Notes under the pieces: model-generated
Database searches by the model: none
Told to the model about the DNA's origin: nothing
Seen by the model: only the letters and a program-made list of their open reading frames with translations
Shown: piece after piece, positions 1-64,000 of the stretch
Layout of the letters: every line of letters starts with the position of its first letter
How positions within the stretch are numbered: position 1 is the first letter of the stretch
Translations under genes and position numbers: made by a program
NCBI GenBank assembly: GCA_026417495.1
Contig: JAOADD010000020.1
Span: 1-64,000, forward strand
Reading direction: 5' to 3'
Length of the DNA stretch: 64,000 nucleotides
Source: Ignavibacteria bacterium
Lineage (GTDB): Bacteria > Bacteroidota > Ignavibacteria > Tepidaquicellales > Tepidaquicellaceae

Positions 1-279
1 GTTCTGATACCCATTGGCTCCACTAATATTGGGATTTGCATTCACTACAGGGTTATCTGTCTTTACTGTTAATGACCCCGTAGGTGTACAGGTGAAGTTT
101 ACTCTTATGTTGCATGACCCAACTGCCCAGTTCTGACCCGCTGGGATTGTTGCCATAAGATCATACATAAAATAACCTCCCTGTAGTCGTGGATTACTTA
201 AGGAAAATGTAACCTTCTGACTGTATCCAATCTGAGCACAGATGAAAATTAAGAACAATATTATTAGTAACTTTTTCAT
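1..279 (-). CDS. Secreted protein, N-terminal part only (runs off the left edge)
   Basis: The frame is open from an ATG at 279 to the window edge, giving 93 residues. They begin with a signal peptide (MKKLLIILFLIFICAQIGYS, cut likely before QK) and continue as a beta-rich segment of the kind found at the start of T9SS-exported proteins in Ignavibacteria-like bacteria (GGYFMYDLMATIPAGQ, then a SCNIRVNF strand). The C-terminus is missing, so no sorting domain can be checked. It lies 43 bp downstream of the giant beta-helix gene on the same strand and could be cotranscribed with it. A cohesin-like fold is possible from the pattern of strands, but I cannot show it. The family assignment is inference; the coding status is supported by the signal peptide and the clean open frame. 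Confidence 0.7.
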   Translation of the reverse strand, partial: MKKLLIILFLIFICAQIGYSQKVTFSLSNPRLQGGYFMYDLMATIPAGQNWAVGSCNIRVNFTCTPTGSLTVKTDNPVVNANPNISGANGYQN

Positions 280-322
280 TTTTCCTAATTTAAATTTTTT
301 AAAAAATTTTTCATTAATATAA

Positions 323-3300
323 TTATTCTTGATTATTATTTATTTCTTTTGGTGGTGTATTAAATTGTCTTATTATATCATCAATAATTCTTCGCTTAAT
401 AATGTCTTTATCATTATCATCAATTTGTTCATCCATAACAGAAGGTACAGATTTTGTAATTCCAAAGTCTCCTACTAATATTGCAACATCAAGAGCATCA
501 ACAGCACCATCACCATTCAAGTCACCACTCAGGTAACCAAAGTTTCCGAACTGTGGTATGAATAGCGCCACATCCAGAGCATCAACAGCACCATCTTGGT
601 TAAGATCACCCGCGTAAATTACCCAAACACTACCAAACTTTCTCATATTGAATCCAAAAGCTTTTGCAGAATCTGTTGTGAAATCATAACTTAATGGTGT
701 CCCTACAACGAAATTTTGTGGTAATCTACTCCAGGTTTCTAAGTGATTCCTATGTTTAATTACAATATAATAACTACCTGATGATTTTGCAAAATTCATA
801 TTTGCATTTCCTGTAGTGGAAAGAACTACTTTTTGCGAATCTACTAAAGCATATGGAGCAGTGCTATTTGCAATGTATACCCTAACTGTATCAACAACAT
901 GGGTAGTACCATTCCAGAATCCTTCCAGATAAACTTTTAAATTCAAGGTTAACACAGAAGGAATACCATTAAATTCATCTGCTCCAACATCAGGTGCTGT
1001 ACCACTACCTGTATATCCAGACTCACCCCATCTTACGTGACCATCATAATCATCCGGAATTGGGAAAGGAGATAGAATTCTTTGAGCACCACTTTCGCAT
1101 AGTGTGGGAACTGTAGTTTTCATATGTAAATCATAAGGTGAAGTTGCAACATTCACAAATGGTGGTTGTTCTGAGAATGAATTCGACTCCGCAGGTGCAA
1201 CTCTTGTTTTGAATGTTGAAAGTGTCGGATATAAAGTTGTACCATCATAATAATAGTAATTATTTCCTCCTGGAGTTATATACCAGCAATTATTGTTAGA
1301 TAAAATCGAATCATACACAGCAGTTGATGCTTTATATACTAACAGATTCGTACCTGTACCTGTTGGGAGAGCCTTATTTATAACAATATTGTTTCTAACT
1401 CTTGCAACAGTTGTTCCAGCAAAATAAAGAGCATATGCTGCGAAGTTAGTTCCCGTAGAAGTACTATCTATATATAAAGAGTTATATGTCAAGTGAGATG
1501 CTAATCCGCCATTTACCCAAATACCCAAAACACCAAGTCCAGTAGCACTTACTGGTGAATATAATTCATGAATCATATTATTGTAAACGAAGAATACAAC
1601 AGTTGCATTAGAATTATTCAAATACATACCATATACAGCAGGAGAACTTGCTGTATTATTAGATCTAATATTATAGAATCTATTTTTATATATTTTAGCT
1701 GTATCCGCATAGTTGACTTGTAGTGCTCCTGTTTGTCCTGTACCAGTATTAACAAGATTATAAACAGTATTTCCATAGATTTCTTTATCGGGAGAACCAC
1801 CTGAGCAAGCAAATATTCCAACTACTACACCTGATGTGATACTATTTAAATTGTAAATAGTGTTGTTGTACACATTTTCTGCTACTGTTCCAACTCCGAA
1901 ATTATAATATCCGTAGATAACTCCTGTGGTTCCATTATGTGCAATATTGAAAATATTATTATTATAATTTCTACTTATTGCACTACTATTGGATTGATAA
2001 ATCCCATAAATTGCTCCAGTAGTAGCGCCAGTTAATTTTGCTAAATTACTTACAGTATTATTATATACATTTACTTCTGCTACAGCAGGGATATAATAAA
2101 TACCTGCTAAGGTACCAGTAGTTGAAGCATTTGCAATACTATCAACTGTATTACCATTAATATTAGTTAATTGACCAGCACCAGAAGTATATATACCGTA
2201 GGTAGTTCCTGCACCAGCAGCTGATTGAGTTCTAATTAACCTCTTAACTGTATTTGATGAAATATTATATACAGAACCTGTTGTTGAGTTTGTTGAAGAT
2301 GTCCATATCCCGTATTGTGCACCAGTAGCTGTTGCTGATGCTCCTCCTCCTACTATATTATCCCTTATTATATTATTACTTACATTCAGGGTAAATGGAT
2401 TAGAAGTAACATATAGGTAATAACTTGTACCAGATGTAGCATTATAATAATTACAATTTCTTATCTGATTATTCTGGATATTTACAACATTATTCGTACC
2501 TGTAGCTCCCATTCCACAAGTAATTCCTGATAACTGAGTTGTCGTACCACCAGCAGTATCACTAACCACATTTCCTATAATATCAGCAGAAGAATTTATT
2601 CCAGTAGATAAGAAAATACCATAATTCGTAGCATTATTTGTCCATGTATTGATTCTAACTGTGTTATTCATTACTCTGATGCTATCCAAATATAAAGCAT
2701 ATATTCCATAGTGCGTATTAGTATTAGTGACACTTGCAAAACCTGAACCTATATTAATTAGATTATTCCCAGTTGTAGTACCAATATTATAGAAATGGTC
2801 ATACAAATCATACGGTGCACTAGCATTGAATCCTACAAAGTACATTCCATTGAAACTATTATTAATAGTACAACCTTGTATAGAAATATTCTCATGTCTT
2901 CCATCAATTGTGGTTGGATTCGTTGTATTGTGAGCAGCATCGACATTTAAAGTAGCAATACCACAAGATGAAACATTTGATTGTTGCATAAAGATATTAC
3001 AGTTCAATATGGAAACATTTTTGCATCCATTTGTTGAAGATGCCCTCACAAGTAAGAATCCATATTGCATTTTTAAGTTTTGGTCAGCACCAGTATAAAG
3101 CTCCTGCAAAGTAAATCCATCAAAAGTAATGAAATCTGTTCCTACTAATTCAAAGAATGCACAGCCATTTCCTCCAAGTGTAGTTGTTCCTACTGTTGCT
3201 GATCCACTTGGGCTAGATGATATAGTAGGATTCGCACCAGTTCCAAACTTTTGAAACACTACTGGATTACTTGCAGTAGGTGGATTGTTTGTTATGTTAA

Positions 3301-6300
3301 TTTGATATCCACAGGGTGGAATGGTTTCTGTATATCCTGCACTTACTCTGAATGTAACACCACCTGAACCAACCCCTGCAGTGTTCAATTCATTTATTGC
3401 AGCATTGATTGATGGATAATCTCCAGGGATATTTTTTATTCCTGTTAATGGTGGTGGTACATAAGTGTATTCATCAGCACCTATATCTGGAGTAGATGTA
3501 CTCCTTGGATTGTTATCAATATCATCGGGGACAGTTGAAATATATTTACCTGCGTTGTGTACTGGAGATGGGACACTTGGATTAATATGTAAATCAACAT
3601 TACTCACAAATTGTGGATTTCCACTTACACTATTTGAATCTCTTCCTGTTCCCGTTCTCCATGCTGAAAGATTTGCTCTATCTACTCCTCCGATGTATCC
3701 AAGATTCGGTCCTGATGTAAAATAACAATTATAATCTATGTCTTGAAATACAGTATTAGTAGCATTACATAATACTGCATAACGATTTACACCGACTGTT
3801 GCAGGTATTGAAAAAATATTATCCCTTATATTCAAGCAATTTGGTGTTGTTACCGATGAACTAATAATTAAGCAGGCAGGAGAACCTGATGAAGAAATTT
3901 GATTTGTTGCTAAATTAATAGAATTGAAATAAATATTATAACCACCACCTTGTGTGATATTAATTCCATATCCGTTCCATGTTGTTATTGAGGAATAGCC
4001 GTAAGCCGCTACATCCCAGATGAAATTATTCTGTACATTAATGTTAGCAGCAAGTAATGTTGATGAAAGATCTATACCATGAGCATTGTATCCACCACTA
4101 TTCATATTCTTTATATTGCTTATCTTATTCTTTTGAACCATAACTCCACCAGTGGCGCCAAATATATATATACCATAAGTAGTTGGTGTCGCTGCTGTAT
4201 ACATACTATCAATTATGTTTCCATTCAAATTAATATTAGAATTCGTAACACCAGAAGAGACAGCAATACCTCTTGGTCCAGCAGAAGTACCATTAATATT
4301 GAAAATTGTATTTAAAGATGCTTCACAATTAACAGCACCTGTTGCGAACCAAATTCCTGTTAAATTAGAAGCATCTGCTGTATTAATCATATTACCAATA
4401 TTATTTCCCGTAACTACAGCACCATCGGCACCCTGAACATAAACAGCAACTAATCTAACCTGACTTGCTAAATTATTAAAATCATTTCCAATTATTCTTA
4501 AGCCACTTCCATTCCCAGTTTGAACAAATGCATTTGTATAACAAGCAATATATGATAAACGGAAACTGTTATTCTGTATGATTATATTATTGAAAAATCC
4601 TGGATTACCTGGAGTTAAAGCATCCGAAACGATTAACGCAGAACTTGTATTTGCTCCATTTATAATTATACAATTTTTAACTGTATCTCCAACAATAGGA
4701 GTTGTTCCCAAAGAACCTATGACTATTACTTGAGGTGAAGTAGCACTAGTATTTGTTATTGTAAGATTTCTAGTAGTACCACCAACAGTATTAGAACCGT
4801 CAATTGATACATAGCTATTCCTGATTGAAAATACAGGTAAAGATGGTGCAGAACCTGCTATTGTAGGAGATAAACCAGCAGCTGGTTTAATAGTAACAGG
4901 TTTTGATGCTGATGGTAAATTTTCATTTGTGACATTTACTATTATTGGTAAAGTTTCTGTTGTATAAGCACTATCAACAAGGAGAAATCTTGTATATGCA
5001 CTAACACCTCTTAAATTTAAATCAGCAACTGCTGCTGTAATAGTTGCATAAACTCCCATCACACCAGCGGGATAGTTGTACTCTGGATGCTCGCTCTTTT
5101 TTACATACAAATCACCAGTATAAACTTTTCCATTTTCCATTGGTATATAGGAAATTTCCTCTACTTCTACAAGTTGAGTTTTTCCAGATATCTGATGCTT
5201 AACCCTTGATGAATCAATTGTTTTTGTATTTCTATCTTTTTGTTGTATGTTTTCCGTTTGAGGTTCATCTATTGGAACTTCTTTCAAAACTTTTTTAACT
5301 ACTTTTTCGAATCTTATATTTCTACCTGTTATAGAATTGAACATATTCAATCCGACAGTATAATCCCCTGCTAATGCAGACTGTGTAATTATATATCTAC
5401 TTGGATTTGTTGGTGGTATTGATGCAGCTGGGGGATCATATGTGAAGCCACCAGCACCAGCAGATGGAAATGCTCCTATATTTGGAGTAGGTGATTTCAT
5501 ATCTCTTGCAACTATGTAATATGATATTGTATCACCTACAGTAACTCCTGCACCAAACTGAAATGTATAATTTGGATATGATACACTAGTCGGTGCAACT
5601 CCTACATAAGGATTAGAACCTTTTCTCCAATACAAATGTGGCCAACCAGGAGCAGTTGTGGGTACACCACTCGGGTCACTAATTGTTGCAATTAGCGTTC
5701 TTGCTGAAGTACTACCCGTATTCAATAATGGCGTATAAACTATTGATGGCGGTAATAAATCAAGTGGTATTCCACCAAATTCATCTGCTCCAATATCTGG
5801 TGCTGAAGCTGGATATGATGGATGGACTGGATATCCAGGATTTGGATATCTTGGTTGATTATCAATGTCAGTAGTTATTGAGATAGGTGAAGAAACCGTT
5901 ATACCACCACTTTCACACTGTGTTGCGACAGTAGTGCTGAGATGAACATCGAAAGGATAAGTAGAAACATTAACAAATGGTGGATTTTCAGTAACTGAAT
6001 TATTATCTCTTGGTTCTACGAAAGCTTTATAAGCAGACAGTGTTTGAATGGAATTTGTACCATCGTAGAAAATCAATCTATTTGTTCCTGGTGTCCCTGC
6101 AAAGAATAGATTATTGTTTGATGTATTTAAATATGTTGATAATGTAGTTGAACTTCTGTAATATGCTGTTGTAAAACCAGATGTTGGACCTGGGGTGGAA
6201 ACATTAACAATAATATTATTTCTCATATCAAGATTAGGAGTAGTACTTGTATAAATACCAGCCGTTCCGAATGAACTTGTAGAAGAACTTATAGCATTTA

Positions 6301-8170
6301 AGTAGACAGTATTATTAAATAAATTATTCGTCGTCCCACCAGTAATGTAAAATCCACATACAGCTAAAGTACCCGTTGCTGTAGTCGCTCTTAAATCTGA
6401 AATCATATTATTATACCAATTATTAGTCGTTCCACTGGTAATAAATGCACCATAAACAGTACTACTTGTTGTATACAATGCTGTAACTCTATTATTATAT
6501 ACATTAGAAATTAATCCTGTTAAAGTATATATACCATAAACTGTACCACCTCCGGAATTTAAATTATATATCGTATCACCGTATATATTTTTATTCATAG
6601 AAGCAGAAGAGTAAATAGCCCAAATAGAGCCTGAACCAGCAATATTAATATCACTAATACTATTGTTAGCAATCGTAGCCGTCCCACCAGCTAATCCCGC
6701 GGAATGATAAATTGCATAAAATGAACCTGTGCTTGCATTTGGTCGTGTTACATTTTTAATTATATTGTTGTTACAATTAAAAACATTCATATTTGAACTA
6801 GAAGCATAAAGGCCATATCCTACTGAAGAACCTGGAGAGTTAAAATTCCTGATAATGTTATTATTCATATTCACTGTAGGAGCAGAAGTTGCTACCCAAA
6901 TGATATATGGTAAACCAGTACTCATAGTGGATTGAATCCTTGTATAGTCAGAAATTTCATTGTTATTCACATTCCAGATATTATTAGAAGTGGCACCACC
7001 AGCAGCATAAATAAAATAGTGAGTACCTGTTGCAGTTGCTGTTGAAGAACCATATGTATTATTTAAGATTTTATTACCATTAATATTTAGATTATATATA
7101 GAAGCACTGCTATAAATGTAATAAACAATCGCAGATGTAGCTGATGGATATGCACAATCTCTAATTACATTGTTATTGATATTAACAGTGTTATTGGTAC
7201 CAGATGATCCCATCAAATTATATATCATATAATGTGAACCAGTAGTACCACCTCCAACAAGTGTAATTGTGTCATTATAAACATCAACATTTGAATTAAC
7301 ACCTGTCCCTAAATAAATTCCATATAAAGTTGATGTAGAAGCAGCTCCTCCCTGATTATCAATACTTGTATTAAAAACTTTCACACCATTTTGATTTGTT
7401 GCAAACACACCGTATGCGGTCGTAGTACTTGCAAAATTGAAGATTCTACTTCTACCTGTACCAAATGTTCCTACTTCATTGTTTTGATCATAGAAAGCAT
7501 AGGGGGAAACATCAGAAAAGCCTGTGATTGAAACACCTGTGTTTACATTAGAAATTATGTTGCTGTAGAATTTGTTATTATTGTTCGCTCCACTTACTGA
7601 TGTTACTGTTAGTGATGTTGTTGAAGTTAGTGTATGATTTGCAGCATAAATTCCAACTGTACTGGTATTTGCTTTATTTAATGTAATGGCACAATTGATT
7701 ATTGTATTATTCTGACAACCATTAGTTCCATCTACTTTCAATAATGCAAATCCCCATTCCATCTGAGTAGTTGTAGTAGTATTCAATGTGCTTTCTTGTA
7801 GAGTTAGTCCATTAAATGTAACATAATCAGCACCATTTAATTTTATAATACCATCCAATGAACCAACACCAGTACCAGCTGTAATGGTTGGATTTGTACC
7901 TGCACCAGATTTAATGAAAACAATTTGATTAGATGAAGTACCCGATGCAGAAAGAACCAAATTTGCTGCTGTTTCTGTATGTCCAGCCAGTACATTAAAA
8001 GTAACTCCTCCTGACCCAACTCCAAAAGCATTTAAGGAGTCAAAAGCACTTGCTATTGTTGGGTAATTTGTACTTGGAATAGTCTTTGTCCCTGATACCT
8101 GCGAAATGGCATCCGTCGAAAATAATATAAATATAAAAGCAGATAAAAAGTAAATTATTGACTTTTTCAT
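323..8170 (-). CDS. Giant secreted right-handed beta-helix protein with a dockerin-like C-terminus
   Basis: This 2,615-residue protein has a signal peptide (about 1-24) and is then almost entirely short, Asn/Ser/Thr/Gly-rich parallel beta-helix rungs (repeated NNxI, GIY, VYNN patterns). Three modules are visible. Modules 1 and 3 begin with YPTI/YPSI...GVGSGGVTF (about residues 30 and 1,580), and module 2 begins with a diverged YATITAAVADLNLRGV (about 1,040). Each module ends with a P-D-[IV]-G-A-D-E motif (about 793, 1,567, 2,398). Near the end (about 2,517-2,568) lie two dockerin type I-like calcium loops, DLNQDGAVDALD and DLNGDGAVDALD. A charged 35-residue tail follows, with no recognisable T9SS sorting domain. 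Beta-helix proteins of this kind are often polysaccharide-binding or lyase-like surface proteins, but I see no catalytic motif, so no enzymatic role is claimed. Confidence 0.9.
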   Translation of the reverse strand: MKKSIIYFLSAFIFILFSTDAISQVSGTKTIPSTNYPTIASAFDSLNAFGVGSGGVTFNVLAGHTETAANLVLSASGTSSNQIVFIKSGAGTNPTITAGTGVGSLDGIIKLNGADYVTFNGLTLQESTLNTTTTTQMEWGFALLKVDGTNGCQNNTIINCAITLNKANTSTVGIYAANHTLTSTTSLTVTSVSGANNNNKFYSNIISNVNTGVSITGFSDVSPYAFYDQNNEVGTFGTGRSRIFNFASTTTAYGVFATNQNGVKVFNTSIDNQGGAASTSTLYGIYLGTGVNSNVDVYNDTITLVGGGTTGSHYMIYNLMGSSGTNNTVNINNNVIRDCAYPSATSAIVYYIYSSASIYNLNINGNKILNNTYGSSTATATGTHYFIYAAGGATSNNIWNVNNNEISDYTRIQSTMSTGLPYIIWVATSAPTVNMNNNIIRNFNSPGSSVGYGLYASSSNMNVFNCNNNIIKNVTRPNASTGSFYAIYHSAGLAGGTATIANNSISDINIAGSGSIWAIYSSASMNKNIYGDTIYNLNSGGGTVYGIYTLTGLISNVYNNRVTALYTTSSTVYGAFITSGTTNNWYNNMISDLRATTATGTLAVCGFYITGGTTNNLFNNTVYLNAISSSTSSFGTAGIYTSTTPNLDMRNNIIVNVSTPGPTSGFTTAYYRSSTTLSTYLNTSNNNLFFAGTPGTNRLIFYDGTNSIQTLSAYKAFVEPRDNNSVTENPPFVNVSTYPFDVHLSTTVATQCESGGITVSSPISITTDIDNQPRYPNPGYPVHPSYPASAPDIGADEFGGIPLDLLPPSIVYTPLLNTGSTSARTLIATISDPSGVPTTAPGWPHLYWRKGSNPYVGVAPTSVSYPNYTFQFGAGVTVGDTISYYIVARDMKSPTPNIGAFPSAGAGGFTYDPPAASIPPTNPSRYIITQSALAGDYTVGLNMFNSITGRNIRFEKVVKKVLKEVPIDEPQTENIQQKDRNTKTIDSSRVKHQISGKTQLVEVEEISYIPMENGKVYTGDLYVKKSEHPEYNYPAGVMGVYATITAAVADLNLRGVSAYTRFLLVDSAYTTETLPIIVNVTNENLPSASKPVTIKPAAGLSPTIAGSAPSLPVFSIRNSYVSIDGSNTVGGTTRNLTITNTSATSPQVIVIGSLGTTPIVGDTVKNCIIINGANTSSALIVSDALTPGNPGFFNNIIIQNNSFRLSYIACYTNAFVQTGNGSGLRIIGNDFNNLASQVRLVAVYVQGADGAVVTGNNIGNMINTADASNLTGIWFATGAVNCEASLNTIFNINGTSAGPRGIAVSSGVTNSNINLNGNIIDSMYTAATPTTYGIYIFGATGGVMVQKNKISNIKNMNSGGYNAHGIDLSSTLLAANINVQNNFIWDVAAYGYSSITTWNGYGINITQGGGYNIYFNSINLATNQISSSGSPACLIISSSVTTPNCLNIRDNIFSIPATVGVNRYAVLCNATNTVFQDIDYNCYFTSGPNLGYIGGVDRANLSAWRTGTGRDSNSVSGNPQFVSNVDLHINPSVPSPVHNAGKYISTVPDDIDNNPRSTSTPDIGADEYTYVPPPLTGIKNIPGDYPSINAAINELNTAGVGSGGVTFRVSAGYTETIPPCGYQINITNNPPTASNPVVFQKFGTGANPTISSSPSGSATVGTTTLGGNGCAFFELVGTDFITFDGFTLQELYTGADQNLKMQYGFLLVRASSTNGCKNVSILNCNIFMQQSNVSSCGIATLNVDAAHNTTNPTTIDGRHENISIQGCTINNSFNGMYFVGFNASAPYDLYDHFYNIGTTTGNNLINIGSGFASVTNTNTHYGIYALYLDSIRVMNNTVRINTWTNNATNYGIFLSTGINSSADIIGNVVSDTAGGTTTQLSGITCGMGATGTNNVVNIQNNQIRNCNYYNATSGTSYYLYVTSNPFTLNVSNNIIRDNIVGGGASATATGAQYGIWTSSTNSTTGSVYNISSNTVKRLIRTQSAAGAGTTYGIYTSGAGQLTNINGNTVDSIANASTTGTLAGIYYIPAVAEVNVYNNTVSNLAKLTGATTGAIYGIYQSNSSAISRNYNNNIFNIAHNGTTGVIYGYYNFGVGTVAENVYNNTIYNLNSITSGVVVGIFACSGGSPDKEIYGNTVYNLVNTGTGQTGALQVNYADTAKIYKNRFYNIRSNNTASSPAVYGMYLNNSNATVVFFVYNNMIHELYSPVSATGLGVLGIWVNGGLASHLTYNSLYIDSTSTGTNFAAYALYFAGTTVARVRNNIVINKALPTGTGTNLLVYKASTAVYDSILSNNNCWYITPGGNNYYYYDGTTLYPTLSTFKTRVAPAESNSFSEQPPFVNVATSPYDLHMKTTVPTLCESGAQRILSPFPIPDDYDGHVRWGESGYTGSGTAPDVGADEFNGIPSVLTLNLKVYLEGFWNGTTHVVDTVRVYIANSTAPYALVDSQKVVLSTTGNANMNFAKSSGSYYIVIKHRNHLETWSRLPQNFVVGTPLSYDFTTDSAKAFGFNMRKFGSVWVIYAGDLNQDGAVDALDVALFIPQFGNFGYLSGDLNGDGAVDALDVAILVGDFGITKSVPSVMDEQIDDNDKDIIKRRIIDDIIRQFNTPPKEINNNQE

Positions 8171-8523
8171 GGCAGTGAATTTTTTAGTTTAAAACTTCTG
8201 TTAATTAAAGGGAAAGAAATTAGATAATTAAAATAATTTTTATTTATTTTAATAATTAAACCAATCATTATTATAATTTTTCTCAATATAAATATTTTGT
8301 AAAACTTACAAAATGATTTGGTATTAAGTCTTTACGATTTTTTCCCTTTTTTGTAATTGAAAAAAAAATTAAGTTTCCTTAGGAATACGAAAGTTAGGTT
8401 AAAGATAGAGAATTTTTATGTTACTTAAATTACTAAAAAGATTGAATTTGACTTCAAATAATCAATTAAATTACAAAATAATATTTAAAATGATTTAAGA
8501 TTTTTTTCTATATTTGTAATAAG
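8171..8523. other. 353-bp AT-rich intergenic region between divergent genes
   Basis: This gap separates the start of the giant beta-helix gene (reverse) from the start of the 465-residue gene (forward), so it should hold promoters for both. The only recognisable element is a TATATTTG box directly before the forward gene. I see no RNA gene, no hairpin of note and no open frame with coding character. Confidence 0.6.
8509..8516 (+). promoter_or_regulatory. Possible Bacteroidota-type -7 box (TATATTTG)
   Basis: TATATTTG matches the TAnnTTTG -7 consensus of Bacteroidota sigma factors. No TTG is present at the expected -33 position, so the match is incomplete. It ends 7 bp before the ATG at 8,524, which would give an almost leaderless transcript. 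Confidence 0.3.
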
Positions 8524-9921
8524 ATGCAAAAGTCAAAGACACAAATACTAATCTCATCATTAACAAAGAGGGAATTAAAAAACTTTGACAAATTTATTAA
8601 CTATTATGCAAAATGCAAAGAGAAAGATGTATTGAAATATTGGAAGATGATTTATTCCAAAAAGAACAATTGCCTTAAGGAATTTAAAAATGATACAAAA
8701 TTTTCACGAAAAATACTCTCTGATTTTAATAAAATTATTGAAAAATTTTTTATCTTTAATAATATTAAAGAAGATGAAGTAACAAAAATTTTGATACTCT
8801 CTCGTGAATTCAGAAAGAGAAATATCAAGAAATATTTTTCAAAGCTAATAAATGAGATGAAAGAGATTAAAAGTAAGACACCTCTAAGTAACCCTAAAAA
8901 TAGATTAACATTGCTAAACATAAACTTTGAAAAATATTTGTTATATAGTGGTTGTGATGATTATCCAAATCTTTATAAAATTGCAAAAGAAGAAAATAAA
9001 ATTTCTGAAATCGTAACTATTTACAGTAAATTATTTGAATATTTCAACAGAATTTATTGTAAGGATTTAAGTAATAATGAAGATGAAGAATTAATTAAAA
9101 TTGAAGATGTAATAAAATATATTAAAAAACACGATAGTTATATAAAAGAGAATTATCCAAATATTTATGCTCTATATCTTCTTTATGAAATATTAAATGA
9201 TTTTTTAAACTATCAAAAAATAAATGACTTATTAGAATATCTAAAAAATAATGATAAATACTTAGCAGAGGAATCATTACAATTTTGTTATGATTCGTTA
9301 TTTGAGTTTCTAATAAAGTTTATCGAATCAGGTAATATCCATTTATACAACCATTTCTACAAAACATTCTTAGATTTAGAAACGAGGGGAGTTTTAAAAA
9401 ATTTGATTCATATAAGACCAAAATATTTCCCTATTTTTGTAGGAATGATTCTTGATAAAAAAGGTATAAATGACACTTTAACATTCATAAATGAAAATAA
9501 AGAAAAAATTCATGAAGATTTTACTGAACAAGTTTATCTAATTAGTATAGCAAAAGTAGAATTTCATAAAAAAAATTACAATAAGGTAAAAGAAATACTT
9601 TTAAAAATTAAAACAAATGATCCATTTCTATATTTATATCAGAAAACATTATTAATAAAAACATACTTTGAAAAAGGAGAATTTAATTTTCTGTATCCAT
9701 TATCTGATGCAATAAAACATTATATAAATAGAAAATTCTCATCGAACCATATTATTAATAACATCAATACATTTCTAATCTGTGTAAGTAAACTTTCTTC
9801 TTTTAAAAAAGCTAAGACAAAATCACTTGACTTTGTAAAAAACTGCATTAATAGTAGTCACTACTTTTTAGAAAAAGAATGGATCGCTGAAAAATATAAA
9901 GAATTAATTAAGGAAAATTGA
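8524..9921 (+). CDS. Unrecognised 465-residue helical protein, possibly TPR-like
   Basis: I do not recognise a defined family. The protein is very rich in Lys, Ile, Asn and Glu, is predicted to be almost all helix, and has no signal peptide or membrane segment. Its N-terminus (SSLTKRELKNFDKFINYY) resembles the opening of large cytoplasmic hypothetical proteins of Bacteroidota/Chlorobi that begin 'L-[ST]-K-x-E-[LF]-x-x-F-x-x-F' and continue into TPR-like helical hairpins. The stretch at about 345-400 (EQVYLISIAKVEFHKKNYNKV) fits a TPR hairpin. It stands alone on the forward strand, with a divergent neighbour to the left and a convergent TonB receptor 39 bp to the right. Function is unknown; a scaffolding role is only a guess from the helical repeats. 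Confidence 0.8.
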   Translation: MQKSKTQILISSLTKRELKNFDKFINYYAKCKEKDVLKYWKMIYSKKNNCLKEFKNDTKFSRKILSDFNKIIEKFFIFNNIKEDEVTKILILSREFRKRNIKKYFSKLINEMKEIKSKTPLSNPKNRLTLLNINFEKYLLYSGCDDYPNLYKIAKEENKISEIVTIYSKLFEYFNRIYCKDLSNNEDEELIKIEDVIKYIKKHDSYIKENYPNIYALYLLYEILNDFLNYQKINDLLEYLKNNDKYLAEESLQFCYDSLFEFLIKFIESGNIHLYNHFYKTFLDLETRGVLKNLIHIRPKYFPIFVGMILDKKGINDTLTFINENKEKIHEDFTEQVYLISIAKVEFHKKNYNKVKEILLKIKTNDPFLYLYQKTLLIKTYFEKGEFNFLYPLSDAIKHYINRKFSSNHIINNINTFLICVSKLSSFKKAKTKSLDFVKNCINSSHYFLEKEWIAEKYKELIKEN

Positions 9922-9960
9922 TTTAATTTTTAGAGCAGTTAATCTTAAATGTATAAATAT

Positions 9961-12246
9961 TTAAAACATAGCATTTATACCTACTGAAGGTAATATACCA
10001 ATGCTTCTTCCTTCCTTTATTTGATTTTTATACTTATCCCACTCATATCTCGTAATATTTTTTCTACCTGTGATGTTTTGAATATCTATATAAGTTATTA
10101 AAGACCAGTTTTTAAAATTCCATCGTTTATCTACTCTTAAATCAAGGGAATAATATACAGGAAGCCTTTTTGAATTATAAAGCGCAACATCACGAGTACC
10201 ATTAATTGGATTTATCGGTGTATATGGCCTACCACCTATTAATCTAAATTTTGATGATACCTCCCATCCTTTTCCTAATAAATATCCACCATTCAAAATT
10301 ATCAAGTATCTGTTATCATAATCACCATTTCTCTCAATACCATCAATCGATTTATATTTAACTTCAAATAAAGAAATGCTAACATTTCCATAAAATTTTT
10401 CAGAAAGAGATTTTTGTATAAAAAGTTCTATACCTCTTGAATATCCACTACCTGCTGAAATAAGTGGTTCAAGGCCGAAATTATTTCTACTTTCAAAATC
10501 ACCACCCGTATTAATTAATACGAAATAAGGCCTAATGCTACTTGCAGGATAATTTGTGTAATTTTTATAGTATACTTCTAAAGATATTTTAATATCATCT
10601 TGTGGGAAATATTCAACACCCGCTATGTAATGCTCCGCTTTAATGTTTTTTAAATTTCTATTTTGTGGATTAGAAACCAACCAAATATAAGAAGGAGATT
10701 GATAAAATATTCCATAACTCCCATTCAAATAAAAATCTTTAAATAATAAGTATGATGCAGAAATACGTGGTGATATATAGAATTTATCACTAATAAAATC
10801 AAAATAATCCAACCTTAAACCTGTATTTAAAGTTAATTTTTCGAAAAGATTATTTGTAATATTAAAAAAAACAAATGACTTAAAAGTAGTATTAGTTTGT
10901 GAAAAATTAATAGCTGGAATTATTATGGGATTTGGATCAACGAATAGCAATGTATCAGGAAGCGAAAAAACCTCATTACTAAAATTTATAAACTTAGCTC
11001 CCGCACCAAAAGAAAATTGCGCGTTTTTGGAAAGTAAATAAAAAAATTCAGATTTTAATTCTGTTTCACTTTCCTTTGATTTATTTTTGAAAACTTCTTG
11101 AAAATTTTGATCTCTCCCAGAAAAATCAAAATTCCTGTAATTCCTTGATAGCGTAAATAAGGTATAGAAGTTAGATGATAAAATCGTTCTTAACTCAAAT
11201 GAATTGAAATATCCCCATTGATTATTTTTGAGAATACGTTCATTATTTTGTCTATTTTCTTCAGTATCATTATTAAATCTAACTTTATCTATATTCCCAA
11301 AACTGTTAACAGTAAGAGAGACATTCTGACTAAAATCATAGACCCCTTTAAATTGAAAAGAGTTGTATTCCGGAACAAATCCAAAACCTGCAGCATTGAA
11401 GATTAAATCAAGATAACTTCTTCTTGCAGAAAATAAAAACGAACCTTTCTTATTTGAACCAATAGGACCCTCCAACACAGCTCCGAAACCTGTTGCACTA
11501 ATATTAATATTTCCTGATAATTTTGTTCTGTTACCTTCCCTTAATTTTAATTCAAGCACCGAAGACAATCTATCACCATATCTGGCAGAAAAACCACCTG
11601 TGATAAAATTCACTTCTTTTACAAAATCTAAATTTATTATACTCACAGGCCCACCAGTAGCGCCTTGAGTAGCAAAATGATTAATATTTTGTGCAGGTGC
11701 ATTATCAATCAGGAACAAATTCTCTGATGGAGACCCACCTCTAACAATCAAATCATTTCTACCATCATTAACAAATGAAACTCCTGGAAGTGATTGAACA
11801 ACCCTACCAACATCTTCAAACCCACCTGGAAATCTTCTTATTTCTTCATTGTCAAATTTCTTATATGATGTATTAATATCAGATGGCCTAACAAAACTTT
11901 CTGCTATAACCGTAATTTCTTCAGTTTGTATTATCTGTAGTTCTGCTACATATTCCATTGGTCTCCCTGAATTAATAACTACATCATTAACGATTAAAGA
12001 AGTATAACCAAATGCAGAAAAACTAATCCTATATATTCCGGTTTCAACATTTTCAAAAACGAAATACCCATTTTCATCTGTACCTGTTTTTATACCTAGA
12101 TTTATTATTTCCACAACAGCATCAGGAATTGGTTGTTTTGAAAATTTATCAATAGTTCGTCCTGCAAAAATTCCCGTATTCTGTGATAAAATAACATTTG
12201 TTATTAGCAATATATTAATTACTATATTATATAAAATTACTTTCAT
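9961..12246 (-). CDS. TonB-dependent outer-membrane receptor with carboxypeptidase-like N-terminal domain
   Basis: The protein has 761 residues. A signal peptide (1-21) leads into a CarboxypepD_reg-like beta-sandwich (about 25-110; GRTIDKFSKQPIPDAVVEI...GYFVFENV). A plug domain follows (about 120-235; SLPGVSFVNDGRNDLIVRGG, FITGGFSARYGDRLSSVLEL) and then a 22-strand-type barrel to the end. The last residues (LPSVGINAMF) end in Phe, as usual for outer-membrane barrels inserted by Bam. It resembles SusC/CirA-type receptors that take up siderophores, vitamins or oligomers by TonB/ExbBD energy. There is no SusD partner next to it, so the substrate is unknown. It lies 120 bp downstream of metH on the same strand. 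No cobalamin riboswitch is visible, so a link to B12 uptake is not supported. Confidence 0.9.
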   Translation of the reverse strand: MKVILYNIVINILLITNVILSQNTGIFAGRTIDKFSKQPIPDAVVEIINLGIKTGTDENGYFVFENVETGIYRISFSAFGYTSLIVNDVVINSGRPMEYVAELQIIQTEEITVIAESFVRPSDINTSYKKFDNEEIRRFPGGFEDVGRVVQSLPGVSFVNDGRNDLIVRGGSPSENLFLIDNAPAQNINHFATQGATGGPVSIINLDFVKEVNFITGGFSARYGDRLSSVLELKLREGNRTKLSGNINISATGFGAVLEGPIGSNKKGSFLFSARRSYLDLIFNAAGFGFVPEYNSFQFKGVYDFSQNVSLTVNSFGNIDKVRFNNDTEENRQNNERILKNNQWGYFNSFELRTILSSNFYTLFTLSRNYRNFDFSGRDQNFQEVFKNKSKESETELKSEFFYLLSKNAQFSFGAGAKFINFSNEVFSLPDTLLFVDPNPIIIPAINFSQTNTTFKSFVFFNITNNLFEKLTLNTGLRLDYFDFISDKFYISPRISASYLLFKDFYLNGSYGIFYQSPSYIWLVSNPQNRNLKNIKAEHYIAGVEYFPQDDIKISLEVYYKNYTNYPASSIRPYFVLINTGGDFESRNNFGLEPLISAGSGYSRGIELFIQKSLSEKFYGNVSISLFEVKYKSIDGIERNGDYDNRYLIILNGGYLLGKGWEVSSKFRLIGGRPYTPINPINGTRDVALYNSKRLPVYYSLDLRVDKRWNFKNWSLITYIDIQNITGRKNITRYEWDKYKNQIKEGRSIGILPSVGINAMF

Positions 12247-12366
12247 AAAATTTCTTATTTATATTACATTAAAAACAGTTAATGAATATATACAGTTCCT
12301 GTATGAGTTGAACTTTTAAGCTTTCAGAAAAATCGATTAAGAATTTATGAATATCCCCAATTGCAG

Positions 12367-14187
12367 TTATATTTTCTCCTCTGAAAATCTCCTTAAATCA
12401 AAGATTAATTCTCTGCATATATTCTTCAATTTATCATCAATTTTATAAATTGGTAAAATTTTGCCCGCATTTACAATGGCAATATCAAGTCCTGCTTCTA
12501 CCGCATAATGCATAAATACAGAATTTAATACAATCCTTGCATTCTCATTTAAACCATAAGAACAATTACTAATACCAAGAATTGTTTTAGCGTTAGGTAA
12601 TATCTTTTTTATCCCCCTAATCGCTTCCAATGTATTTAAAGCACTTTTCCGTAATTCTTCAGCACCAGTACCAAGTGGAAAAGTTAACATATCATAAATT
12701 AAATCCTCATCTCGCAATTTAATTATATTTACTGCAAAATCTCTTATTTGTTTTGCAATTGAAATTTTCTTTTCTACAGTGTATGCTTGTCCTTCTTGAT
12801 CAATAGGTAATACAATAACAGCGGCACCAAATTGTTTTGCAAGTGAAAGAATTTTCTCAGCCTTTTCTATTCCATCTTCAAAATTCACAGAATTAATGAT
12901 TGCTCTTCCCCCATAATTTTTCAATGCAGTTTCTATAGCTAAGGGATTAGTTGAATCTATCATAAGAGGCGCACCAACATATCTATTAAATCTCCTTACA
13001 ATTTCATACATATCTTTAACTTCATCTCTACCTGTATATATAACAGATAAATCCAGTATATGTGCTCCCTCATTCATTTGTCTCTTTGCTAAATCAATTA
13101 TTGAGTCATAATCATCCTTTAAAAGTAATTCTCTGAACTGTTTTGACCCATTAGCATTACACCTTTCACCAACCAATATAGGTGGAATATCTATTTTCAA
13201 TGGTACAACTGTAAATAATGATGAAACAGAAGGAGTGTATTTAGTCTCTCGCGTTTTTGGAGAAAGGTTCTCAGCTACTTGAGAAAGCAATCTAATATGT
13301 GAAGGTTTAGTTCCACAACAACCACCAATTATATTTACACCAAGTTCAGAGATAAAATATGACATCCAACTACTTAATTCGTCCTCTGTCAACTTATAAT
13401 ACATCTTACCATTAATATTCTCTGGAATACCAGCATTTGGCATACAAAATACATATCTTTCAGAAGTATCGCATATATATCGTAAACTTTCCTCCATTTC
13501 CTCAGGACCTGTAGCACAATTTAAACCAAAAATATCAATGATATCATATGGTTCAATAGATGTATATACAGCTGATATATCAGTCCCAAGTAGCATAGCA
13601 CCTGTAGGTTCAATAGTAACTGAAACAATAACAGGTAATTTTATTTTTTTTTCTCTAAAAATTTTTTGAATTGCAGATAATGCACTTTTGATTTGCAACA
13701 CATCTTGACAGGTCTCTATACAAATTATATCTACACCACCATCAATCAATCCGTTAATTTGTCTGTAAAAAGCTAATTGCATATTGTCAAATGAAATATG
13801 CCCTAAAGATGGTAATTTTGAAGTTGGTCCGACAGAACCAGCAACAAAACGAGGTTTCACCTTATTACTATATTCATTTGCACATTCCTTTGCTAGTTTT
13901 GCTGCAAGGTATGAAAGTTCATAATCCAATTCTGGAATATTATATTCAGCTAAACTAATAAAAGAAGATCCGAAAGAATTTGTTTCAATAACATCTGCCC
14001 CTGCTTCAAGGAAAGAATAATGTAATTTTTTTACAACTTCGGGTTTTGAAATACATAAGTATTCATTACAACCTTCAAAATCTTTTCCCCCGAAATCATC
14101 CAATGTTAATCCATAATTTTGAAGATTTGTACCTGTGGCACCATCAAAAACTATTATTTTTTCATTCAATAATTCTAAAAAACACAT
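12367..14187 (-). CDS. metH: MetH-type methionine synthase, homocysteine and folate modules only
   Basis: This 606-residue protein covers the first two modules of cobalamin-dependent methionine synthase. The homocysteine S-methyltransferase barrel (about 1-300) starts with IVFDGATGTNLQ and keeps the zinc ligands: one Cys in GLNCATGP (about 219) and two in GGCCGTKP (about 287). The pterin-binding barrel (about 325-600) contains GERCNANGSK, ILDLSV and IDSTNPLAIE motifs. It stops just after that barrel, so the cap, cobalamin-binding (DxHxxG) and reactivation domains of full-length MetH (about 1,200 residues) are absent. Those functions would have to come from a separate protein outside the window. 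It is flanked by a divergent lipoprotein gene and a downstream TonB receptor. The enzyme identity is clear; whether it acts alone is not. Confidence 0.88.
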   Translation of the reverse strand: MCFLELLNEKIIVFDGATGTNLQNYGLTLDDFGGKDFEGCNEYLCISKPEVVKKLHYSFLEAGADVIETNSFGSSFISLAEYNIPELDYELSYLAAKLAKECANEYSNKVKPRFVAGSVGPTSKLPSLGHISFDNMQLAFYRQINGLIDGGVDIICIETCQDVLQIKSALSAIQKIFREKKIKLPVIVSVTIEPTGAMLLGTDISAVYTSIEPYDIIDIFGLNCATGPEEMEESLRYICDTSERYVFCMPNAGIPENINGKMYYKLTEDELSSWMSYFISELGVNIIGGCCGTKPSHIRLLSQVAENLSPKTRETKYTPSVSSLFTVVPLKIDIPPILVGERCNANGSKQFRELLLKDDYDSIIDLAKRQMNEGAHILDLSVIYTGRDEVKDMYEIVRRFNRYVGAPLMIDSTNPLAIETALKNYGGRAIINSVNFEDGIEKAEKILSLAKQFGAAVIVLPIDQEGQAYTVEKKISIAKQIRDFAVNIIKLRDEDLIYDMLTFPLGTGAEELRKSALNTLEAIRGIKKILPNAKTILGISNCSYGLNENARIVLNSVFMHYAVEAGLDIAIVNAGKILPIYKIDDKLKNICRELIFDLRRFSEEKI

Positions 14188-14312
14188 ATTAATAATATTT
14201 TCAAATTATCAAATACCTTTTTAAGTATCAAGGATTTGAAAAATGCAGAAAAATTTAAAAATGAATTTTTATTTCAAAAGAGAATAATTATGTTTAAGCT
14301 CAACATTTTTAA

Positions 14313-14930
14313 ATGAATATTAAGAAGTTTTCAAGAATATTTATAATCATAGGATTAAGTATTTTCATTTTTATAAATAACTCCTGTGAAACACCTACTA
14401 AATTATTTTCTTGGTTTGATAGTACTTATAATGGTGGTTATATTGATAACATTTTAGTTTTAGCGGTTGTTAAAGACTTGGAATACAAAAATGCATATGA
14501 AAACGAAATTGTAAAGATATTAAGCAAAAGAGGTATACATTCAATCGAATCTTCAAAAATTTTATCTACAAATAAATCTTATTCGCAAGAAGATTTCGAT
14601 TCTATAATTTCAGAAAACAATTTAAATTTTATTTTAATCGTAAAATATCTCGGTACAGAAATAGAAAAAGTTGATGCAAAGGGTCGAACATTTTATAAAT
14701 ACTACAAGAAAACCCTTAAATCAACTTTAAGACAAGGATATTATGAAATACATAGAACTGTAGTTGTAGAGGTATCTTTATTTAGTGCAAGTAATCAAAA
14801 AATAATTTGGCTCGCAACAGCAAAAACTACAAACGCTTATGATATAAATGACCTTGCAAATTCACTCGCAAAAGAAATAATCAACAATTTAGAGGGGAAA
14901 AAATTAATAAACCGTATAAAAAATAATTAA
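14313..14930 (+). CDS. Putative lipoprotein of unknown function
   Basis: This 205-residue protein has a hydrophobic N-terminal segment (about 8-22) followed by a Cys at 25 in a loose lipobox context (INNSC), suggesting export and lipidation. The mature part alternates strand and helix (VLAVVKDLEYKNAYENEIVKIL, FILIVKYLG, VVVEVSLFSASNQKIIW, AKTTNAYDINDLANSLAKEI). This recalls the small periplasmic lipoproteins annotated as DUF4136 or as LpoB/CsgG-like, which share the 'assemble a per-cell component, ending in an amphipathic helix' layout. That resemblance is only structural in feel, and I assign no function. The gene is divergent from metH and precedes the tRNA-Cys gene, which lies on the other strand. 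Confidence 0.8.
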   Translation: MNIKKFSRIFIIIGLSIFIFINNSCETPTKLFSWFDSTYNGGYIDNILVLAVVKDLEYKNAYENEIVKILSKRGIHSIESSKILSTNKSYSQEDFDSIISENNLNFILIVKYLGTEIEKVDAKGRTFYKYYKKTLKSTLRQGYYEIHRTVVVEVSLFSASNQKIIWLATAKTTNAYDINDLANSLAKEIINNLEGKKLINRIKNN

Positions 14931-14937
14931 AAAGGTG

Positions 14938-15010
14938 AGGCGTCGATCGGATTCGAACCGATGAATAACAGTTTTGCAGACTGCTCCCTTAGCCACTTGG
15001 GTACGACGCC
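14938..15010 (-). tRNA. tRNA-Cys (anticodon GCA)
   Basis: On the reverse strand the sequence folds into a full cloverleaf. The acceptor stem GGCGTCG pairs with CGACGCC, with U at position 73 as expected for tRNA-Cys. The anticodon loop is CTGCAAA (anticodon GCA) and the T loop carries GGTTCGAATCC. The 3' CCA is not encoded (TCACC follows), so it must be added by the CCA enzyme. It lies 43 bp after tRNA-Gly on the same strand, and the two may be one transcript. Confidence 0.95.
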
Positions 15011-15053
15011 TTTAAAATAATATATTTAGAGAACTACCAATATAAAAAATTTG

Positions 15054-15126
<73 letters not shown>

Positions 15127-15168
15127 ATCTTTTATTCAAATATAATTTTATAGCAAATTTTTTTCAAG

Positions 15169-15954
15169 TCAAGTTTGTTTATTTGTTTCCCTATGTATAT
15201 GCATACTGGAAGCCTGTGCTTTTGGGAATATTAATATTTCCGCAATCACGACATTATCATCTCTTGTTAAAACATACTCAATTGCATCAGCAACATCATC
15301 AGCATATAATGGTACTAACCCTTCGTATACTGCTTTCGCCCGTTTCTTATCTCCATGAAATCTTACTATACTGAATTCCGTTTCTGCTAATCCAGGATCA
15401 ACTGTTGATACTTTTATATTTGTCCCAAGTAAATCTATCCTAAATCCTTTTGTCAATGCATCAACTGCATGTTTCGATGCACAGTATACATTCCCCGCAG
15501 GATATACCTCTCTACCTGCTATTGAACCAATATTGACAATATGTCCTGAACCATTTTTTAACATTAATGGAATTACAGCTTTTGTTACATATAGCAAACC
15601 TTTAATGTTTGTATCAATCATCTCCTCCCAATCTGACAAAAGCCCATCTTGAATTTTATTTAAACCACGCGATAATCCTGCATTATTTATAAGAAAATCA
15701 ATTTTCTTCCATTTATCGGGCAATTTACTAATAACATTAAAAACTTTCCTTTGGTCTCTCACATCAAGTTTTATAGGATAAACCTCAACATTAAATTTTT
15801 CTATAATCTCATTTGAAATCTTTTTTAGCCTTTCATATCTCCTTGCAATCAGGATAAGATTACAGCCTTTTGCTGCTAATCTAAATGCTGTTGCTTCACC
15901 AAAACCACTTGATGCACCTGTTATAAGTGCTATTTTACTTTTTATACTTCTCAT
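15169..15954 (-). CDS. Short-chain dehydrogenase/reductase, YdfG-like
   Basis: This 261-residue protein is a classical SDR. The NAD(P)-binding motif TGASSGFG is at 13-20, an Arg pair after beta-2 (ARRYERL) suggests NADP preference, NNAG is present, the catalytic Ser is in NIGSIAG, and YCASK (Tyr about 156) completes the active site. The sequence around these motifs (GRVFNV-like helix 3, VDPGLAETEFS) is close to the YdfG/serine-3-dehydrogenase group, which oxidises 3-hydroxy acids or reduces malonic semialdehyde. The exact substrate cannot be fixed from sequence. It is divergent from pyruvate kinase, with 57 bp between the two start codons, and its 3' end faces the tRNA pair. Confidence 0.9.
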   Translation of the reverse strand: MRSIKSKIALITGASSGFGEATAFRLAAKGCNLILIARRYERLKKISNEIIEKFNVEVYPIKLDVRDQRKVFNVISKLPDKWKKIDFLINNAGLSRGLNKIQDGLLSDWEEMIDTNIKGLLYVTKAVIPLMLKNGSGHIVNIGSIAGREVYPAGNVYCASKHAVDALTKGFRIDLLGTNIKVSTVDPGLAETEFSIVRFHGDKKRAKAVYEGLVPLYADDVADAIEYVLTRDDNVVIAEILIFPKAQASSMHIHRETNKQT

Positions 15955-16011
15955 TTTTTAGTAATTTAAGTTAAAAAATTATAATTAATTAATATTCTTT
16001 AAAGTCAAAAA

Positions 16012-17439
16012 ATGTTTAACAAAACAAAAATCATTTGCACAGTAGGTCCTGCATCAGGTAGTAAAGAAAAAATAAAAGCTTTAATTAAAGAAGGAGTAGA
16101 TGCTTTCAGGTTAAATTTTTCACATGGTGATTTTGAAACGCATCGTGAATATGTAAAAAACATAAGAGAAAGTGAAAAGGAATTGGGTATATATGTTTCA
16201 ATCATTCAAGATTTACAGGGACCAAGGATAAGAGTTGGCAAATTAAAAGATAAACAAATCGATCTGAAAGAAAATGAAACAATCATTATAAGTTCTAAAA
16301 ATATTTTAGGTGATAATAAAAAAATATCAACAACCTATGAAAACTTTTGCAAAGATGTTAAGATAAAGCAAAGAATTTTAATAGATGATGGTTTAATTAT
16401 GCTTACTGTAATAGATAAAGTTAGAAAAAAAGAAAAATATAATCTCATATGCAAAGTAATAAAAGGTGGATTACTAAAAGAAAACAAAGGAATTAACTTA
16501 CCAGATACTAAATTGTCTATACCATCTTTAACAGAAAAAGATTTAAAAGATATTGATTCAGGTATAAAATTAGGTGTAGATATGATAGCATTAAGTTTTG
16601 TAAGAAAAGCAACCGATATAGTTTCGTTAAAAAAAATATTAAAGAAGAAAAAATTTGAAATCCCAATAATTGCAAAGATAGAAAGACCTGAAGCAATAAA
16701 AGATATTGAAGAGATAATAAAAAAATCTGATGTTATAATGATTGCAAGAGGTGATTTAGGTGTAGAAATGTCCCCTGAAGAAGTACCCATTTTACAAAAG
16801 TTGATAATAAAAAAATGCAATGAAAATTTAAAACCTGTAATAACAGCAACCCAAATGTTAGAAAGTATGGTTAAGAACAGAATCCCTACACGAGCAGAAG
16901 CTACAGATGTCGCTAATGCTATATTAGACGGAACTGATTGCGTAATGTTATCAGCTGAAACATCAATCGGCTTTGACCCTGTTAATGCTGTTAGAACAAT
17001 GTCAAAAATTATACAGAAAACAGAGGAAATATTACAATATAAACACCAATATAATAAAAAACATCATACTACACTAGAAATCTTATGTAATACTGCCTCA
17101 GAATTAGCAAATGAACTTAAAGTTGAAACTATAATTACACTATCTCGAACTGGTAAATCTCCCCTGTATTTATCCAATAGGAGGGGAAAAGCAAATATAG
17201 TTGTCTTAACTTCTAATCCTTTTATTCATAAGTTTAGTAATATTTTGTGGGGGGTAAAATCCTTTTTATGTTCAAACTTATTCAAAATTAAAGATATAAT
17301 GAATTTTGTGAACAATAATTTATCTAATGAAACAACCCTTAATAAATCAGGAAAAGCAATTTTAATTTACAACGAATCTGAAAAGAGTAATGAATCAGCG
17401 GATACTATATCTATTGTAAATATTAATTATAATAAATAA
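16012..17439 (+). CDS. pyk: Pyruvate kinase
   Basis: Pyruvate kinase converts phosphoenolpyruvate and ADP to pyruvate and ATP, the last step of glycolysis. At 475 residues it has the length of the standard bacterial enzyme. Diagnostic motifs run in order: CTVGPAS at the N-terminus, FRLNFSHG, QDLQGPRIRVG, the metal and substrate site KIERPEAI...IMIARGDLGVE, and TATQMLESM. The C-terminal domain contains the TLSRTGKSP segment. The start at ATG 16,012 gives the family's usual N-terminus, with no Shine-Dalgarno sequence before it. A GapA gene near 56 kb supplies another glycolytic enzyme, supporting carbohydrate catabolism in this organism. Confidence 0.97.
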   Translation: MFNKTKIICTVGPASGSKEKIKALIKEGVDAFRLNFSHGDFETHREYVKNIRESEKELGIYVSIIQDLQGPRIRVGKLKDKQIDLKENETIIISSKNILGDNKKISTTYENFCKDVKIKQRILIDDGLIMLTVIDKVRKKEKYNLICKVIKGGLLKENKGINLPDTKLSIPSLTEKDLKDIDSGIKLGVDMIALSFVRKATDIVSLKKILKKKKFEIPIIAKIERPEAIKDIEEIIKKSDVIMIARGDLGVEMSPEEVPILQKLIIKKCNENLKPVITATQMLESMVKNRIPTRAEATDVANAILDGTDCVMLSAETSIGFDPVNAVRTMSKIIQKTEEILQYKHQYNKKHHTTLEILCNTASELANELKVETIITLSRTGKSPLYLSNRRGKANIVVLTSNPFIHKFSNILWGVKSFLCSNLFKIKDIMNFVNNNLSNETTLNKSGKAILIYNESEKSNESADTISIVNINYNK

Positions 17440-17444
17440 AGTTT

Positions 17445-17726
17445 CTATTTAGCTTTAAAGTCTTTTATTTTCTCTTTTGCTTTTTTTTCGAAATCAGAAA
17501 CAGAATAACCATACTTCTCGCAAATTTCTTTTAATATCTCATAATATTTCTCATCATATTTTTCGGGATTATTAAATGATTCTTCAAAACCTTTCTTCAT
17601 AGACTCGAGAATTACTTCTTGATTTATTTTATCAAAATCTTCATCTGACATTTTTTTCCCTCCGCAATTCAATGAAACTAAAAATAGTATCATAATTCCT
17701 ATTGTTATTAACTTTGAATTTTTCAT
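17445..17726 (-). CDS. Small putative lipoprotein
   Basis: This is a 93-residue protein with a positively charged, hydrophobic leader and a Cys at 21 (FLVSLNC), consistent with lipidation. The remaining 70 residues are strongly charged helix (EKYDEKYYEILKEICEKY). I do not recognise a family. It is convergent with pyruvate kinase, 5 bp separating the two stop codons, and lies 77 bp downstream of the PAS histidine kinase gene on the same strand. Coding status is supported by the leader, the lipobox-like Cys and the consistent charged composition. Confidence 0.7.
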   Translation of the reverse strand: MKNSKLITIGIMILFLVSLNCGGKKMSDEDFDKINQEVILESMKKGFEESFNNPEKYDEKYYEILKEICEKYGYSVSDFEKKAKEKIKDFKAK

Positions 17727-17803
17727 ACATAAATGATTATGTTTATATAATTAACATTTTTATATTTTTGTAGTTACGCATATTTAATAAATCTGAATGA
17801 TTA

Positions 17804-19333
17804 TTAATCAGACAAAGGTAAAATTAATGTAACTTTAGTACCTTCTTGTTCTTTACTGTCAATAGTAATATTACCATTATTTAATTCTGCAAGTTCCTTT
17901 GATATTAATAAACCAAACCCTGTACCAGATTCATTTAATGTTCCACGTGTTGAAACAAACTCATCTCTAGAAAATAGTTTATCAAAAATTTCCTTCTTTA
18001 TACCAACACCATAATCAATAAAAAATACTTTAACCTTATCTCCTTCATAAATATGATCAATAATAATTTTTCCTCCAGGGTTAGAAAACTTTATTGAATT
18101 ACTTAAAAGATTTCTCACTATTACTTTTAAGGTATTCTTATCAGCAAATACTAAAACATTGTCGGGTATAGAATTTTTAACTGACAGCTTTTTAGTAGTA
18201 ATATTAAAGTTATAGAGATTAATTACATCAGAGACTAATTCCTTTAATTTTACTTTCTCTGGTTCAACTTTTCTTTTGTCTAAGTTTAGTTTTGACCATT
18301 CTAGTAAGTTTTCCAAAAGTGCACTCTGATTCTGTGATACAGACATTATACAATTTGCAATACTTGTAATTTGATGTTTAGTAAGTGTATCAATATCATT
18401 GTAGAGTGAGTTTGAAAAATTTAATAATATATGAGTAAAATTCCTTAAGTCATGTGCTAAAATTGATATGAATTTATCCTTACTTTTGTTTATCTCTTCT
18501 AATTCTTTCGAATATTTCTCTATCCTCTGTAAATCCAATACCTTTTCCGTTACATCAAATATTACTCCATCAATATATATTAGTGAACCATTGTTATCAT
18601 ATATCGGTCTGCCCCTTTCTGATAAATATTTTATATTATCATTTCTATCTTTTATTTTGTATCGTATAATAAAAGGGTTTTTATGTAATATTGAGTGATT
18701 AATTAGACTAAATGCAACTTCTATTTCATCATCTGACATTAATGAAAACAGTGGGAGTAATTTATTGTGAGAGCATAAAGACTCAGATGTATAGCCCGTC
18801 ATTTCTTCAACATATTTATTAAAGAATTGTATCCTATTATTTTCCTTAAGATATATTCTATATACAATAGCAGGTAAATTTTCCGCTAATGTTCTATATG
18901 ATTCTTCACTTTCTTGTAACTTACTCTCCATTTTTTTTCTAAATGTAATATCCCTCGCAACAGCAATAACTACATCCTTATCAAAATATTTCCCCTTATT
19001 CAAGATTACTTCTTTTGGGAAAATTTCACCGTTTTTCCTTCTCCCCCACCATTCAAATATTTGCAGTTCACCTTTGGCAGCCTTTTTCAAATGCTCCATT
19101 GTTTCCTCCATATCATTCATACCAGGTGCTGATAAAAATTCTGGTGTCCTACCAATAAATTCTGACCGTTCATATCCATACATTTTAACTGCACCTTCAT
19201 TTACATCTATAAATTTACCATCAAAGTCCTGAATGTAAATTGCGTCAATGATTGAATTGTAGAAACATTTAAAACTTTCAACAATCCTTTCATAATTTTT
19301 TTTGAATTCTATAATATTATTTTCATTTGACAT
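17804..19333 (-). CDS. Soluble sensor histidine kinase with two PAS domains
   Basis: The protein has 509 residues and no membrane segment, so it should sense a cytoplasmic cue. PAS 1 (about 15-140; IDAIYIQDFDGKFIDVNEGA, ending AVARDITFRK) and PAS 2 (about 145-275) are followed by a dimerisation/phospho-acceptor helix with H at about 292 (ILAHDLRNFTH). The ATPase domain (about 375-507) shows an N box (NLLSNSIKFS), G1 (DYGVGI) and G2 (GTGFGL). The Asp after the His (HD rather than HE) is typical of the HPK8-like group. No response regulator is adjacent. The nearest neighbour on the strand is the small lipoprotein. Confidence 0.93.
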   Translation of the reverse strand: MSNENNIIEFKKNYERIVESFKCFYNSIIDAIYIQDFDGKFIDVNEGAVKMYGYERSEFIGRTPEFLSAPGMNDMEETMEHLKKAAKGELQIFEWWGRRKNGEIFPKEVILNKGKYFDKDVVIAVARDITFRKKMESKLQESEESYRTLAENLPAIVYRIYLKENNRIQFFNKYVEEMTGYTSESLCSHNKLLPLFSLMSDDEIEVAFSLINHSILHKNPFIIRYKIKDRNDNIKYLSERGRPIYDNNGSLIYIDGVIFDVTEKVLDLQRIEKYSKELEEINKSKDKFISILAHDLRNFTHILLNFSNSLYNDIDTLTKHQITSIANCIMSVSQNQSALLENLLEWSKLNLDKRKVEPEKVKLKELVSDVINLYNFNITTKKLSVKNSIPDNVLVFADKNTLKVIVRNLLSNSIKFSNPGGKIIIDHIYEGDKVKVFFIDYGVGIKKEIFDKLFSRDEFVSTRGTLNESGTGFGLLISKELAELNNGNITIDSKEQEGTKVTLILPLSD

Positions 19334-19703
19334 TTTAAATTATTTCACCCTATTTTGTAAATACTTTTTATTATCTGTATTGATAAAATACACAATTTTA
19401 AACTCAATGTAAATAGACATCTATTAAAATTAAAAAATCATCATTAAATCAATAAATACTTCAACACATTTTGAAAATTCAAAGCTGCTGTAATCTATAA
19501 AAACATTAATATACATACCAAATATATTAACAATAAAAAATACATTTAAATTCTCTCTCGTAAAATAGATGTAAATAAAACACGTAACGATAACTAAAAA
19601 AAACATTATTCAAAAAGTTAATATCCCAATGAATGTACTTAATAAAGAAATTATTTAAATGTGCAAAAAATTATCCTTGATTTTTTTAATTAAGGAATAT
19701 ATT

Positions 19704-19730
19704 TTAGCACTACTCATTTGAGAGTGCTAA
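19704..19730 (+). promoter_or_regulatory. CIRCE operator (HrcA binding site) before groES
   Basis: TTAGCACTA, a 9-bp spacer and GAGTGCTAA match the CIRCE consensus TTAGCACTC-N9-GAGTGCTAA with one mismatch at the last base of the left arm. CIRCE is bound by the HrcA repressor, which releases under heat stress when GroEL is occupied. A possible promoter (TTG at 19,677, 18 bp, TATATTTT at 19,698-19,705) overlaps the left arm, so bound HrcA would block RNA polymerase. hrcA itself is not in this window. Confidence 0.92.
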
Positions 19731-19772
19731 TAATAAATAAAAATAAGTATAATATTTTCAAATAATTAAAAA

Positions 19773-19779
19773 AGAGGTG
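19773..19779 (+). promoter_or_regulatory. Strong Shine-Dalgarno sequence of groES
   Basis: AGAGGTG ends 4 bp before the groES ATG. This is unusual here because most genes in the window have only an A/T-rich stretch upstream of the start codon. Confidence 0.75.
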
Positions 19780-19783
19780 CGTT

Positions 19784-20068
19784 ATGAACTTAAAACCATT
19801 AGCAGACAGAATCCTCGTTAAGCCGGCACCGGCAGAGGAAAAAACTAAATCAGGTATTATCATTCCTGATACAGCAAAAGAAAAGCCAATGCAAGGTGAA
19901 GTAGTAGCAGTTGGCAAGGGAAGAGTTACCGAAGATGGTAAACTCATTCCAATGGAATTAAAAGTAGGTGATAAAGTACTCTATGGGAAATATTCTGGAA
20001 CCGAAGTTACTATTGATGGAGAAGAGTACTTAATTATGAGAGAATCTGATGTTTATGCAATTATATAA
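19784..20068 (+). CDS. groES: Co-chaperonin GroES
   Basis: This 94-residue protein has the normal GroES length and begins [20 protein letters not shown]. It includes the mobile loop ([16 protein letters not shown]) that contacts GroEL and the GEVVAVGKG and [15 protein letters not shown] segments of the barrel. Seven copies cap the GroEL ring during ATP-driven folding. It is followed 33 bp later by groEL, and both are under the CIRCE site just upstream. Confidence 0.98.
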
Positions 20069-20087
20069 TTAAAATTAAAAATTAAAA

Positions 20088-20093
20088 AAGGAG
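20088..20093 (+). promoter_or_regulatory. Shine-Dalgarno sequence of groEL
   Basis: AAGGAG ends 8 bp before the groEL ATG at 20,102, in the short gap after groES. Confidence 0.7.
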
Positions 20094-20098
20094 TATAG

Positions 20099-21736
<1,638 letters not shown>

Positions 21737-21765
21737 TAGTAAAGGGAAGACTAAATATACCAATA

Positions 21766-21796
21766 AAAAAAGGCAGGTATTTTTCCTGCCTTTTTT
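21766..21796. terminator. Bidirectional rho-independent terminator
   Basis: A 12-bp stem (AAAAAAGGCAGG / CCTGCCTTTTTT) with a 7-nt loop lies between the convergent groEL and TIGR02757 genes. A- and T-tracts on either side make it work in both directions. Confidence 0.92.
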
Positions 21797-21813
21797 ATTT
21801 TAAAATTTTTACA

Positions 21814-22581
21814 CTACTTTCTTTTTATATCAAGATGACAAAGTGAAAAATCATATTTTACAGGGTCTTCAGGATCAAATTCTTTTAATCTTTCCGTAAG
21901 TTCCAAAGCAAATTTAATATCACAAGATTTTCTACTTATTAATTTCAAATTTATTGATTGTCTATATACATGAGTATCAACAGGAATAATTAATTTTGAT
22001 TTTGGTATTTCATTCTTCCATATTCCCAAATCAACATTATCCTCCCTTACCATCCATCTTAAAAATAAATTTAATCTTTTACAAGTTGAATTATTCTCAG
22101 GAATTGGGATAAGATATCGAAAAGAATTATTTCTATTAGAAAATGAATTAAGAACTTTAGAAAATTTATTTAATGCCTGCAATATAGTTTTTTCATTTGA
22201 ATTGTATCCTTTTAAAAATAGGCTTTTCAAATTACCGAAGCTTTTTATTGCTTTCTGCAACACAGAAATTAATTCTATAAAATCATGCTCACTATTAAAT
22301 CTATAATTAAAACCCAAACAGTATTTAAAATCCTTCTTTTTATCAAAATTTACAACAAAGTTAAATACATCCCTACTGATTGACTTTTTAAATCGATTTA
22401 TTAGTGAAATTATTTGTTCTACTCTACCATAACAATAGCAAGATACAATAAAACCCAATATCTCAACATCTTCTTGAGATTTCAAACTATGCAACAACCA
22501 AATAGGATCATCATCTGAATGTACTTTATTATACTTATCATACAAAAAATCTAATAACTTTTTAATCTTCTCATTTTTCAT
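21814..22581 (-). CDS. TIGR02757 (DUF2400) family protein
   Basis: The 255 residues match the conserved TIGR02757 family of Bacteroidota, Chlorobi, spirochaetes and some others. Visible family signatures are the opening LLDFLYDKYN...DPIWLLH, the segment FIVSCYCYGRVEQI, the motif FLRWMVREDNVDLGIW, and PVDTHVYR followed by DPVKYDFSLCHLDI. The PVDTHV element recalls the helix-hairpin-helix DNA glycosylase fold, but no function is established to my knowledge. The gene overlaps the end of miaA by 11 bp, so translation is probably coupled, and it ends close to the bidirectional terminator shared with groEL. Confidence 0.88.
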   Translation of the reverse strand: MKNEKIKKLLDFLYDKYNKVHSDDDPIWLLHSLKSQEDVEILGFIVSCYCYGRVEQIISLINRFKKSISRDVFNFVVNFDKKKDFKYCLGFNYRFNSEHDFIELISVLQKAIKSFGNLKSLFLKGYNSNEKTILQALNKFSKVLNSFSNRNNSFRYLIPIPENNSTCKRLNLFLRWMVREDNVDLGIWKNEIPKSKLIIPVDTHVYRQSINLKLISRKSCDIKFALELTERLKEFDPEDPVKYDFSLCHLDIKRK

Positions 22582-23518
22582 TAACGAATTTTCCCCATTG
22601 TATTTCTATATTACTTAGAATACTGTCTTCCTTAGTAGATTTTTCAATAAAAATCCAATTAATTCTTTTGTCTTTCCGAAACCATGTCATTTGCCTTTTT
22701 GCATAACGTCGTGAATTTTGCTTGATTTTATCAATCATTTCATTGTAAGTTAACTCATTATTCAAATATTGGAACACTTCTTTAATCCCAACTGTATTTA
22801 AAGAATTATACTTCTTGTAATCATATCCCTTGTTATATAAATTCTCTATTTCTGCAATCAGACCTTTCTTAATCATATCATCTACTCTATTATTTATTCT
22901 TTCATAAAGAAAACTTCTTTCAACATTCAAACCAACTTGCAAAAACTTAAAATTAATTTCAGGTTTGCATTTCTGCAAGTTAGATATTTTCTCACCCGTT
23001 TGGTAATACACTTCCAGAGCTCTTATTACCCTTCTAAAAAAATGTGGCTTTAATTTTAGAGCAGTTTCGGGATCTATTTTTTTTAATTCATTATAGAGAT
23101 ATTCCTTCCCTTTTTTTTCAAGAAGATTATTCAACTTTTGTCTTATTTCATAAGAAACTGGTTCTGCAACAAATAGCCCATCTATGAGTGATTTTATATA
23201 TAAGCCGCTACCTCCAACTACTATAGGGACTTTATCCTTTTTAAAAATTTCTTCTATCCTATTTCTAGCTTCAATTCCAAATTTCCCCGCATTATATTCC
23301 TCTTCTAATTCTAATTCCTCAATAAAATGATGTTTAACTATTTTTCTTTGTTTTTTATCAGGAACTGCTGTGGCAATACTTATATTCTTATAAATTTGAC
23401 GAGAATCTGCAGATATTATTTCTCCATTGATTTTTTTTGCTATTTCCACAGAATACTTAGTTTTTCCAGATGCCGTTGGACCTACGATAACAAGCACCTT
23501 ATTCTTATTTATACTCAT
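22571..23518 (-). CDS. miaA: tRNA dimethylallyltransferase MiaA
   Basis: MiaA transfers a dimethylallyl group to A37 of tRNAs that read codons starting with U. The 315 residues have the P-loop GPTASGKTKYS near the N-terminus, the ISADSRQIYK motif, VVGGSGLYIKSLIDG, and the tRNA-binding C-terminal region ending in SRRYAKRQMTWFRKD, all diagnostic. tRNA-Cys in this window is a likely substrate by general knowledge of MiaA targets. It is the first gene of a pair with the TIGR02757 gene, and lies downstream of the terminator of the large secreted protein gene. Confidence 0.97.
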   Translation of the reverse strand: MSINKNKVLVIVGPTASGKTKYSVEIAKKINGEIISADSRQIYKNISIATAVPDKKQRKIVKHHFIEELELEEEYNAGKFGIEARNRIEEIFKKDKVPIVVGGSGLYIKSLIDGLFVAEPVSYEIRQKLNNLLEKKGKEYLYNELKKIDPETALKLKPHFFRRVIRALEVYYQTGEKISNLQKCKPEINFKFLQVGLNVERSFLYERINNRVDDMIKKGLIAEIENLYNKGYDYKKYNSLNTVGIKEVFQYLNNELTYNEMIDKIKQNSRRYAKRQMTWFRKDKRINWIFIEKSTKEDSILSNIEIQWGKFVNEK

Positions 23519-23542
23519 ATATTCAAATATTAACTATTAATA

Positions 23543-23572
23543 AAACGCACAAGTAATAAAACTTGTGCGTTT
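23543..23572 (-). terminator. Rho-independent terminator of the large secreted protein gene
   Basis: A perfect 12-bp inverted repeat (AAACGCACAAGT / ACTTGTGCGTTT) with a 6-nt loop sits 35 bp past the stop codon of the 992-residue gene. On the reverse strand it is followed by a short T-rich tail. Confidence 0.85.
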
Positions 23573-23606
23573 AATATTATATTTTAGCTAAAAAGAATCT
23601 AAGAAA

Positions 23607-26585
23607 CTACTTTAAATAAACCATTCTCTTAACTGAAGAAAATTCTGGCGTTTCAAGTTTATAAAAGTAAATGCCGGATGTCAGGTTTTCAGCATTAAAC
23701 GTTACTTCATACATACCACCTAATAATTTTTCATTAACCAATGTGGCAACCTCCCTACCTATTAAATCATATATTTTTAATCGCACAATCGTTTCTGTAT
23801 TATATGGTATACTAAATTTTATGGTTGTAGTAGGATTAAATGGATTTGGATAATTTTGGAACAAATTGTATTCAGTTGGAACGGTATTTATTATTGGTTT
23901 AATACCTATTGGGGTACCAGTCCCTCCCGAAAACATTACTACTCTTCCATCTCTACAACCAGCAACAAACTCCGTTGTAGAATTTCCATCTATACTGTTA
24001 ATTGCTTCTACTCTATCCGCTCTGTATGTAACAGTAGAACCAAATGAATACTCGAAAAGTGTATTTCCATTAACACCATTCATCACTATTACCTTTCCTG
24101 GTGTTTGCATTGCAACTGCAATATCTCTTTTACCATCATTGTTTACATCAGAAAGGAAAGTAGCATCTCTTATATAAGATGCAGCAGGATTAACAGACCA
24201 TAAAGTACTATAAGTTTTTGTATCAACCCTATAAACAGTTTGAGGTCCAGACATAGTGAAATCTATATATCCATTGGAATCAAGGTCATCTAAAAGAATT
24301 ATAGTTCCATTATTTCCACTACCAAAACTTTGTTGCCAATGCAATTGACCATTATCACTTGCAACACAAAAAACAGTACTACTAAATCCAAAGAAACCTA
24401 TTATCTCTGTAATTGTATCCGTGTTGATTGATGGAATCTCGCGCATAGACCATATTTTACCAGTTGTATTGTATGTCCATATTGTTGTACCTGAATTATT
24501 AAATCCTTTTACAGAATATGCTCCACTATTACTACCATTTCCAATAGCTCCTCCAATTTGTGTGCAAACAACATCTCCCGTAAAATCTGACGGTTGAGTT
24601 ACATAAAAAATCTCAGCCCCATTTAGTCCATTCAAGCATATTAAAGCATGTCTACCACCTGTACCAGTACCTGTTCCGCTAGCTGAAACAAGAACATCTT
24701 TCACACCATCACCATTATAATCTTTATCAACCCTAACAGCTTCAATATCACCAAGGCTGTAGTTTATAGAATCACCATATAACCAAATTAACTGTCCAGT
24801 TCTACCTGATATAGTATAAACCATTTCATTCCCACCGCCACATCCAAACACAACATCCTGAATTCCATCTCCATTTACATCAGTACGCACTTGCAATCCA
24901 TCTTCCCAAAGAACGGCTCCTGTGTTATTATTGTTATATCCTGTATTAAATATCCATAAAATATCTGCTGAAACAGAAGAATTACCATTATAACAAGTAA
25001 CTAAATAATTTCCTGAACTAATAACTACATCATTTACACCATCGTTATTTACATCTTGAATTTGTTTAATACTTGTGGGTTGATAATCATCATAACCAGT
25101 AAATGGATTATCAGGACAGTTACCTTGCCAGTATATAGTCCCAAGATTATTTGGTGGAATTATACCTTGTCCTGAAAGATATAATTTTGCTTGTGGTTTG
25201 TTTACAGCATTAGATAAGATAGTAAGTGAATCTATGAATGTAGCAGTAGAATTTGGATTAAACCAAACCCTGAATGTTCGTGTCTTTTGTGTATCTATTG
25301 TAACGGGAAATTGTAGTAAAGTTGTATCAAGTCTATATCTTGGAGTTGATGTTTGCATAGATGTGATAACAAGCGGAGCATTACCCGTATTTGTAATATT
25401 AAACTTAAAACCACATAGAGAATTCACTCTTCTCTGGTTATAATTATAATTAGAATCAGATAGTACTATGAAACTACCATTTTGAATCCCTTTACCCCTT
25501 AATTCTACTATTTTAGTGGGAGTCAAAACATCATTACTCTGTATCTGTAATTGACCATAAACAGTATCAGTTACTAAAGGAGTAAAGGACATTATATAAT
25601 TTTTAGATTGATTCGGATTGAGAGTATCAGGTACATTGTTTGGAGAAATACCGAACCTTGGATTTGTTATAATTTTCCCCGTTATTATTAACTTTGCAGT
25701 TCCAAGATTCGAAATAGTTAAATTATAAGTAGCAGTAGTACCTACAATGACATTGCCAAAATTAATTGAAGAAGTTGAAGTACTAATTATTGGATTCCCT
25801 TGATTTGAAATTGCATACTTATAAAGCTGTCTATAAGCGTAAGCACTTCCTCCAGGTCTAAAAGCAATTAAATAAAGATGTTGCCCATCCCAATAGAGTC
25901 CTCTCGGGTCACAATCATTATCAGAATCAGGTGCAGGAAACGAAAAGAGTGTATCCCCAATCGCTTTTCTATAAGCATAAATTCTCTCTTGTTCGTTATG
26001 AAAATTATCATTAACATAAAATATTGTATCACCCTTAACTGCAATACCCTGTACTTGTCTACCTCTAAGTGGAATAGTATCAACAAGTTGCTTTGTTGTC
26101 AAATTGATTTTATATGCATATGCATTAGGATAACTAGCATAATCAGGATAATAAACAGCAAACCAAAGATTATTTCCATCAAGAGCAATACCTCCAATCC
26201 CTTGTGCATAACTACCCGTATAAATACTATCAACAGCAACACCAAGAGCATTAATTTTGTAAATCCTTGCACCCGCAGAACGATAATCTTCAGCGATCCA
26301 AAATCCAGACCCATCCCAAGCAAGCCCGTGGTTGAATTTAAAGGGTGTCATTAAACTATCTACAATGATTCCTGTTTTTGTAACCTTATACAAATACGCA
26401 TAAGGATATCCTGTACCATCGAAATCAGAACCAATCCATAATGTATCATTTCTTTGCGTAACACCCCAAAAGTAATTATAAGGGTTGTGATAAGGAAAAG
26501 GATATACAGCAATTAATGTTTGTGAATATACTACACTATTTATCAATAAAAAAGAAAGGAAAATTAATTTGATTACGGTTTTCAT
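23607..26585 (-). CDS. Large T9SS-exported protein: beta-propellers, Ig-like domains, FG-GAP-like repeats
   Basis: This 992-residue protein has a signal peptide (1-21). An N-terminal beta-propeller-like region follows (about 25-260; repeated YLYKV, RIYKI, YAYKI blades). Two choice-of-anchor-D/ASPM-like Ig domains lie at about 265-370 (INFGNVIVGTTATYNLTISN) and 372-475. Then come FG-GAP/VCBS-type blades with calcium loops (VNNDGVNDVV, VNGDGIQDVV, YNGDGVKDVL, VNNDGKRDIA; about 485-905). The C-terminus is a T9SS type A sorting domain (about 915-992): YPNPFNPTTTIKFSIP, RLKIYDLIGREVATL, SGIYFYKLETP. It should be carried across the outer membrane and attached to the surface or released. The Ca-loop propeller suggests ligand or integrin-like binding; no enzyme motif is visible. 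Confidence 0.93.
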   Translation of the reverse strand: MKTVIKLIFLSFLLINSVVYSQTLIAVYPFPYHNPYNYFWGVTQRNDTLWIGSDFDGTGYPYAYLYKVTKTGIIVDSLMTPFKFNHGLAWDGSGFWIAEDYRSAGARIYKINALGVAVDSIYTGSYAQGIGGIALDGNNLWFAVYYPDYASYPNAYAYKINLTTKQLVDTIPLRGRQVQGIAVKGDTIFYVNDNFHNEQERIYAYRKAIGDTLFSFPAPDSDNDCDPRGLYWDGQHLYLIAFRPGGSAYAYRQLYKYAISNQGNPIISTSTSSINFGNVIVGTTATYNLTISNLGTAKLIITGKIITNPRFGISPNNVPDTLNPNQSKNYIMSFTPLVTDTVYGQLQIQSNDVLTPTKIVELRGKGIQNGSFIVLSDSNYNYNQRRVNSLCGFKFNITNTGNAPLVITSMQTSTPRYRLDTTLLQFPVTIDTQKTRTFRVWFNPNSTATFIDSLTILSNAVNKPQAKLYLSGQGIIPPNNLGTIYWQGNCPDNPFTGYDDYQPTSIKQIQDVNNDGVNDVVISSGNYLVTCYNGNSSVSADILWIFNTGYNNNNTGAVLWEDGLQVRTDVNGDGIQDVVFGCGGGNEMVYTISGRTGQLIWLYGDSINYSLGDIEAVRVDKDYNGDGVKDVLVSASGTGTGTGGRHALICLNGLNGAEIFYVTQPSDFTGDVVCTQIGGAIGNGSNSGAYSVKGFNNSGTTIWTYNTTGKIWSMREIPSINTDTITEIIGFFGFSSTVFCVASDNGQLHWQQSFGSGNNGTIILLDDLDSNGYIDFTMSGPQTVYRVDTKTYSTLWSVNPAASYIRDATFLSDVNNDGKRDIAVAMQTPGKVIVMNGVNGNTLFEYSFGSTVTYRADRVEAINSIDGNSTTEFVAGCRDGRVVMFSGGTGTPIGIKPIINTVPTEYNLFQNYPNPFNPTTTIKFSIPYNTETIVRLKIYDLIGREVATLVNEKLLGGMYEVTFNAENLTSGIYFYKLETPEFSSVKRMVYLK

Positions 26586-26668
26586 ATTTTAGTTTTTAAT
26601 TATAAATTTTTAAAAGAATAATATTTAAATATAAAAATTTGAAAATTAATTTCAAACAAAAATATATA

Positions 26669-27475
26669 TTATTTATTAATTTTTGTAGAATAGTCTAAAC
26701 AGAGTTGTTCAACAGCAATTTTATATTCCTCTTTATTTACAAAAGGGCTTGTTGGATAGAGAATTGCTCTACTAACATTTACTAAAAATAAATCATTATG
26801 TACACTTTCAAGTAACTTATTCAAATCTCCACCCTGTGCACCAATACCAGGAATTAAAATAGGAATATTCTTGTATAAATTTGTATAATATTCAATAAAA
26901 CTCGAATGCCCTGCTCCAAATATAAAACCAATATTCTTGTAAGATGAGCTTATAAACTTTTCTATAACTTCCTCAAACAATTTCTTTCCACCCCTTGTCT
27001 CTAAAAGTTGGAAATCATAGGCTCCCTTATTTGAAGTAGCAGCAAGAATATATGTAAGTTTATCACTTCTATTTAGAAATGGTTCTATAGAATCAATTCC
27101 CATATATGGTGACACAGTGACAGCATCAAATCCTAATTTATCAAAATATGTTTTTGCATAAGCTTCACTTGTATTTGGTATATCACCTCTTTTACTATCA
27201 CAAATCGTAATTGCCCTCTTTGAGATGAAATTCAAACTACTTTCCAGAGCTTTAAAACCTGTCTCTCCAAAATATTCGAAAAATGCAAGGTTAAACTTAT
27301 ATGCTGTTGTATACTTAATTGTAGTTTCAATAATAAATTTACAAAATTCTTCCAAGGGATTGGCAAATTCATTGAAAAAAAACTCAGGTATTTTAGACGC
27401 ATCAGGGTCGATACCAATTGTAAGATGTGTTTTTTTCTTTACAATTAATGATTTTAATCTTTCTATATAAACCAT
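26669..27475 (-). CDS. pyrF: Orotidine 5'-phosphate decarboxylase, type 2
   Basis: PyrF converts OMP to UMP, the last step of de novo pyrimidine synthesis. The 268 residues show the type 2 (longer) form: LTIGIDPDASKIP at the N-terminus, the catalytic block ICDSKRGDIPNTSEAYA (Lys near residue 93), AVTVSPYMG, and PGIGAQGGDL near the phosphate site. It starts 9 bp after rodA on the same strand and closes the long purN-to-pyrF operon, linking nucleotide supply to cell-wall growth. There is no terminator hairpin after it; the gene for the large secreted protein follows 83 bp later. Confidence 0.95.
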   Translation of the reverse strand: MVYIERLKSLIVKKKTHLTIGIDPDASKIPEFFFNEFANPLEEFCKFIIETTIKYTTAYKFNLAFFEYFGETGFKALESSLNFISKRAITICDSKRGDIPNTSEAYAKTYFDKLGFDAVTVSPYMGIDSIEPFLNRSDKLTYILAATSNKGAYDFQLLETRGGKKLFEEVIEKFISSSYKNIGFIFGAGHSSFIEYYTNLYKNIPILIPGIGAQGGDLNKLLESVHNDLFLVNVSRAILYPTSPFVNKEEYKIAVEQLCLDYSTKINK

Positions 27476-27484
27476 AAAATATAA

Positions 27485-28720
27485 TTATAAATATACTTCC
27501 CTATGTCTATAAGTATTCATAGCAAATCCAATAAGTAACATAAATGATAGCAGAGATGATACACCGTAACTTACCAATGGTAGTGGAATACCTATTACTG
27601 GAGTAATACCAACAGTCATCCCAATATTTAAGACCATTTGAATTAAAAACAGCCCACCAATACAAGCAGACATAAGAGAAAGATAACTATTTTTTGAAAT
27701 AAAAGAGTTATAAAATATTTTTAGAATTAAAGCTAGTAAAATTGTAATTAAAAACATAGCACCTATAAATCCAAATTCTTCTCCAATCATACAAAAAATA
27801 AAGTCAGTCCATTGTTCAGGAATAAATTTTAATTGTGTTTGAGTACCTTGTAAAAATCCTTTTCCTGTTAAACCACCAGAGCCGATCGCAACTTTAGATT
27901 GAATAACATTATAACCACTTTTTAATGGATCTAATGTTGGGTCAAAAAGTGCTAGTATTCTCTGCTGTTGATAAAGAGCAAGTTTAGAGAAGATGAAATG
28001 TGAAGATAGACCAGCAACTGCATTAATAACTAAGACAATAATGGAAAGGAAAAGACTTCTTTTAAAAAGAAATAAACAAACAATAACAATAAAAATTGCA
28101 ATATAAAAAAGTGTGGTGTTGAAAAATGATAAAATAGCAAGTGCAATAGGTGAAATAATAGCAAAAAGCATAAATGGTGAAAGCCCTGCACCCCACAGAA
28201 TAGGTAACAGCATAGATAAAATTACAAGTGATGTTCCAGTATCATTTTGAAGTTTTACAAGAATAACAGGAATAAAAACTAAAAAACAGGTTTTAATTAA
28301 AACAGGAATTTCATTAATATCTTTCTTTTTATCTCCTGTATTTAAAAAGAAGGAAACTGCCATTATTATTGCAACTTTTGCAAATTCAGATGGTTGTATT
28401 CCGAAACCTGCAATATAAAACCAACTCTTGTTTCCATTTATTGTTTTACCAAATATCAGAACTAAAATTAAAAGTAATATAGAAAATCCATATACATAAT
28501 AAGAAGTAATTGCCAGATATCTCGGTGGAATAAAACTAATGGAAATCATAATAACCAAACCAACAAATGCAAAAATTAACTGTTTTTTAAAATAATCAAC
28601 TTGAGTTACATTACCAAAAGTAGCACTGTATATTGATATTAATCCAATTGCTAATATCAATAAAGTTAAAAACAAAGTGATAAAATCAAATTTACTAAAT
28701 ATGTTAATTTTCTTTGCCAT
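27485..28720 (-). CDS. rodA: Rod-shape peptidoglycan glycosyltransferase RodA
   Basis: RodA is the SEDS-family glycosyltransferase of the elongasome, polymerising lipid II together with PBP2. The 411 residues contain about ten membrane segments and the SEDS signatures GSGGLTGKGFLQGTQTQLKFIPEQWTDF (given here as its key stretch, with the catalytic Asp in the periplasmic loop) and GIPLPLVSYGVSSLL near the end. GFGIQPSEFAKVAII is also typical. It starts 3 bp after mrdA, is followed by pyrF, and belongs to the mre operon. Confidence 0.97.
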   Translation of the reverse strand: MAKKINIFSKFDFITLFLTLLILAIGLISIYSATFGNVTQVDYFKKQLIFAFVGLVIMISISFIPPRYLAITSYYVYGFSILLLILVLIFGKTINGNKSWFYIAGFGIQPSEFAKVAIIMAVSFFLNTGDKKKDINEIPVLIKTCFLVFIPVILVKLQNDTGTSLVILSMLLPILWGAGLSPFMLFAIISPIALAILSFFNTTLFYIAIFIVIVCLFLFKRSLFLSIIVLVINAVAGLSSHFIFSKLALYQQQRILALFDPTLDPLKSGYNVIQSKVAIGSGGLTGKGFLQGTQTQLKFIPEQWTDFIFCMIGEEFGFIGAMFLITILLALILKIFYNSFISKNSYLSLMSACIGGLFLIQMVLNIGMTVGITPVIGIPLPLVSYGVSSLLSFMLLIGFAMNTYRHREVYL

Positions 28721-28723
28721 TAA

Positions 28724-30514
28724 TTAATCCTTTATATCTGGTTTACTTCTCAATTCATTATATACATCCTCTGTATTATTACTCAAATATCTAACCATAA
28801 TAGCAGCAGCAAGAGGAGCGGCAAATTCAGCACCCCAACCTTGATTTTCACCTAAGACACATACAGCAATTCGTGGATTATCAAAAGGAGCAAATCCAAC
28901 AAACCATGAATGATTATTTCCCTTTGTATTTTGCGCAGTTCCTGTTTTTCCTGCTAATACATATTTAGATGATCGCACTTTTTTTGCAGTCCCATTCCCA
29001 TTTACAACTAAATACATTCCTCTTTTTACAGCATTAAAATATGATTTTGGGATTTCAATCTGATGCTGTTTTACTTGGATAAATTCTTCTTTGCTCGTTG
29101 TCTGATTAGATATTTTCCATACAATATGGGGGACGCTATAGAGTCCATCCATACTAATAGCAGCTGTATAAGCAACCATTTGTATCGGTGATACCCCAAT
29201 TTCTCCTTGACCTATACCAAGATTAATTAAATATCCTTTACTCCAATTACCTTCTCCATAAACTTTATTAAAATATTCCTCCGAAGGTAATATTCCATTA
29301 GTTTCATTTGGTAAATCAATACCAGTCTTCTTCCCAAAATTGAACATTGAACCATATTTATACAGATTGTCCAGCCCAACCATTAAACCTAATTTATAAA
29401 AGAATACATTAACGGAATATTCAATTGCAACAACAACATTAATATTTCCATAAGCACCGTGATCATCAAAAGTTCTACCTCCATAAGTAAATGAACCCCC
29501 ACAAGCAATAGTTGAGTTGGGTGTTATTTGTCCGGATGCCATAGCAGCAAGTGCCATTAACATCTTCCAGGTAGAGCCAGGAGCATATCTTGTCTGAATA
29601 ACTCTATTAAACATTGGATGCTCGGGATGATTGAAAATTGCAGAAAAATCTTTATCCCTTTTATCTCCTGAAAAAACTGACAAATCAAAATCAGGTTTAG
29701 ATACTAAACAAAGTACTTCCCCATTTCTTGGGTCAACAGCTACAATTGCACCTCTTCTTCCACCTAAAAGATTTTCTGCATATTTCTGTAATTCACCATC
29801 AATAGTGATATATAGATCAGAACCGCTGATCGGTTTTACATCATTTTTCCCATCATTAAAACTTCCTATAACTCTACCATTTACATCAACAGTAACTAAT
29901 TGAACTCCATTTTCTCCTCTGAGATAATTTTCATAATACTTCTCAAGTCCTGTTATTCCAACATTATCACCCTGCCGATAATATCCTGTAGAGTCTTTTT
30001 CAAGTTGTTCTAGGGGTATTTCACCAACATAACCAAAGATATGCGAACCTCTATAACCAGCATTATAAATTCTCCGTGAATCTATTTGATAATCTACACC
30101 TGGAAATTTTTCTCTATTTTCTTCTAAATAAGATATTACTTCAAATCCAACATTCCTTTTTATAATAACAGGGTTAAGCTTATTGTTATCTTTTGATGAT
30201 TGAAGGGTTTCTATAACAGATGATGTATCTTCTTTAATCAGTTTGCATAATTCCGATAATTTGTTGTAGTCAAATTTTTTTGGGATTATTGTAACTGAAT
30301 AAGACGGAATATTATCAACAAGAATTTTTCCATTCTTATCATATATTAATCCTCGTGGTGGCTTGACAATTATTTTTCTTACAGAATTCTTTTGTGATTC
30401 CTTTCCATATTGACTTTGTTCAACAATTTGCAATTTATATAATTGCAGTGACAAAACAATAAAAACAATCAAGCAGATTACAATAATCGTTAATTTTCTA
30501 TATTTCGTATCCAA
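28724..30514 (-). CDS. mrdA: Penicillin-binding protein 2 (MrdA), TTG start
   Basis: MrdA is the elongation-specific transpeptidase and RodA's partner. The 596 residues have an N-terminal membrane anchor (about 8-25), the pedestal (RGLIYDKNGKILVDNIPSYSV) and the transpeptidase domain. The domain has catalytic Ser in GSTWKM (about 313), SVN (about 370) and KTGTAQN (about 521). The start codon is TTG at 30,514; mreD's TAA ends 2 bp before it and no in-frame ATG precedes the anchor. TTG may reduce initiation or reflect coupling to mreD. Confidence 0.96.
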   Translation of the reverse strand: MDTKYRKLTIIVICLIVFIVLSLQLYKLQIVEQSQYGKESQKNSVRKIIVKPPRGLIYDKNGKILVDNIPSYSVTIIPKKFDYNKLSELCKLIKEDTSSVIETLQSSKDNNKLNPVIIKRNVGFEVISYLEENREKFPGVDYQIDSRRIYNAGYRGSHIFGYVGEIPLEQLEKDSTGYYRQGDNVGITGLEKYYENYLRGENGVQLVTVDVNGRVIGSFNDGKNDVKPISGSDLYITIDGELQKYAENLLGGRRGAIVAVDPRNGEVLCLVSKPDFDLSVFSGDKRDKDFSAIFNHPEHPMFNRVIQTRYAPGSTWKMLMALAAMASGQITPNSTIACGGSFTYGGRTFDDHGAYGNINVVVAIEYSVNVFFYKLGLMVGLDNLYKYGSMFNFGKKTGIDLPNETNGILPSEEYFNKVYGEGNWSKGYLINLGIGQGEIGVSPIQMVAYTAAISMDGLYSVPHIVWKISNQTTSKEEFIQVKQHQIEIPKSYFNAVKRGMYLVVNGNGTAKKVRSSKYVLAGKTGTAQNTKGNNHSWFVGFAPFDNPRIAVCVLGENQGWGAEFAAPLAAAIMVRYLSNNTEDVYNELRSKPDIKD

Positions 30515-30516
30515 CT

Positions 30517-31017
30517 TTAGTAAGAAAATTTAGATTGCTTTTTCCTTGGAATAATAATGAAAATAGTACTAAATATTAATGTATATAATGTCGTAGGCAA
30601 AATATATTTATATATAACTTCAATAAATGAAATCAAAGAAGAGCCAGACAAGAAATAAATTTCAAAATAAATAAAGTTAGAAATCAGGCTCGCAATAATC
30701 ATCACTCCTAAAAATGCTTTCTTGCTAATGACTTTATCTTGAGATTCTTGAAAATATCCTGCAAAGAATCCAGCTAAAACATAAGCAAGTGAATATAGAC
30801 CAATGAAATTTCCTGACACTGAGTCAAGTATTAAACCAGCAAAGAAACCACCAATCATACCTTCAATTCTTCCTCTCTTTATTGCAAGGATAACAACTCC
30901 AATAAGAACAATATCAGGAACAATATTCAAATCAGTCAAAGAAATCATCCATATAAATGTTCTCTGAATAATAATAAGTATAAGAAGTAATAAATAATAT
31001 TTAATATACCTTAACAA
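30517..31017 (-). CDS. mreD: Rod shape-determining protein MreD, TTG start
   Basis: The 166 residues are mostly hydrophobic, with about five membrane segments (YYLLLLILIIIQRTFIW, IVLIGVVILAIKRGRIEGMIGG, GFFAGLILDSVSGNFIGLYSL), the layout of MreD in the elongasome membrane complex. It lies between mreC (9 bp gap) and mrdA (2 bp gap). The first usable codon is TTG at 31,017; the next in-frame Met falls after the first membrane segment, so TTG is preferred. Assignment rests on position and membrane pattern, since MreD is poorly conserved. Confidence 0.92.
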   Translation of the reverse strand: MLRYIKYYLLLLILIIIQRTFIWMISLTDLNIVPDIVLIGVVILAIKRGRIEGMIGGFFAGLILDSVSGNFIGLYSLAYVLAGFFAGYFQESQDKVISKKAFLGVMIIASLISNFIYFEIYFLSGSSLISFIEVIYKYILPTTLYTLIFSTIFIIIPRKKQSKFSY

Positions 31018-31026
31018 GACTGATTT

Positions 31027-31854
31027 TTATTTCTTATTGAAATACTTTTCAAGTTCTAATTTCTCTTTATCGGGAAGCACCTGTAATACAAACACTTCTT
31101 CTATTATTTCGAAATTAACTAAAGGAGTTAAAATTATTTTTTTAAAAAGATTATCAAGATTTCCAGATTCAGAAACAATTCCAACAGGAATTCCACTAGG
31201 GAAATTTGAACTATAATCAGATGTTATAAAAATATCTCCTTCATTCACATCTGCATTCTTTCTAATATTCATCACTGTAAGATTAGAAGCTCCATCATAA
31301 TTTAAAATTCCATCTATCCTTGATCTTTGGTCTTTAACAGAAATTTTTAAATCTTTATTTAGTAATATTTGAACAATTGAATAACCATTACTTGTAGAAA
31401 TTACTCGCCCAACAAGCCCATCATCAGTTATAACTGGCATTCCAATTTTAACTCCATCAGATTCCCCAACATTAATAGTCATTGTGTTTCTTGATTGTAC
31501 AAGTGATTTATTAACAATTCTTGCACTTATTAAGGAATATGGAAAACCAGTTTTGAAATTTAACATTTTTCTCAATCGCTGATTCTCATTTTTAATCTCT
31601 TTTAATGTTGCAAGCTCTACAGAAAGTCTTATATTTGCTTCTCTTAAAAATTTATTTTCATTTTCTATTTCAAACACATTCGGAATAACTGAAATACCCG
31701 ATTGAAAAGTGCCAAGTGTAGTTATAGCAACAGCTCTAAAAAATCTAATTTGACTATTATCATTGGAAAATATAAGAAATAAGCAAATAACTAATAAAAA
31801 TGAGAGTATGAGATACTCTTTTATTTGTAATAAGAATAGACCGAGTTTTCTCAT
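31027..31854 (-). CDS. mreC: Rod shape-determining protein MreC
   Basis: MreC is a periplasmic scaffold with one membrane anchor that activates PBP2/RodA. The 275 residues begin with a short cytosolic tail and one membrane segment (about 13-30), then a coiled coil (about 60-95; NENQRLRKML) and the beta-rich domain with the family motifs SARIVNKS, INVGESDGVKIGMPVI and DDGLVGRVI. It sits between mreB (14 bp gap) and mreD. The length is normal. Confidence 0.95.
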   Translation of the reverse strand: MRKLGLFLLQIKEYLILSFLLVICLFLIFSNDNSQIRFFRAVAITTLGTFQSGISVIPNVFEIENENKFLREANIRLSVELATLKEIKNENQRLRKMLNFKTGFPYSLISARIVNKSLVQSRNTMTINVGESDGVKIGMPVITDDGLVGRVISTSNGYSIVQILLNKDLKISVKDQRSRIDGILNYDGASNLTVMNIRKNADVNEGDIFITSDYSSNFPSGIPVGIVSESGNLDNLFKKIILTPLVNFEIIEEVFVLQVLPDKEKLELEKYFNKK

Positions 31855-31868
31855 TTAAAGAAAATATA

Positions 31869-32885
31869 TTAGCGTTTAAGCATACACTTTTTATAATAGT
31901 TCAGATCTTCAAGAACTTTCCCTGTTCCTCTTGCAACCGCTGTTAATGGATCATCAGCAATATGAACTGGTACACCAGTTTCCACTTTTATTCTTTCATC
32001 AAGTCCTTTTAATAAAGCACCACCTCCTGTTAAGAAAATACCTCTGCTTAATATATCAGATGCCAGTTCAGGAGCGGTTTTTTCTAATGCTACTTTTACT
32101 GATTCAACCATTTGTGTTACGGGGGGATTTAAAGCTTCTCTTATTTCTATAGAACTAACTTCAGTCAATTTTGGAACACCTGCAACTAAATCTCTTCCCT
32201 TAACTTCTATTATAACCTCTTCCTCAAGTGGCATAACAGAACCTGCTTGACATTTAATATCCTCAGCTGTTCGTTCTCCTATTAACATATTTTGATTTGA
32301 CCTGAAGAATCTGATTATTGCATCAGTACATTCATCACCAGCGATACGAATAGAAACAACATTTGCAATACCCGATAATGCAATAACTGCAATTTCCGTT
32401 GTCCCTCCTCCTATATCAACAATCATATTTCCATAAGGTTCATGTACATCCAGTCCGATACCAATAGCAGCTGCCATAGGTTCGGAAATTAAATGAACTT
32501 CTTTTGCTCCCGCATGTTCGGCTGTATCACGTACCGCTCTTTTTTCTACTTCCGTAATTCCACTTGGTACACTTATTACAATTTTGCGAGCTGGAAATAT
32601 ACCAGGAGAAATTTTCTTTATAAACTCTTTTATCATTCCCTCCGCCATTTCAAAATCTGCAATAACTCCATCTCTCATCGGTCTGATAGTATTAAGTTCT
32701 TTGTGAACCTTTCCTACCATCTTGCGAGCTTCTTCACCAATAGCGACTATTTTCCTTGTATTTACATCGTAAGTTACTATTGAGGGTTCATTAAGAACCA
32801 CACCTTTACCTTTCATATATATTAAGGTATTCGCAGTACCAAGGTCAATTGCAATATCATTTGAGAAAAGTCCTAAGAATGGCAT
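31869..32885 (-). CDS. mreB: Actin-like cell shape protein MreB
   Basis: MreB forms membrane-bound filaments that guide the elongasome. The 338 residues match the standard length. The nucleotide-binding actin folds are visible: IDLGTANTLIY (phosphate 1), MIVDIGGGTTEIAVIAL (phosphate 2), SEPMAAAIGIGL, and FLTGGGALLKGL (adenosine). It starts 28 bp after purH and leads the mreBCD-mrdA-rodA block. Confidence 0.98.
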   Translation of the reverse strand: MPFLGLFSNDIAIDLGTANTLIYMKGKGVVLNEPSIVTYDVNTRKIVAIGEEARKMVGKVHKELNTIRPMRDGVIADFEMAEGMIKEFIKKISPGIFPARKIVISVPSGITEVEKRAVRDTAEHAGAKEVHLISEPMAAAIGIGLDVHEPYGNMIVDIGGGTTEIAVIALSGIANVVSIRIAGDECTDAIIRFFRSNQNMLIGERTAEDIKCQAGSVMPLEEEVIIEVKGRDLVAGVPKLTEVSSIEIREALNPPVTQMVESVKVALEKTAPELASDILSRGIFLTGGGALLKGLDERIKVETGVPVHIADDPLTAVARGTGKVLEDLNYYKKCMLKR

Positions 32886-32913
32886 AGATTATTTATTAAT
32901 TTTATTTTTTAAT

Positions 32914-34440
32914 TCAATGTTTGAAATGTCTTATTCCAGTAAATATCATAATTAAATTGTTTTCGTTAGCTGCCTGAATTACTTCATCATCTCTCACTGA
33001 ACCGCCAGGTTGAATTATACATTTAACACCAACTTTTGCAAGTTCTATAATAGAATCTGCAAATGGGAAAAAAGCATCAGAAGCAACTATTGAATCCTTC
33101 AAATCGAGATTAAATTGTTTTGCCTTTTGAATTGCAATATTTGTAGAATCAATTCTTGATGGTTGACCTCCACCAATACCAAGAGTTCTTCTATCTTTTG
33201 TAAAAACTACAGCATTAGATTTAGTATGCTTAACAACTTTAAAAGCAAACTCACACTCTGAAATCATTTCTTCATTAGGTTTTTTTTCGGTAACAAAAGT
33301 TAATTTATTTTTGTCAAATACTATATCATCTTTACTTTGATATAAAAAACCGCCACTAACTTTTCTTAAATCATAAGTGTCTAAACCTGCAAAATTAAAC
33401 TTTATTAATCTTCGATTTTTCTTTTTCTTTAAAAATTCCAACGCATCATCATCGAAGTCAGGAGCAATAAGAATTTCAGTAAATAATTTATCAACTTCCA
33501 ATGAAGTTTTAAAGTCTAATTTTTTGTTGAATATTATTATACCTCCAAATGGTGAAACAGTATCCGTTTCAAATGCTTTCAGATATGCACTCAATAAATC
33601 TTCTGACTCCGCAATACCACAAGGATTTCCATGCTTAACTATAGCACATACAGGAGAGCTCTCTACGAATTCATTAATTATTGAGTAAGCAGCATCAAGG
33701 TCTAGAATATTATTATAGGATATCTCTTTACCATGCAATACCTCAAATATATTATCAAAATCTTTTTTTAGAATATAACCTCTTTGATGTGGATTTTCAC
33801 CATATCTCACCTTAATTGCTTCCCCCAATGATATAAAATCAGGAACGCTTTCCTCTGAATTTATTGATTTAAAATATTCTGATATAGCAATATCATACTC
33901 GGAAATATACTTAAATGCTTCAAACGCAAGATTTTTTCTGTATTCATAACTAATATTTCCACCTGTCTTTATATATTCATTTATATAATTATCATATTGT
34001 GAATTATCAACCAAAACAGATACAGAATCGAAATTTTTTGCTGCTGCACGAATTAAAGATACCCCTCCAATATCAATTTGCTCAATTGCTTCTTCAACTT
34101 TTACATCTTTCTTTGAAACTGTCTCAACAAAAGGATACAAAGAAACAACAACAAGGTCAAACAAACTTATTTTATTTTTATTCACATCTTCTACATGTTC
34201 AGATTTTTTTCTATCAGCAAGTATACCCGCAAAAATTTTCGGATGAAGAGTTTTTACCCTACCATCAAGCACCTCAGGGAAACCTGTATAATCTGATATT
34301 GAAAATACTTTTATACCCTTTGATGTTAAGTAAGAATATGTACCTCCAGTTGAATAGATTTCAAATTTATTCTCTGAAAGAAATTTTGCTAATTCAAAAA
34401 TCCCATCTTTATTATGTACACTGATTATTGCTTTTTTCAT
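32914..34440 (-). CDS. purH: Bifunctional AICAR transformylase/IMP cyclohydrolase
   Basis: PurH catalyses the last two steps of purine synthesis, AICAR to FAICAR (using 10-formyl-THF) and then to IMP. The 508 residues have the MGS-like IMP cyclohydrolase part (about 1-145; KKAIISVHNKDGI, STGGTYSYL, GRVKTLHPKI). The transformylase part has the catalytic KH pair in VKHGNPCG (about 267) and ends with FTGIRHFKH. Its ATG overlaps the TGA of purN by 4 bp, giving coupled translation. purH directly upstream of mreB is a known arrangement in Bacteroidota and relatives. Confidence 0.98.
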   Translation of the reverse strand: MKKAIISVHNKDGIFELAKFLSENKFEIYSTGGTYSYLTSKGIKVFSISDYTGFPEVLDGRVKTLHPKIFAGILADRKKSEHVEDVNKNKISLFDLVVVSLYPFVETVSKKDVKVEEAIEQIDIGGVSLIRAAAKNFDSVSVLVDNSQYDNYINEYIKTGGNISYEYRKNLAFEAFKYISEYDIAISEYFKSINSEESVPDFISLGEAIKVRYGENPHQRGYILKKDFDNIFEVLHGKEISYNNILDLDAAYSIINEFVESSPVCAIVKHGNPCGIAESEDLLSAYLKAFETDTVSPFGGIIIFNKKLDFKTSLEVDKLFTEILIAPDFDDDALEFLKKKKNRRLIKFNFAGLDTYDLRKVSGGFLYQSKDDIVFDKNKLTFVTEKKPNEEMISECEFAFKVVKHTKSNAVVFTKDRRTLGIGGGQPSRIDSTNIAIQKAKQFNLDLKDSIVASDAFFPFADSIIELAKVGVKCIIQPGGSVRDDEVIQAANENNLIMIFTGIRHFKH

Positions 34441-35036
34441 AACAAATGTTTTTCTAATTCAGAAATTATTAAAGGATAATATTTATGTTCATATTTTAAT
34501 ACTCTTTTCTGTAATGAATATTCATCATCATCAGGATAAATTTCCACACATTTTTGAAAAATAATTCTGCCCTTATCATACTCTTTGTTAACAAAATGTA
34601 TTGTAATCCCTGTTACTTTTACCCCTGATTCTAAAACTGCCCTATGTACATTTATACCATACATTCCTTTCCCTCCAAAGGAAGGAAGTAATGCAGGATG
34701 TATATTAATTATTCTATTTTCGTATTCATCCACAAGTGAAGGGGGTAATAGTTTCATATATCCAGCAAGCACAATAAAATCTATATTATAAGTTTTTAAA
34801 ACATTTAAAAATATCTCTGTATATTTTTCTTCACTCAATTCGGGATACACTTTTCTACTTATATGAACTACATCAATAGAATTTTTTCTTGCTATTTCAA
34901 CTGCACCACATTGAGAATTGTTTGTGATAAGGAGAGCAATAGTTGATTTAATTAATCCTTTTTTCTTCGCTTTCAAAATTGCCTCAAAGTTAGATCCAGT
35001 ACCAGATGCAAATATAGATATATTCAAATTTCTCAT
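34437..35036 (-). CDS. purN: Phosphoribosylglycinamide formyltransferase
   Basis: PurN formylates GAR with 10-formyl-THF in purine synthesis. The 199 residues contain the phosphate loop GTGSNFEAI, the catalytic block INIHPALLPSFGGKGMYG (Asn-His) and DKGRIIFQ (Asp), all diagnostic. It is the first gene of the long operon. A good -33/-7 promoter match ends 8 bp before its ATG, leaving almost no leader. Confidence 0.97.
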   Translation of the reverse strand: MRNLNISIFASGTGSNFEAILKAKKKGLIKSTIALLITNNSQCGAVEIARKNSIDVVHISRKVYPELSEEKYTEIFLNVLKTYNIDFIVLAGYMKLLPPSLVDEYENRIINIHPALLPSFGGKGMYGINVHRAVLESGVKVTGITIHFVNKEYDKGRIIFQKCVEIYPDDDEYSLQKRVLKYEHKYYPLIISELEKHLL

Positions 35037-35044
35037 TTATCTTA

Positions 35045-35075
35045 CAAAAATAGTCATTTATGATTGCAATTTCAA
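35045..35075 (-). promoter_or_regulatory. Promoter of the purN-purH-mre operon (TTG-N20-TATTTTTG)
   Basis: On the reverse strand, TTG (35,073-35,075) is followed after 20 bp by TATTTTTG (35,045-35,052), a full match to the Bacteroidota -33/-7 pattern. The likely start site is within a few bases of the purN ATG at 35,036, so the transcript would be leaderless or nearly so. Confidence 0.5.
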
Positions 35076-35225
35076 TTTAGGATTAGGTATATGTTTTTAT
35101 TTTATTTATTCTGAAATATAAAATTAAATAAATTTTGGGAAAAGATTATTTTCAACGTTTTTGAATCATTCTAATATTTTTAAGGAAGGTAAAATCAGAA
35201 TTTAAGTTAAATATGAAAATATTTT

Positions 35226-37760
35226 CTAAAATCTTGCACTGATTCCTAATGTTGGTAAAATTGGTATCATACCAACAATTTTTCTCTCAATAGTTAAATC
35301 ATTTCTAAGATTATAATCGTAATTTAATACATTCTTTCTATTATAAACATTCATAATATCTAAATAGAATGACCAATCAACATTCCAAAATCTTGTATAA
35401 GCAGTAAATCTAATATCTAATCGATGATATGCGGGTTTCCTTTCACTTAACCTATTGTTATCATCACCATAATCAAGATTGAAAATTATCTGATTTGTAA
35501 ATGGGTTAACTACTAAACTATCATTGATAATCCTTGGATAAATACCTATAGGTGGCGTAAACGGAAAATTAGTTGCATAAGTCCATCGTGCTCCAATTTC
35601 TAACCAATTTAGAGCTCGATAATTTAAGACAATATTAATACTATGAGTCTGATCAAATCTAAATGGTTTTTCTATTCCATTTCTTATTCTTGTTGATTTT
35701 GAATATGAATAATTAATCCAACCATAAAGTTTTGTATCACTTCCTATATATTTTCTTTCAAGCATAACTTCAAAACCAAAGGAAGTTCCTTTTCCTTGAT
35801 TTATTGGTATTGTTGTTAAAGAATCGTATGGAACTTTTGTAGAACTTCTCGTCCAATTATTTGGATTTTTAATGTAGTTAGGATCTTTGTTGGTAGGATC
35901 GTTAATTGTGTAAATATATTTATATGCAGTCTCCCGTTTTTGAGATATTAAATCATCAAACTTTTTTAAATACCCTTCTACTTTTAAATGCCATTGATTT
36001 GTTATCCATCTATCAATACCTAGTATCAAATGATAAGATTTTTCTGCACGTAAACTTTCTCCTACATTACCTGTTAAATCATAAAATGATTGTCCATCGA
36101 TTAGCTTTTCATATCCAGGCGATTGATAGAAGACCCCAATAGCTACTCTTAAAGTTGTTAACGGATCAAAAGCATATCCAAAATTAATACGGGGAGATAA
36201 ATAAAACTTTTTTAAATAAGAATAATAATCAAACCTAATTGATGGTTGATAATAAAACTTATCCCATAGATTTGATTTAAAAACAAAATATCCATTGAAT
36301 CTAAAGTTCTCTTTACCTTCTATATTGAAGTCTTCTAATAATGCTGATGCATTAGGAAATTGTCTTATATATGCTTTGAATTGCTCATCCAGTAAAAGTG
36401 TATACTTCAAATCATTTTTAATTATATCAACACCAGCTCCAAACTCTAACGTGAAGTTTTTGTTAATATATGTTGAACGATTTGTAATAGAATATTTATT
36501 GAATGAATATTTTGAATCAAAATTAAAACCAAGTAGAGCTCCTATTGCTTTCAAACTATCTCTCTGTTCTGGTGAAAACTGTTCTCTGTCCAGAAGTGGA
36601 TCTAAAATATCCCCTTCAAATTCATTATCACCACTATTTTTGTAAAAAGAAATTGTGGTTTTGGAAATAAAATGTGCATCTGGAATATAATGCCATCCAA
36701 TAGAAAGAACATTATTATAAGTTACATCATCAACTTTTACACTATCTGGTTCCTTTCTCTTTTCCCCCGAAATTATATCTACACCATCTCTTGAAAATAT
36801 TCCATTAAAAATAAATTTATGCTTACTAAAAGGACCTATCGCTATTTTAAATTGTACATCTTCAAACGAAGGAAATGCAGAGTCATCAGTTATTAAACCT
36901 GCTTTTTTCGCAAATGGTCCAAGTATTAAGTCATAATAAGTTCTTCTTGACGAAATTATCCATGAACCAGGTATATTTAGCGGGTTTTTACCCTGTAGAA
37001 TTAAATTTGCACTTGCAATATTTACATTTGTTTTTATGCTTAAGGTTTTATCTCTGTCACCTTCTTTATTAGTAACATCTAGTACTGCAGAGAGTCTATC
37101 ACCATACTTGGCAGGAAAACCACCAGTTATTAATGAAATATCTATGACAGTCTCGGGGTTAAACATACTTACAAGTCCATATAATCTATATGGGTTAAAT
37201 ATTTCTACATCATCCATAATAATCAAATTTTGGTCGGGACCAGAACCTCTAATAACCAGTTGAGATGTAAAATCATTAGGTGAAGTTACTCCTGGTAAAG
37301 ACCTCAAAGAGCGAAGGACATCTTCTACACTTCCAGGTAGTATTTTAACATTCTGTGGATTAACAAAAAATAAACTTGTCCTTAAATCACTTTGGCTTTG
37401 TTTCTTTAAATCCTCTACAGTAATAACCTCCGTTGAATATCTAACTTCTTCCAATACAATGTTTAATGTATAAAAATTAGATTTACCTACTGATAATTCT
37501 TTCTCATAATCTAAATATCCTTCTAAACTAACTTTTACTTTATATTCTCCACCTGATAAAAAAATCTGATAATAACCATTACTATTTGTATTCGCTTTAT
37601 ATGTTTTTCCCTGAGTAAGATTATAAAAATTTATTTCTACATTCGGAAGCGATACCTGATCTGAAGAGGTAATAATTCCAGAGATCAGAACAGTATCTTC
37701 CTGTGTTAATGAAATATTAGTAACAAATATACTTATAAATAAAAAAACTATATATTTCAT
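35226..37760 (-). CDS. TonB-dependent outer-membrane receptor with carboxypeptidase-like N-terminal domain
   Basis: The protein has 844 residues. A signal peptide (1-19) leads into a CarboxypepD_reg-like sandwich (about 22-110; VSLPNVEINFYNLTQGK), a plug (about 125-250; RSLPGVTSPNDFTSQLVIRG, LITGGFPAKYGDRLSAVLDV) and a long barrel. The last residues (LPTLGISARF) end in Phe, the Bam insertion signal. It is a paralogue of the receptor at 9,961-12,246 with the same architecture but only moderate similarity. No SusD-like lipoprotein is adjacent, so the substrate is unknown. Barrel loops are rich in Asp, Asn and Tyr, as in oligopeptide or glycan receptors, but this is not diagnostic. Upstream lies a TATTTTTG box. 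Confidence 0.9.
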   Translation of the reverse strand: MKYIVFLFISIFVTNISLTQEDTVLISGIITSSDQVSLPNVEINFYNLTQGKTYKANTNSNGYYQIFLSGGEYKVKVSLEGYLDYEKELSVGKSNFYTLNIVLEEVRYSTEVITVEDLKKQSQSDLRTSLFFVNPQNVKILPGSVEDVLRSLRSLPGVTSPNDFTSQLVIRGSGPDQNLIIMDDVEIFNPYRLYGLVSMFNPETVIDISLITGGFPAKYGDRLSAVLDVTNKEGDRDKTLSIKTNVNIASANLILQGKNPLNIPGSWIISSRRTYYDLILGPFAKKAGLITDDSAFPSFEDVQFKIAIGPFSKHKFIFNGIFSRDGVDIISGEKRKEPDSVKVDDVTYNNVLSIGWHYIPDAHFISKTTISFYKNSGDNEFEGDILDPLLDREQFSPEQRDSLKAIGALLGFNFDSKYSFNKYSITNRSTYINKNFTLEFGAGVDIIKNDLKYTLLLDEQFKAYIRQFPNASALLEDFNIEGKENFRFNGYFVFKSNLWDKFYYQPSIRFDYYSYLKKFYLSPRINFGYAFDPLTTLRVAIGVFYQSPGYEKLIDGQSFYDLTGNVGESLRAEKSYHLILGIDRWITNQWHLKVEGYLKKFDDLISQKRETAYKYIYTINDPTNKDPNYIKNPNNWTRSSTKVPYDSLTTIPINQGKGTSFGFEVMLERKYIGSDTKLYGWINYSYSKSTRIRNGIEKPFRFDQTHSINIVLNYRALNWLEIGARWTYATNFPFTPPIGIYPRIINDSLVVNPFTNQIIFNLDYGDDNNRLSERKPAYHRLDIRFTAYTRFWNVDWSFYLDIMNVYNRKNVLNYDYNLRNDLTIERKIVGMIPILPTLGISARF

Positions 37761-37765
37761 ATATT

Positions 37766-37773
37766 CAAAAATA
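37766..37773 (-). promoter_or_regulatory. Possible -7 box (TATTTTTG) before the second TonB receptor
   Basis: On the reverse strand TATTTTTG ends 5 bp before the ATG at 37,760. It matches TAnnTTTG, but no TTG is present at -33, so confidence is low. If used, the transcript would be leaderless. Confidence 0.25.
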
Positions 37774-37917
37774 ATATAAAAATTTATACTCTTAAATCTT
37801 AAACCTAATATATAAAAAAAAAGTTTATAAATTTGGAGTTAATTATTTATATTTTTACCCCTAATGTTTTGGAAGTGATATAGAATTTAGATAATTAGAT
37901 ATTGATAAACCATGATT

Positions 37918-38274
37918 TTAATTAATAACCTTTTTTACCGTTTCTACTAATTCTTTATTCGTGAAAGGTTTCTGAACTATTTCACTAATACCAAATAGTT
38001 TTGTGGTTTTTTCAATATCTTTTTTATCGAAAGCGGATACAAGAACAACGGGTTTAGAAATATTATTTTTCTTCATTAAATTTAGTAAGTCAAGTGCAGT
38101 CATTTCTCCAAGATTATAATCCATTAGTATTATATCGACATCTCCTGAAAGTATTTTTTCTAAACCCGTTGCTCCATCATCAGCAAATATTACATCAAAC
38201 CCTTCTGTATTTAGTAATTTTGCTAATAGCAAACGAATTATTTTATCATCATCTATTATTAATATCTTTTTCAT
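37918..38274 (-). CDS. Single-domain response regulator (receiver only)
   Basis: A 118-residue CheY-like receiver domain with no output domain. Conserved features are the acidic pair in IIDDDKII, the phospho-acceptor Asp in ILMDYNLGE (about 52), Ser in VLVSAFD and Lys in VQKPFTN. The frame could start three codons upstream (ATG at 38,283), but the ATG at 38,274 gives the usual MKKILIIDDD beginning. It may act as a phosphate shuttle or protein-interaction regulator. It lies downstream of the microprotein gene and the six-PAS kinase on the same strand, so it may receive phosphate from that kinase; this pairing is inference. Confidence 0.93.
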   Translation of the reverse strand: MKKILIIDDDKIIRLLLAKLLNTEGFDVIFADDGATGLEKILSGDVDIILMDYNLGEMTALDLLNLMKKNNISKPVVLVSAFDKKDIEKTTKLFGISEIVQKPFTNKELVETVKKVIN

Positions 38275-38329
38275 AACACACATAATTTAATTTTATCACA
38301 GGGTTAAATCCCTGCTGAAACTTTTTTAA

Positions 38330-38434
38330 TTAGGATAATACAAAGCCAGCAATCAAGAATAATAATGTTATTACAAATATGATTGCTAAGCCTTTATCTA
38401 CTTTTTTAATGCTGTCTTGTGAGATTGTAGCCAT
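38330..38434 (-). CDS. 34-residue single-pass membrane microprotein
   Basis: An ATG at 38,434 opens a 34-codon frame ending in TAA. The product has a charged N-terminal half (SQDSIKKVDKG) and one membrane helix (LAIIFVITLLFLIAGFVLS) running to the C-terminus. This is the layout of small regulatory membrane proteins that tune larger transporters or kinases, with the N-terminus probably inside. I know of no named family. It lies between the six-PAS hybrid kinase and a receiver gene, all on the same strand. Upstream is AAAGAAC, a weak ribosome site. A 34-codon frame can arise by chance, but the sharp charge/hydrophobic division favours a real gene. Confidence 0.45.
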   Translation of the reverse strand: MATISQDSIKKVDKGLAIIFVITLLFLIAGFVLS

Positions 38435-38621
38435 AGTTCTTTAAATTTTAATTTTTTAAATTTTTCATTTATTATTAAGCAATTTATATGCCGTACTATT
38501 TTAATTATATTAATTAAAAATATTACTATTCCATTGAAAATTGTACAGAATTGAGATAAAAAAAGTTTCATTTTGAAACATTAATTTATTATAATATCTT
38601 TTTTAGAAAATTAAAAAATGT

Positions 38622-41600
38622 TTAATTCCCCTTCCTCAGGAGTTTCTTTATTATATCTTCTAATTGTTCTTTTTTAAAGGGTTTTGATATATATTCATCA
38701 CAACCACCTGAAATAAACTCTTCCCTGTCTCCTTTCATTGCAAATGCTGTCATTGCTATTATTGGAATTTTTTCATATCCTTTCAGTTGCCTAATCTCTT
38801 TTACAGCATCCATTCCTGACATACCTTTCCCAAGATTAATATCCATCAAAATCAAATCGTATTCATTAGATTTAACTTTTTCTATTGCTTCCTTTGCTGT
38901 TTTTGCAATTTCAATAAAATAACTTTCACTTAAATAATATTCAACTAAGATTATGCAATCTTCTTCATCCTCTACAAGTAATATTTTTGGTTTTTTAATT
39001 TCTTTAATCTCACTTTTCTTAGTTATTAATTTTTTCGATTCAATTTTATCAATCTTCTCATGTGAATATATTTTTGGTATTTTTACTTCAAAATCAGAAC
39101 CAACTCCCACTTTACTCTTTACTGATATTTCTCCACCTAATAAATTTAAATACTTTCTGCAAAGTGATAGTCCAAGCCCTGTTCCCTCGAAACTCCTCCC
39201 ATAACCTTCGCTTACCTGACGAAACTCATCAAAAATTAAATCAAAATTTTTTTCTTCTATACCAATACCTGTATCAATTATATTTATAATAATATATTCT
39301 TTACCATCGATAATTTCTTCTTTCAATTTAACCTTTACACTTCCTTTTTCAGTGTATATAATACCATTACTGATAAGATTATTTAATATATTTGTAATAA
39401 TTTCCACATCAGAAGAACATGGTAATGTGCTGTACTCAGATTCGAATATAAGTTTTAGATTTTTCTTCTTAGCTTCTGGTTGAAACAATTCCATTACTTC
39501 TTTAATCAAGCTTACTATATCAATATTTTTATAATTTATGGTCTTTGCTTTTGCTTCAAGTAAGGATAAATCTAGAATCTGGTTTAAGGTATTAAGCAAT
39601 CTCATACCACTTTTATGAATTACTCTAGCCATCCTTCTCACTTCATTAAAATTATCTTCCTCTTGTATAATCTCTGAAAATCCAAGAATTCCTTGTAAAG
39701 GAGTTCTTAATTCATGGCTTATATTTGCTAAAAAACTAGATTTTATACGACTCATCTCTTCTGCTCTCTCCCTTTCCCGAATTATTTCTTGTTCATATCG
39801 CTTTCTTTCTGTTATATCCATCATCATACCTGTAATTATATCTCCAACTTTAAAACTATTTGCCAAAACATAAATAGGCTTCCCTGATTTTGTAATAAGT
39901 TCAATTTCGTAATTTATTACTTTTCCATACTTATTAAGCAATTCAATTATTTTTTCTCTATCATAAAAATTCTTATAAAATGAATTTGCATTCATTTTCA
40001 TAAATTCTTCTACATTATCATATTCGAAAATGTTACATAACGCTTTATTTGCATATAAGAAGTTCCCTGCTAAATTTGTCGAATACACACCTATAAGTGC
40101 ATTCTCGACTAAGTTTCTATACTTAGTTTCTGATGTTCGTAATTCATTTTCAATTTTTATTCTATCTGTAATATCAATAGCAACCACCTGAATTGCTGGT
40201 TTCCCTTCCCATGTTATAGGTATTGCTGTAACATTTACAAAAAATTCTGTACCATCAATTTTAATCCATTTTTCATCTACTGGTGGTGATACAACTTTTT
40301 CTTTTAATGATTTTTTAATTCTTTCTTCAACTATCTTTTTACTTTCAGGAGAAACAAAATCCATAATGTCTTTACCGACAGCATCTTCCGCGCTTTTTAA
40401 ACCAAAAGTTTTTAATGCAGTCTGATTTGCAAAACAAACCTTTCCTTCTGAATGTATCACGATAATTTGTGGTGAAGAATTTACAAGCTCACGGTACTTC
40501 CTTTCACTTTCAATTAATGCTTCTTCTGTTTTCTTCCTTTCCGTAATATCTCTTGCAATTCCTTCCAGAGCTATTAAATTCCCGTTATCATCATAAATAG
40601 GAATATTTTTCTGCTCAGTCCATATTATTCTTCCATCCTTTGTAATCCATCTTAAAGTAATAGTTTTATTAAATTCCCCTTTATCGTTAAAATAATTTTG
40701 TAAAATGTGTCTATCATCAGGATGGACAATCTTTAAACCTAATTCAGGATCAGCATAATGTTCTTCTGGGGTATAACCAATGATACGAGTTGCAGCAGGG
40801 GAAACATAAGTAAAACCCATTTTGGGATAAAAATCATATCGGTAAATAATGTCTTCTGCGTTCTCAGCTAGTCTTCTAAATCGCTGTTCACTTGCTTTTA
40901 AAGCTTCTTCTGCTTTTTTAATTTCAGTTATATCGCTAATAGAAACAATACTTTGCTTTGTGCCTGGAATCATTTGAACGTTCAACAAAACATTGCGTAT
41001 TTCACCTTTTTTATTAAACAATTTTGCTTCATACTTATTGGGAACCTTATCTGGATGTATACGTCTTTCTTTATGATATTTCATCATCATCTCAAGACTT
41101 TCCGGTACAACATAATTCATCCATTTCGTACCAATTATTTCTTCGGGTTTATATCCAGTTAATGGGAAAGTTTCATTATTCGCCAAGATAATTGTATTAT
41201 CCTCCTCAACAATCATAGTCAGCGAACCTGTATTTTCAAATATTGCTTTATATAGTTCCTCACTTTTTCGTAAGGCTGACTCAATTCTTTTTCTACTACT
41301 GATATCCCTTACAATTGAATAATAATATCTAATATTTTTTATTTTAATTGGAAAAAGAAGTACTTCGCAGGGGAATTCATCTCCATTTGATTTTTTATGT
41401 ATCCACTCAAAACAATTGTATCCTTCATTACCTGCTTTTTCAATCATTTGCTTTGCTTTTATTTCAGAAGATATACCATCTGGTTGAAATTCGGGTGATA
41501 ATTGCCAGGGTTGCTTTCCGATAATTTCTTCCTTTCGTTTGTACTTAAATATATTTAAAGTTGCTTTATTACAATCCTGAAACCCATCTGACGTTAATAA

Positions 41601-42032
41601 TAATATTGAATCTGTTGAATCCTCGAATAATTTTCTAAATGTTTCTTCACTTTCTTGTAGAAGTTCTTCTGCCTTCCTCCTCTCAGTTATATCATTAAAT
41701 ACTGCTAAAATAAATTTTTCCCCTTCTGTTTCAAACAGTGTATAAGTCCCTTCTAGAAATAACTTTTCTCCCGTTTTAAGTGTAACAATTCTCTCTGTTT
41801 TTTCATAAGTTTTCCCTTTTTTTAAAAATTCTAAATAGAATTTTTTTATTTCTTCTCTTTCAGCTTCTGTATAAACAAACCAAAAAGGATTTCCAATTAT
41901 ATCATCCCTTCTCAAGTCTACCAAATGACAATATGAATCATTAACAATAACAACTTTTCCATTACAATCAGTTACTCTTATAGGAAAAGTACATAGGTTA
42001 CAGACTTTCTCGTATATCTTTTTTATATCCAT
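38622..42032 (-). CDS. Soluble hybrid histidine kinase with six PAS domains and a receiver
   Basis: The 1,136 residues contain no membrane segment. Six PAS domains follow one another at about 1-125, 125-255, 255-380, 380-507, 507-632 and 632-760; several close with the PAC-type pattern DITERxK (IARDITERKK, MMDITERKR). Then come the phospho-acceptor helix (ISHELRTPLQG, His about 770), the ATPase (LNNLISNGI, DTGIGIEEKNF, GTGLGLSLC; about 875-990) and a C-terminal receiver (ILLVEDEED, Asp in LILMDINLGKG; about 1,017-1,136). The number of PAS sensors suggests integration of several small-molecule, redox or light cues, though no cofactor-binding residue can be assigned. It is probably linked to the downstream receiver gene. 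Confidence 0.94.
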   Translation of the reverse strand: MDIKKIYEKVCNLCTFPIRVTDCNGKVVIVNDSYCHLVDLRRDDIIGNPFWFVYTEAEREEIKKFYLEFLKKGKTYEKTERIVTLKTGEKLFLEGTYTLFETEGEKFILAVFNDITERRKAEELLQESEETFRKLFEDSTDSILLLTSDGFQDCNKATLNIFKYKRKEEIIGKQPWQLSPEFQPDGISSEIKAKQMIEKAGNEGYNCFEWIHKKSNGDEFPCEVLLFPIKIKNIRYYYSIVRDISSRKRIESALRKSEELYKAIFENTGSLTMIVEEDNTIILANNETFPLTGYKPEEIIGTKWMNYVVPESLEMMMKYHKERRIHPDKVPNKYEAKLFNKKGEIRNVLLNVQMIPGTKQSIVSISDITEIKKAEEALKASEQRFRRLAENAEDIIYRYDFYPKMGFTYVSPAATRIIGYTPEEHYADPELGLKIVHPDDRHILQNYFNDKGEFNKTITLRWITKDGRIIWTEQKNIPIYDDNGNLIALEGIARDITERKKTEEALIESERKYRELVNSSPQIIVIHSEGKVCFANQTALKTFGLKSAEDAVGKDIMDFVSPESKKIVEERIKKSLKEKVVSPPVDEKWIKIDGTEFFVNVTAIPITWEGKPAIQVVAIDITDRIKIENELRTSETKYRNLVENALIGVYSTNLAGNFLYANKALCNIFEYDNVEEFMKMNANSFYKNFYDREKIIELLNKYGKVINYEIELITKSGKPIYVLANSFKVGDIITGMMMDITERKRYEQEIIRERERAEEMSRIKSSFLANISHELRTPLQGILGFSEIIQEEDNFNEVRRMARVIHKSGMRLLNTLNQILDLSLLEAKAKTINYKNIDIVSLIKEVMELFQPEAKKKNLKLIFESEYSTLPCSSDVEIITNILNNLISNGIIYTEKGSVKVKLKEEIIDGKEYIIINIIDTGIGIEEKNFDLIFDEFRQVSEGYGRSFEGTGLGLSLCRKYLNLLGGEISVKSKVGVGSDFEVKIPKIYSHEKIDKIESKKLITKKSEIKEIKKPKILLVEDEEDCIILVEYYLSESYFIEIAKTAKEAIEKVKSNEYDLILMDINLGKGMSGMDAVKEIRQLKGYEKIPIIAMTAFAMKGDREEFISGGCDEYISKPFKKEQLEDIIKKLLRKGN

Positions 42033-42299
42033 TTTTACCTTTAGTTTTACTTTATCAACACTTCTCTTAAAAAATTAGGTAACCTTTTAATAATAAATAA
42101 AACAAATAATTAATTTACAACCAGAATAATTTAACATTTTAGAATGTATTATTCAACATCATTAATAATTATTTGGGATTGAACATAAATATTATTAATA
42201 AAAATATCTCAAACAAAAAAGATTTTAATTATCCATTTTGTGTAACAATTTCTTACTTGTTAAAAAAATTGATATATTATAAATTTATATTATATATAT

Positions 42300-42373
42300 G
42301 GCGGGTATAGCTCAGCTGGTAGAGCGTCAGATTGTGGCTCTGAATGTCGTGGGTTCGAGCCCCACTACTCGCC
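42300..42373 (+). tRNA. tRNA-His (anticodon GTG)
   Basis: The acceptor stem GCGGGTA pairs with TACTCGC (one G-T wobble), with an extra G at 42,300 (G-1) opposite C73, the mark of tRNA-His. The anticodon loop is TTGTGGC (anticodon GTG) and the T arm is GTGGGTTCGAGCCCCAC. CCA is not encoded. It is flanked by the six-PAS kinase start and the toxin-antitoxin genes. Confidence 0.96.
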
Positions 42374-42439
42374 CATAAATAATAAATTAAATTCCAACTC
42401 GTGGGGATTATAAGAAAGCTGAAAATTATTGATTAATTG

Positions 42440-42676
42440 TTATTGCCTTTTCCCAACTCGTAAAATTGTGATTTCATCTTTATAAACTGTGAAAACCACC
42501 CTAAAAAGTCCAACCTTCATTCTTCGTAAACCTTTATAATTACCTTTTAGTTCTGGATAATAAAAGGGATCTAAAATAAGCTTGTTTTCTATTTTTTCTA
42601 TAATTTCATCTGCTCTTTCTTTTGGAAAGTTTTGCAAATCTTCAACTACTGCACTGTGATATGAAATTTTATACAT
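42440..42676 (-). CDS. RelE/ParE-family toxin
   Basis: The 78 residues have the RelE fold pattern: an N-terminal strand (MYKISYHSAVVEDL), two helices (KERADEIIEKIENKL), then LKGNYKGLRRMKVGLFRVVFTVYKDEITILRVGKR. That pattern carries the conserved Arg residues of the sheet and the C-terminal RVGKR tail. RelE toxins cut mRNA on the ribosome. It overlaps the antitoxin gene by 8 bp and is translated after it, the common order. The length is typical. Whether it is active cannot be seen. Confidence 0.9.
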   Translation of the reverse strand: MYKISYHSAVVEDLQNFPKERADEIIEKIENKLILDPFYYPELKGNYKGLRRMKVGLFRVVFTVYKDEITILRVGKRQ

Positions 42677-42890
42677 TGTATCTCTTTTTAAATTCTTTCG
42701 TTGTTATTTTTTCGTTTGATATATTCTTTCTTCTGCGGGTTGCGTATTCAAAATCTTTATAATCTTCTATGTAGTTTGAAATTGCTTTTTTAAGATGGTA
42801 AATAACAGGTAACCCTGTTTCTCGAGATATTTTATCCAGACCCTCAAAAAATTTCCTTGGAATACGATTTATTAAACCTGGCTTAAACAT
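42669..42890 (-). CDS. Ribbon-helix-helix-like antitoxin
   Basis: The 73-residue protein begins with a short strand (LINRIPRKFFEGLDKISRETG) and helices (PVIYHLKKAISNYIEDYKDFEYA), followed by a charged C-terminal tail (ITTKEFKKRYNV). This matches small RHH/CopG-type antitoxins paired with RelE, in which the N-terminal part binds the operator and the tail wraps the toxin. It lies upstream of, and overlaps, the toxin gene, so it is probably autoregulated. The preceding region (42,891-43,057) carries no clear operator repeat. Confidence 0.85.
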   Translation of the reverse strand: MFKPGLINRIPRKFFEGLDKISRETGLPVIYHLKKAISNYIEDYKDFEYATRRRKNISNEKITTKEFKKRYNV

Positions 42891-43057
42891 AGTTTTTTAA
42901 TTTTATTTAATTCAACACTATATTTTGAGCTATATGCTCTTTATTATAAATTAAGAATTAATTTTAAAAATTGAAATAAAAAATTACAAATATTTTTTCT
43001 TATTTAAAATACTATAATTGAACCATTAAAAGTTAAGTGATTAAACAGAAAATTAAA

Positions 43058-43079
43058 AAACGAAGCTATTGCTTCGTTT
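43058..43079 (-). terminator. Rho-independent terminator after the receiver gene
   Basis: A 9-bp stem (AAACGAAGC / GCTTCGTTT) with a TATT loop, 39 bp past the stop of the receiver gene at 43,119. On the reverse strand it runs into a T-rich tail. Confidence 0.85.
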
Positions 43080-43118
43080 AAAAATGGGAGAAAAAATAAT
43101 TAAGTTTTCTATACCACT

Positions 43119-43475
43119 TCAATTATAAGATAGTGCTTTTACAACAAATTCATTTAACCTGAAAATGTCTATAGGTTTTTTCATAACAATAACTGAACCA
43201 TTCGTGAAATTTTTTTTCATTTCATATGCGGTTATAAAAATAATTGGTTTTCTATACTTTTTTCCTCTCAATATATAGTATAACTCTTCTCCACCAAGTT
43301 TAGGCATTTTTATATCACAAATAATTAAATCTGGAACAAATCTTTTCATTATTTCAAGTGCATCTACACCATTTTTTGCTGTATTAACTCTGTACCCTTC
43401 ATCTTCAAAATAAGTTTTTAAAGATTCCCTTGATGATAAATCATCATCAATAATTAATATTTTATTCCTTTTCAT
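43119..43475 (-). CDS. Single-domain response regulator (receiver only)
   Basis: A 118-residue receiver with IIDDD at the N-terminus, phospho-acceptor Asp in LIICDIKMPK (about 57), Thr in IFITAYE and Lys in VMKKPID. It has no output domain. The frame extends to an ATG at 43,493, but the ATG at 43,475 (MKRNKILIIDDD) is the natural start for this family. It is the third gene of the same-strand run with the receiver-kinase and NtrC regulator, 125 bp after the latter, and is closed by the terminator at 43,058. Confidence 0.92.
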   Translation of the reverse strand: MKRNKILIIDDDLSSRESLKTYFEDEGYRVNTAKNGVDALEIMKRFVPDLIICDIKMPKLGGEELYYILRGKKYRKPIIFITAYEMKKNFTNGSVIVMKKPIDIFRLNEFVVKALSYN

Positions 43476-43600
43476 ATTTGAATTTTTGCACATAAAATTA
43501 GCAAAAATTATACCAAAAAAAGTAAAGACCTTTCAATAGCAAAATAATGAAGGATATGGTTATTATCTCAAAATGAAACAAAATTGTATGATTTTGAAAT

Positions 43601-44956
43601 CTAATTACCCCTCTTAAATTTATAATAATCTATTTTTCTATAAAGAGTTGCTTTACTTACACCTAATATATTACATACTCTTTTTATATTCCAATTTTCT
43701 TTTTCCAAAACTGCTTTCATATGAGCTTTTTCTAATTCTTCCAGGGTAACATCTGCACCAATTTTCAATTCTTTCGAGTCTAAAACTGGTTCAGTTTTTA
43801 ATAGTAAATTCTCCTTTTCTAAAACATCACCTTTTGATAAAACTACTCCTTGCATCAGTACATTTTCCAACTCCCTTACATTTCCTTTCCAATCATGTTT
43901 TTTCAGCATATCCATTACTTCACGGGGAACTTTTTGAACATTTTTATGAAGGATAAAATTGATTTTCCTTAAAAAGTGTTTTACCAACACTTCAATATCT
44001 TCTTTACGCTCTCTTAAAGGTGGAGAATAAATTGTGAAAACATTTAATCTATAATATAAATCCTCCCTAAATTTACCCTCTTGAACAAGTTTATATAAAT
44101 CTCTATTTGTAGATGCAATAACTCGAGCTTTCATTTGTATGCTATTTTCACCTCCTACTCTTTCAAAAACAAATTCCTGTAATACCCTCAATAATTTCGC
44201 CTGTAAGTTCATTGACATTTCAGAAATCTCATCAAGGAATACAGTCCCCTCACCCGCAAGTTCAAACTTTCCGCGTTTATCTTTTATAGCATCTGTAAAT
44301 GCACCTTTTACATGTCCGAATAGCTCACTTTCCAATAAATTCTCTGGTAAAGCAGTACAATTTATTGCTATAAACGGATAGTTCCTTGTAATACCTGAAT
44401 TATGTATTATTTTTGCGATGAGTTCTTTTCCTGTCCCACTTTCTCCCTGAATTAATACTGTAACGCGAGTAGATGATGCTTGACCAATTTTTTTATAAAT
44501 TTCTCTAATACTATTTGATTTACCAACAAGAGTATTAAAAAGTTCATACTCAGTAGTATCGCTAGGAGTAAGGGATTCAAGTTTTTGACTTAGTTCTTTA
44601 TTCTCTAATGCTCTTATAATTGTATGTTTTAATCTTACTGTATCTATTGGTTTAACTATATAATCATAAGCTCCCCTTTGCATGGCAGATATAGTAGAAT
44701 TCATATCTTCTATAGCTGTAATCATAATAACTTGAATAAGTTCATCAAATTCCTTTATTCTTTTCAATACATCCAAACCATTTATGTCTGGCATGTTAAT
44801 ATCGCATAAAACAAGGTCTGGATTTAGTCTGCGTGTCATTTCTAGACCTTTTGTGCCAGATTCAGCTTCAAATGTTTCATATCCTTCATCTTTTAAAAGT
44901 AAACTTAATGAGACGCGCGCTGATTCATCATCATCAATTATTAGAATTTTTTTCAT
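43601..44956 (-). CDS. NtrC-family sigma-54-dependent response regulator
   Basis: The 451 residues have a receiver (Asp in LVLCDINMPD, about 52) and an AAA+ domain with Walker A GESGTGKELIA (about 177). The sigma-54 contact loop GAFTDA (about 219) and Walker B VFLDEISEM follow, then a C-terminal Fis-type helix-turn-helix (VCNILGVSKATLYRKI). It activates sigma-54 promoters when phosphorylated. Its start overlaps the end of the upstream receiver-kinase gene by 23 bp, strong evidence that the two are a cognate pair. No -24/-12 sigma-54 promoter is obvious in the window, so its targets lie elsewhere or are too diverged to see. Confidence 0.96.
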   Translation of the reverse strand: MKKILIIDDDESARVSLSLLLKDEGYETFEAESGTKGLEMTRRLNPDLVLCDINMPDINGLDVLKRIKEFDELIQVIMITAIEDMNSTISAMQRGAYDYIVKPIDTVRLKHTIIRALENKELSQKLESLTPSDTTEYELFNTLVGKSNSIREIYKKIGQASSTRVTVLIQGESGTGKELIAKIIHNSGITRNYPFIAINCTALPENLLESELFGHVKGAFTDAIKDKRGKFELAGEGTVFLDEISEMSMNLQAKLLRVLQEFVFERVGGENSIQMKARVIASTNRDLYKLVQEGKFREDLYYRLNVFTIYSPPLRERKEDIEVLVKHFLRKINFILHKNVQKVPREVMDMLKKHDWKGNVRELENVLMQGVVLSKGDVLEKENLLLKTEPVLDSKELKIGADVTLEELEKAHMKAVLEKENWNIKRVCNILGVSKATLYRKIDYYKFKRGN

Positions 44957-46139
44957 TTTTTATTTTTTTATTTAACGGAAGAGTTATACAAAAAATAGTC
45001 TCCCCAGGTCTTGTCGAAACAAGCTCGAGCTTTCCATTGTGATGCTCTATAATATTTTGTGATAATGCAAGACCAATACCTGTGCCTTTCTCCTTGGTTG
45101 TGAAAAATGGTTCAAATATTCGGTCAGGGTATTCAACTCCATATCCATTGTCCTTTATGAAAATTTTAATTTTACTTTTCAAAACGTCAGTATAAACTTC
45201 AATAACACCATTTTCAGTCATTGCATCAATTGAGTTGTAGAACATATTAAGAAAAACTTGTTTAAGCTTTTCCATATCAGCATTGATTATAACATTATCA
45301 GTATTATTCATTATCATAATTCCTTTAACTAAACAATCAGGTTGGATCTGGTGGATAACTTGGTCAACAAAATTTGTTAAGTTAAATTCGTTTTTGTAAA
45401 GTGTAATATTTTTTGAAAATTGTAAAACCTCTTTGACTAAATTCTCTAAACGATTTATCTCTGTTTGAATTATTTGAATTCTTTTTTTATTTGTTTCATT
45501 CAAATCATTTATACAAGAAAGAACATCAGTATTTATCTTTATTGAATTCAAAGGATTTCTGATTTCATGAGCGAGTATTGCTGCCATTTTTCCAATTGTG
45601 GCAAGTCGCTCTGATTTCTTTAACTCCTCTTCAGCAAGTTTTCTTTGTTTTATTTCTTTTTGTAGTCTTATATTCTTCTTTACTAACTCTGCTGTTCGTT
45701 GTTTTACTTTTTCCTCCAGCTCATCATTAGCTTTCTTCAAAGTCTCTAATATTTCTTTATTGTGTAAATATTGCTTCTGTAAGGTTATTTCAATGGTTGC
45801 AATTAAAATTTTCTCATTAATTGGTTTAATTAGATATCCAAAAGGTCCAGTTATTTTAGCTCTTTTAATGGTTTCATCCGAAGAATCAGCTGTTAAGTAT
45901 ATTATTGGAATACTATATTTCTCTGCAATTTTTTGAGCGATTTCAATTCCGTCTAATTCACCCTCAAGTGTAATATCCATCAGAATAATGTCAGGTGTAT
46001 TTTTTTCTATCGAATTTATTACTTCTGATGATTTTGTAATAATATCTGTAATGGCAAAATCCCTGTTTGTGAGCATTTTACTAATTAGTCTTGCAGTAAA
46101 TAAATCATCTTCTACAATTAATATTTTTTCCCTGCTCAT
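44934..46139 (-). CDS. Receiver-histidine kinase fusion, partner of the NtrC regulator
   Basis: The 401 residues start with a receiver (IVEDDLFTARL, Asp in IILMDITLEGE about 54) and a long coiled coil (about 125-175; KKANDELEEKVKQRTAEL). The HisKA helix (AAILAHEIRNPLNSIK, His about 189) and an ATPase (FYNSIDAMTENG, DNGYGVEYPDRIF, GTGIGLALSQNII) follow. There is no membrane segment or PAS domain, so its input must be phosphorylation of its own receiver by another kinase. With the overlapping NtrC gene downstream this suggests a phosphorelay: upstream kinase, this receiver, its His, and then NtrC. Confidence 0.94.
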   Translation of the reverse strand: MSREKILIVEDDLFTARLISKMLTNRDFAITDIITKSSEVINSIEKNTPDIILMDITLEGELDGIEIAQKIAEKYSIPIIYLTADSSDETIKRAKITGPFGYLIKPINEKILIATIEITLQKQYLHNKEILETLKKANDELEEKVKQRTAELVKKNIRLQKEIKQRKLAEEELKKSERLATIGKMAAILAHEIRNPLNSIKINTDVLSCINDLNETNKKRIQIIQTEINRLENLVKEVLQFSKNITLYKNEFNLTNFVDQVIHQIQPDCLVKGIMIMNNTDNVIINADMEKLKQVFLNMFYNSIDAMTENGVIEVYTDVLKSKIKIFIKDNGYGVEYPDRIFEPFFTTKEKGTGIGLALSQNIIEHHNGKLELVSTRPGETIFCITLPLNKKIKNEKNSNN

Positions 46140-46286
46140 TAATCTTTGTTAATAATTAAATTTAAAATTATAATCATTAAATAAAAAGTCCTTTTATAAT
46201 ACTATGTTTTATTAGTAATTTCTTGATAAAAAATTAAATAAGATTACATACCACATATTAAACAATTTAATCAACAAAGGAAAAAA

Positions 46287-46315
46287 ATACCTCACCTTTC
46301 AGAAAGATGAGGTAT
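46287..46315 (-). terminator. Rho-independent terminator after the S46 peptidase
   Basis: An 8-bp outer stem (ATACCTCA / TGAGGTAT) encloses a 4-bp inner stem (CTTT / AAAG). It lies 42 bp past the peptidase stop, and on the reverse strand is followed by seven Ts. Confidence 0.85.
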
Positions 46316-46356
46316 ATTTGTAAATATTTATGAAAATGTTAATTCTCAGTTAACTT

Positions 46357-48069
46357 TTACTCAGAAATTCTACCATTAATTATTTCTTTATATACTCTGT
46401 CTAATTTATACATTACTCTTAAACTTTCCAAAATTGCTCTTGAATCTACCGCAATCATTCTATTAGCTTCAGTAGTAAAGATAAAATCACTCGAAAGACT
46501 TTCTATATTTCCATCAAAAGCAACACCTACTAATTCTGCATCTTGATTAATTACAGGGCTTCCCGAATTTCCTCCAACTATATCACAAGTCCCAATAAAA
46601 TTAATTGGTGTTTCTAATTTCAACTCTGCAGGTGGATTAATCCATCTTTTTGGAAGTGACCAAGGGTATTTCTTTTCAAATGAATAATACCTATCATATA
46701 TACCGTAGAAAGTTGTAAACACTGGTGCTTTAGTTCCATTATAATCATAAGAAGCAACAACTCCATCTGAAATTCTCAATGAAAAAGTCGCGTCCGGTGG
46801 AATCTGTCTACCATATACTTCGAATAACGCTCTACCAAGTATAGCATTTTTTGCTTCCATTTTCTTTGTAAAACTATCATATCCTTCAAGTTTTTTCTTC
46901 GTCTGTTGAGCAATCAGTTCACTAATTTCATCCCATACATTTCCATATTTTGCTTTTAACTCAGGTTTAGATAAAACCTTATTCTTGAATTCCTTCTCGA
47001 AACTCTTCTTTCTAGCCATTAAATATGGATTATGAAGATTTTTTACAGTGTTTTCCAAAACTTTTAAAGAATTCATATAACTGAAATATTCATTTTCAAT
47101 TTGTTCTCTATTTTCTGCATTTTTGTCCTTTAGTTGCTCCTCAAAAATTTTTAACTGAAAATTAATATAATTAATATAAGCTGGATAAAGAACATCCCTC
47201 ATAAATTCCAGCTCTGCAACTGTTTTTAATCTTGATGTTGATGCAGGATAACCAACTACAAAAATTACTGCACCAGAGTCAACCCCCTTTTCACTCCACT
47301 TAAAATAATGTTCAGTCTTCAAAGGTTTATCATTTTCATAAACTCTGAATAAGCAAAAATCTAAATTATATCTTGGATATGTAAAATTGTCATAATCACC
47401 ACCAAAATATCCAATTTGAGTTTCAGGAGCGCATACTAATCTTACATCATAATACTTTTTATATGCATAGATATGATACAAACCCCCATTGTACAAGGAA
47501 ACAAGTTCACATTCCAAACCAAGTTCTTTATTATATTTTTCTATTAGTTCTTCTGCCTTCTCTGATTTTAAATTTACTTTTTCTTCATCAGTTTTTCCAT
47601 TATCCATTGCTGATTTTATCTCTTTAGTAACATCAATTATGCGGATAAGTTGAGAAACATATAAATCTGGTACTTTTCTTTCCTCTTCGAGAGTATAAGC
47701 AAAGAAACCATCTTCATTTAAATTCTCTCCTGGTTTTGTAACTTTAGTAACATTTTCCCTTCCACAATGGTGATTAGTAAGCACAAGCCCATCCGCAGAT
47801 ATAAATGATGCTGAACAGTAATCTGCAAATTTTAATGATGACATCATTATGTGGTCGTACCATTGCTGAGTAGGGATAAAGTTATATGCTTCTTTGAAAT
47901 ATTCATTTGGTGGATTATCAAAAGTCCACATTTTACCATTATCAAATCTACCTGCTTTTACAGTGTCAAGATTTATTCCATTATAAACATTCTGCGAATA
48001 TAGAGAAACGGAAAGTAATAAAAGAATAAGAGGAACTATGAAAAGCTTGAATAAAATTTTGTTTTTCAT
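46357..48069 (-). CDS. S46-family dipeptidyl-peptidase, DPP7-like
   Basis: S46 peptidases remove dipeptides from N-termini in the periplasm, feeding peptide catabolism. The 570 residues carry a signal peptide (1-25), the His of the triad in LTNHHCG (about 101), the Asp region GGDYDNFTYPRY (about 223) and the Ser in GGNSGSPV (about 511). The residue 18 after the Ser is Gly (FDGN). That position is Gly in DPP7 (hydrophobic P1) and Arg in DPP11 (Asp/Glu P1), so the specificity should be DPP7-like. At 570 residues it is shorter than the roughly 700 of the characterised members, with the helical cap region reduced. It stands alone, closed by its own terminator. Confidence 0.93.
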   Translation of the reverse strand: MKNKILFKLFIVPLILLLLSVSLYSQNVYNGINLDTVKAGRFDNGKMWTFDNPPNEYFKEAYNFIPTQQWYDHIMMSSLKFADYCSASFISADGLVLTNHHCGRENVTKVTKPGENLNEDGFFAYTLEEERKVPDLYVSQLIRIIDVTKEIKSAMDNGKTDEEKVNLKSEKAEELIEKYNKELGLECELVSLYNGGLYHIYAYKKYYDVRLVCAPETQIGYFGGDYDNFTYPRYNLDFCLFRVYENDKPLKTEHYFKWSEKGVDSGAVIFVVGYPASTSRLKTVAELEFMRDVLYPAYINYINFQLKIFEEQLKDKNAENREQIENEYFSYMNSLKVLENTVKNLHNPYLMARKKSFEKEFKNKVLSKPELKAKYGNVWDEISELIAQQTKKKLEGYDSFTKKMEAKNAILGRALFEVYGRQIPPDATFSLRISDGVVASYDYNGTKAPVFTTFYGIYDRYYSFEKKYPWSLPKRWINPPAELKLETPINFIGTCDIVGGNSGSPVINQDAELVGVAFDGNIESLSSDFIFTTEANRMIAVDSRAILESLRVMYKLDRVYKEIINGRISE

Positions 48070-48334
48070 AACTAATAAATATTTGTTTATAAATCATTGT
48101 AAAATAACTTTTTTAAAAATTGATTACAATTATGATATTAAAATAAATTTCGATCTACACAATACAAAAACAGCTTTACTTATAATATTTAAAACTCAAT
48201 AAAAAAAAATAAAATTGCATTAATAAAAACATTGCCTTTAAAAAATATGAAAATATAATTTTCCAAAAACAAAAAAGTTCCCGATATTCCTTGAAAAAGA
48301 GTAATTTAATAAGTAGTTTAAGAAACAGAAGTTT

Positions 48335-49048
48335 ATGCCAAAAAAACGAAAGGATATAAATAGAAAACGGACAAGGGATGCTAATAAATTGACCGTTGAG
48401 AAGAAAGATTACAAAGATAATAATGATTCCTTTTTTAATGATGATGAAGAATTACTTGTTGAAGATGCAACAAGTTTAAGCGAAGAAGAACAAAGGCGAT
48501 TAAAGGAGGAATTTAATAAAGAAGCAGTTCCGCATATGCCTCTTTTAAGAAGTTTTGCTTATAAATTGACATCAGATGAATTTGAAGCAGAAGACCTTGT
48601 CCAAGAAACTTATATGCGAGCATTTAGGTTTTTCCATAAGTTTGAAAAGGGAACAAACTGCAAAGCTTGGTTGTTTCGTATAATGAAAAATCTATTCATT
48701 AATAATTATAGAAAAAATCAGAAATCACCAGATAAAGTTGATTATGATGAAATTGAGAATTTTTATGAAACAATAAAATCAGAACGGACAGACTCAAGTG
48801 ATCTACAAGAAAAAGTATATTCAAATCTACTCGATGATGAAGTCATTCAAGCCCTTAATTCTTTACAAGATGATTTTAAAACTGTAATAATACTCTGCGA
48901 CATTGAAGGTTTAAGCTATGAAGAAATTGCTGATTTTGTTCAATGCCCTGTTGGAACAGTCAGGAGTAGATTACATAGAGGAAGAAAACTTTTACAGCAG
49001 AAATTAAATGAATACGCAAAGAATAAAGGTTACACTATTGAATCATAA
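48335..49048 (+). CDS. ECF-type RNA polymerase sigma factor
   Basis: The 237 residues have sigma region 2 (about 70-140; YKLTSDEFEAEDLVQETYMRAFRF, KAWLFRIMKNLFINNYRK) and region 4 (about 165-225; LNSLQDDFKTVIILCDIEGLSYEEIADFVQCPVGTVRSRLHRGRKLL). These are sigma-70 group IV features. A charged N-terminal extension of about 60 residues (KKRKDINRKRTRDANK) precedes region 2. It opens a six-gene forward operon with tlpA-like genes, dxr, rseP and menG. No anti-sigma gene is beside it, although RseP, the protease that releases SigE in other bacteria, is in the same operon. Its promoter targets cannot be inferred here. Confidence 0.95.
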   Translation: MPKKRKDINRKRTRDANKLTVEKKDYKDNNDSFFNDDEELLVEDATSLSEEEQRRLKEEFNKEAVPHMPLLRSFAYKLTSDEFEAEDLVQETYMRAFRFFHKFEKGTNCKAWLFRIMKNLFINNYRKNQKSPDKVDYDEIENFYETIKSERTDSSDLQEKVYSNLLDDEVIQALNSLQDDFKTVIILCDIEGLSYEEIADFVQCPVGTVRSRLHRGRKLLQQKLNEYAKNKGYTIES

Positions 49049-49051
49049 GAA

Positions 49052-49594
49052 ATGAAAAAACTACTTATATTAATACTCATAATACCATCAATCTTAAATA
49101 TACAATGCCAATCTTCAAAAAAAGATTCTGTTAAGTTCAGTTATATTGAATCTATGTCAAATGATATTACTCCGAATTATATTCCAGACTTTACATATGA
49201 GCTAAACGGATACACAAAATATTTTTCAGAACTAACTGGTAAAGTTATACTTATAAATTTTTGGAACACAAAAACTGCAGAGTCGCAAAAAGAAGTCCAA
49301 GAATTAAATAAATTATACAATGAATACAAATCAAAGGGGATTGAAGTTATTGGTATATGTATATCAGAAGAGAATCCTGAATACATACCAGATTATTTAG
49401 AAAATTATAAAATAAATTATTTAATACTTTATGCAAATGAAAACCATAAGAAGGGATTTGAGTATTCAATATCAAGCAATTTATATCCCTTACCAATTTC
49501 TGTAATTGTTGATAGAGGTGGGAAAATCCGAGAACTTATAATTGGAAAAAGAAATTATTCGGAATTCAAGAATTTAATAGAAAAATATTTATAA
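49052..49594 (+). CDS. TlpA-like thioredoxin-fold lipoprotein lacking both redox cysteines
   Basis: The 180 residues have a hydrophobic leader with Cys19 (NIQC, weak lipobox) and a TlpA/AhpC-type thioredoxin fold (about 38-180): FSELTGKVILINFW, YKSKGIEVIGICISEEN, and the cis-Pro strand LYPLPISVIVD. At the place of the CxxC motif the sequence is TKTAESQK. Relative to the next gene's TWCGPCKK, the two Cys are Thr75 and Ser78, so disulfide exchange is not possible. The fold and cis-Pro are kept, suggesting a binding or decoy role, not simple decay. The gap to the next gene, an intact paralogue, is 16 bp, and to the sigma factor 3 bp. Confidence 0.9.
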   Translation: MKKLLILILIIPSILNIQCQSSKKDSVKFSYIESMSNDITPNYIPDFTYELNGYTKYFSELTGKVILINFWNTKTAESQKEVQELNKLYNEYKSKGIEVIGICISEENPEYIPDYLENYKINYLILYANENHKKGFEYSISSNLYPLPISVIVDRGGKIRELIIGKRNYSEFKNLIEKYL

Positions 49595-49610
49595 ATTAAA
49601 AAAATGTTTT

Positions 49611-50207
49611 ATGAAAAAATTAAATTTATTCGTTGGAATTGTTATTCTTTCTTTAATTGCTTTTGGGTGCAATAAGAAAGAAAGTGAAACTAGCGATTTA
49701 AACAAACAACAAACAACAAAAACAGAAGAAAAAAAAGAAGAAACTAAATTATATTCCACAATTACATCCGTTGATAATGCAGTTGAAAATGTTTTACCGA
49801 ATTTTTCATGGGAAGAAAATGGAAAGACTATGAGCATAAGTGAATATAAAGGTAAAGTATTATTAATTAATTTGTGGGCTACTTGGTGTGGGCCATGCAA
49901 AAAGGAAATACCTGACTTGATGGAAATAGCAAATGACTTAAAAGATAAAGATTTCAAAATGTTTGGAGTAAGTGTGCTGGAAAGGGAAGAGAAAAATCTC
50001 AATAGTTACTTAAAAACAAATCCAATCACATACCAAATACTTCATGGTAAACAGGATTTTATAAACGCTATTGAAAAAGCAACTAAACAGAAAATCGAAG
50101 CAATTCCGATGACATTAATAGTTGACAAGAAATTTAAAATTGTAGAAGTTATCGTTGGAACAAGAAGCAAAGCTGATTTTATGAAATTAATAAATAAATA
50201 CCTGTAA
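49611..50207 (+). CDS. TlpA-like thioredoxin lipoprotein with intact CxxC
   Basis: The 198 residues have a lipobox (LIAFGC, Cys20), a charged Lys/Glu linker (about 22-47) and a TlpA/ResA-type thioredoxin fold with active site WATWCGPCKKE (Cys93, Cys96) and cis-Pro in IPMTLIVD. Such periplasmic, membrane-anchored reductases reduce disulfides, for example in cytochrome c maturation or envelope proteins. It is a tandem paralogue of the cysteine-free gene just upstream, and both lie between the sigma factor and dxr. The partner of the pair is not evident. Confidence 0.94.
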   Translation: MKKLNLFVGIVILSLIAFGCNKKESETSDLNKQQTTKTEEKKEETKLYSTITSVDNAVENVLPNFSWEENGKTMSISEYKGKVLLINLWATWCGPCKKEIPDLMEIANDLKDKDFKMFGVSVLEREEKNLNSYLKTNPITYQILHGKQDFINAIEKATKQKIEAIPMTLIVDKKFKIVEVIVGTRSKADFMKLINKYL

Positions 50208-50210
50208 TAA

Positions 50211-51371
50211 TTGGATAAACTTAGTATTGGAATATTAGGTTCAACAGGTTCTATTGGACAAAGCACCTTAGAAGTTATTAAAAATCTGAAGCGAAATAAT
50301 ATTCAGGTTGAAGTAAAATTCTTGACTACTTTTGGTAATATCGAAAGAATTAGAACTCAAGTATTAGAATTTTTGCCTGAATATGTGCACATTTCAGATA
50401 AAGAAAAATTTAATGAATTTTTAGGATTTAAATTACCCTATAAACTTAAAGTTCTAACGGGACAAGATGAGCTATTAAAATTGGTTAGTGAGGTTGAATA
50501 TGATAAATTAATTGTTGCCGTTGTCGGTTTTAACGCATTAACACCCACAATAGAAGCAATAAAATCTGGTAAAAAAATTGGATTAGCGAATAAAGAAACT
50601 CTTGTTGTTGCAGGTAAAATCATCAATGAACTTATAAAAAATCATAAAACCGAAATTATTCCTATAGATAGTGAACATTCTGCAATATTTCAATGTATAA
50701 TCGGAGAAGATAGAAATAAAATATCAAAGATAATACTCACAGCAAGTGGTGGCCCATTTCGTAATAAAACTATTGATGAAATAAAAGATGCAACTATTAA
50801 AGATGCTCTTGCACATCCGAACTGGAATATGGGAAATAAAATAACAATAGACTCAGCTACCATGATGAATAAAGGTCTTGAAGTAATAGAAGCAAAGTGG
50901 ATATTTAATTTAAAGTTAGAACAAATTGAAGTATTAATTCATCCACAATCAATAATACATTCATTAGTAGAGTTTATTGATGGTTCGGTTAAGGCTCAGC
51001 TTGGAATTCCAAATATGAAAATACCAATTCAATATGCTATAACATATCCAGAGCGAATAGCATCAGATTTCCCTCGAATCAACTTTTTAGAAAATAATGT
51101 TTTAACTTTTGAAAAACCAGATAGAGAAAAATTTGAATGTTTAGAACTTGCTTATCATTCAATCAGAGAAGGTGGTACATATCCTGTGGTCCTTAATGCT
51201 GCTAATGAGGTAGCGGTTGAAATGTTTTTAAATAAAAAAATTAAATTTCTCGATATTTCAAAATTGATAAAAATAGCATTGGAGAACCACAAACCAATAA
51301 TGAATTATGAAATTGAACATATATATGAAGTTGATAAAAAAACCAGAGAATTTATTTTTAATTTATTTTAA
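50211..51371 (+). CDS. dxr: 1-deoxy-D-xylulose 5-phosphate reductoisomerase, TTG start
   Basis: Dxr makes 2-C-methyl-D-erythritol 4-phosphate in the MEP isoprenoid pathway. The 386 residues include the NADPH loop GILGSTGSIGQST, ANKETLVVAG, metal and substrate residues in DSEHSAIFQ, TASGGPFRN, NWNMGNKITIDSATMMNKGLE (metal-binding block, shortened here to its key part), and PIQYAITYPER. No ATG precedes the Rossmann motif; TTG at 50,211 is the only sensible start and lies 3 bp after the tlpA stop, so initiation may depend on coupling. Isoprenoid supply for menaquinone links it to menG at the end of the operon. Confidence 0.97.
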   Translation: MDKLSIGILGSTGSIGQSTLEVIKNLKRNNIQVEVKFLTTFGNIERIRTQVLEFLPEYVHISDKEKFNEFLGFKLPYKLKVLTGQDELLKLVSEVEYDKLIVAVVGFNALTPTIEAIKSGKKIGLANKETLVVAGKIINELIKNHKTEIIPIDSEHSAIFQCIIGEDRNKISKIILTASGGPFRNKTIDEIKDATIKDALAHPNWNMGNKITIDSATMMNKGLEVIEAKWIFNLKLEQIEVLIHPQSIIHSLVEFIDGSVKAQLGIPNMKIPIQYAITYPERIASDFPRINFLENNVLTFEKPDREKFECLELAYHSIREGGTYPVVLNAANEVAVEMFLNKKIKFLDISKLIKIALENHKPIMNYEIEHIYEVDKKTREFIFNLF

Positions 51372-51386
51372 ACACGAATAATACAA

Positions 51387-52760
51387 ATGGAGATTATATC
51401 AACAATATTTTATTTTTTAGTTGTAATCGGAATACTTGTATTCATACACGAGTTTGGACACTTTATAGCAGCAAGGATATTCAAAATTAGGGCTGAAATT
51501 TTTGCTTTCGGTATGGGACCGAGACTATTTGGTTATAATAAAGTAAATGGGTTTACATTTGGGAAATTAAAGGAAGACATACAATTAGAAGATCATACCG
51601 ATTATAGAGTATGTGCTTTCCCAATTGGTGGGTTTGTCAAAGTTGCTGGAATGATTGATGAAAGTATGGATAGCGATTTTGTTGGGAAGAAACCAGAGAT
51701 ATGGGAATATAGATCAAGACCAGTATGGCAAAGAATGATTGTAATTCTTGCAGGAGTTTTTATGAATGTACTCCTTGCATTTATAATATTTTATTTTACA
51801 AACATTTTTAAAGAAGTCACAATATACGACACCACAAAAATAGGATATATACCTTCAAAATCTATTGCATACGAAGTTGGACTTAAGAATGATGATATTA
51901 TCAGAAAAATCAATGGTAAAGAAGTTAATAATTGGACAGAAGTTACTACAAACTTATATGGAATTGACAATATTGGTAGTGATATAAAACTAGAAATACA
52001 AAGAGGAAACCTTGACACTTTTATCTATATACCCAAAGGTAAAATAAGTATTACAGGTGATAGAACAATTGAAATTTATCCTGATTATTTAACTTGCACA
52101 ATTAGAGAAGTTATCAAAGAAAAACCAGCAGGTAAATTAGGACTTAAAGAAAATGATATCATCCTTACATACGCAGGAGAAAAAGTTCGAAACTCAAGAA
52201 ATCTTACTGAGTTGATTAAAAATAATTTTGGTAAAGAGTCAAAAATTGAATGGGAAAGAGATGGGATAATGATGAGTGCTTTCATAATGCCAGACATTGA
52301 TTCAACTATCGGTATAAAGATAGAAGATATATATATAGGTCCTAAAAAATATATCACTTATAACGCTTTTACTGCATTTACAAAATCAGTTAAAGATTTA
52401 TATTATCTTGGTATTGATCTTTTTTTCAAGTCAATAGCAAAAATCATTAAAGGTGATATTCCATTTAAATCTGCAATTGGTGGACCAATCAAGATAGCAA
52501 AAATTTCTGCTCAATCCGCAGAAAGTGGTTTTCTAACATTCATCTACTTTGTTGCTCTTCTTTCACTTACATTAGCAATCATTAATGTATTACCATTCCC
52601 TGCTCTTGATGGGGGACATTTTATTATTCTCTTAATTGAAGCTATAATACGAAAACCAATTTCATACAAGGTTCAAATAATGATTCAAAGAATTGGTTTA
52701 ATATTACTAATTGCATTTATGCTCTTTGTTATTTACAATGATATTATTTCCTTGAAGTAG
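51387..52760 (+). CDS. rseP: Site-2 membrane metalloprotease RseP
   Basis: RseP cuts membrane proteins within the bilayer, such as anti-sigma factors. The 457 residues have HEFGH (zinc ligands, 21-25) at the end of the first membrane segment, and two PDZ-like modules (about 160-230 and about 245-310; IPSKSIAYEVGLKNDDIIRKI, PAGKLGLKENDIIL). The second zinc motif NVLPFPALDGGHF is near 409. The gene is the fifth in the sigma factor operon. The link with the ECF sigma gene is suggestive of regulated release, but no anti-sigma substrate is present here. Confidence 0.96.
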   Translation: MEIISTIFYFLVVIGILVFIHEFGHFIAARIFKIRAEIFAFGMGPRLFGYNKVNGFTFGKLKEDIQLEDHTDYRVCAFPIGGFVKVAGMIDESMDSDFVGKKPEIWEYRSRPVWQRMIVILAGVFMNVLLAFIIFYFTNIFKEVTIYDTTKIGYIPSKSIAYEVGLKNDDIIRKINGKEVNNWTEVTTNLYGIDNIGSDIKLEIQRGNLDTFIYIPKGKISITGDRTIEIYPDYLTCTIREVIKEKPAGKLGLKENDIILTYAGEKVRNSRNLTELIKNNFGKESKIEWERDGIMMSAFIMPDIDSTIGIKIEDIYIGPKKYITYNAFTAFTKSVKDLYYLGIDLFFKSIAKIIKGDIPFKSAIGGPIKIAKISAQSAESGFLTFIYFVALLSLTLAIINVLPFPALDGGHFIILLIEAIIRKPISYKVQIMIQRIGLILLIAFMLFVIYNDIISLK

Positions 52761-52778
52761 AAATTCCTTGATAAATTT

Positions 52779-53471
52779 ATGGACAATTCAATTAAAAAAA
52801 TGTTCTCATCTATATCAAGGAATTATGACCTCATGAACAGTATTATGACATTTGGGTTTGATATGTATTGGAGAAGAAAAAGTGTTAAACTTGCGGGGGT
52901 TAAAAAAGGAGACAGCGTCCTTGATTTAGGAGCAGGAACAGGTGATTTCGCATTTGCATTTTGGGAAAAAACCAGTCCAGAGGGAAAAGTTGTCGCTGTT
53001 GATTTTTGTGAAGAGATGTTAAATATTTTAAGAGATAAAATAAAGAAAAAGAAAGCTGAAATTGAGATTATTAATAAAGATGTAATGGAATTAAATTTCT
53101 CTGAAAACACCTTTGATTTTGTTTCAATGGCTTTTGGACTTAGAAATTTTTCTGATCCTTTTAAATTGATTGATAATATATGTTTGTATTTAAAACCTCA
53201 AGGAAAAATAGTAATACTCGAAACAGGTATACCAGGCTATCCTTTTAAAATATTTTATTTAATTTATACTAAATTTTTTATTCCCTTAATGGGAAAAATT
53301 TTTGCAGGTAATAAATCAGCTTATGAATATCTCATCAATACTGCCTCAAAATTCCCCTATGGAAATGAATTAGCTGGAAAATTATTAAAAAACAAAAATA
53401 TCTATGATATAAAAATTAAGAAATTTTTCAGTGGAGCTGTTTATCTTTATATTTGTACCGTAAAAAAATAA
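52779..53471 (+). CDS. ubiE: Demethylmenaquinone methyltransferase
   Basis: UbiE/MenG methylates the quinone ring in the final step of menaquinone synthesis, using SAM. The 230 residues start with the family signature KKMFSSISRNYDLMN and MTFGFDMYWRR, then the SAM loop LDLGAGTGDF, AVDFCEEML, and SMAFGLRNFSDP. It is the last gene of the forward operon, converging on iorB with 5 bp between stops. Its presence with dxr fits quinone biosynthesis, and menaquinone is the usual quinone of this group. Confidence 0.96.
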   Translation: MDNSIKKMFSSISRNYDLMNSIMTFGFDMYWRRKSVKLAGVKKGDSVLDLGAGTGDFAFAFWEKTSPEGKVVAVDFCEEMLNILRDKIKKKKAEIEIINKDVMELNFSENTFDFVSMAFGLRNFSDPFKLIDNICLYLKPQGKIVILETGIPGYPFKIFYLIYTKFFIPLMGKIFAGNKSAYEYLINTASKFPYGNELAGKLLKNKNIYDIKIKKFFSGAVYLYICTVKK

Positions 53472-53476
53472 TTACT

Positions 53477-54058
53477 TTACATTAAAGACATAGTAATTTC
53501 CCTACCTGCTTCTAATGCATCCAAATTCGCTTTTATAACATTGTCACCTTTAGAGTAAAAAAGTTTTCTTATTGCATTCTTTAACTTTTCATAATCAATA
53601 TCAAGGAAAGGACTCGCAGCACCAAGAACAACGATATTTGCAGATTTAGGAGATTTTAATTTCTTTGCAACTTCATCTGCGTCAAAATAAATCCTCTTGG
53701 GAAGTTTATCTATTTCAGTTATTACTTCATCAAGATTAGGATAATTCGGGATATTGATAAAAGGTTTAGTATTTGTAATAACCCAACCCTCTTCTGAAAG
53801 AAATGGTAAATATCTGAGAGATTCCATTGGTTCGACGGATATAATCATATCAGCATTTCCAAGAGGAATCAGATCAGAGGCAATTTCCTGAGATGACAAG
53901 CGAAGATGAGATTGCACATCACCTCCTCTCTGACTCATACCATGTACTTCGGATTGTTTTAAATACAATCCCGATTCCAACGCTGCTAAACCAATAGTAG
54001 CAGCAATAGTTAATATACCTTGTCCGCCAACACCTGCAAGGATAATATCTTTTTTCAT
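53477..54058 (-). CDS. iorB: Indolepyruvate ferredoxin oxidoreductase, beta subunit
   Basis: IorB is the gamma-type subunit domain of the 2-oxoacid oxidoreductase that oxidatively decarboxylates aryl pyruvates. From ATG 54,058 it has 193 residues, beginning with DIILAGVGGQGILTIA. It includes SEVHGMSQRGGDVQSHLR and the nucleotide-binding pattern MIISVEPMESLRYLPFL. The open frame continues upstream to 54,106 inside iorA, but the later ATG gives the family N-terminus and lies one base after the iorA TAA, so I prefer it. The two genes are translationally coupled. Confidence 0.94.
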   Translation of the reverse strand: MKKDIILAGVGGQGILTIAATIGLAALESGLYLKQSEVHGMSQRGGDVQSHLRLSSQEIASDLIPLGNADMIISVEPMESLRYLPFLSEEGWVITNTKPFINIPNYPNLDEVITEIDKLPKRIYFDADEVAKKLKSPKSANIVVLGAASPFLDIDYEKLKNAIRKLFYSKGDNVIKANLDALEAGREITMSLM

Positions 54059-54059
54059 A

Positions 54060-55655
54060 TTACTTTTTTTCTTTTTTCTTTTTACCGATTGTTTGTATAC
54101 ATTCACGTCTCGGAATAATCACAGAAACACCTCTATAATCTAATTCCTCTTTAATTATCCTAAAATTTTCTTCTTTATGTGATTTAATTGGATTAATAAC
54201 CCTAATATGTTCTTCCTTAACTCCAACTCCTCTACAAATATCCTCTAATTTTCCAGAACCTGAAGATTTCTGACCACCAGTCATAGCAGTTGTATCATTA
54301 TCCAGAATAAAAACTGTAATGGGTGAATTATCATTAACAGCATCAAGCAATCCAGTAATACCTGAATGTGTAAATGTAGAATCTCCAATAACAGCAACAG
54401 CAGGAAATAAACCAGCATCAGCAGCACCCTTTGCCATTGTAATAGATGCACCCATATCTACACAACTGTTAATTGTTTCATAGGGAGGAAGTGCAGCAAG
54501 TGTATAACATCCTATATCTGAAAATACTCTACTAGCTGCATATTCCTTTAATACTTCATTTAAAACAACTACAGAGTCAATATGAGGGCACCCTGCACAG
54601 AGGGAGGGTGGCCTTCCAACAACTACATTAGGAATTTTTCTTGTCTCTTTAACTTCCATTCCAAGAGCTTTCGCAACTAAAACTGGATTTAATTCACCAT
54701 CACGAGGTAAGGTTCCATCAAGTCTTCCTTTAATTTTTTTACCTAAATTTAATATCCCTTTCATCAAATCCTCAATAAAAGGATAACCTTCTTCTAAAAC
54801 AAGAATTTCCTCAACTTCATTATAAATTTCTCTTACTAATTTTTCAGGTAACGGATATTGACTAATTTTCAATAAGGGATAAGGTAAATCTTTATTAGTA
54901 AAATTCTCCATCAAATAATTATATGCAATACCACTGGCAATGATTCCAAGTGATTTATCTTTACCTTTAAAATATTTATTATATCCAGAGCTTTCAGATT
55001 CATACAAAAAATTTTTTTGATTGTTTAATAAGTCCTTGTATTGTTTTCTTGCGATAGAAGGTAATAAAACAAACTGTCTTAAGTTTTCAGGTAGTTTAAT
55101 TTCGTTCTGATTTCTTAAATTTTTTCTCAGAACTCCTGACCTTGAATGTGCAAGTCTAGTAGTAATTCTTATTAATACAGGTATTTTATATTTCTCAGAA
55201 AAGTCAAATCCATAATGTACCATATCATACGCTTCCTGTTGATTTGATGGCTCAAGGACTGGAATTAGAGCAAATTTTCCATAAAACCTTGAGTCCTGTT
55301 CATTTTGGGAAGAATGCATAGAAGGATCATCAGCAGCTACGATTATTAATCCACCATTAGCACCTGTAATAGCAGAATTAACAAAAGGATCAGCTGCAAC
55401 ATTTAATCCAACATGCTTCATACAAACAATAGCTCTCTTACCAGCATAAGACATTCCAAGTGCTGCTTCCATAGCGGTTTTTTCATTCGCGGACCAATTG
55501 CAAAAGACTTTATTTTCTGCAGCTTGCTTTGATCTCTGAACATATTCCATAATTTCAGTTGAAGGTGTACCAGGATAAGCATATATACCAGATAATCCGG
55601 CATCTAAAGCTCCTTGTGCAATTGCTTCATCCCCTAAAAGTAACAATTTTTCCAT
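54060..55655 (-). CDS. iorA: Indolepyruvate ferredoxin oxidoreductase, alpha subunit
   Basis: The 531 residues contain the pyrimidine-binding half (LGDEAIAQGALDAG, AYPGTPSTEIM) and the TPP domain (PPSLCAGCPHIDSV; GDSTFTHSGITGLLDAV, then LDNDTTAMTGGQ for Mg-diphosphate). With IorB it converts indolepyruvate and other aryl-2-oxoacids to acyl-CoA plus CO2, reducing ferredoxin, in aromatic amino acid catabolism. The protein ends just after IIPRRECIQ with a Lys-rich tail. The C-terminal 2[4Fe-4S] ferredoxin domain found in longer (about 600-residue) IorA proteins is absent. Bacteroidota may normally have the short form. gapA lies 65 bp upstream on the same strand. Confidence 0.95.
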   Translation of the reverse strand: MEKLLLLGDEAIAQGALDAGLSGIYAYPGTPSTEIMEYVQRSKQAAENKVFCNWSANEKTAMEAALGMSYAGKRAIVCMKHVGLNVAADPFVNSAITGANGGLIIVAADDPSMHSSQNEQDSRFYGKFALIPVLEPSNQQEAYDMVHYGFDFSEKYKIPVLIRITTRLAHSRSGVLRKNLRNQNEIKLPENLRQFVLLPSIARKQYKDLLNNQKNFLYESESSGYNKYFKGKDKSLGIIASGIAYNYLMENFTNKDLPYPLLKISQYPLPEKLVREIYNEVEEILVLEEGYPFIEDLMKGILNLGKKIKGRLDGTLPRDGELNPVLVAKALGMEVKETRKIPNVVVGRPPSLCAGCPHIDSVVVLNEVLKEYAASRVFSDIGCYTLAALPPYETINSCVDMGASITMAKGAADAGLFPAVAVIGDSTFTHSGITGLLDAVNDNSPITVFILDNDTTAMTGGQKSSGSGKLEDICRGVGVKEEHIRVINPIKSHKEENFRIIKEELDYRGVSVIIPRRECIQTIGKKKKEKK

Positions 55656-55720
55656 ATATAATAATAAATAATTTTAAGAATCTAATATTTCATCTTTGGG
55701 AAACAGTAAATGTAGTGTGG

Positions 55721-56710
55721 TTATAATTTTTTAATCAAATCAACAACCCTACAAGAATATCCCCATTCATTATCATACCATCCAATTACTTTAACCATAT
55801 CACCATTTACCATAGTAGATAATGCATCAAAAATGCATGAATGTGAGTCACCTATAATATCTGATGACACTAACGGATCTTCAGTATAAGCAAGAATTCC
55901 CTTCAACTCATTCTCTGATGCTTTCTTCATAAATGAATTAACTTCTTCTCTTGTTGTCTCCCTTTTTACTTGACAGACAAAATCAGTAATGGAAGCATCT
56001 GGAGTAGGAACTCTCAAAGCAAATCCATCTAATTTTCCTTTTAAGTGAGGTAAAACTTTCCCAACTGCTTTAGCCGCTCCAGTAGTTGTTGGAATTATAT
56101 TTATTGCACCTGCCCTTGCTCTCCTTAAATCTTTGTGGGGTTGATCTAACATTACCTGATCATTTGTATAAGAATGAACTGTAGTCATAAATCCTTTAAT
56201 AATTCCTAAATTATCATCAATAACTTTAACCATAGGGGCAAGACAATTAGTTGTACAAGATGCATTTGAAATAATTTTATGCTCTGGTTTCAAGATATCG
56301 TCATTAACACCAATAACAACTATCGCATCTATATCATCTTTTGGAGGTGCTGTAAGTATTACTTTCTTAGCACCTGCTTTCAGATGCAATTCAAGTTTTT
56401 CTCTCTTTGTGAATACCCCTGTTGCTTCTACAACAAAATCAACACCAAGTTTATCCCAACCAAGTAGAGATGGGTCTTTTTCTGCAGTAACACGAATTGT
56501 TTTATCATTAACTTTAATTCCATCATCAAGGGCTTGAATATCAGCAGGAAATTTACCGTGTATAGAATCATACTTTAACAAATGAGCTAAAGTTTTTGTA
56601 TCCATCAAATCATTAATAGATATTACATCAAAGCCACCTTCAAGAAACATTTTCTTAAAAACTAATCTTCCAATTCTTCCAAAACCATTAATACCGATTT
56701 TATATGCCAT
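55721..56710 (-). CDS. gapA: Glyceraldehyde-3-phosphate dehydrogenase, NAD type
   Basis: GapA makes 1,3-bisphosphoglycerate in glycolysis (and the reverse). The 329 residues have the Rossmann start [16 protein letters not shown], an acidic residue in SINDLMD at the NAD site, the catalytic Cys in [11 protein letters not shown], the anion sites in HSYTNDQ, and the C-terminal [13 protein letters not shown]. It has the strongest Shine-Dalgarno sequence in the window and a perfect inverted repeat upstream, so it may be specially regulated. It is divergent from efp. Confidence 0.97.
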
Positions 56711-56714
56711 AATT

Positions 56715-56721
56715 AACCTCC
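56715..56721 (-). promoter_or_regulatory. Strong Shine-Dalgarno sequence of gapA
   Basis: On the reverse strand GGAGGTT lies 4 bp before the gapA ATG, close to ideal spacing and complementarity. Few other genes in the window have any such motif. Confidence 0.8.
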
Positions 56722-56741
56722 GTTAATTTAAATTTATTAAT

Positions 56742-56774
56742 TTTTGCTTAATTTTTATAGAAAATTAAGCAAAA
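56742..56774. repeat. Perfect 14-bp inverted repeat upstream of gapA
   Basis: TTTTGCTTAATTTT and AAAATTAAGCAAAA are exact reverse complements separated by 5 bp (TATAG), 32-64 bp before the gapA start. The symmetry and position fit a repressor operator or an mRNA hairpin in the leader. The stem has only four G/C bases in 28, so as a terminator it would be weak. It also lies 109 bp before efp on the other strand, beyond that gene's likely promoter. Confidence 0.75.
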
Positions 56775-56819
56775 TTCACTCAAAAATCAACTAAATTAAT
56801 TAGAAATTGACAAGTTTTA

Positions 56820-56850
56820 TTGATTTTCAATACTTAAATAATTATCTTTG
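56820..56850 (+). promoter_or_regulatory. Promoter of the efp operon (TTG-N20-TATCTTTG)
   Basis: TTG at 56,820 and TATCTTTG at 56,843-56,850 are separated by 20 bp, a full match to the Bacteroidota pattern. The start site would be near 56,857, giving a leader of about 27 nt before efp. Confidence 0.55.
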
Positions 56851-56883
56851 TATTTAATATTTGTATAATTATTATATTAAAAA

Positions 56884-57447
56884 ATGGCAACAACTTCAGA
56901 TTTAAGAGTCGGTACGATTATCAAATTTAATGGAGAACTTCACAGTATTGTTTATTTAGAACATCGCACACCTGGTAATTTAAGAGCATTTTATCAGGTA
57001 AAAATGAGAAATTTAATTAATGGAAAAATGATTGAACACAGGTTCCGATCAGGTGAAGAAGTACAAATTGAACGACTTGAACAAAAAACTTATCAATTTT
57101 TATATAAAGACGGAGAAAATTATTACTTTATGGACACCGAAACCTATGACCAGGTGTATTTATCTGAAGAAAAACTCGGGGAACAAAGTCACTTTTTAAA
57201 AGAAGGGCAGGAAGTACAAATAAATTTCCACGACGGAAATCCTATTTCAGTTGATATGCCTCCCCATGTTGAATTAAAAGTGATATCTGCACCTCCAGGG
57301 ATTAGAGGTAACACAGCCAGTAATACGACGAAACCTGTTACACTTGAAACTGGAGCAGTAATAAATACACCATTATTTATAGAAGAAGGCGATATAATAA
57401 AAGTTGATACACGAACCTGGGAATATCTTGAAAGAGTGAAAAAATAA
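56884..57447 (+). CDS. efp: Elongation factor P with an Asn at the usual modified tip
   Basis: EF-P rescues ribosomes stalled at polyproline. The 187 residues include the N-terminal KOW-like domain (DLRVGTIIKFNGELHSI), the tip loop (EHRTPGNLRAFYQVKMRNL) and the two OB domains (SVDMPPHVELKVISAPPGIRG; DTRTWEYLERVKK). Aligned without gaps to E. coli EF-P (VKPGKGQAF), the modified Lys is Asn here (TPGNLRAF), with an Arg two residues on. The modifying enzymes EpmA, EarP and YmfI act on Lys or Arg, so this EF-P is probably unmodified at the tip or modified in another way. It leads the operon efp-accB-accC-ENR-fmdB. Confidence 0.97.
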   Translation: MATTSDLRVGTIIKFNGELHSIVYLEHRTPGNLRAFYQVKMRNLINGKMIEHRFRSGEEVQIERLEQKTYQFLYKDGENYYFMDTETYDQVYLSEEKLGEQSHFLKEGQEVQINFHDGNPISVDMPPHVELKVISAPPGIRGNTASNTTKPVTLETGAVINTPLFIEEGDIIKVDTRTWEYLERVKK

Positions 57448-57469
57448 GAGTTAATTAAAAAAATAAAAA

Positions 57470-57955
57470 ATGAAGACAGACTTAAATTACATTAAAAAAC
57501 TAATTAAAATGCTTGATGAAAGCGGATTAGCAGAAATAGAAATAGAAGAAGAAGGTTGCAAATTGAAATTGTCAAAACCTCGACCGAAAATAACACAAGC
57601 AGTCCAGCAATTTGTACCTCAATCAATCGAACCACCTCAAGCACCCCCAATTAAAGAAACAGAAAGAAAAGCTGAAATAGAGGAAGAAAAGAAAGAGGAG
57701 TTAAAATCTGATAAAATTGTAGAAGTACGCTCTCCTATGGTTGGAACTTTTTACAAAGCACCCGCTCCTGATGCAGAACCATATGTTACAGTTGGCTCAA
57801 AAGTAAAGAAAGGAACAGTACTTTGCATTATAGAAGCAATGAAATTAATGAACGAAATTGAATCAGAGGTCTCTGGTACTGTGGTTAAGGTACTCGTAGA
57901 AAATGCTCAACCAGTTGAATATGATCAACCTCTATTTTTAATTGAAAAGGATTAG
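57470..57955 (+). CDS. accB: Biotin carboxyl carrier protein of acetyl-CoA carboxylase
   Basis: AccB carries biotin between AccC and the carboxyltransferase, making malonyl-CoA for fatty acids. The 161 residues have an N-terminal helix region (1-40), a Pro/Glu/Lys-rich linker (about 42-85), and the biotinyl domain ending with [10 protein letters not shown], in which Lys125 is biotinylated. The gap to efp is 22 bp, and accC follows 48 bp later. Confidence 0.97.
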
Positions 57956-58003
57956 AATTTTATCATCACATAACAAGTATATATATTATCAATAATTAAA
58001 TAA

Positions 58004-59347
58004 ATGATAAAAAAAATTTTAATTGCAAACAGAGGGGAAATTGCTCTCAGAATTATCAGAACTTGTAAGGAATTAGGCATACAGACTGTGGCTGTATATT
58101 CAACCGCGGATGTTCATTCACTTCATGTAAGATTTGCAGATGAAGCAGTCTGTATTGGTCCTCCAGAAGTATCAGAAAGTTATTTAAATATACCACGTAT
58201 TATTGCAGCAGCAGAAATAACTGATGCTGATGCAATACACCCTGGATATGGTTTTCTAGCTGAAAATGCAGAGTTTGCCGAGATTTGTAATGATTCAAAT
58301 ATAATCTTCATCGGTCCTTCCCCTGAAATGATAACAGCAATGGGCGATAAATTGGAAGCAAGGATAAATATGCAAAAAATAGGAGTACCCATCGTACCAG
58401 GTACTTTAGAACCAGTAAAAGACTTAGATACAGCAAAAAAAGTTGCAGAGGAAATTGGATACCCTATATTCCTTAAAGCAGCTGGTGGAGGTGGTGGTAA
58501 GGGAATGAGAGCAATTTACTCAGTTGAACAACTCGAAAATCAGTTTTATTCTGTAATGCATGAAGCAAAAAGCGCATTCGGTAATGATAATCTTTACATT
58601 GAAAAGTTTTTTGAAAAACCAAGGCATATAGAAATCCAAATAATTGGTGATAAGCATGGCAATATATGTCATGTAGGAGAAAGAGATTGTTCAATACAAA
58701 GAAAACATCAAAAATTAATAGAAGAAACCCCCTCCCCTTTTATTAATGAAGAAATTAGACAAAAAATTGCAGAAACAGCAATAAAAGTAGCAAAATCCAT
58801 AAACTATTATAGCGCAGGAACTGTTGAATTTCTTGTAGATGAAAATAGAAATTTTTACTTTTTAGAAATGAATACCAGGATACAGGTAGAACATCCTATA
58901 ACAGAAGCAGTAACAGGACTTGATTTTATAAAAGAACAAATTAAAGTCGCAGAAGGTGAAAAATTGCCTAAAAGAAAATTTAAATTTGAAGGCCATTCAA
59001 TAGAATGTAGAATAAATGCTGAGGACCCTGAGAAAAACTTTATGCCATCAGTAGGATTTATTACAACTTTTCATGCACCAGGTGGATATCGAATAAGACT
59101 CGATTCACACTGCTATTCAGGATATACAATACCGAAATATTATGATTCTTTAATTGGTAAACTCATAGTAAAAGGTGAAACAAGAGATGAAGCAATAAGG
59201 AGAATGTTAAGAGCATTAGATGAATTTATTATTGAAGGTATAAAAACAACTATTCCATTTCACATGAAAATATTAAGAGATAAAAGATTTATTGAGAACA
59301 ATTATGATACAAATTTAATAGATAATAATTTTAATTTTAATGATTAA
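58004..59347 (+). CDS. accC: Biotin carboxylase subunit of acetyl-CoA carboxylase
   Basis: AccC carboxylates biotin on AccB using ATP and bicarbonate. The 447 residues match the usual 445-450. ATP-grasp motifs are present: IANRGEIALRIIRTCKELG, GYGFLAENAEF, AAGGGGGKGMR, and EMNTRIQVEHPITEAVTG, followed by the carboxylase C-terminal domain (ECRINAEDPEKNFMPSVG). It lies between accB and the enoyl reductase. Confidence 0.98.
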   Translation: MIKKILIANRGEIALRIIRTCKELGIQTVAVYSTADVHSLHVRFADEAVCIGPPEVSESYLNIPRIIAAAEITDADAIHPGYGFLAENAEFAEICNDSNIIFIGPSPEMITAMGDKLEARINMQKIGVPIVPGTLEPVKDLDTAKKVAEEIGYPIFLKAAGGGGGKGMRAIYSVEQLENQFYSVMHEAKSAFGNDNLYIEKFFEKPRHIEIQIIGDKHGNICHVGERDCSIQRKHQKLIEETPSPFINEEIRQKIAETAIKVAKSINYYSAGTVEFLVDENRNFYFLEMNTRIQVEHPITEAVTGLDFIKEQIKVAEGEKLPKRKFKFEGHSIECRINAEDPEKNFMPSVGFITTFHAPGGYRIRLDSHCYSGYTIPKYYDSLIGKLIVKGETRDEAIRRMLRALDEFIIEGIKTTIPFHMKILRDKRFIENNYDTNLIDNNFNFND

Positions 59348-59359
59348 CTTTTTTAATTG

Positions 59360-60157
59360 ATGGATAAAACATTATATGCATTAATTCTAGGTTCATCAAG
59401 TGGTTTCGGGAAAGCTATTAGTGATGCACTTGCTAAAGATGGAGTAAATATATTAGGTGTTCATTTAGATAGAGCATCTACATTAAAATATGTTGAGGAA
59501 CATGTTGAAAAATTGAAAAGTTACGGTGTAGATGTACATTTTTACAATGCAAATGCAGCTGATTCACACAAAAGAAAAATGATTTTGGATGACATAGAAC
59601 AAATATTCAAATCTAAAACAAATCCATGTATAAAAGTTTTAGTTCACTCTCTTGCATTTGGTACTCTCAGAAATTTCATTGAAGATAATATGGAAGATGC
59701 AATTAATCAGAAACAACTTGAGATGACAATTGATGTTATGGCAAATTCATTAGTCTATTGGACACAAGATATCATTGCAAGAAAATTAATGACAAGCGGA
59801 GGAAAAATATTTGCTATGACTTCCTCCGGTAGTAGTAAAGTAATACATTATTATGGAGCGGTATCAGCAGCAAAAGCATGTCTTGAATCACATATAAGGC
59901 AGCTTGCATTTGAATTAGGTAGCAAAGGTATTGCTGTAAATGCTATACTTGCTGGTGTTACTGATACACCAGCACTTAATAAAATACCAAATGCTGAAAT
60001 TATTAAACAAAATGCTTTAAGAAGAAATCCTCAAGGAAGGTTAACCACACCAGAAGATATTGCAAATTTTATTCTTGATAATTATAAGCGTGATTCTCAT
60101 TGGATGACAGGTAGTATAATACATTTAGATGGTGGAGAAAGTATAACAGAATTATAA
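59360..60157 (+). CDS. SDR-family enoyl-ACP reductase, FabL-like
   Basis: The 265 residues are an SDR with GSSSGFGKAISDALAKDG at the cofactor loop and the enoyl-reductase Y-x6-K active site (YGAVSAAK), not the Y-x3-K of ordinary SDRs. HSLAFG is as in FabI, but the glycine-rich loop and the GVTDTPALNKIPN segment are closer to Bacillus FabL. It should reduce enoyl-ACP in the last step of fatty acid elongation, which fits its place after accBC. A TTG codon at 59,357 precedes the ATG; the ATG is preferred. FabL-type enzymes are typically less triclosan-sensitive than FabI, though that is not testable here. Confidence 0.85.
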   Translation: MDKTLYALILGSSSGFGKAISDALAKDGVNILGVHLDRASTLKYVEEHVEKLKSYGVDVHFYNANAADSHKRKMILDDIEQIFKSKTNPCIKVLVHSLAFGTLRNFIEDNMEDAINQKQLEMTIDVMANSLVYWTQDIIARKLMTSGGKIFAMTSSGSSKVIHYYGAVSAAKACLESHIRQLAFELGSKGIAVNAILAGVTDTPALNKIPNAEIIKQNALRRNPQGRLTTPEDIANFILDNYKRDSHWMTGSIIHLDGGESITEL

Positions 60158-60175
60158 AAATAAAAATTATTAATT

Positions 60176-60457
60176 ATGCCTACTTATGAATATCAATGCA
60201 ACAATTGTGGATACATTTTTGAAACTTTTCAATCAATAAAAGAACTTCCTCTTAAGAAATGTCCTCGCTGTAATAAAGATACTGTAAAAAGATTAATAAG
60301 TGGGGGAGCTGGATTAATATTCAAAGGAACAGGTTTTTATTTAACAGATTACAAAAGAAAACCTCCAAAACAAGAAAATAAAACAAGTGAAGTTAAACCA
60401 AAAGAGGAAAAATCTGAAAAAAAATTAGGTGATAAGAGTACTGGAGATAAAAAGTAA
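60176..60457 (+). CDS. FmdB-family zinc ribbon protein
   Basis: The 93 residues begin MPTYEYQCNNCGYIFE with a CxxC, then KCPRC, making a rubredoxin-like zinc ribbon, and RLISGGAGLIFKGTGFYLTDYK, the FmdB signature. The Lys/Glu-rich tail (about 60-93) is disordered. The exact role of FmdB proteins is not settled; they are often found near translation or lipid genes. It closes the efp operon, and its stop faces the lptB stop 19 bp away. Confidence 0.93.
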   Translation: MPTYEYQCNNCGYIFETFQSIKELPLKKCPRCNKDTVKRLISGGAGLIFKGTGFYLTDYKRKPPKQENKTSEVKPKEEKSEKKLGDKSTGDKK

Positions 60458-60476
60458 ATGAATCTTTTTATGGTAA

Positions 60477-61235
60477 CTATTTTGTTTTAATTTTATTAAT
60501 CATATATCTATCAAGCGTAAAAGACTCCCCTAAGTATAACTTTCTTACTTTCTCATTATTAGCAAGCTCTTCTGCAGTACCTTTATAAAATATTTTTCCT
60601 TCTATTAATATATATGCTCTGTCTACTATAGATAATGTTTCATGAACATTGTGGTCAGTAATTAGCACACCAATATTTCTATTTTTTAAATCTGAAACAA
60701 TTCTCATAATATCTTCCGAGGCAATCGGATCAATACCAGCAAAAGGTTCATCAAGTAAAATAAATTTAGGTTCAGATGCTAAAGCTCTTGCAATCTCTGT
60801 TCTTCTTCTCTCCCCACCTGAAAGTGAATATCCTTTTGTATCTCTAATTAAAGAAATATTAAAATCTTTTAACAATTTTTCACATCTTTCCTCTCTTTCT
60901 TCCGAATCCAACTTCTTAAACTGTAAGACAGACATAATATTATCATATACAGTCATTCTTCTGAATATTGATGGTTCCTGAGGTAGGTACCCAATGCCAA
61001 GCTTCGCTCGTTTATACATAGGATATGATGTAATTATTTCTCCATCTAATTCTACTTCACCTTCATCAGGTTTAATCATACCACATATCATATAAAAAGT
61101 TGTTGTCTTTCCCGCACCATTAGGACCGAGCAGCCCAACTATTTCTCCTTGCTGAACCTCAAGAGAAACTTCGTTAACAACTTTTCTTTTCTTATATATT
61201 TTTACAAGATTGTATGCTTTTAAAAAACTTTTCAT
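60477..61235 (-). CDS. lptB: LPS export ABC transporter ATPase LptB
   Basis: LptB powers LPS extraction with LptF/LptG. The 252 residues have Walker A (GLLGPNGAGKTTTFYM, about 35-50), the Q loop (GIGYLPQEPSIFR), the signature LSGGERRRTEIARAL, Walker B (FILLDEPFAGIDP) and the H loop (VLITDHNVHETL), all as in LptB. It lies 9 bp after pdxJ and is the last gene of the reverse operon with the GWxTD, YbbR, CPBP and PdxJ proteins. Confidence 0.96.
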   Translation of the reverse strand: MKSFLKAYNLVKIYKKRKVVNEVSLEVQQGEIVGLLGPNGAGKTTTFYMICGMIKPDEGEVELDGEIITSYPMYKRAKLGIGYLPQEPSIFRRMTVYDNIMSVLQFKKLDSEEREERCEKLLKDFNISLIRDTKGYSLSGGERRRTEIARALASEPKFILLDEPFAGIDPIASEDIMRIVSDLKNRNIGVLITDHNVHETLSIVDRAYILIEGKIFYKGTAEELANNEKVRKLYLGESFTLDRYMINKIKTK

Positions 61236-61244
61236 TGCATCACT

Positions 61245-61964
61245 CTATAATCTACTGTTTAAAATTTTCACCATATCTTCTACTGCTTTATGAAGCCCAG
61301 TAAAAACCGCTCTTGAAATTATTGCATGTCCTATACTAACTTCTTGAATTTCAGAAATATTTAGAAACGGGATTATGTTATAATAATTCAATCCGTGACC
61401 AGCAGTAACAACAAGACCTAATTCAGCAGCCATTCTCGCTACACTACCTATTTTACTCAACTCATTTAACTGTTCTTTTTCACCAACAGCATTAGCATAT
61501 TTACCAGTGTGAATTTCAATAATATCAGCTCCAATTTCCAAAGCTTTATCAATATTTTCTGGTTCAGGATCTATAAATAAACTAACAAGAATATCTTTGC
61601 TATGTAATTCTTTGACAACATTATTCAAATAACTCTTGTTCTTCTTTAAATCTAAACCACCTTCAGTTGTCAATTCCATTCTATTTTCTGGAACTAAAGT
61701 CACAAGGTCTGGTAACACCTCAGAGGCAATTCTAATCATTTCCTCTGTAGCCGCCATTTCAAGATCAAACTTAGTTTTAACAACTTCTCTCAGCAGTTTT
61801 ACATCTCTATCATTAATGTGCCTCCTATCCTCTCTTAAATGACAAACTATACCTTCAGCTCCCGCAAGTTCACAAATACCAGCAGCAATAACGGGGTCTG
61901 GTTCTATTTCACCCCTTGCTTCTCTAATTGTTGCTATGTGGTCAACATTTACTGATAATCTCAT
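61245..61964 (-). CDS. pdxJ: Pyridoxine 5'-phosphate synthase PdxJ
   Basis: PdxJ condenses deoxyxylulose 5-phosphate with aminoacetone phosphate to make PNP, leading to pyridoxal phosphate. The 239 residues begin LSVNVDHIATIREARGE, followed by GIVCHLREDRRHI, FDLEMAATEEM, PENRMELTTEGGLD, EIHTGKYA and TAGHGLNY, all conserved. It lies 11 bp after the CPBP gene and 9 bp before lptB. Confidence 0.98.
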   Translation of the reverse strand: MRLSVNVDHIATIREARGEIEPDPVIAAGICELAGAEGIVCHLREDRRHINDRDVKLLREVVKTKFDLEMAATEEMIRIASEVLPDLVTLVPENRMELTTEGGLDLKKNKSYLNNVVKELHSKDILVSLFIDPEPENIDKALEIGADIIEIHTGKYANAVGEKEQLNELSKIGSVARMAAELGLVVTAGHGLNYYNIIPFLNISEIQEVSIGHAIISRAVFTGLHKAVEDMVKILNSRL

Positions 61965-61975
61965 ATGTTTTTAAA

Positions 61976-62710
61976 TTAAATTATTTTGTAAAAATTTAGC
62001 TTATATCTTAAAACAGAAATTAAATCAATAGATACCATAACAAGCCAGTGCAAAATCCAAGAGTAAATAAATGATCGGCTTCTTAATGCTTGTATACCTA
62101 AAACTATTCCTGCAAAAATAGATGCAAATAATTCCAGTTCAGGTTTTCCCCTATGTAAAATAAAAAATGGAATCATTTGTATTAAAATTGCATAATAGCC
62201 AAACTTATCAAACAATCCAAATAAAGTAAATCCTCGCCACAGGAATTCCCAACCAAACATATAAACTAATATGCAAAATTCGTAGAAAATAAGAAGTGAA
62301 GGATTCTCTTTCAACTTTTGCCCACCTTGTGGATATGCAATAGCAAAAGACTCAGACGCAGAAACAATCCAAATAATTGGAATCATAACTAAAAGAAAAA
62401 GTCCAAGAGTTATAAATCCAAATTTTATATCTCCCAATCGAAATCCAAAATTAGATAATTTTTCTCTAAATAGTAAAATGATTATTAAAGCTGGTATTAT
62501 GAACATAATAATACCATCAGCAAGTAACCAATATACTCTTGATTCAAACTTATCCCCACCAAAAACTTTAATGTAAAAATATGGATTAGCTATAATGACA
62601 GAAATAAAAATAATAAAAGGTATACTAACTAAAATTACAGTGGGTTTAAATTCTAATGTTGAAATAGCTTCTTTAAATTTTTGTAACTCTGATTTGATAA
62701 ATAACCTCAT
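61976..62710 (-). CDS. CPBP-family intramembrane protease-like protein
   Basis: The 244 residues have about seven membrane segments. The CPBP/Abi signature is visible as FGWEFLWRGFTLFGL (Glu and Arg of motif 1, about 146-152), FILHRGKPELE (motif 2 His) and SWILHWLVM (motif 3 His). These Glu and His residues form the active site of CAAX-processing and related membrane proteases. Motif 1 shows a single Glu (WEFLWR) rather than EExxxR, so activity is not certain. Its ATG overlaps the TGA of the YbbR-like gene by 4 bp. Confidence 0.88.
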   Translation of the reverse strand: MRLFIKSELQKFKEAISTLEFKPTVILVSIPFIIFISVIIANPYFYIKVFGGDKFESRVYWLLADGIIMFIIPALIIILLFREKLSNFGFRLGDIKFGFITLGLFLLVMIPIIWIVSASESFAIAYPQGGQKLKENPSLLIFYEFCILVYMFGWEFLWRGFTLFGLFDKFGYYAILIQMIPFFILHRGKPELELFASIFAGIVLGIQALRSRSFIYSWILHWLVMVSIDLISVLRYKLNFYKII

Positions 62711-63630
62711 TGCTCACTTTTGTTTTTTATAATATACTGAAATTGACTGGGTTCATATTTAATTAAATTATAATCTATTGGTATTCTAATATCAGGAGTA
62801 ATGAATCCTGTAGTATCTTTTTCTAAAACTTTAAAATCAATTGAAACATTTACATCATCATTACTTAACTTCGATAGCTGATTGACACCACCTCGAAATA
62901 TTAAATCTATTTTAGGAGGAATAATAACTACTTCTTTATCAGAAGGTAAATTTGTTACAAAAACATCAATTCCTTCAAGTTTTCTCTCTGCTAATAATTC
63001 AATATTATATGATATTGTTACAGTTTTTGGTTCTATCTGGATTAAATTCGTTAAAGTATCTTTAAGATTAACAACTCTGGTAAATTTCTGACTAACATTT
63101 TCTATTGTTAAAGAAACTGTTGGGATTGATTTTAATTTCATTATTATTGAACTTGCACCGTAAACTTTTACTGAATCAGGTTCAATTCTAGGGTTACCTA
63201 CAATAATATAACCTTCTTTTGGAACTACGATTAAATTATTTTTTACCTTTAAATATTTTTCTGTAATGTTATCAAAAATAATATCAAGAGTATCAGGATA
63301 TACATTTAAAACTGTAATATGTTCAGGAATACCAATAATATTCTTTAAGTCAGATAGAGGACTAATCTTTATATTTCTTTTATAATTAGATAAATCTAAA
63401 ATGTAAACTGGTTTATGCCCAAGCATAACAGTAAGTAAATCCCAACCTTTACCCTTAAGAGATATTTCAATAGTATTAGGTAGCTCTGAAGCTAAAGCTT
63501 GTTTTTGAGATAATTTTAAATCTATGGGTATTGATAAATTTACTATATAATTATCTGATAAACTTATATAGAGCCAAATAGCAAGTGCAAAAATAAATGA
63601 AATTATAATAATAATAATGTTTCTTTTCAT
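62707..63630 (-). CDS. YbbR-like protein
   Basis: The 307 residues have one N-terminal membrane anchor (about 4-22) and then repeated YbbR modules of beta strands (NYIVNLSIPIDLKLS, IEPDSVKVYGASSIIMKL, KLEGIDVFVTNLPSD). YbbR (CdaR) in Firmicutes regulates the cyclic-di-AMP cyclase CdaA. No dacA gene lies in this window, so the link is not shown here. A TTG lies one codon upstream of the ATG at 63,630; the ATG is preferred. It is 21 bp after the GWxTD gene and overlaps the CPBP gene. Confidence 0.87.
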   Translation of the reverse strand: MKRNIIIIIISFIFALAIWLYISLSDNYIVNLSIPIDLKLSQKQALASELPNTIEISLKGKGWDLLTVMLGHKPVYILDLSNYKRNIKISPLSDLKNIIGIPEHITVLNVYPDTLDIIFDNITEKYLKVKNNLIVVPKEGYIIVGNPRIEPDSVKVYGASSIIMKLKSIPTVSLTIENVSQKFTRVVNLKDTLTNLIQIEPKTVTISYNIELLAERKLEGIDVFVTNLPSDKEVVIIPPKIDLIFRGGVNQLSKLSNDDVNVSIDFKVLEKDTTGFITPDIRIPIDYNLIKYEPSQFQYIIKNKSEQ

Positions 63631-63651
63631 CAATTCACAACTTAAAAATAC

Positions 63652-64000
63652 TTATTTCTTCTTTAACTGATTTTTCCAGTCATCATTTCTCAACTCACCT
63701 CTAATCGTAGAATGCACTAATTCGTATATTCCAGAGCCTGAGTAATTACTTTCAGCAAAGACACAAATAGTTCCACCTTCAATAGTTTCATAGTGCCAAA
63801 TTTGATAACTTCTAATATCTGCTTCATAATCAAATCTTTCTATATCATTAGGAGCACCATAAATCATATATATTCTACCTCTGTCAGTTCTCCACCCTTC
63901 TTGAAAAGGTTCTTTAAACATTTTGTTTGCATTTTCAATTCTCTTGAAATAATTAATTTTATACTCATTTGCCTGAGTTTGTGGTGTATTATCTCTCTTT
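63652..64000 (-). CDS. GWxTD domain protein, C-terminal part only
   Basis: The frame runs from the stop at 63,652 to the right edge, so the start is beyond the window; about 115 residues are visible. They carry the GWxTD motif in FQEGWRTDRGRIYMIYG, followed by ERFDYEADIRSYQIWHYETI. GWxTD proteins are known in Chlorobi/Ignavibacteria and some other phyla, and their role is unsettled. There is an internal ATG at 63,921, but the frame stays open and coding upstream of it (YKINYFKRIENANKMF), so the real protein is longer. It leads the reverse operon with YbbR, CPBP, PdxJ and LptB. Confidence 0.9.
   Translation of the reverse strand, partial: KRDNTPQTQANEYKINYFKRIENANKMFKEPFQEGWRTDRGRIYMIYGAPNDIERFDYEADIRSYQIWHYETIEGGTICVFAESNYSGSGIYELVHSTIRGELRNDDWKNQLKKK

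Follow-up and report, generated by a model that had tools for sequence, protein, structure and literature searches.

An X-domain/dockerin-like module that substitutes for the T9SS tail in secreted proteins of Ignavibacteria, a candidate attachment tail

Besides their loop contacts, cellulosomal dockerins touch the cohesin at positions 17, 18 and 22, in the helix that follows the calcium loop. The type II X-module/dockerin dyad was first described as binding in a single mode, and it is in type I dockerins that the two loops typically agree. According to the literature, the cohesin contacts within the loops of cellulosomal dockerins are positions 10 and 11 (numbered 11 and 12 in PMC5301203), and symmetric residues in the two dockerin repeats permit two binding modes (PMC5301203). 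In type II dyads, the X-module has an Ig-like fold of seven strands and packs against the dockerin (PMC5141474). A dockerin/cohesin system with a large cohesin scaffold has been described in Cloacimonadota (Ca. Stygibacter; PMC8542988), and no dockerin was reported for the cellulases of Melioribacter roseus (PMC3534657). In a literature search that covered few subscription papers, no description was found of the module reported here or of dockerin tails replacing T9SS tails.

The window, that is, the whole stretch of DNA that was analysed, comprises 64,000 nucleotides of an Ignavibacteria bacterium (GCA_026417495.1, contig JAOADD010000020.1). The ORF list and translation upheld the 2,615-residue ORF from which the preliminary description had started. 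The protein, designated P0001, and its parts are laid out as follows.

323..8170, minus strand: P0001, secreted multidomain protein of 2,615 aa (ORF and translation)
8102..8170, minus strand: Sec signal peptide, residues 1-23, MKKSIIYFLSAFIFILFSTDAIS (read off the translation)
5771..8080, minus strand: beta-helix module 1, A type, residues 31-800 (likeness to module 3)
5051..5770, minus strand: linker between repeat modules, residues 801-1040, without a Pfam match (translation and Pfam)
3461..5050, minus strand: beta-helix module 2, B type, residues 1041-1570 (distant from modules 1 and 3)
962..3436, minus strand: beta-helix module 3, A type, residues 1579-2403 (AlphaFold and Foldseek)
614..952, minus strand: X-like Ig domain with the KHRNHLETWS motif, residues 2407-2519 (pLDDT about 98; structural alignment)
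443..613, minus strand: dockerin with two calcium loops, residues 2520-2576 (PF00404 and predicted structure)
572..607, minus strand: calcium loop 1, DLNQDGAVDALD, residues 2522-2533, positions 10-11 Ala-Leu (sequence)
488..523, minus strand: calcium loop 2, DLNGDGAVDALD, residues 2550-2561, positions 10-11 Ala-Leu (sequence)
326..442, minus strand: charged tail after the X-dockerin module, residues 2577-2615, one predicted helix

The preliminary description had taken P0001 for a triplicated beta-helix protein. The fold is supported by the AlphaFold model of module 3 (pTM 0.81, pLDDT 74.5, from an alignment of six sequences only), which shows the coils of a right-handed beta-helix and the best Foldseek matches of which in the PDB are beta-helix proteins, albeit with low TM-scores. 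The triplication held in part. In the self-alignment, modules 1 and 3 are close copies (34% identity over 835 columns, E 1e-108), whereas module 2 is distant and aligns to them only in pieces (26-28% identity, E 1e-11 to 1e-12). The three PD[IV]GADE ends are present at residues 791, 1561 and 2393; the GVGSGGVTF-type start ascribed to all three modules is not, as module 2 begins with GVSAYTRFLL. In the relatives L037 and L046, full-length B-type homologues are found directly before the tail module, the domain order being A-type helix, B-type helix, tail. Thus, it seems from this order that P0001 acquired a second A-type helix ahead of the tail.

The two DxNxDG loops, read earlier as a dockerin pair, were located at residues 2522 and 2550, and the dockerin was confirmed by a match to Pfam Dockerin_1 (PF00404) above the cut-off (27.8 bits against 22.9, E 3e-6), the only Pfam match in full-length P0001; the excised module scores 38.5 bits (E 1.3e-9). 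Positions 10-11 are identical in the two loops. The dockerin is not the isolated domain that it had been thought to be: the roughly 113 residues before it are part of its module, and it is followed by a charged tail of 39 residues that had been overlooked. The conserved module thus spans residues 2407-2576, some 170 in all, and joins an Ig-like domain to the dockerin; a KHRNxxETWS motif is conserved in the Ig half, for which neither Pfam nor NCBIfam holds a family. Structure prediction (pLDDT 95, alignment of 71 sequences) upheld the dockerin, and in the predicted model the Ig-like domain is packed on it as in type II X-module/dockerin dyads. The best PDB matches to the model are all type II X-dockerins covering both domains, with 4wi0_B as the top Foldseek match (E 9.8e-8), and structural alignment to the CipA/ScaA X-dockerin gave Z 13.5 over 142 residues (rmsd 3.2 Å), compared with Z 7.2 for the next unrelated chain. 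As predicted by the model, the dockerin of P0001 is one half of an X-domain/dockerin dyad.

The absence of a T9SS tail from P0001, remarked on in the preliminary description, was borne out: TIGR04183, PF18962 and CHU_C gave no match at E<=1, nor did profile searches bring up a diverged form of such a tail among the last 40 residues. Neither a failure of the dockerin profile nor such a diverged tail, the two outcomes that would have spoken against the earlier reading of this C-terminus, was encountered. The protein at 23607-26585 of the same window, put forward as the T9SS-tailed counterpart, does match the T9SS tail model, and the contrast between P0001 and such relatives proved to be general, since homologous proteins bear one tail or the other. 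Among the beta-helix homologues of P0001, the T9SS tail was found in 18 ORFs, the X-dockerin module in 14, and both in none; the loci were picked for holding the module or the beta-helix, so that these counts prove that exchange happens and do not give its genome-wide frequency. The remaining homologues are truncated or have other endings, some being visibly interrupted by unknown bases. A T9SS-tailed homologue of the N-terminal part exists for 127 of the 202 distinct module proteins, and only one ORF (L069, +/0/1846) carries both tails, the module followed by the T9SS tail.

The exchange can be followed to the residue in a tandem pair of putative S1/P1-like nucleases in genome G023 (L234, same contig as L081; SZAS-89), which share 86% identity up to a common residue; beyond ...SSLIYTAWVNS, the module follows in one and a T9SS tail in the other. 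These paralogues constitute a natural experiment on tail function. On sequence grounds, homologous proteins carry the X-dockerin module as a substitute for the T9SS tail.

T9SS tails are abundant in every relative, and SprA is present in 13 of 13 genomes examined. Since a full T9SS occurs in all of the genomes considered here, it is conceivable that the module is a T9SS signal in its own right, a new class of export tail with the dyad recognised by translocon or shuttle proteins as type A and B tails are. Its position on homologous proteins, the company of SprA and of many type A tails in all examined carriers, and the Ig-like sandwich of the X half, a fold that T9SS tails also have (8qb1_A at Z 4.8), would agree with this. 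On the other hand, no T9SS tail profile matches the module, and the X half is at least as close to many unrelated Ig folds as to the T9SS tail. A further objection comes from the lineage-specific face of the dockerin described below, which is expected of a docking interface, whereas a shared translocon would be expected to vary less between lineages. Taken together, a new T9SS signal class is considered unlikely.

The window genome has a single module gene, and the module occurs in 34 of 59 relatives. In a survey made up mostly of fragmented MAGs it is sparse across the phylum (35 of 296 genomes). Eight genomes of the same family each hold at least 52 copies, which are lower bounds (at least 52 scored matches, from 65 to 147 candidates). 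Of the 144 complete copies from the module-rich genomes, 125 have their end no more than 6 residues from that of the protein, and proline is the last residue in 124. Near relatives of P0001 carry a charged extension of about 20-50 residues after the module, which is mostly absent where the module is amplified. A simple hydrophobicity test recognised a signal-peptide-like start in 94 of 98 complete module proteins. According to a Pfam survey, the cargo includes BNR/YCF48 propellers, M23 and S8 peptidases, metallophosphatases, FG-GAP and lectin-like domains, with few polysaccharide enzymes. Module-bearing genes (about 830-860 aa each) stand in tandem arrays on single contigs in L195, L076, L085 and L093, which suggests local amplification.

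A lineage signal was found at loop positions 10 and 17. A first sample of 93 module copies placed these positions, in both loops, among the most genome-specific columns. A larger sample, with 140 copies from eight module-rich genomes, overlaps the first in genomes and is therefore an extension and not an independent replication; it gave genome-specificity indices of 0.50, 0.57, 0.54 and 0.45 for positions 10 and 17 of the two loops (ranks 4, 1, 2 and 5 of 106 variable columns). Most module positions in these 140 copies and eight genomes carry no lineage signal, the mean index of the variable Ig-half columns being 0.02, and position 11 reaches a weak 0.16. At the genus level, the observed value was 0.464, compared with a maximum of 0.056 in 500 label shuffles. 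Position 10 is Leu in both loops in 27 of 27 copies from genus g2, mostly Ala in g14, and Leu, Ile or Val in g13.

To control for relatedness, pairs were compared at equal Ig-half identity (30-60%). Within this range, positions 10 and 17 agree in about 61% of the cases within a genus and in 21-27% between genera; for the other variable dockerin positions of the same pairs, the values are 32-36% and 25-27%, respectively. Thus, paralogues that are seemingly older than the genus split share contact residues within each genus. Gene conversion is disfavoured, since it should have carried neighbouring positions along, which was not seen. The simplest reading would be that there is one shared partner per lineage, and we infer a lineage-specific receptor for the module. 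A mere calcium-stabilised end cap, protecting the C-terminus without any partner, would suit a compact and nearly always terminal module with no recognisable receptor; however, a cap needs no genus-fixed positions 10 and 17 in both repeats while the rest of the module drifts, and it leaves the strict exchange with a localisation tail unexplained. This explanation is regarded as very improbable.

The obvious partner of a dockerin is a cohesin, and the preliminary description had not expected cellulosome-like systems in this group. At the sequence level, the window genome yielded no match to PF00963 up to E<=10 and none to a clade-specific cohesin profile, and so shows no sign of the cohesin-bearing scaffold, encoded in the same genome, by which a cellulosome is recognised. 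The eight module-rich genomes gave no PF00963 match above the cut-off, with hits listed up to E 10, and none to the clade's own profile. Those of the sub-threshold hits that were inspected proved unrelated, among them a TonB-type receptor and an outer-membrane POTRA/barrel protein, and were set aside. The clade's own profile was positive in 3 of 29 genomes of the family, all of one genus and with three cohesins each. In two of them (G009 and G026) the cohesin ORF also bears the module, and in the third (G027) that ORF was seen only in part, its end being out of view. The protein of G009 (L044) is scaffoldin-like, with three cohesins and a terminal X-dockerin module, and two other Bacteroidota MAGs (L103, L106) combine three cohesins and a C-terminal module in one protein. 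The earlier expectation therefore stood insofar as no cohesin is detectable in the window genome or the module-rich genomes, but did not hold for the sister genus with its three-cohesin, module-ended protein, and other sister genera hold the module in very large numbers. A putative scaffold-like layout occurs among these bacteria, though outside the genomes rich in the module.

These proteins also speak for a true cellulosome-like system, in which cohesins too diverged for sequence profiles would sit on a T9SS-anchored scaffold; cohesin partners would likewise suit the fold of the X-dockerin and its lineage-specific loop positions. It is difficult to reconcile such a system with the failure of both the Pfam Cohesin and the clade profile in module-rich genomes, each of which has more than 50 dockerins in need of receptors, or with a diverse cargo poor in polysaccharide enzymes, and it is rated as quite unlikely, slightly below the T9SS-signal explanation. 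As no cohesin was detected in the window genome or in any of the module-rich genomes, the case for docking comes from evolution and fold.

Genes near module genes, the neighbour of P0001 among them, were also considered as a source of the receptor.

8524..9921, plus strand: neighbour of the P0001 gene, divergent, 465 aa, without a Pfam match, from a multi-copy family

Its product is K/N-rich and without an obvious signal peptide. The family, which is the only widespread non-secreted family near module genes, numbers 0 to 54 copies per genome within the bacterial family; the window genome has a single copy, adjoining its only module gene. In most of the loci examined (including L215, L231, L247, L254, L268, L289 and L290), it lies on the opposite strand to secreted-protein genes of either tail type, mostly no more than a few hundred bases away. 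Copy numbers of the family and the module are correlated across 29 genomes (Spearman 0.66), although some genomes have many copies of the family and few modules. The lack of an obvious signal peptide and the presence beside T9SS-tail genes make it a poor receptor candidate, and it was rejected as such.

Based on these results, it is moderately probable that the X-dockerin dyad is a C-terminal attachment tail, used in the T9SS tail's stead and docking to a lineage-specific receptor. P0001 would leave the cytoplasm via Sec, by means of its signal peptide, and a module-tailed protein would arrive where its T9SS-tailed homologues reside, probably on the outer surface. There, the calcium-loaded dockerin would plug into the receptor, through either of two symmetric faces around loop positions 10 and 17, and hold the protein in place. 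The receptor would differ by lineage and, in the window genome, would not be a sequence-recognisable cohesin. Three points do not fit this reading well: position 11 is weak and 17 strong, whereas cellulosomal dockerins stress 10 and 11; the loop agreement is type I-like, yet the predicted fold is that of a type II dyad; and the window genome has only one module gene. The broader proposal can be made only tentatively, namely that Ignavibacteria possess a second localisation tail in mass use, an X-dockerin interchangeable with the T9SS tail, and that a lineage-specific non-cohesin receptor coevolves with all (at least 52) tails of a genome.

If true, a whole bacterial group would possess a mode of protein attachment not described before, in which a plug of cellulosome style, lacking a recognisable socket, does duty for the T9SS tail. 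The attachment-tail reading predicts that the receptor could be obtained with the module as bait, and that searches for T9SS tails alone would miss dozens of module-tailed secreted proteins in the surface proteomes of the richest genomes. Lineage-specific loop positions would also mean that a docking interface may be read from genome data without knowing the partner.

Among the known systems, the T9SS tail of type A (TIGR04183, Por_Secre_tail) resembles the module in its place on homologues and its many copies per genome, and both are C-terminal, associated with an Ig-like domain and found on signal-peptide proteins. They differ in that the module has a dockerin and no sequence match to the tail, and in that its last residue is usually proline, in contrast to the Lys or Arg at the end of the T9SS tails observed here. 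GC-type dockerin domain-anchored proteins (NF041540) likewise have a dockerin as a repeated C-terminal tail, and 4 of 13 module members match that model at E<=0.1; the window module, at 21.2 bits, falls under the curated cut-off of 29, and there is no sign of the same X-domain in that family. As in Ca. Stygibacter, where the scaffold bears a T9SS-type tail (PMC8542988), C-terminal dockerins are carried by secreted proteins in a Gram-negative group, but the large cohesin scaffold of that system has no detectable equivalent in the module-rich genomes.

The module shares with the type I dockerins of cellulosomal enzymes the PF00404 match, loops with the same contact residues, and lineage-specificity of these residues. 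It departs from them in having little lineage signal at position 11 and much at 17, in the fused X-like domain, and in a cargo that is mostly not carbohydrate-active. In fold, the closest counterpart is the type II dyad of CipA/ScaA (Clostridium thermocellum, Acetivibrio cellulolyticus; 4wi0, 2b59, 5m0y), which is also C-terminal and has an Ig-like X-domain on a two-loop dockerin, with the same relative arrangement of both domains in the predicted model. Identity to it is only about 20%, the module loops agree at the contact positions in a type I-like manner, most carrier genomes are without a detected cohesin, and the module is borne not by a scaffold but by tens of diverse cargo proteins per genome. 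We infer that an orphan X-dockerin serves Ignavibacteria as a general attachment tail, a known type of dyad in a new use.
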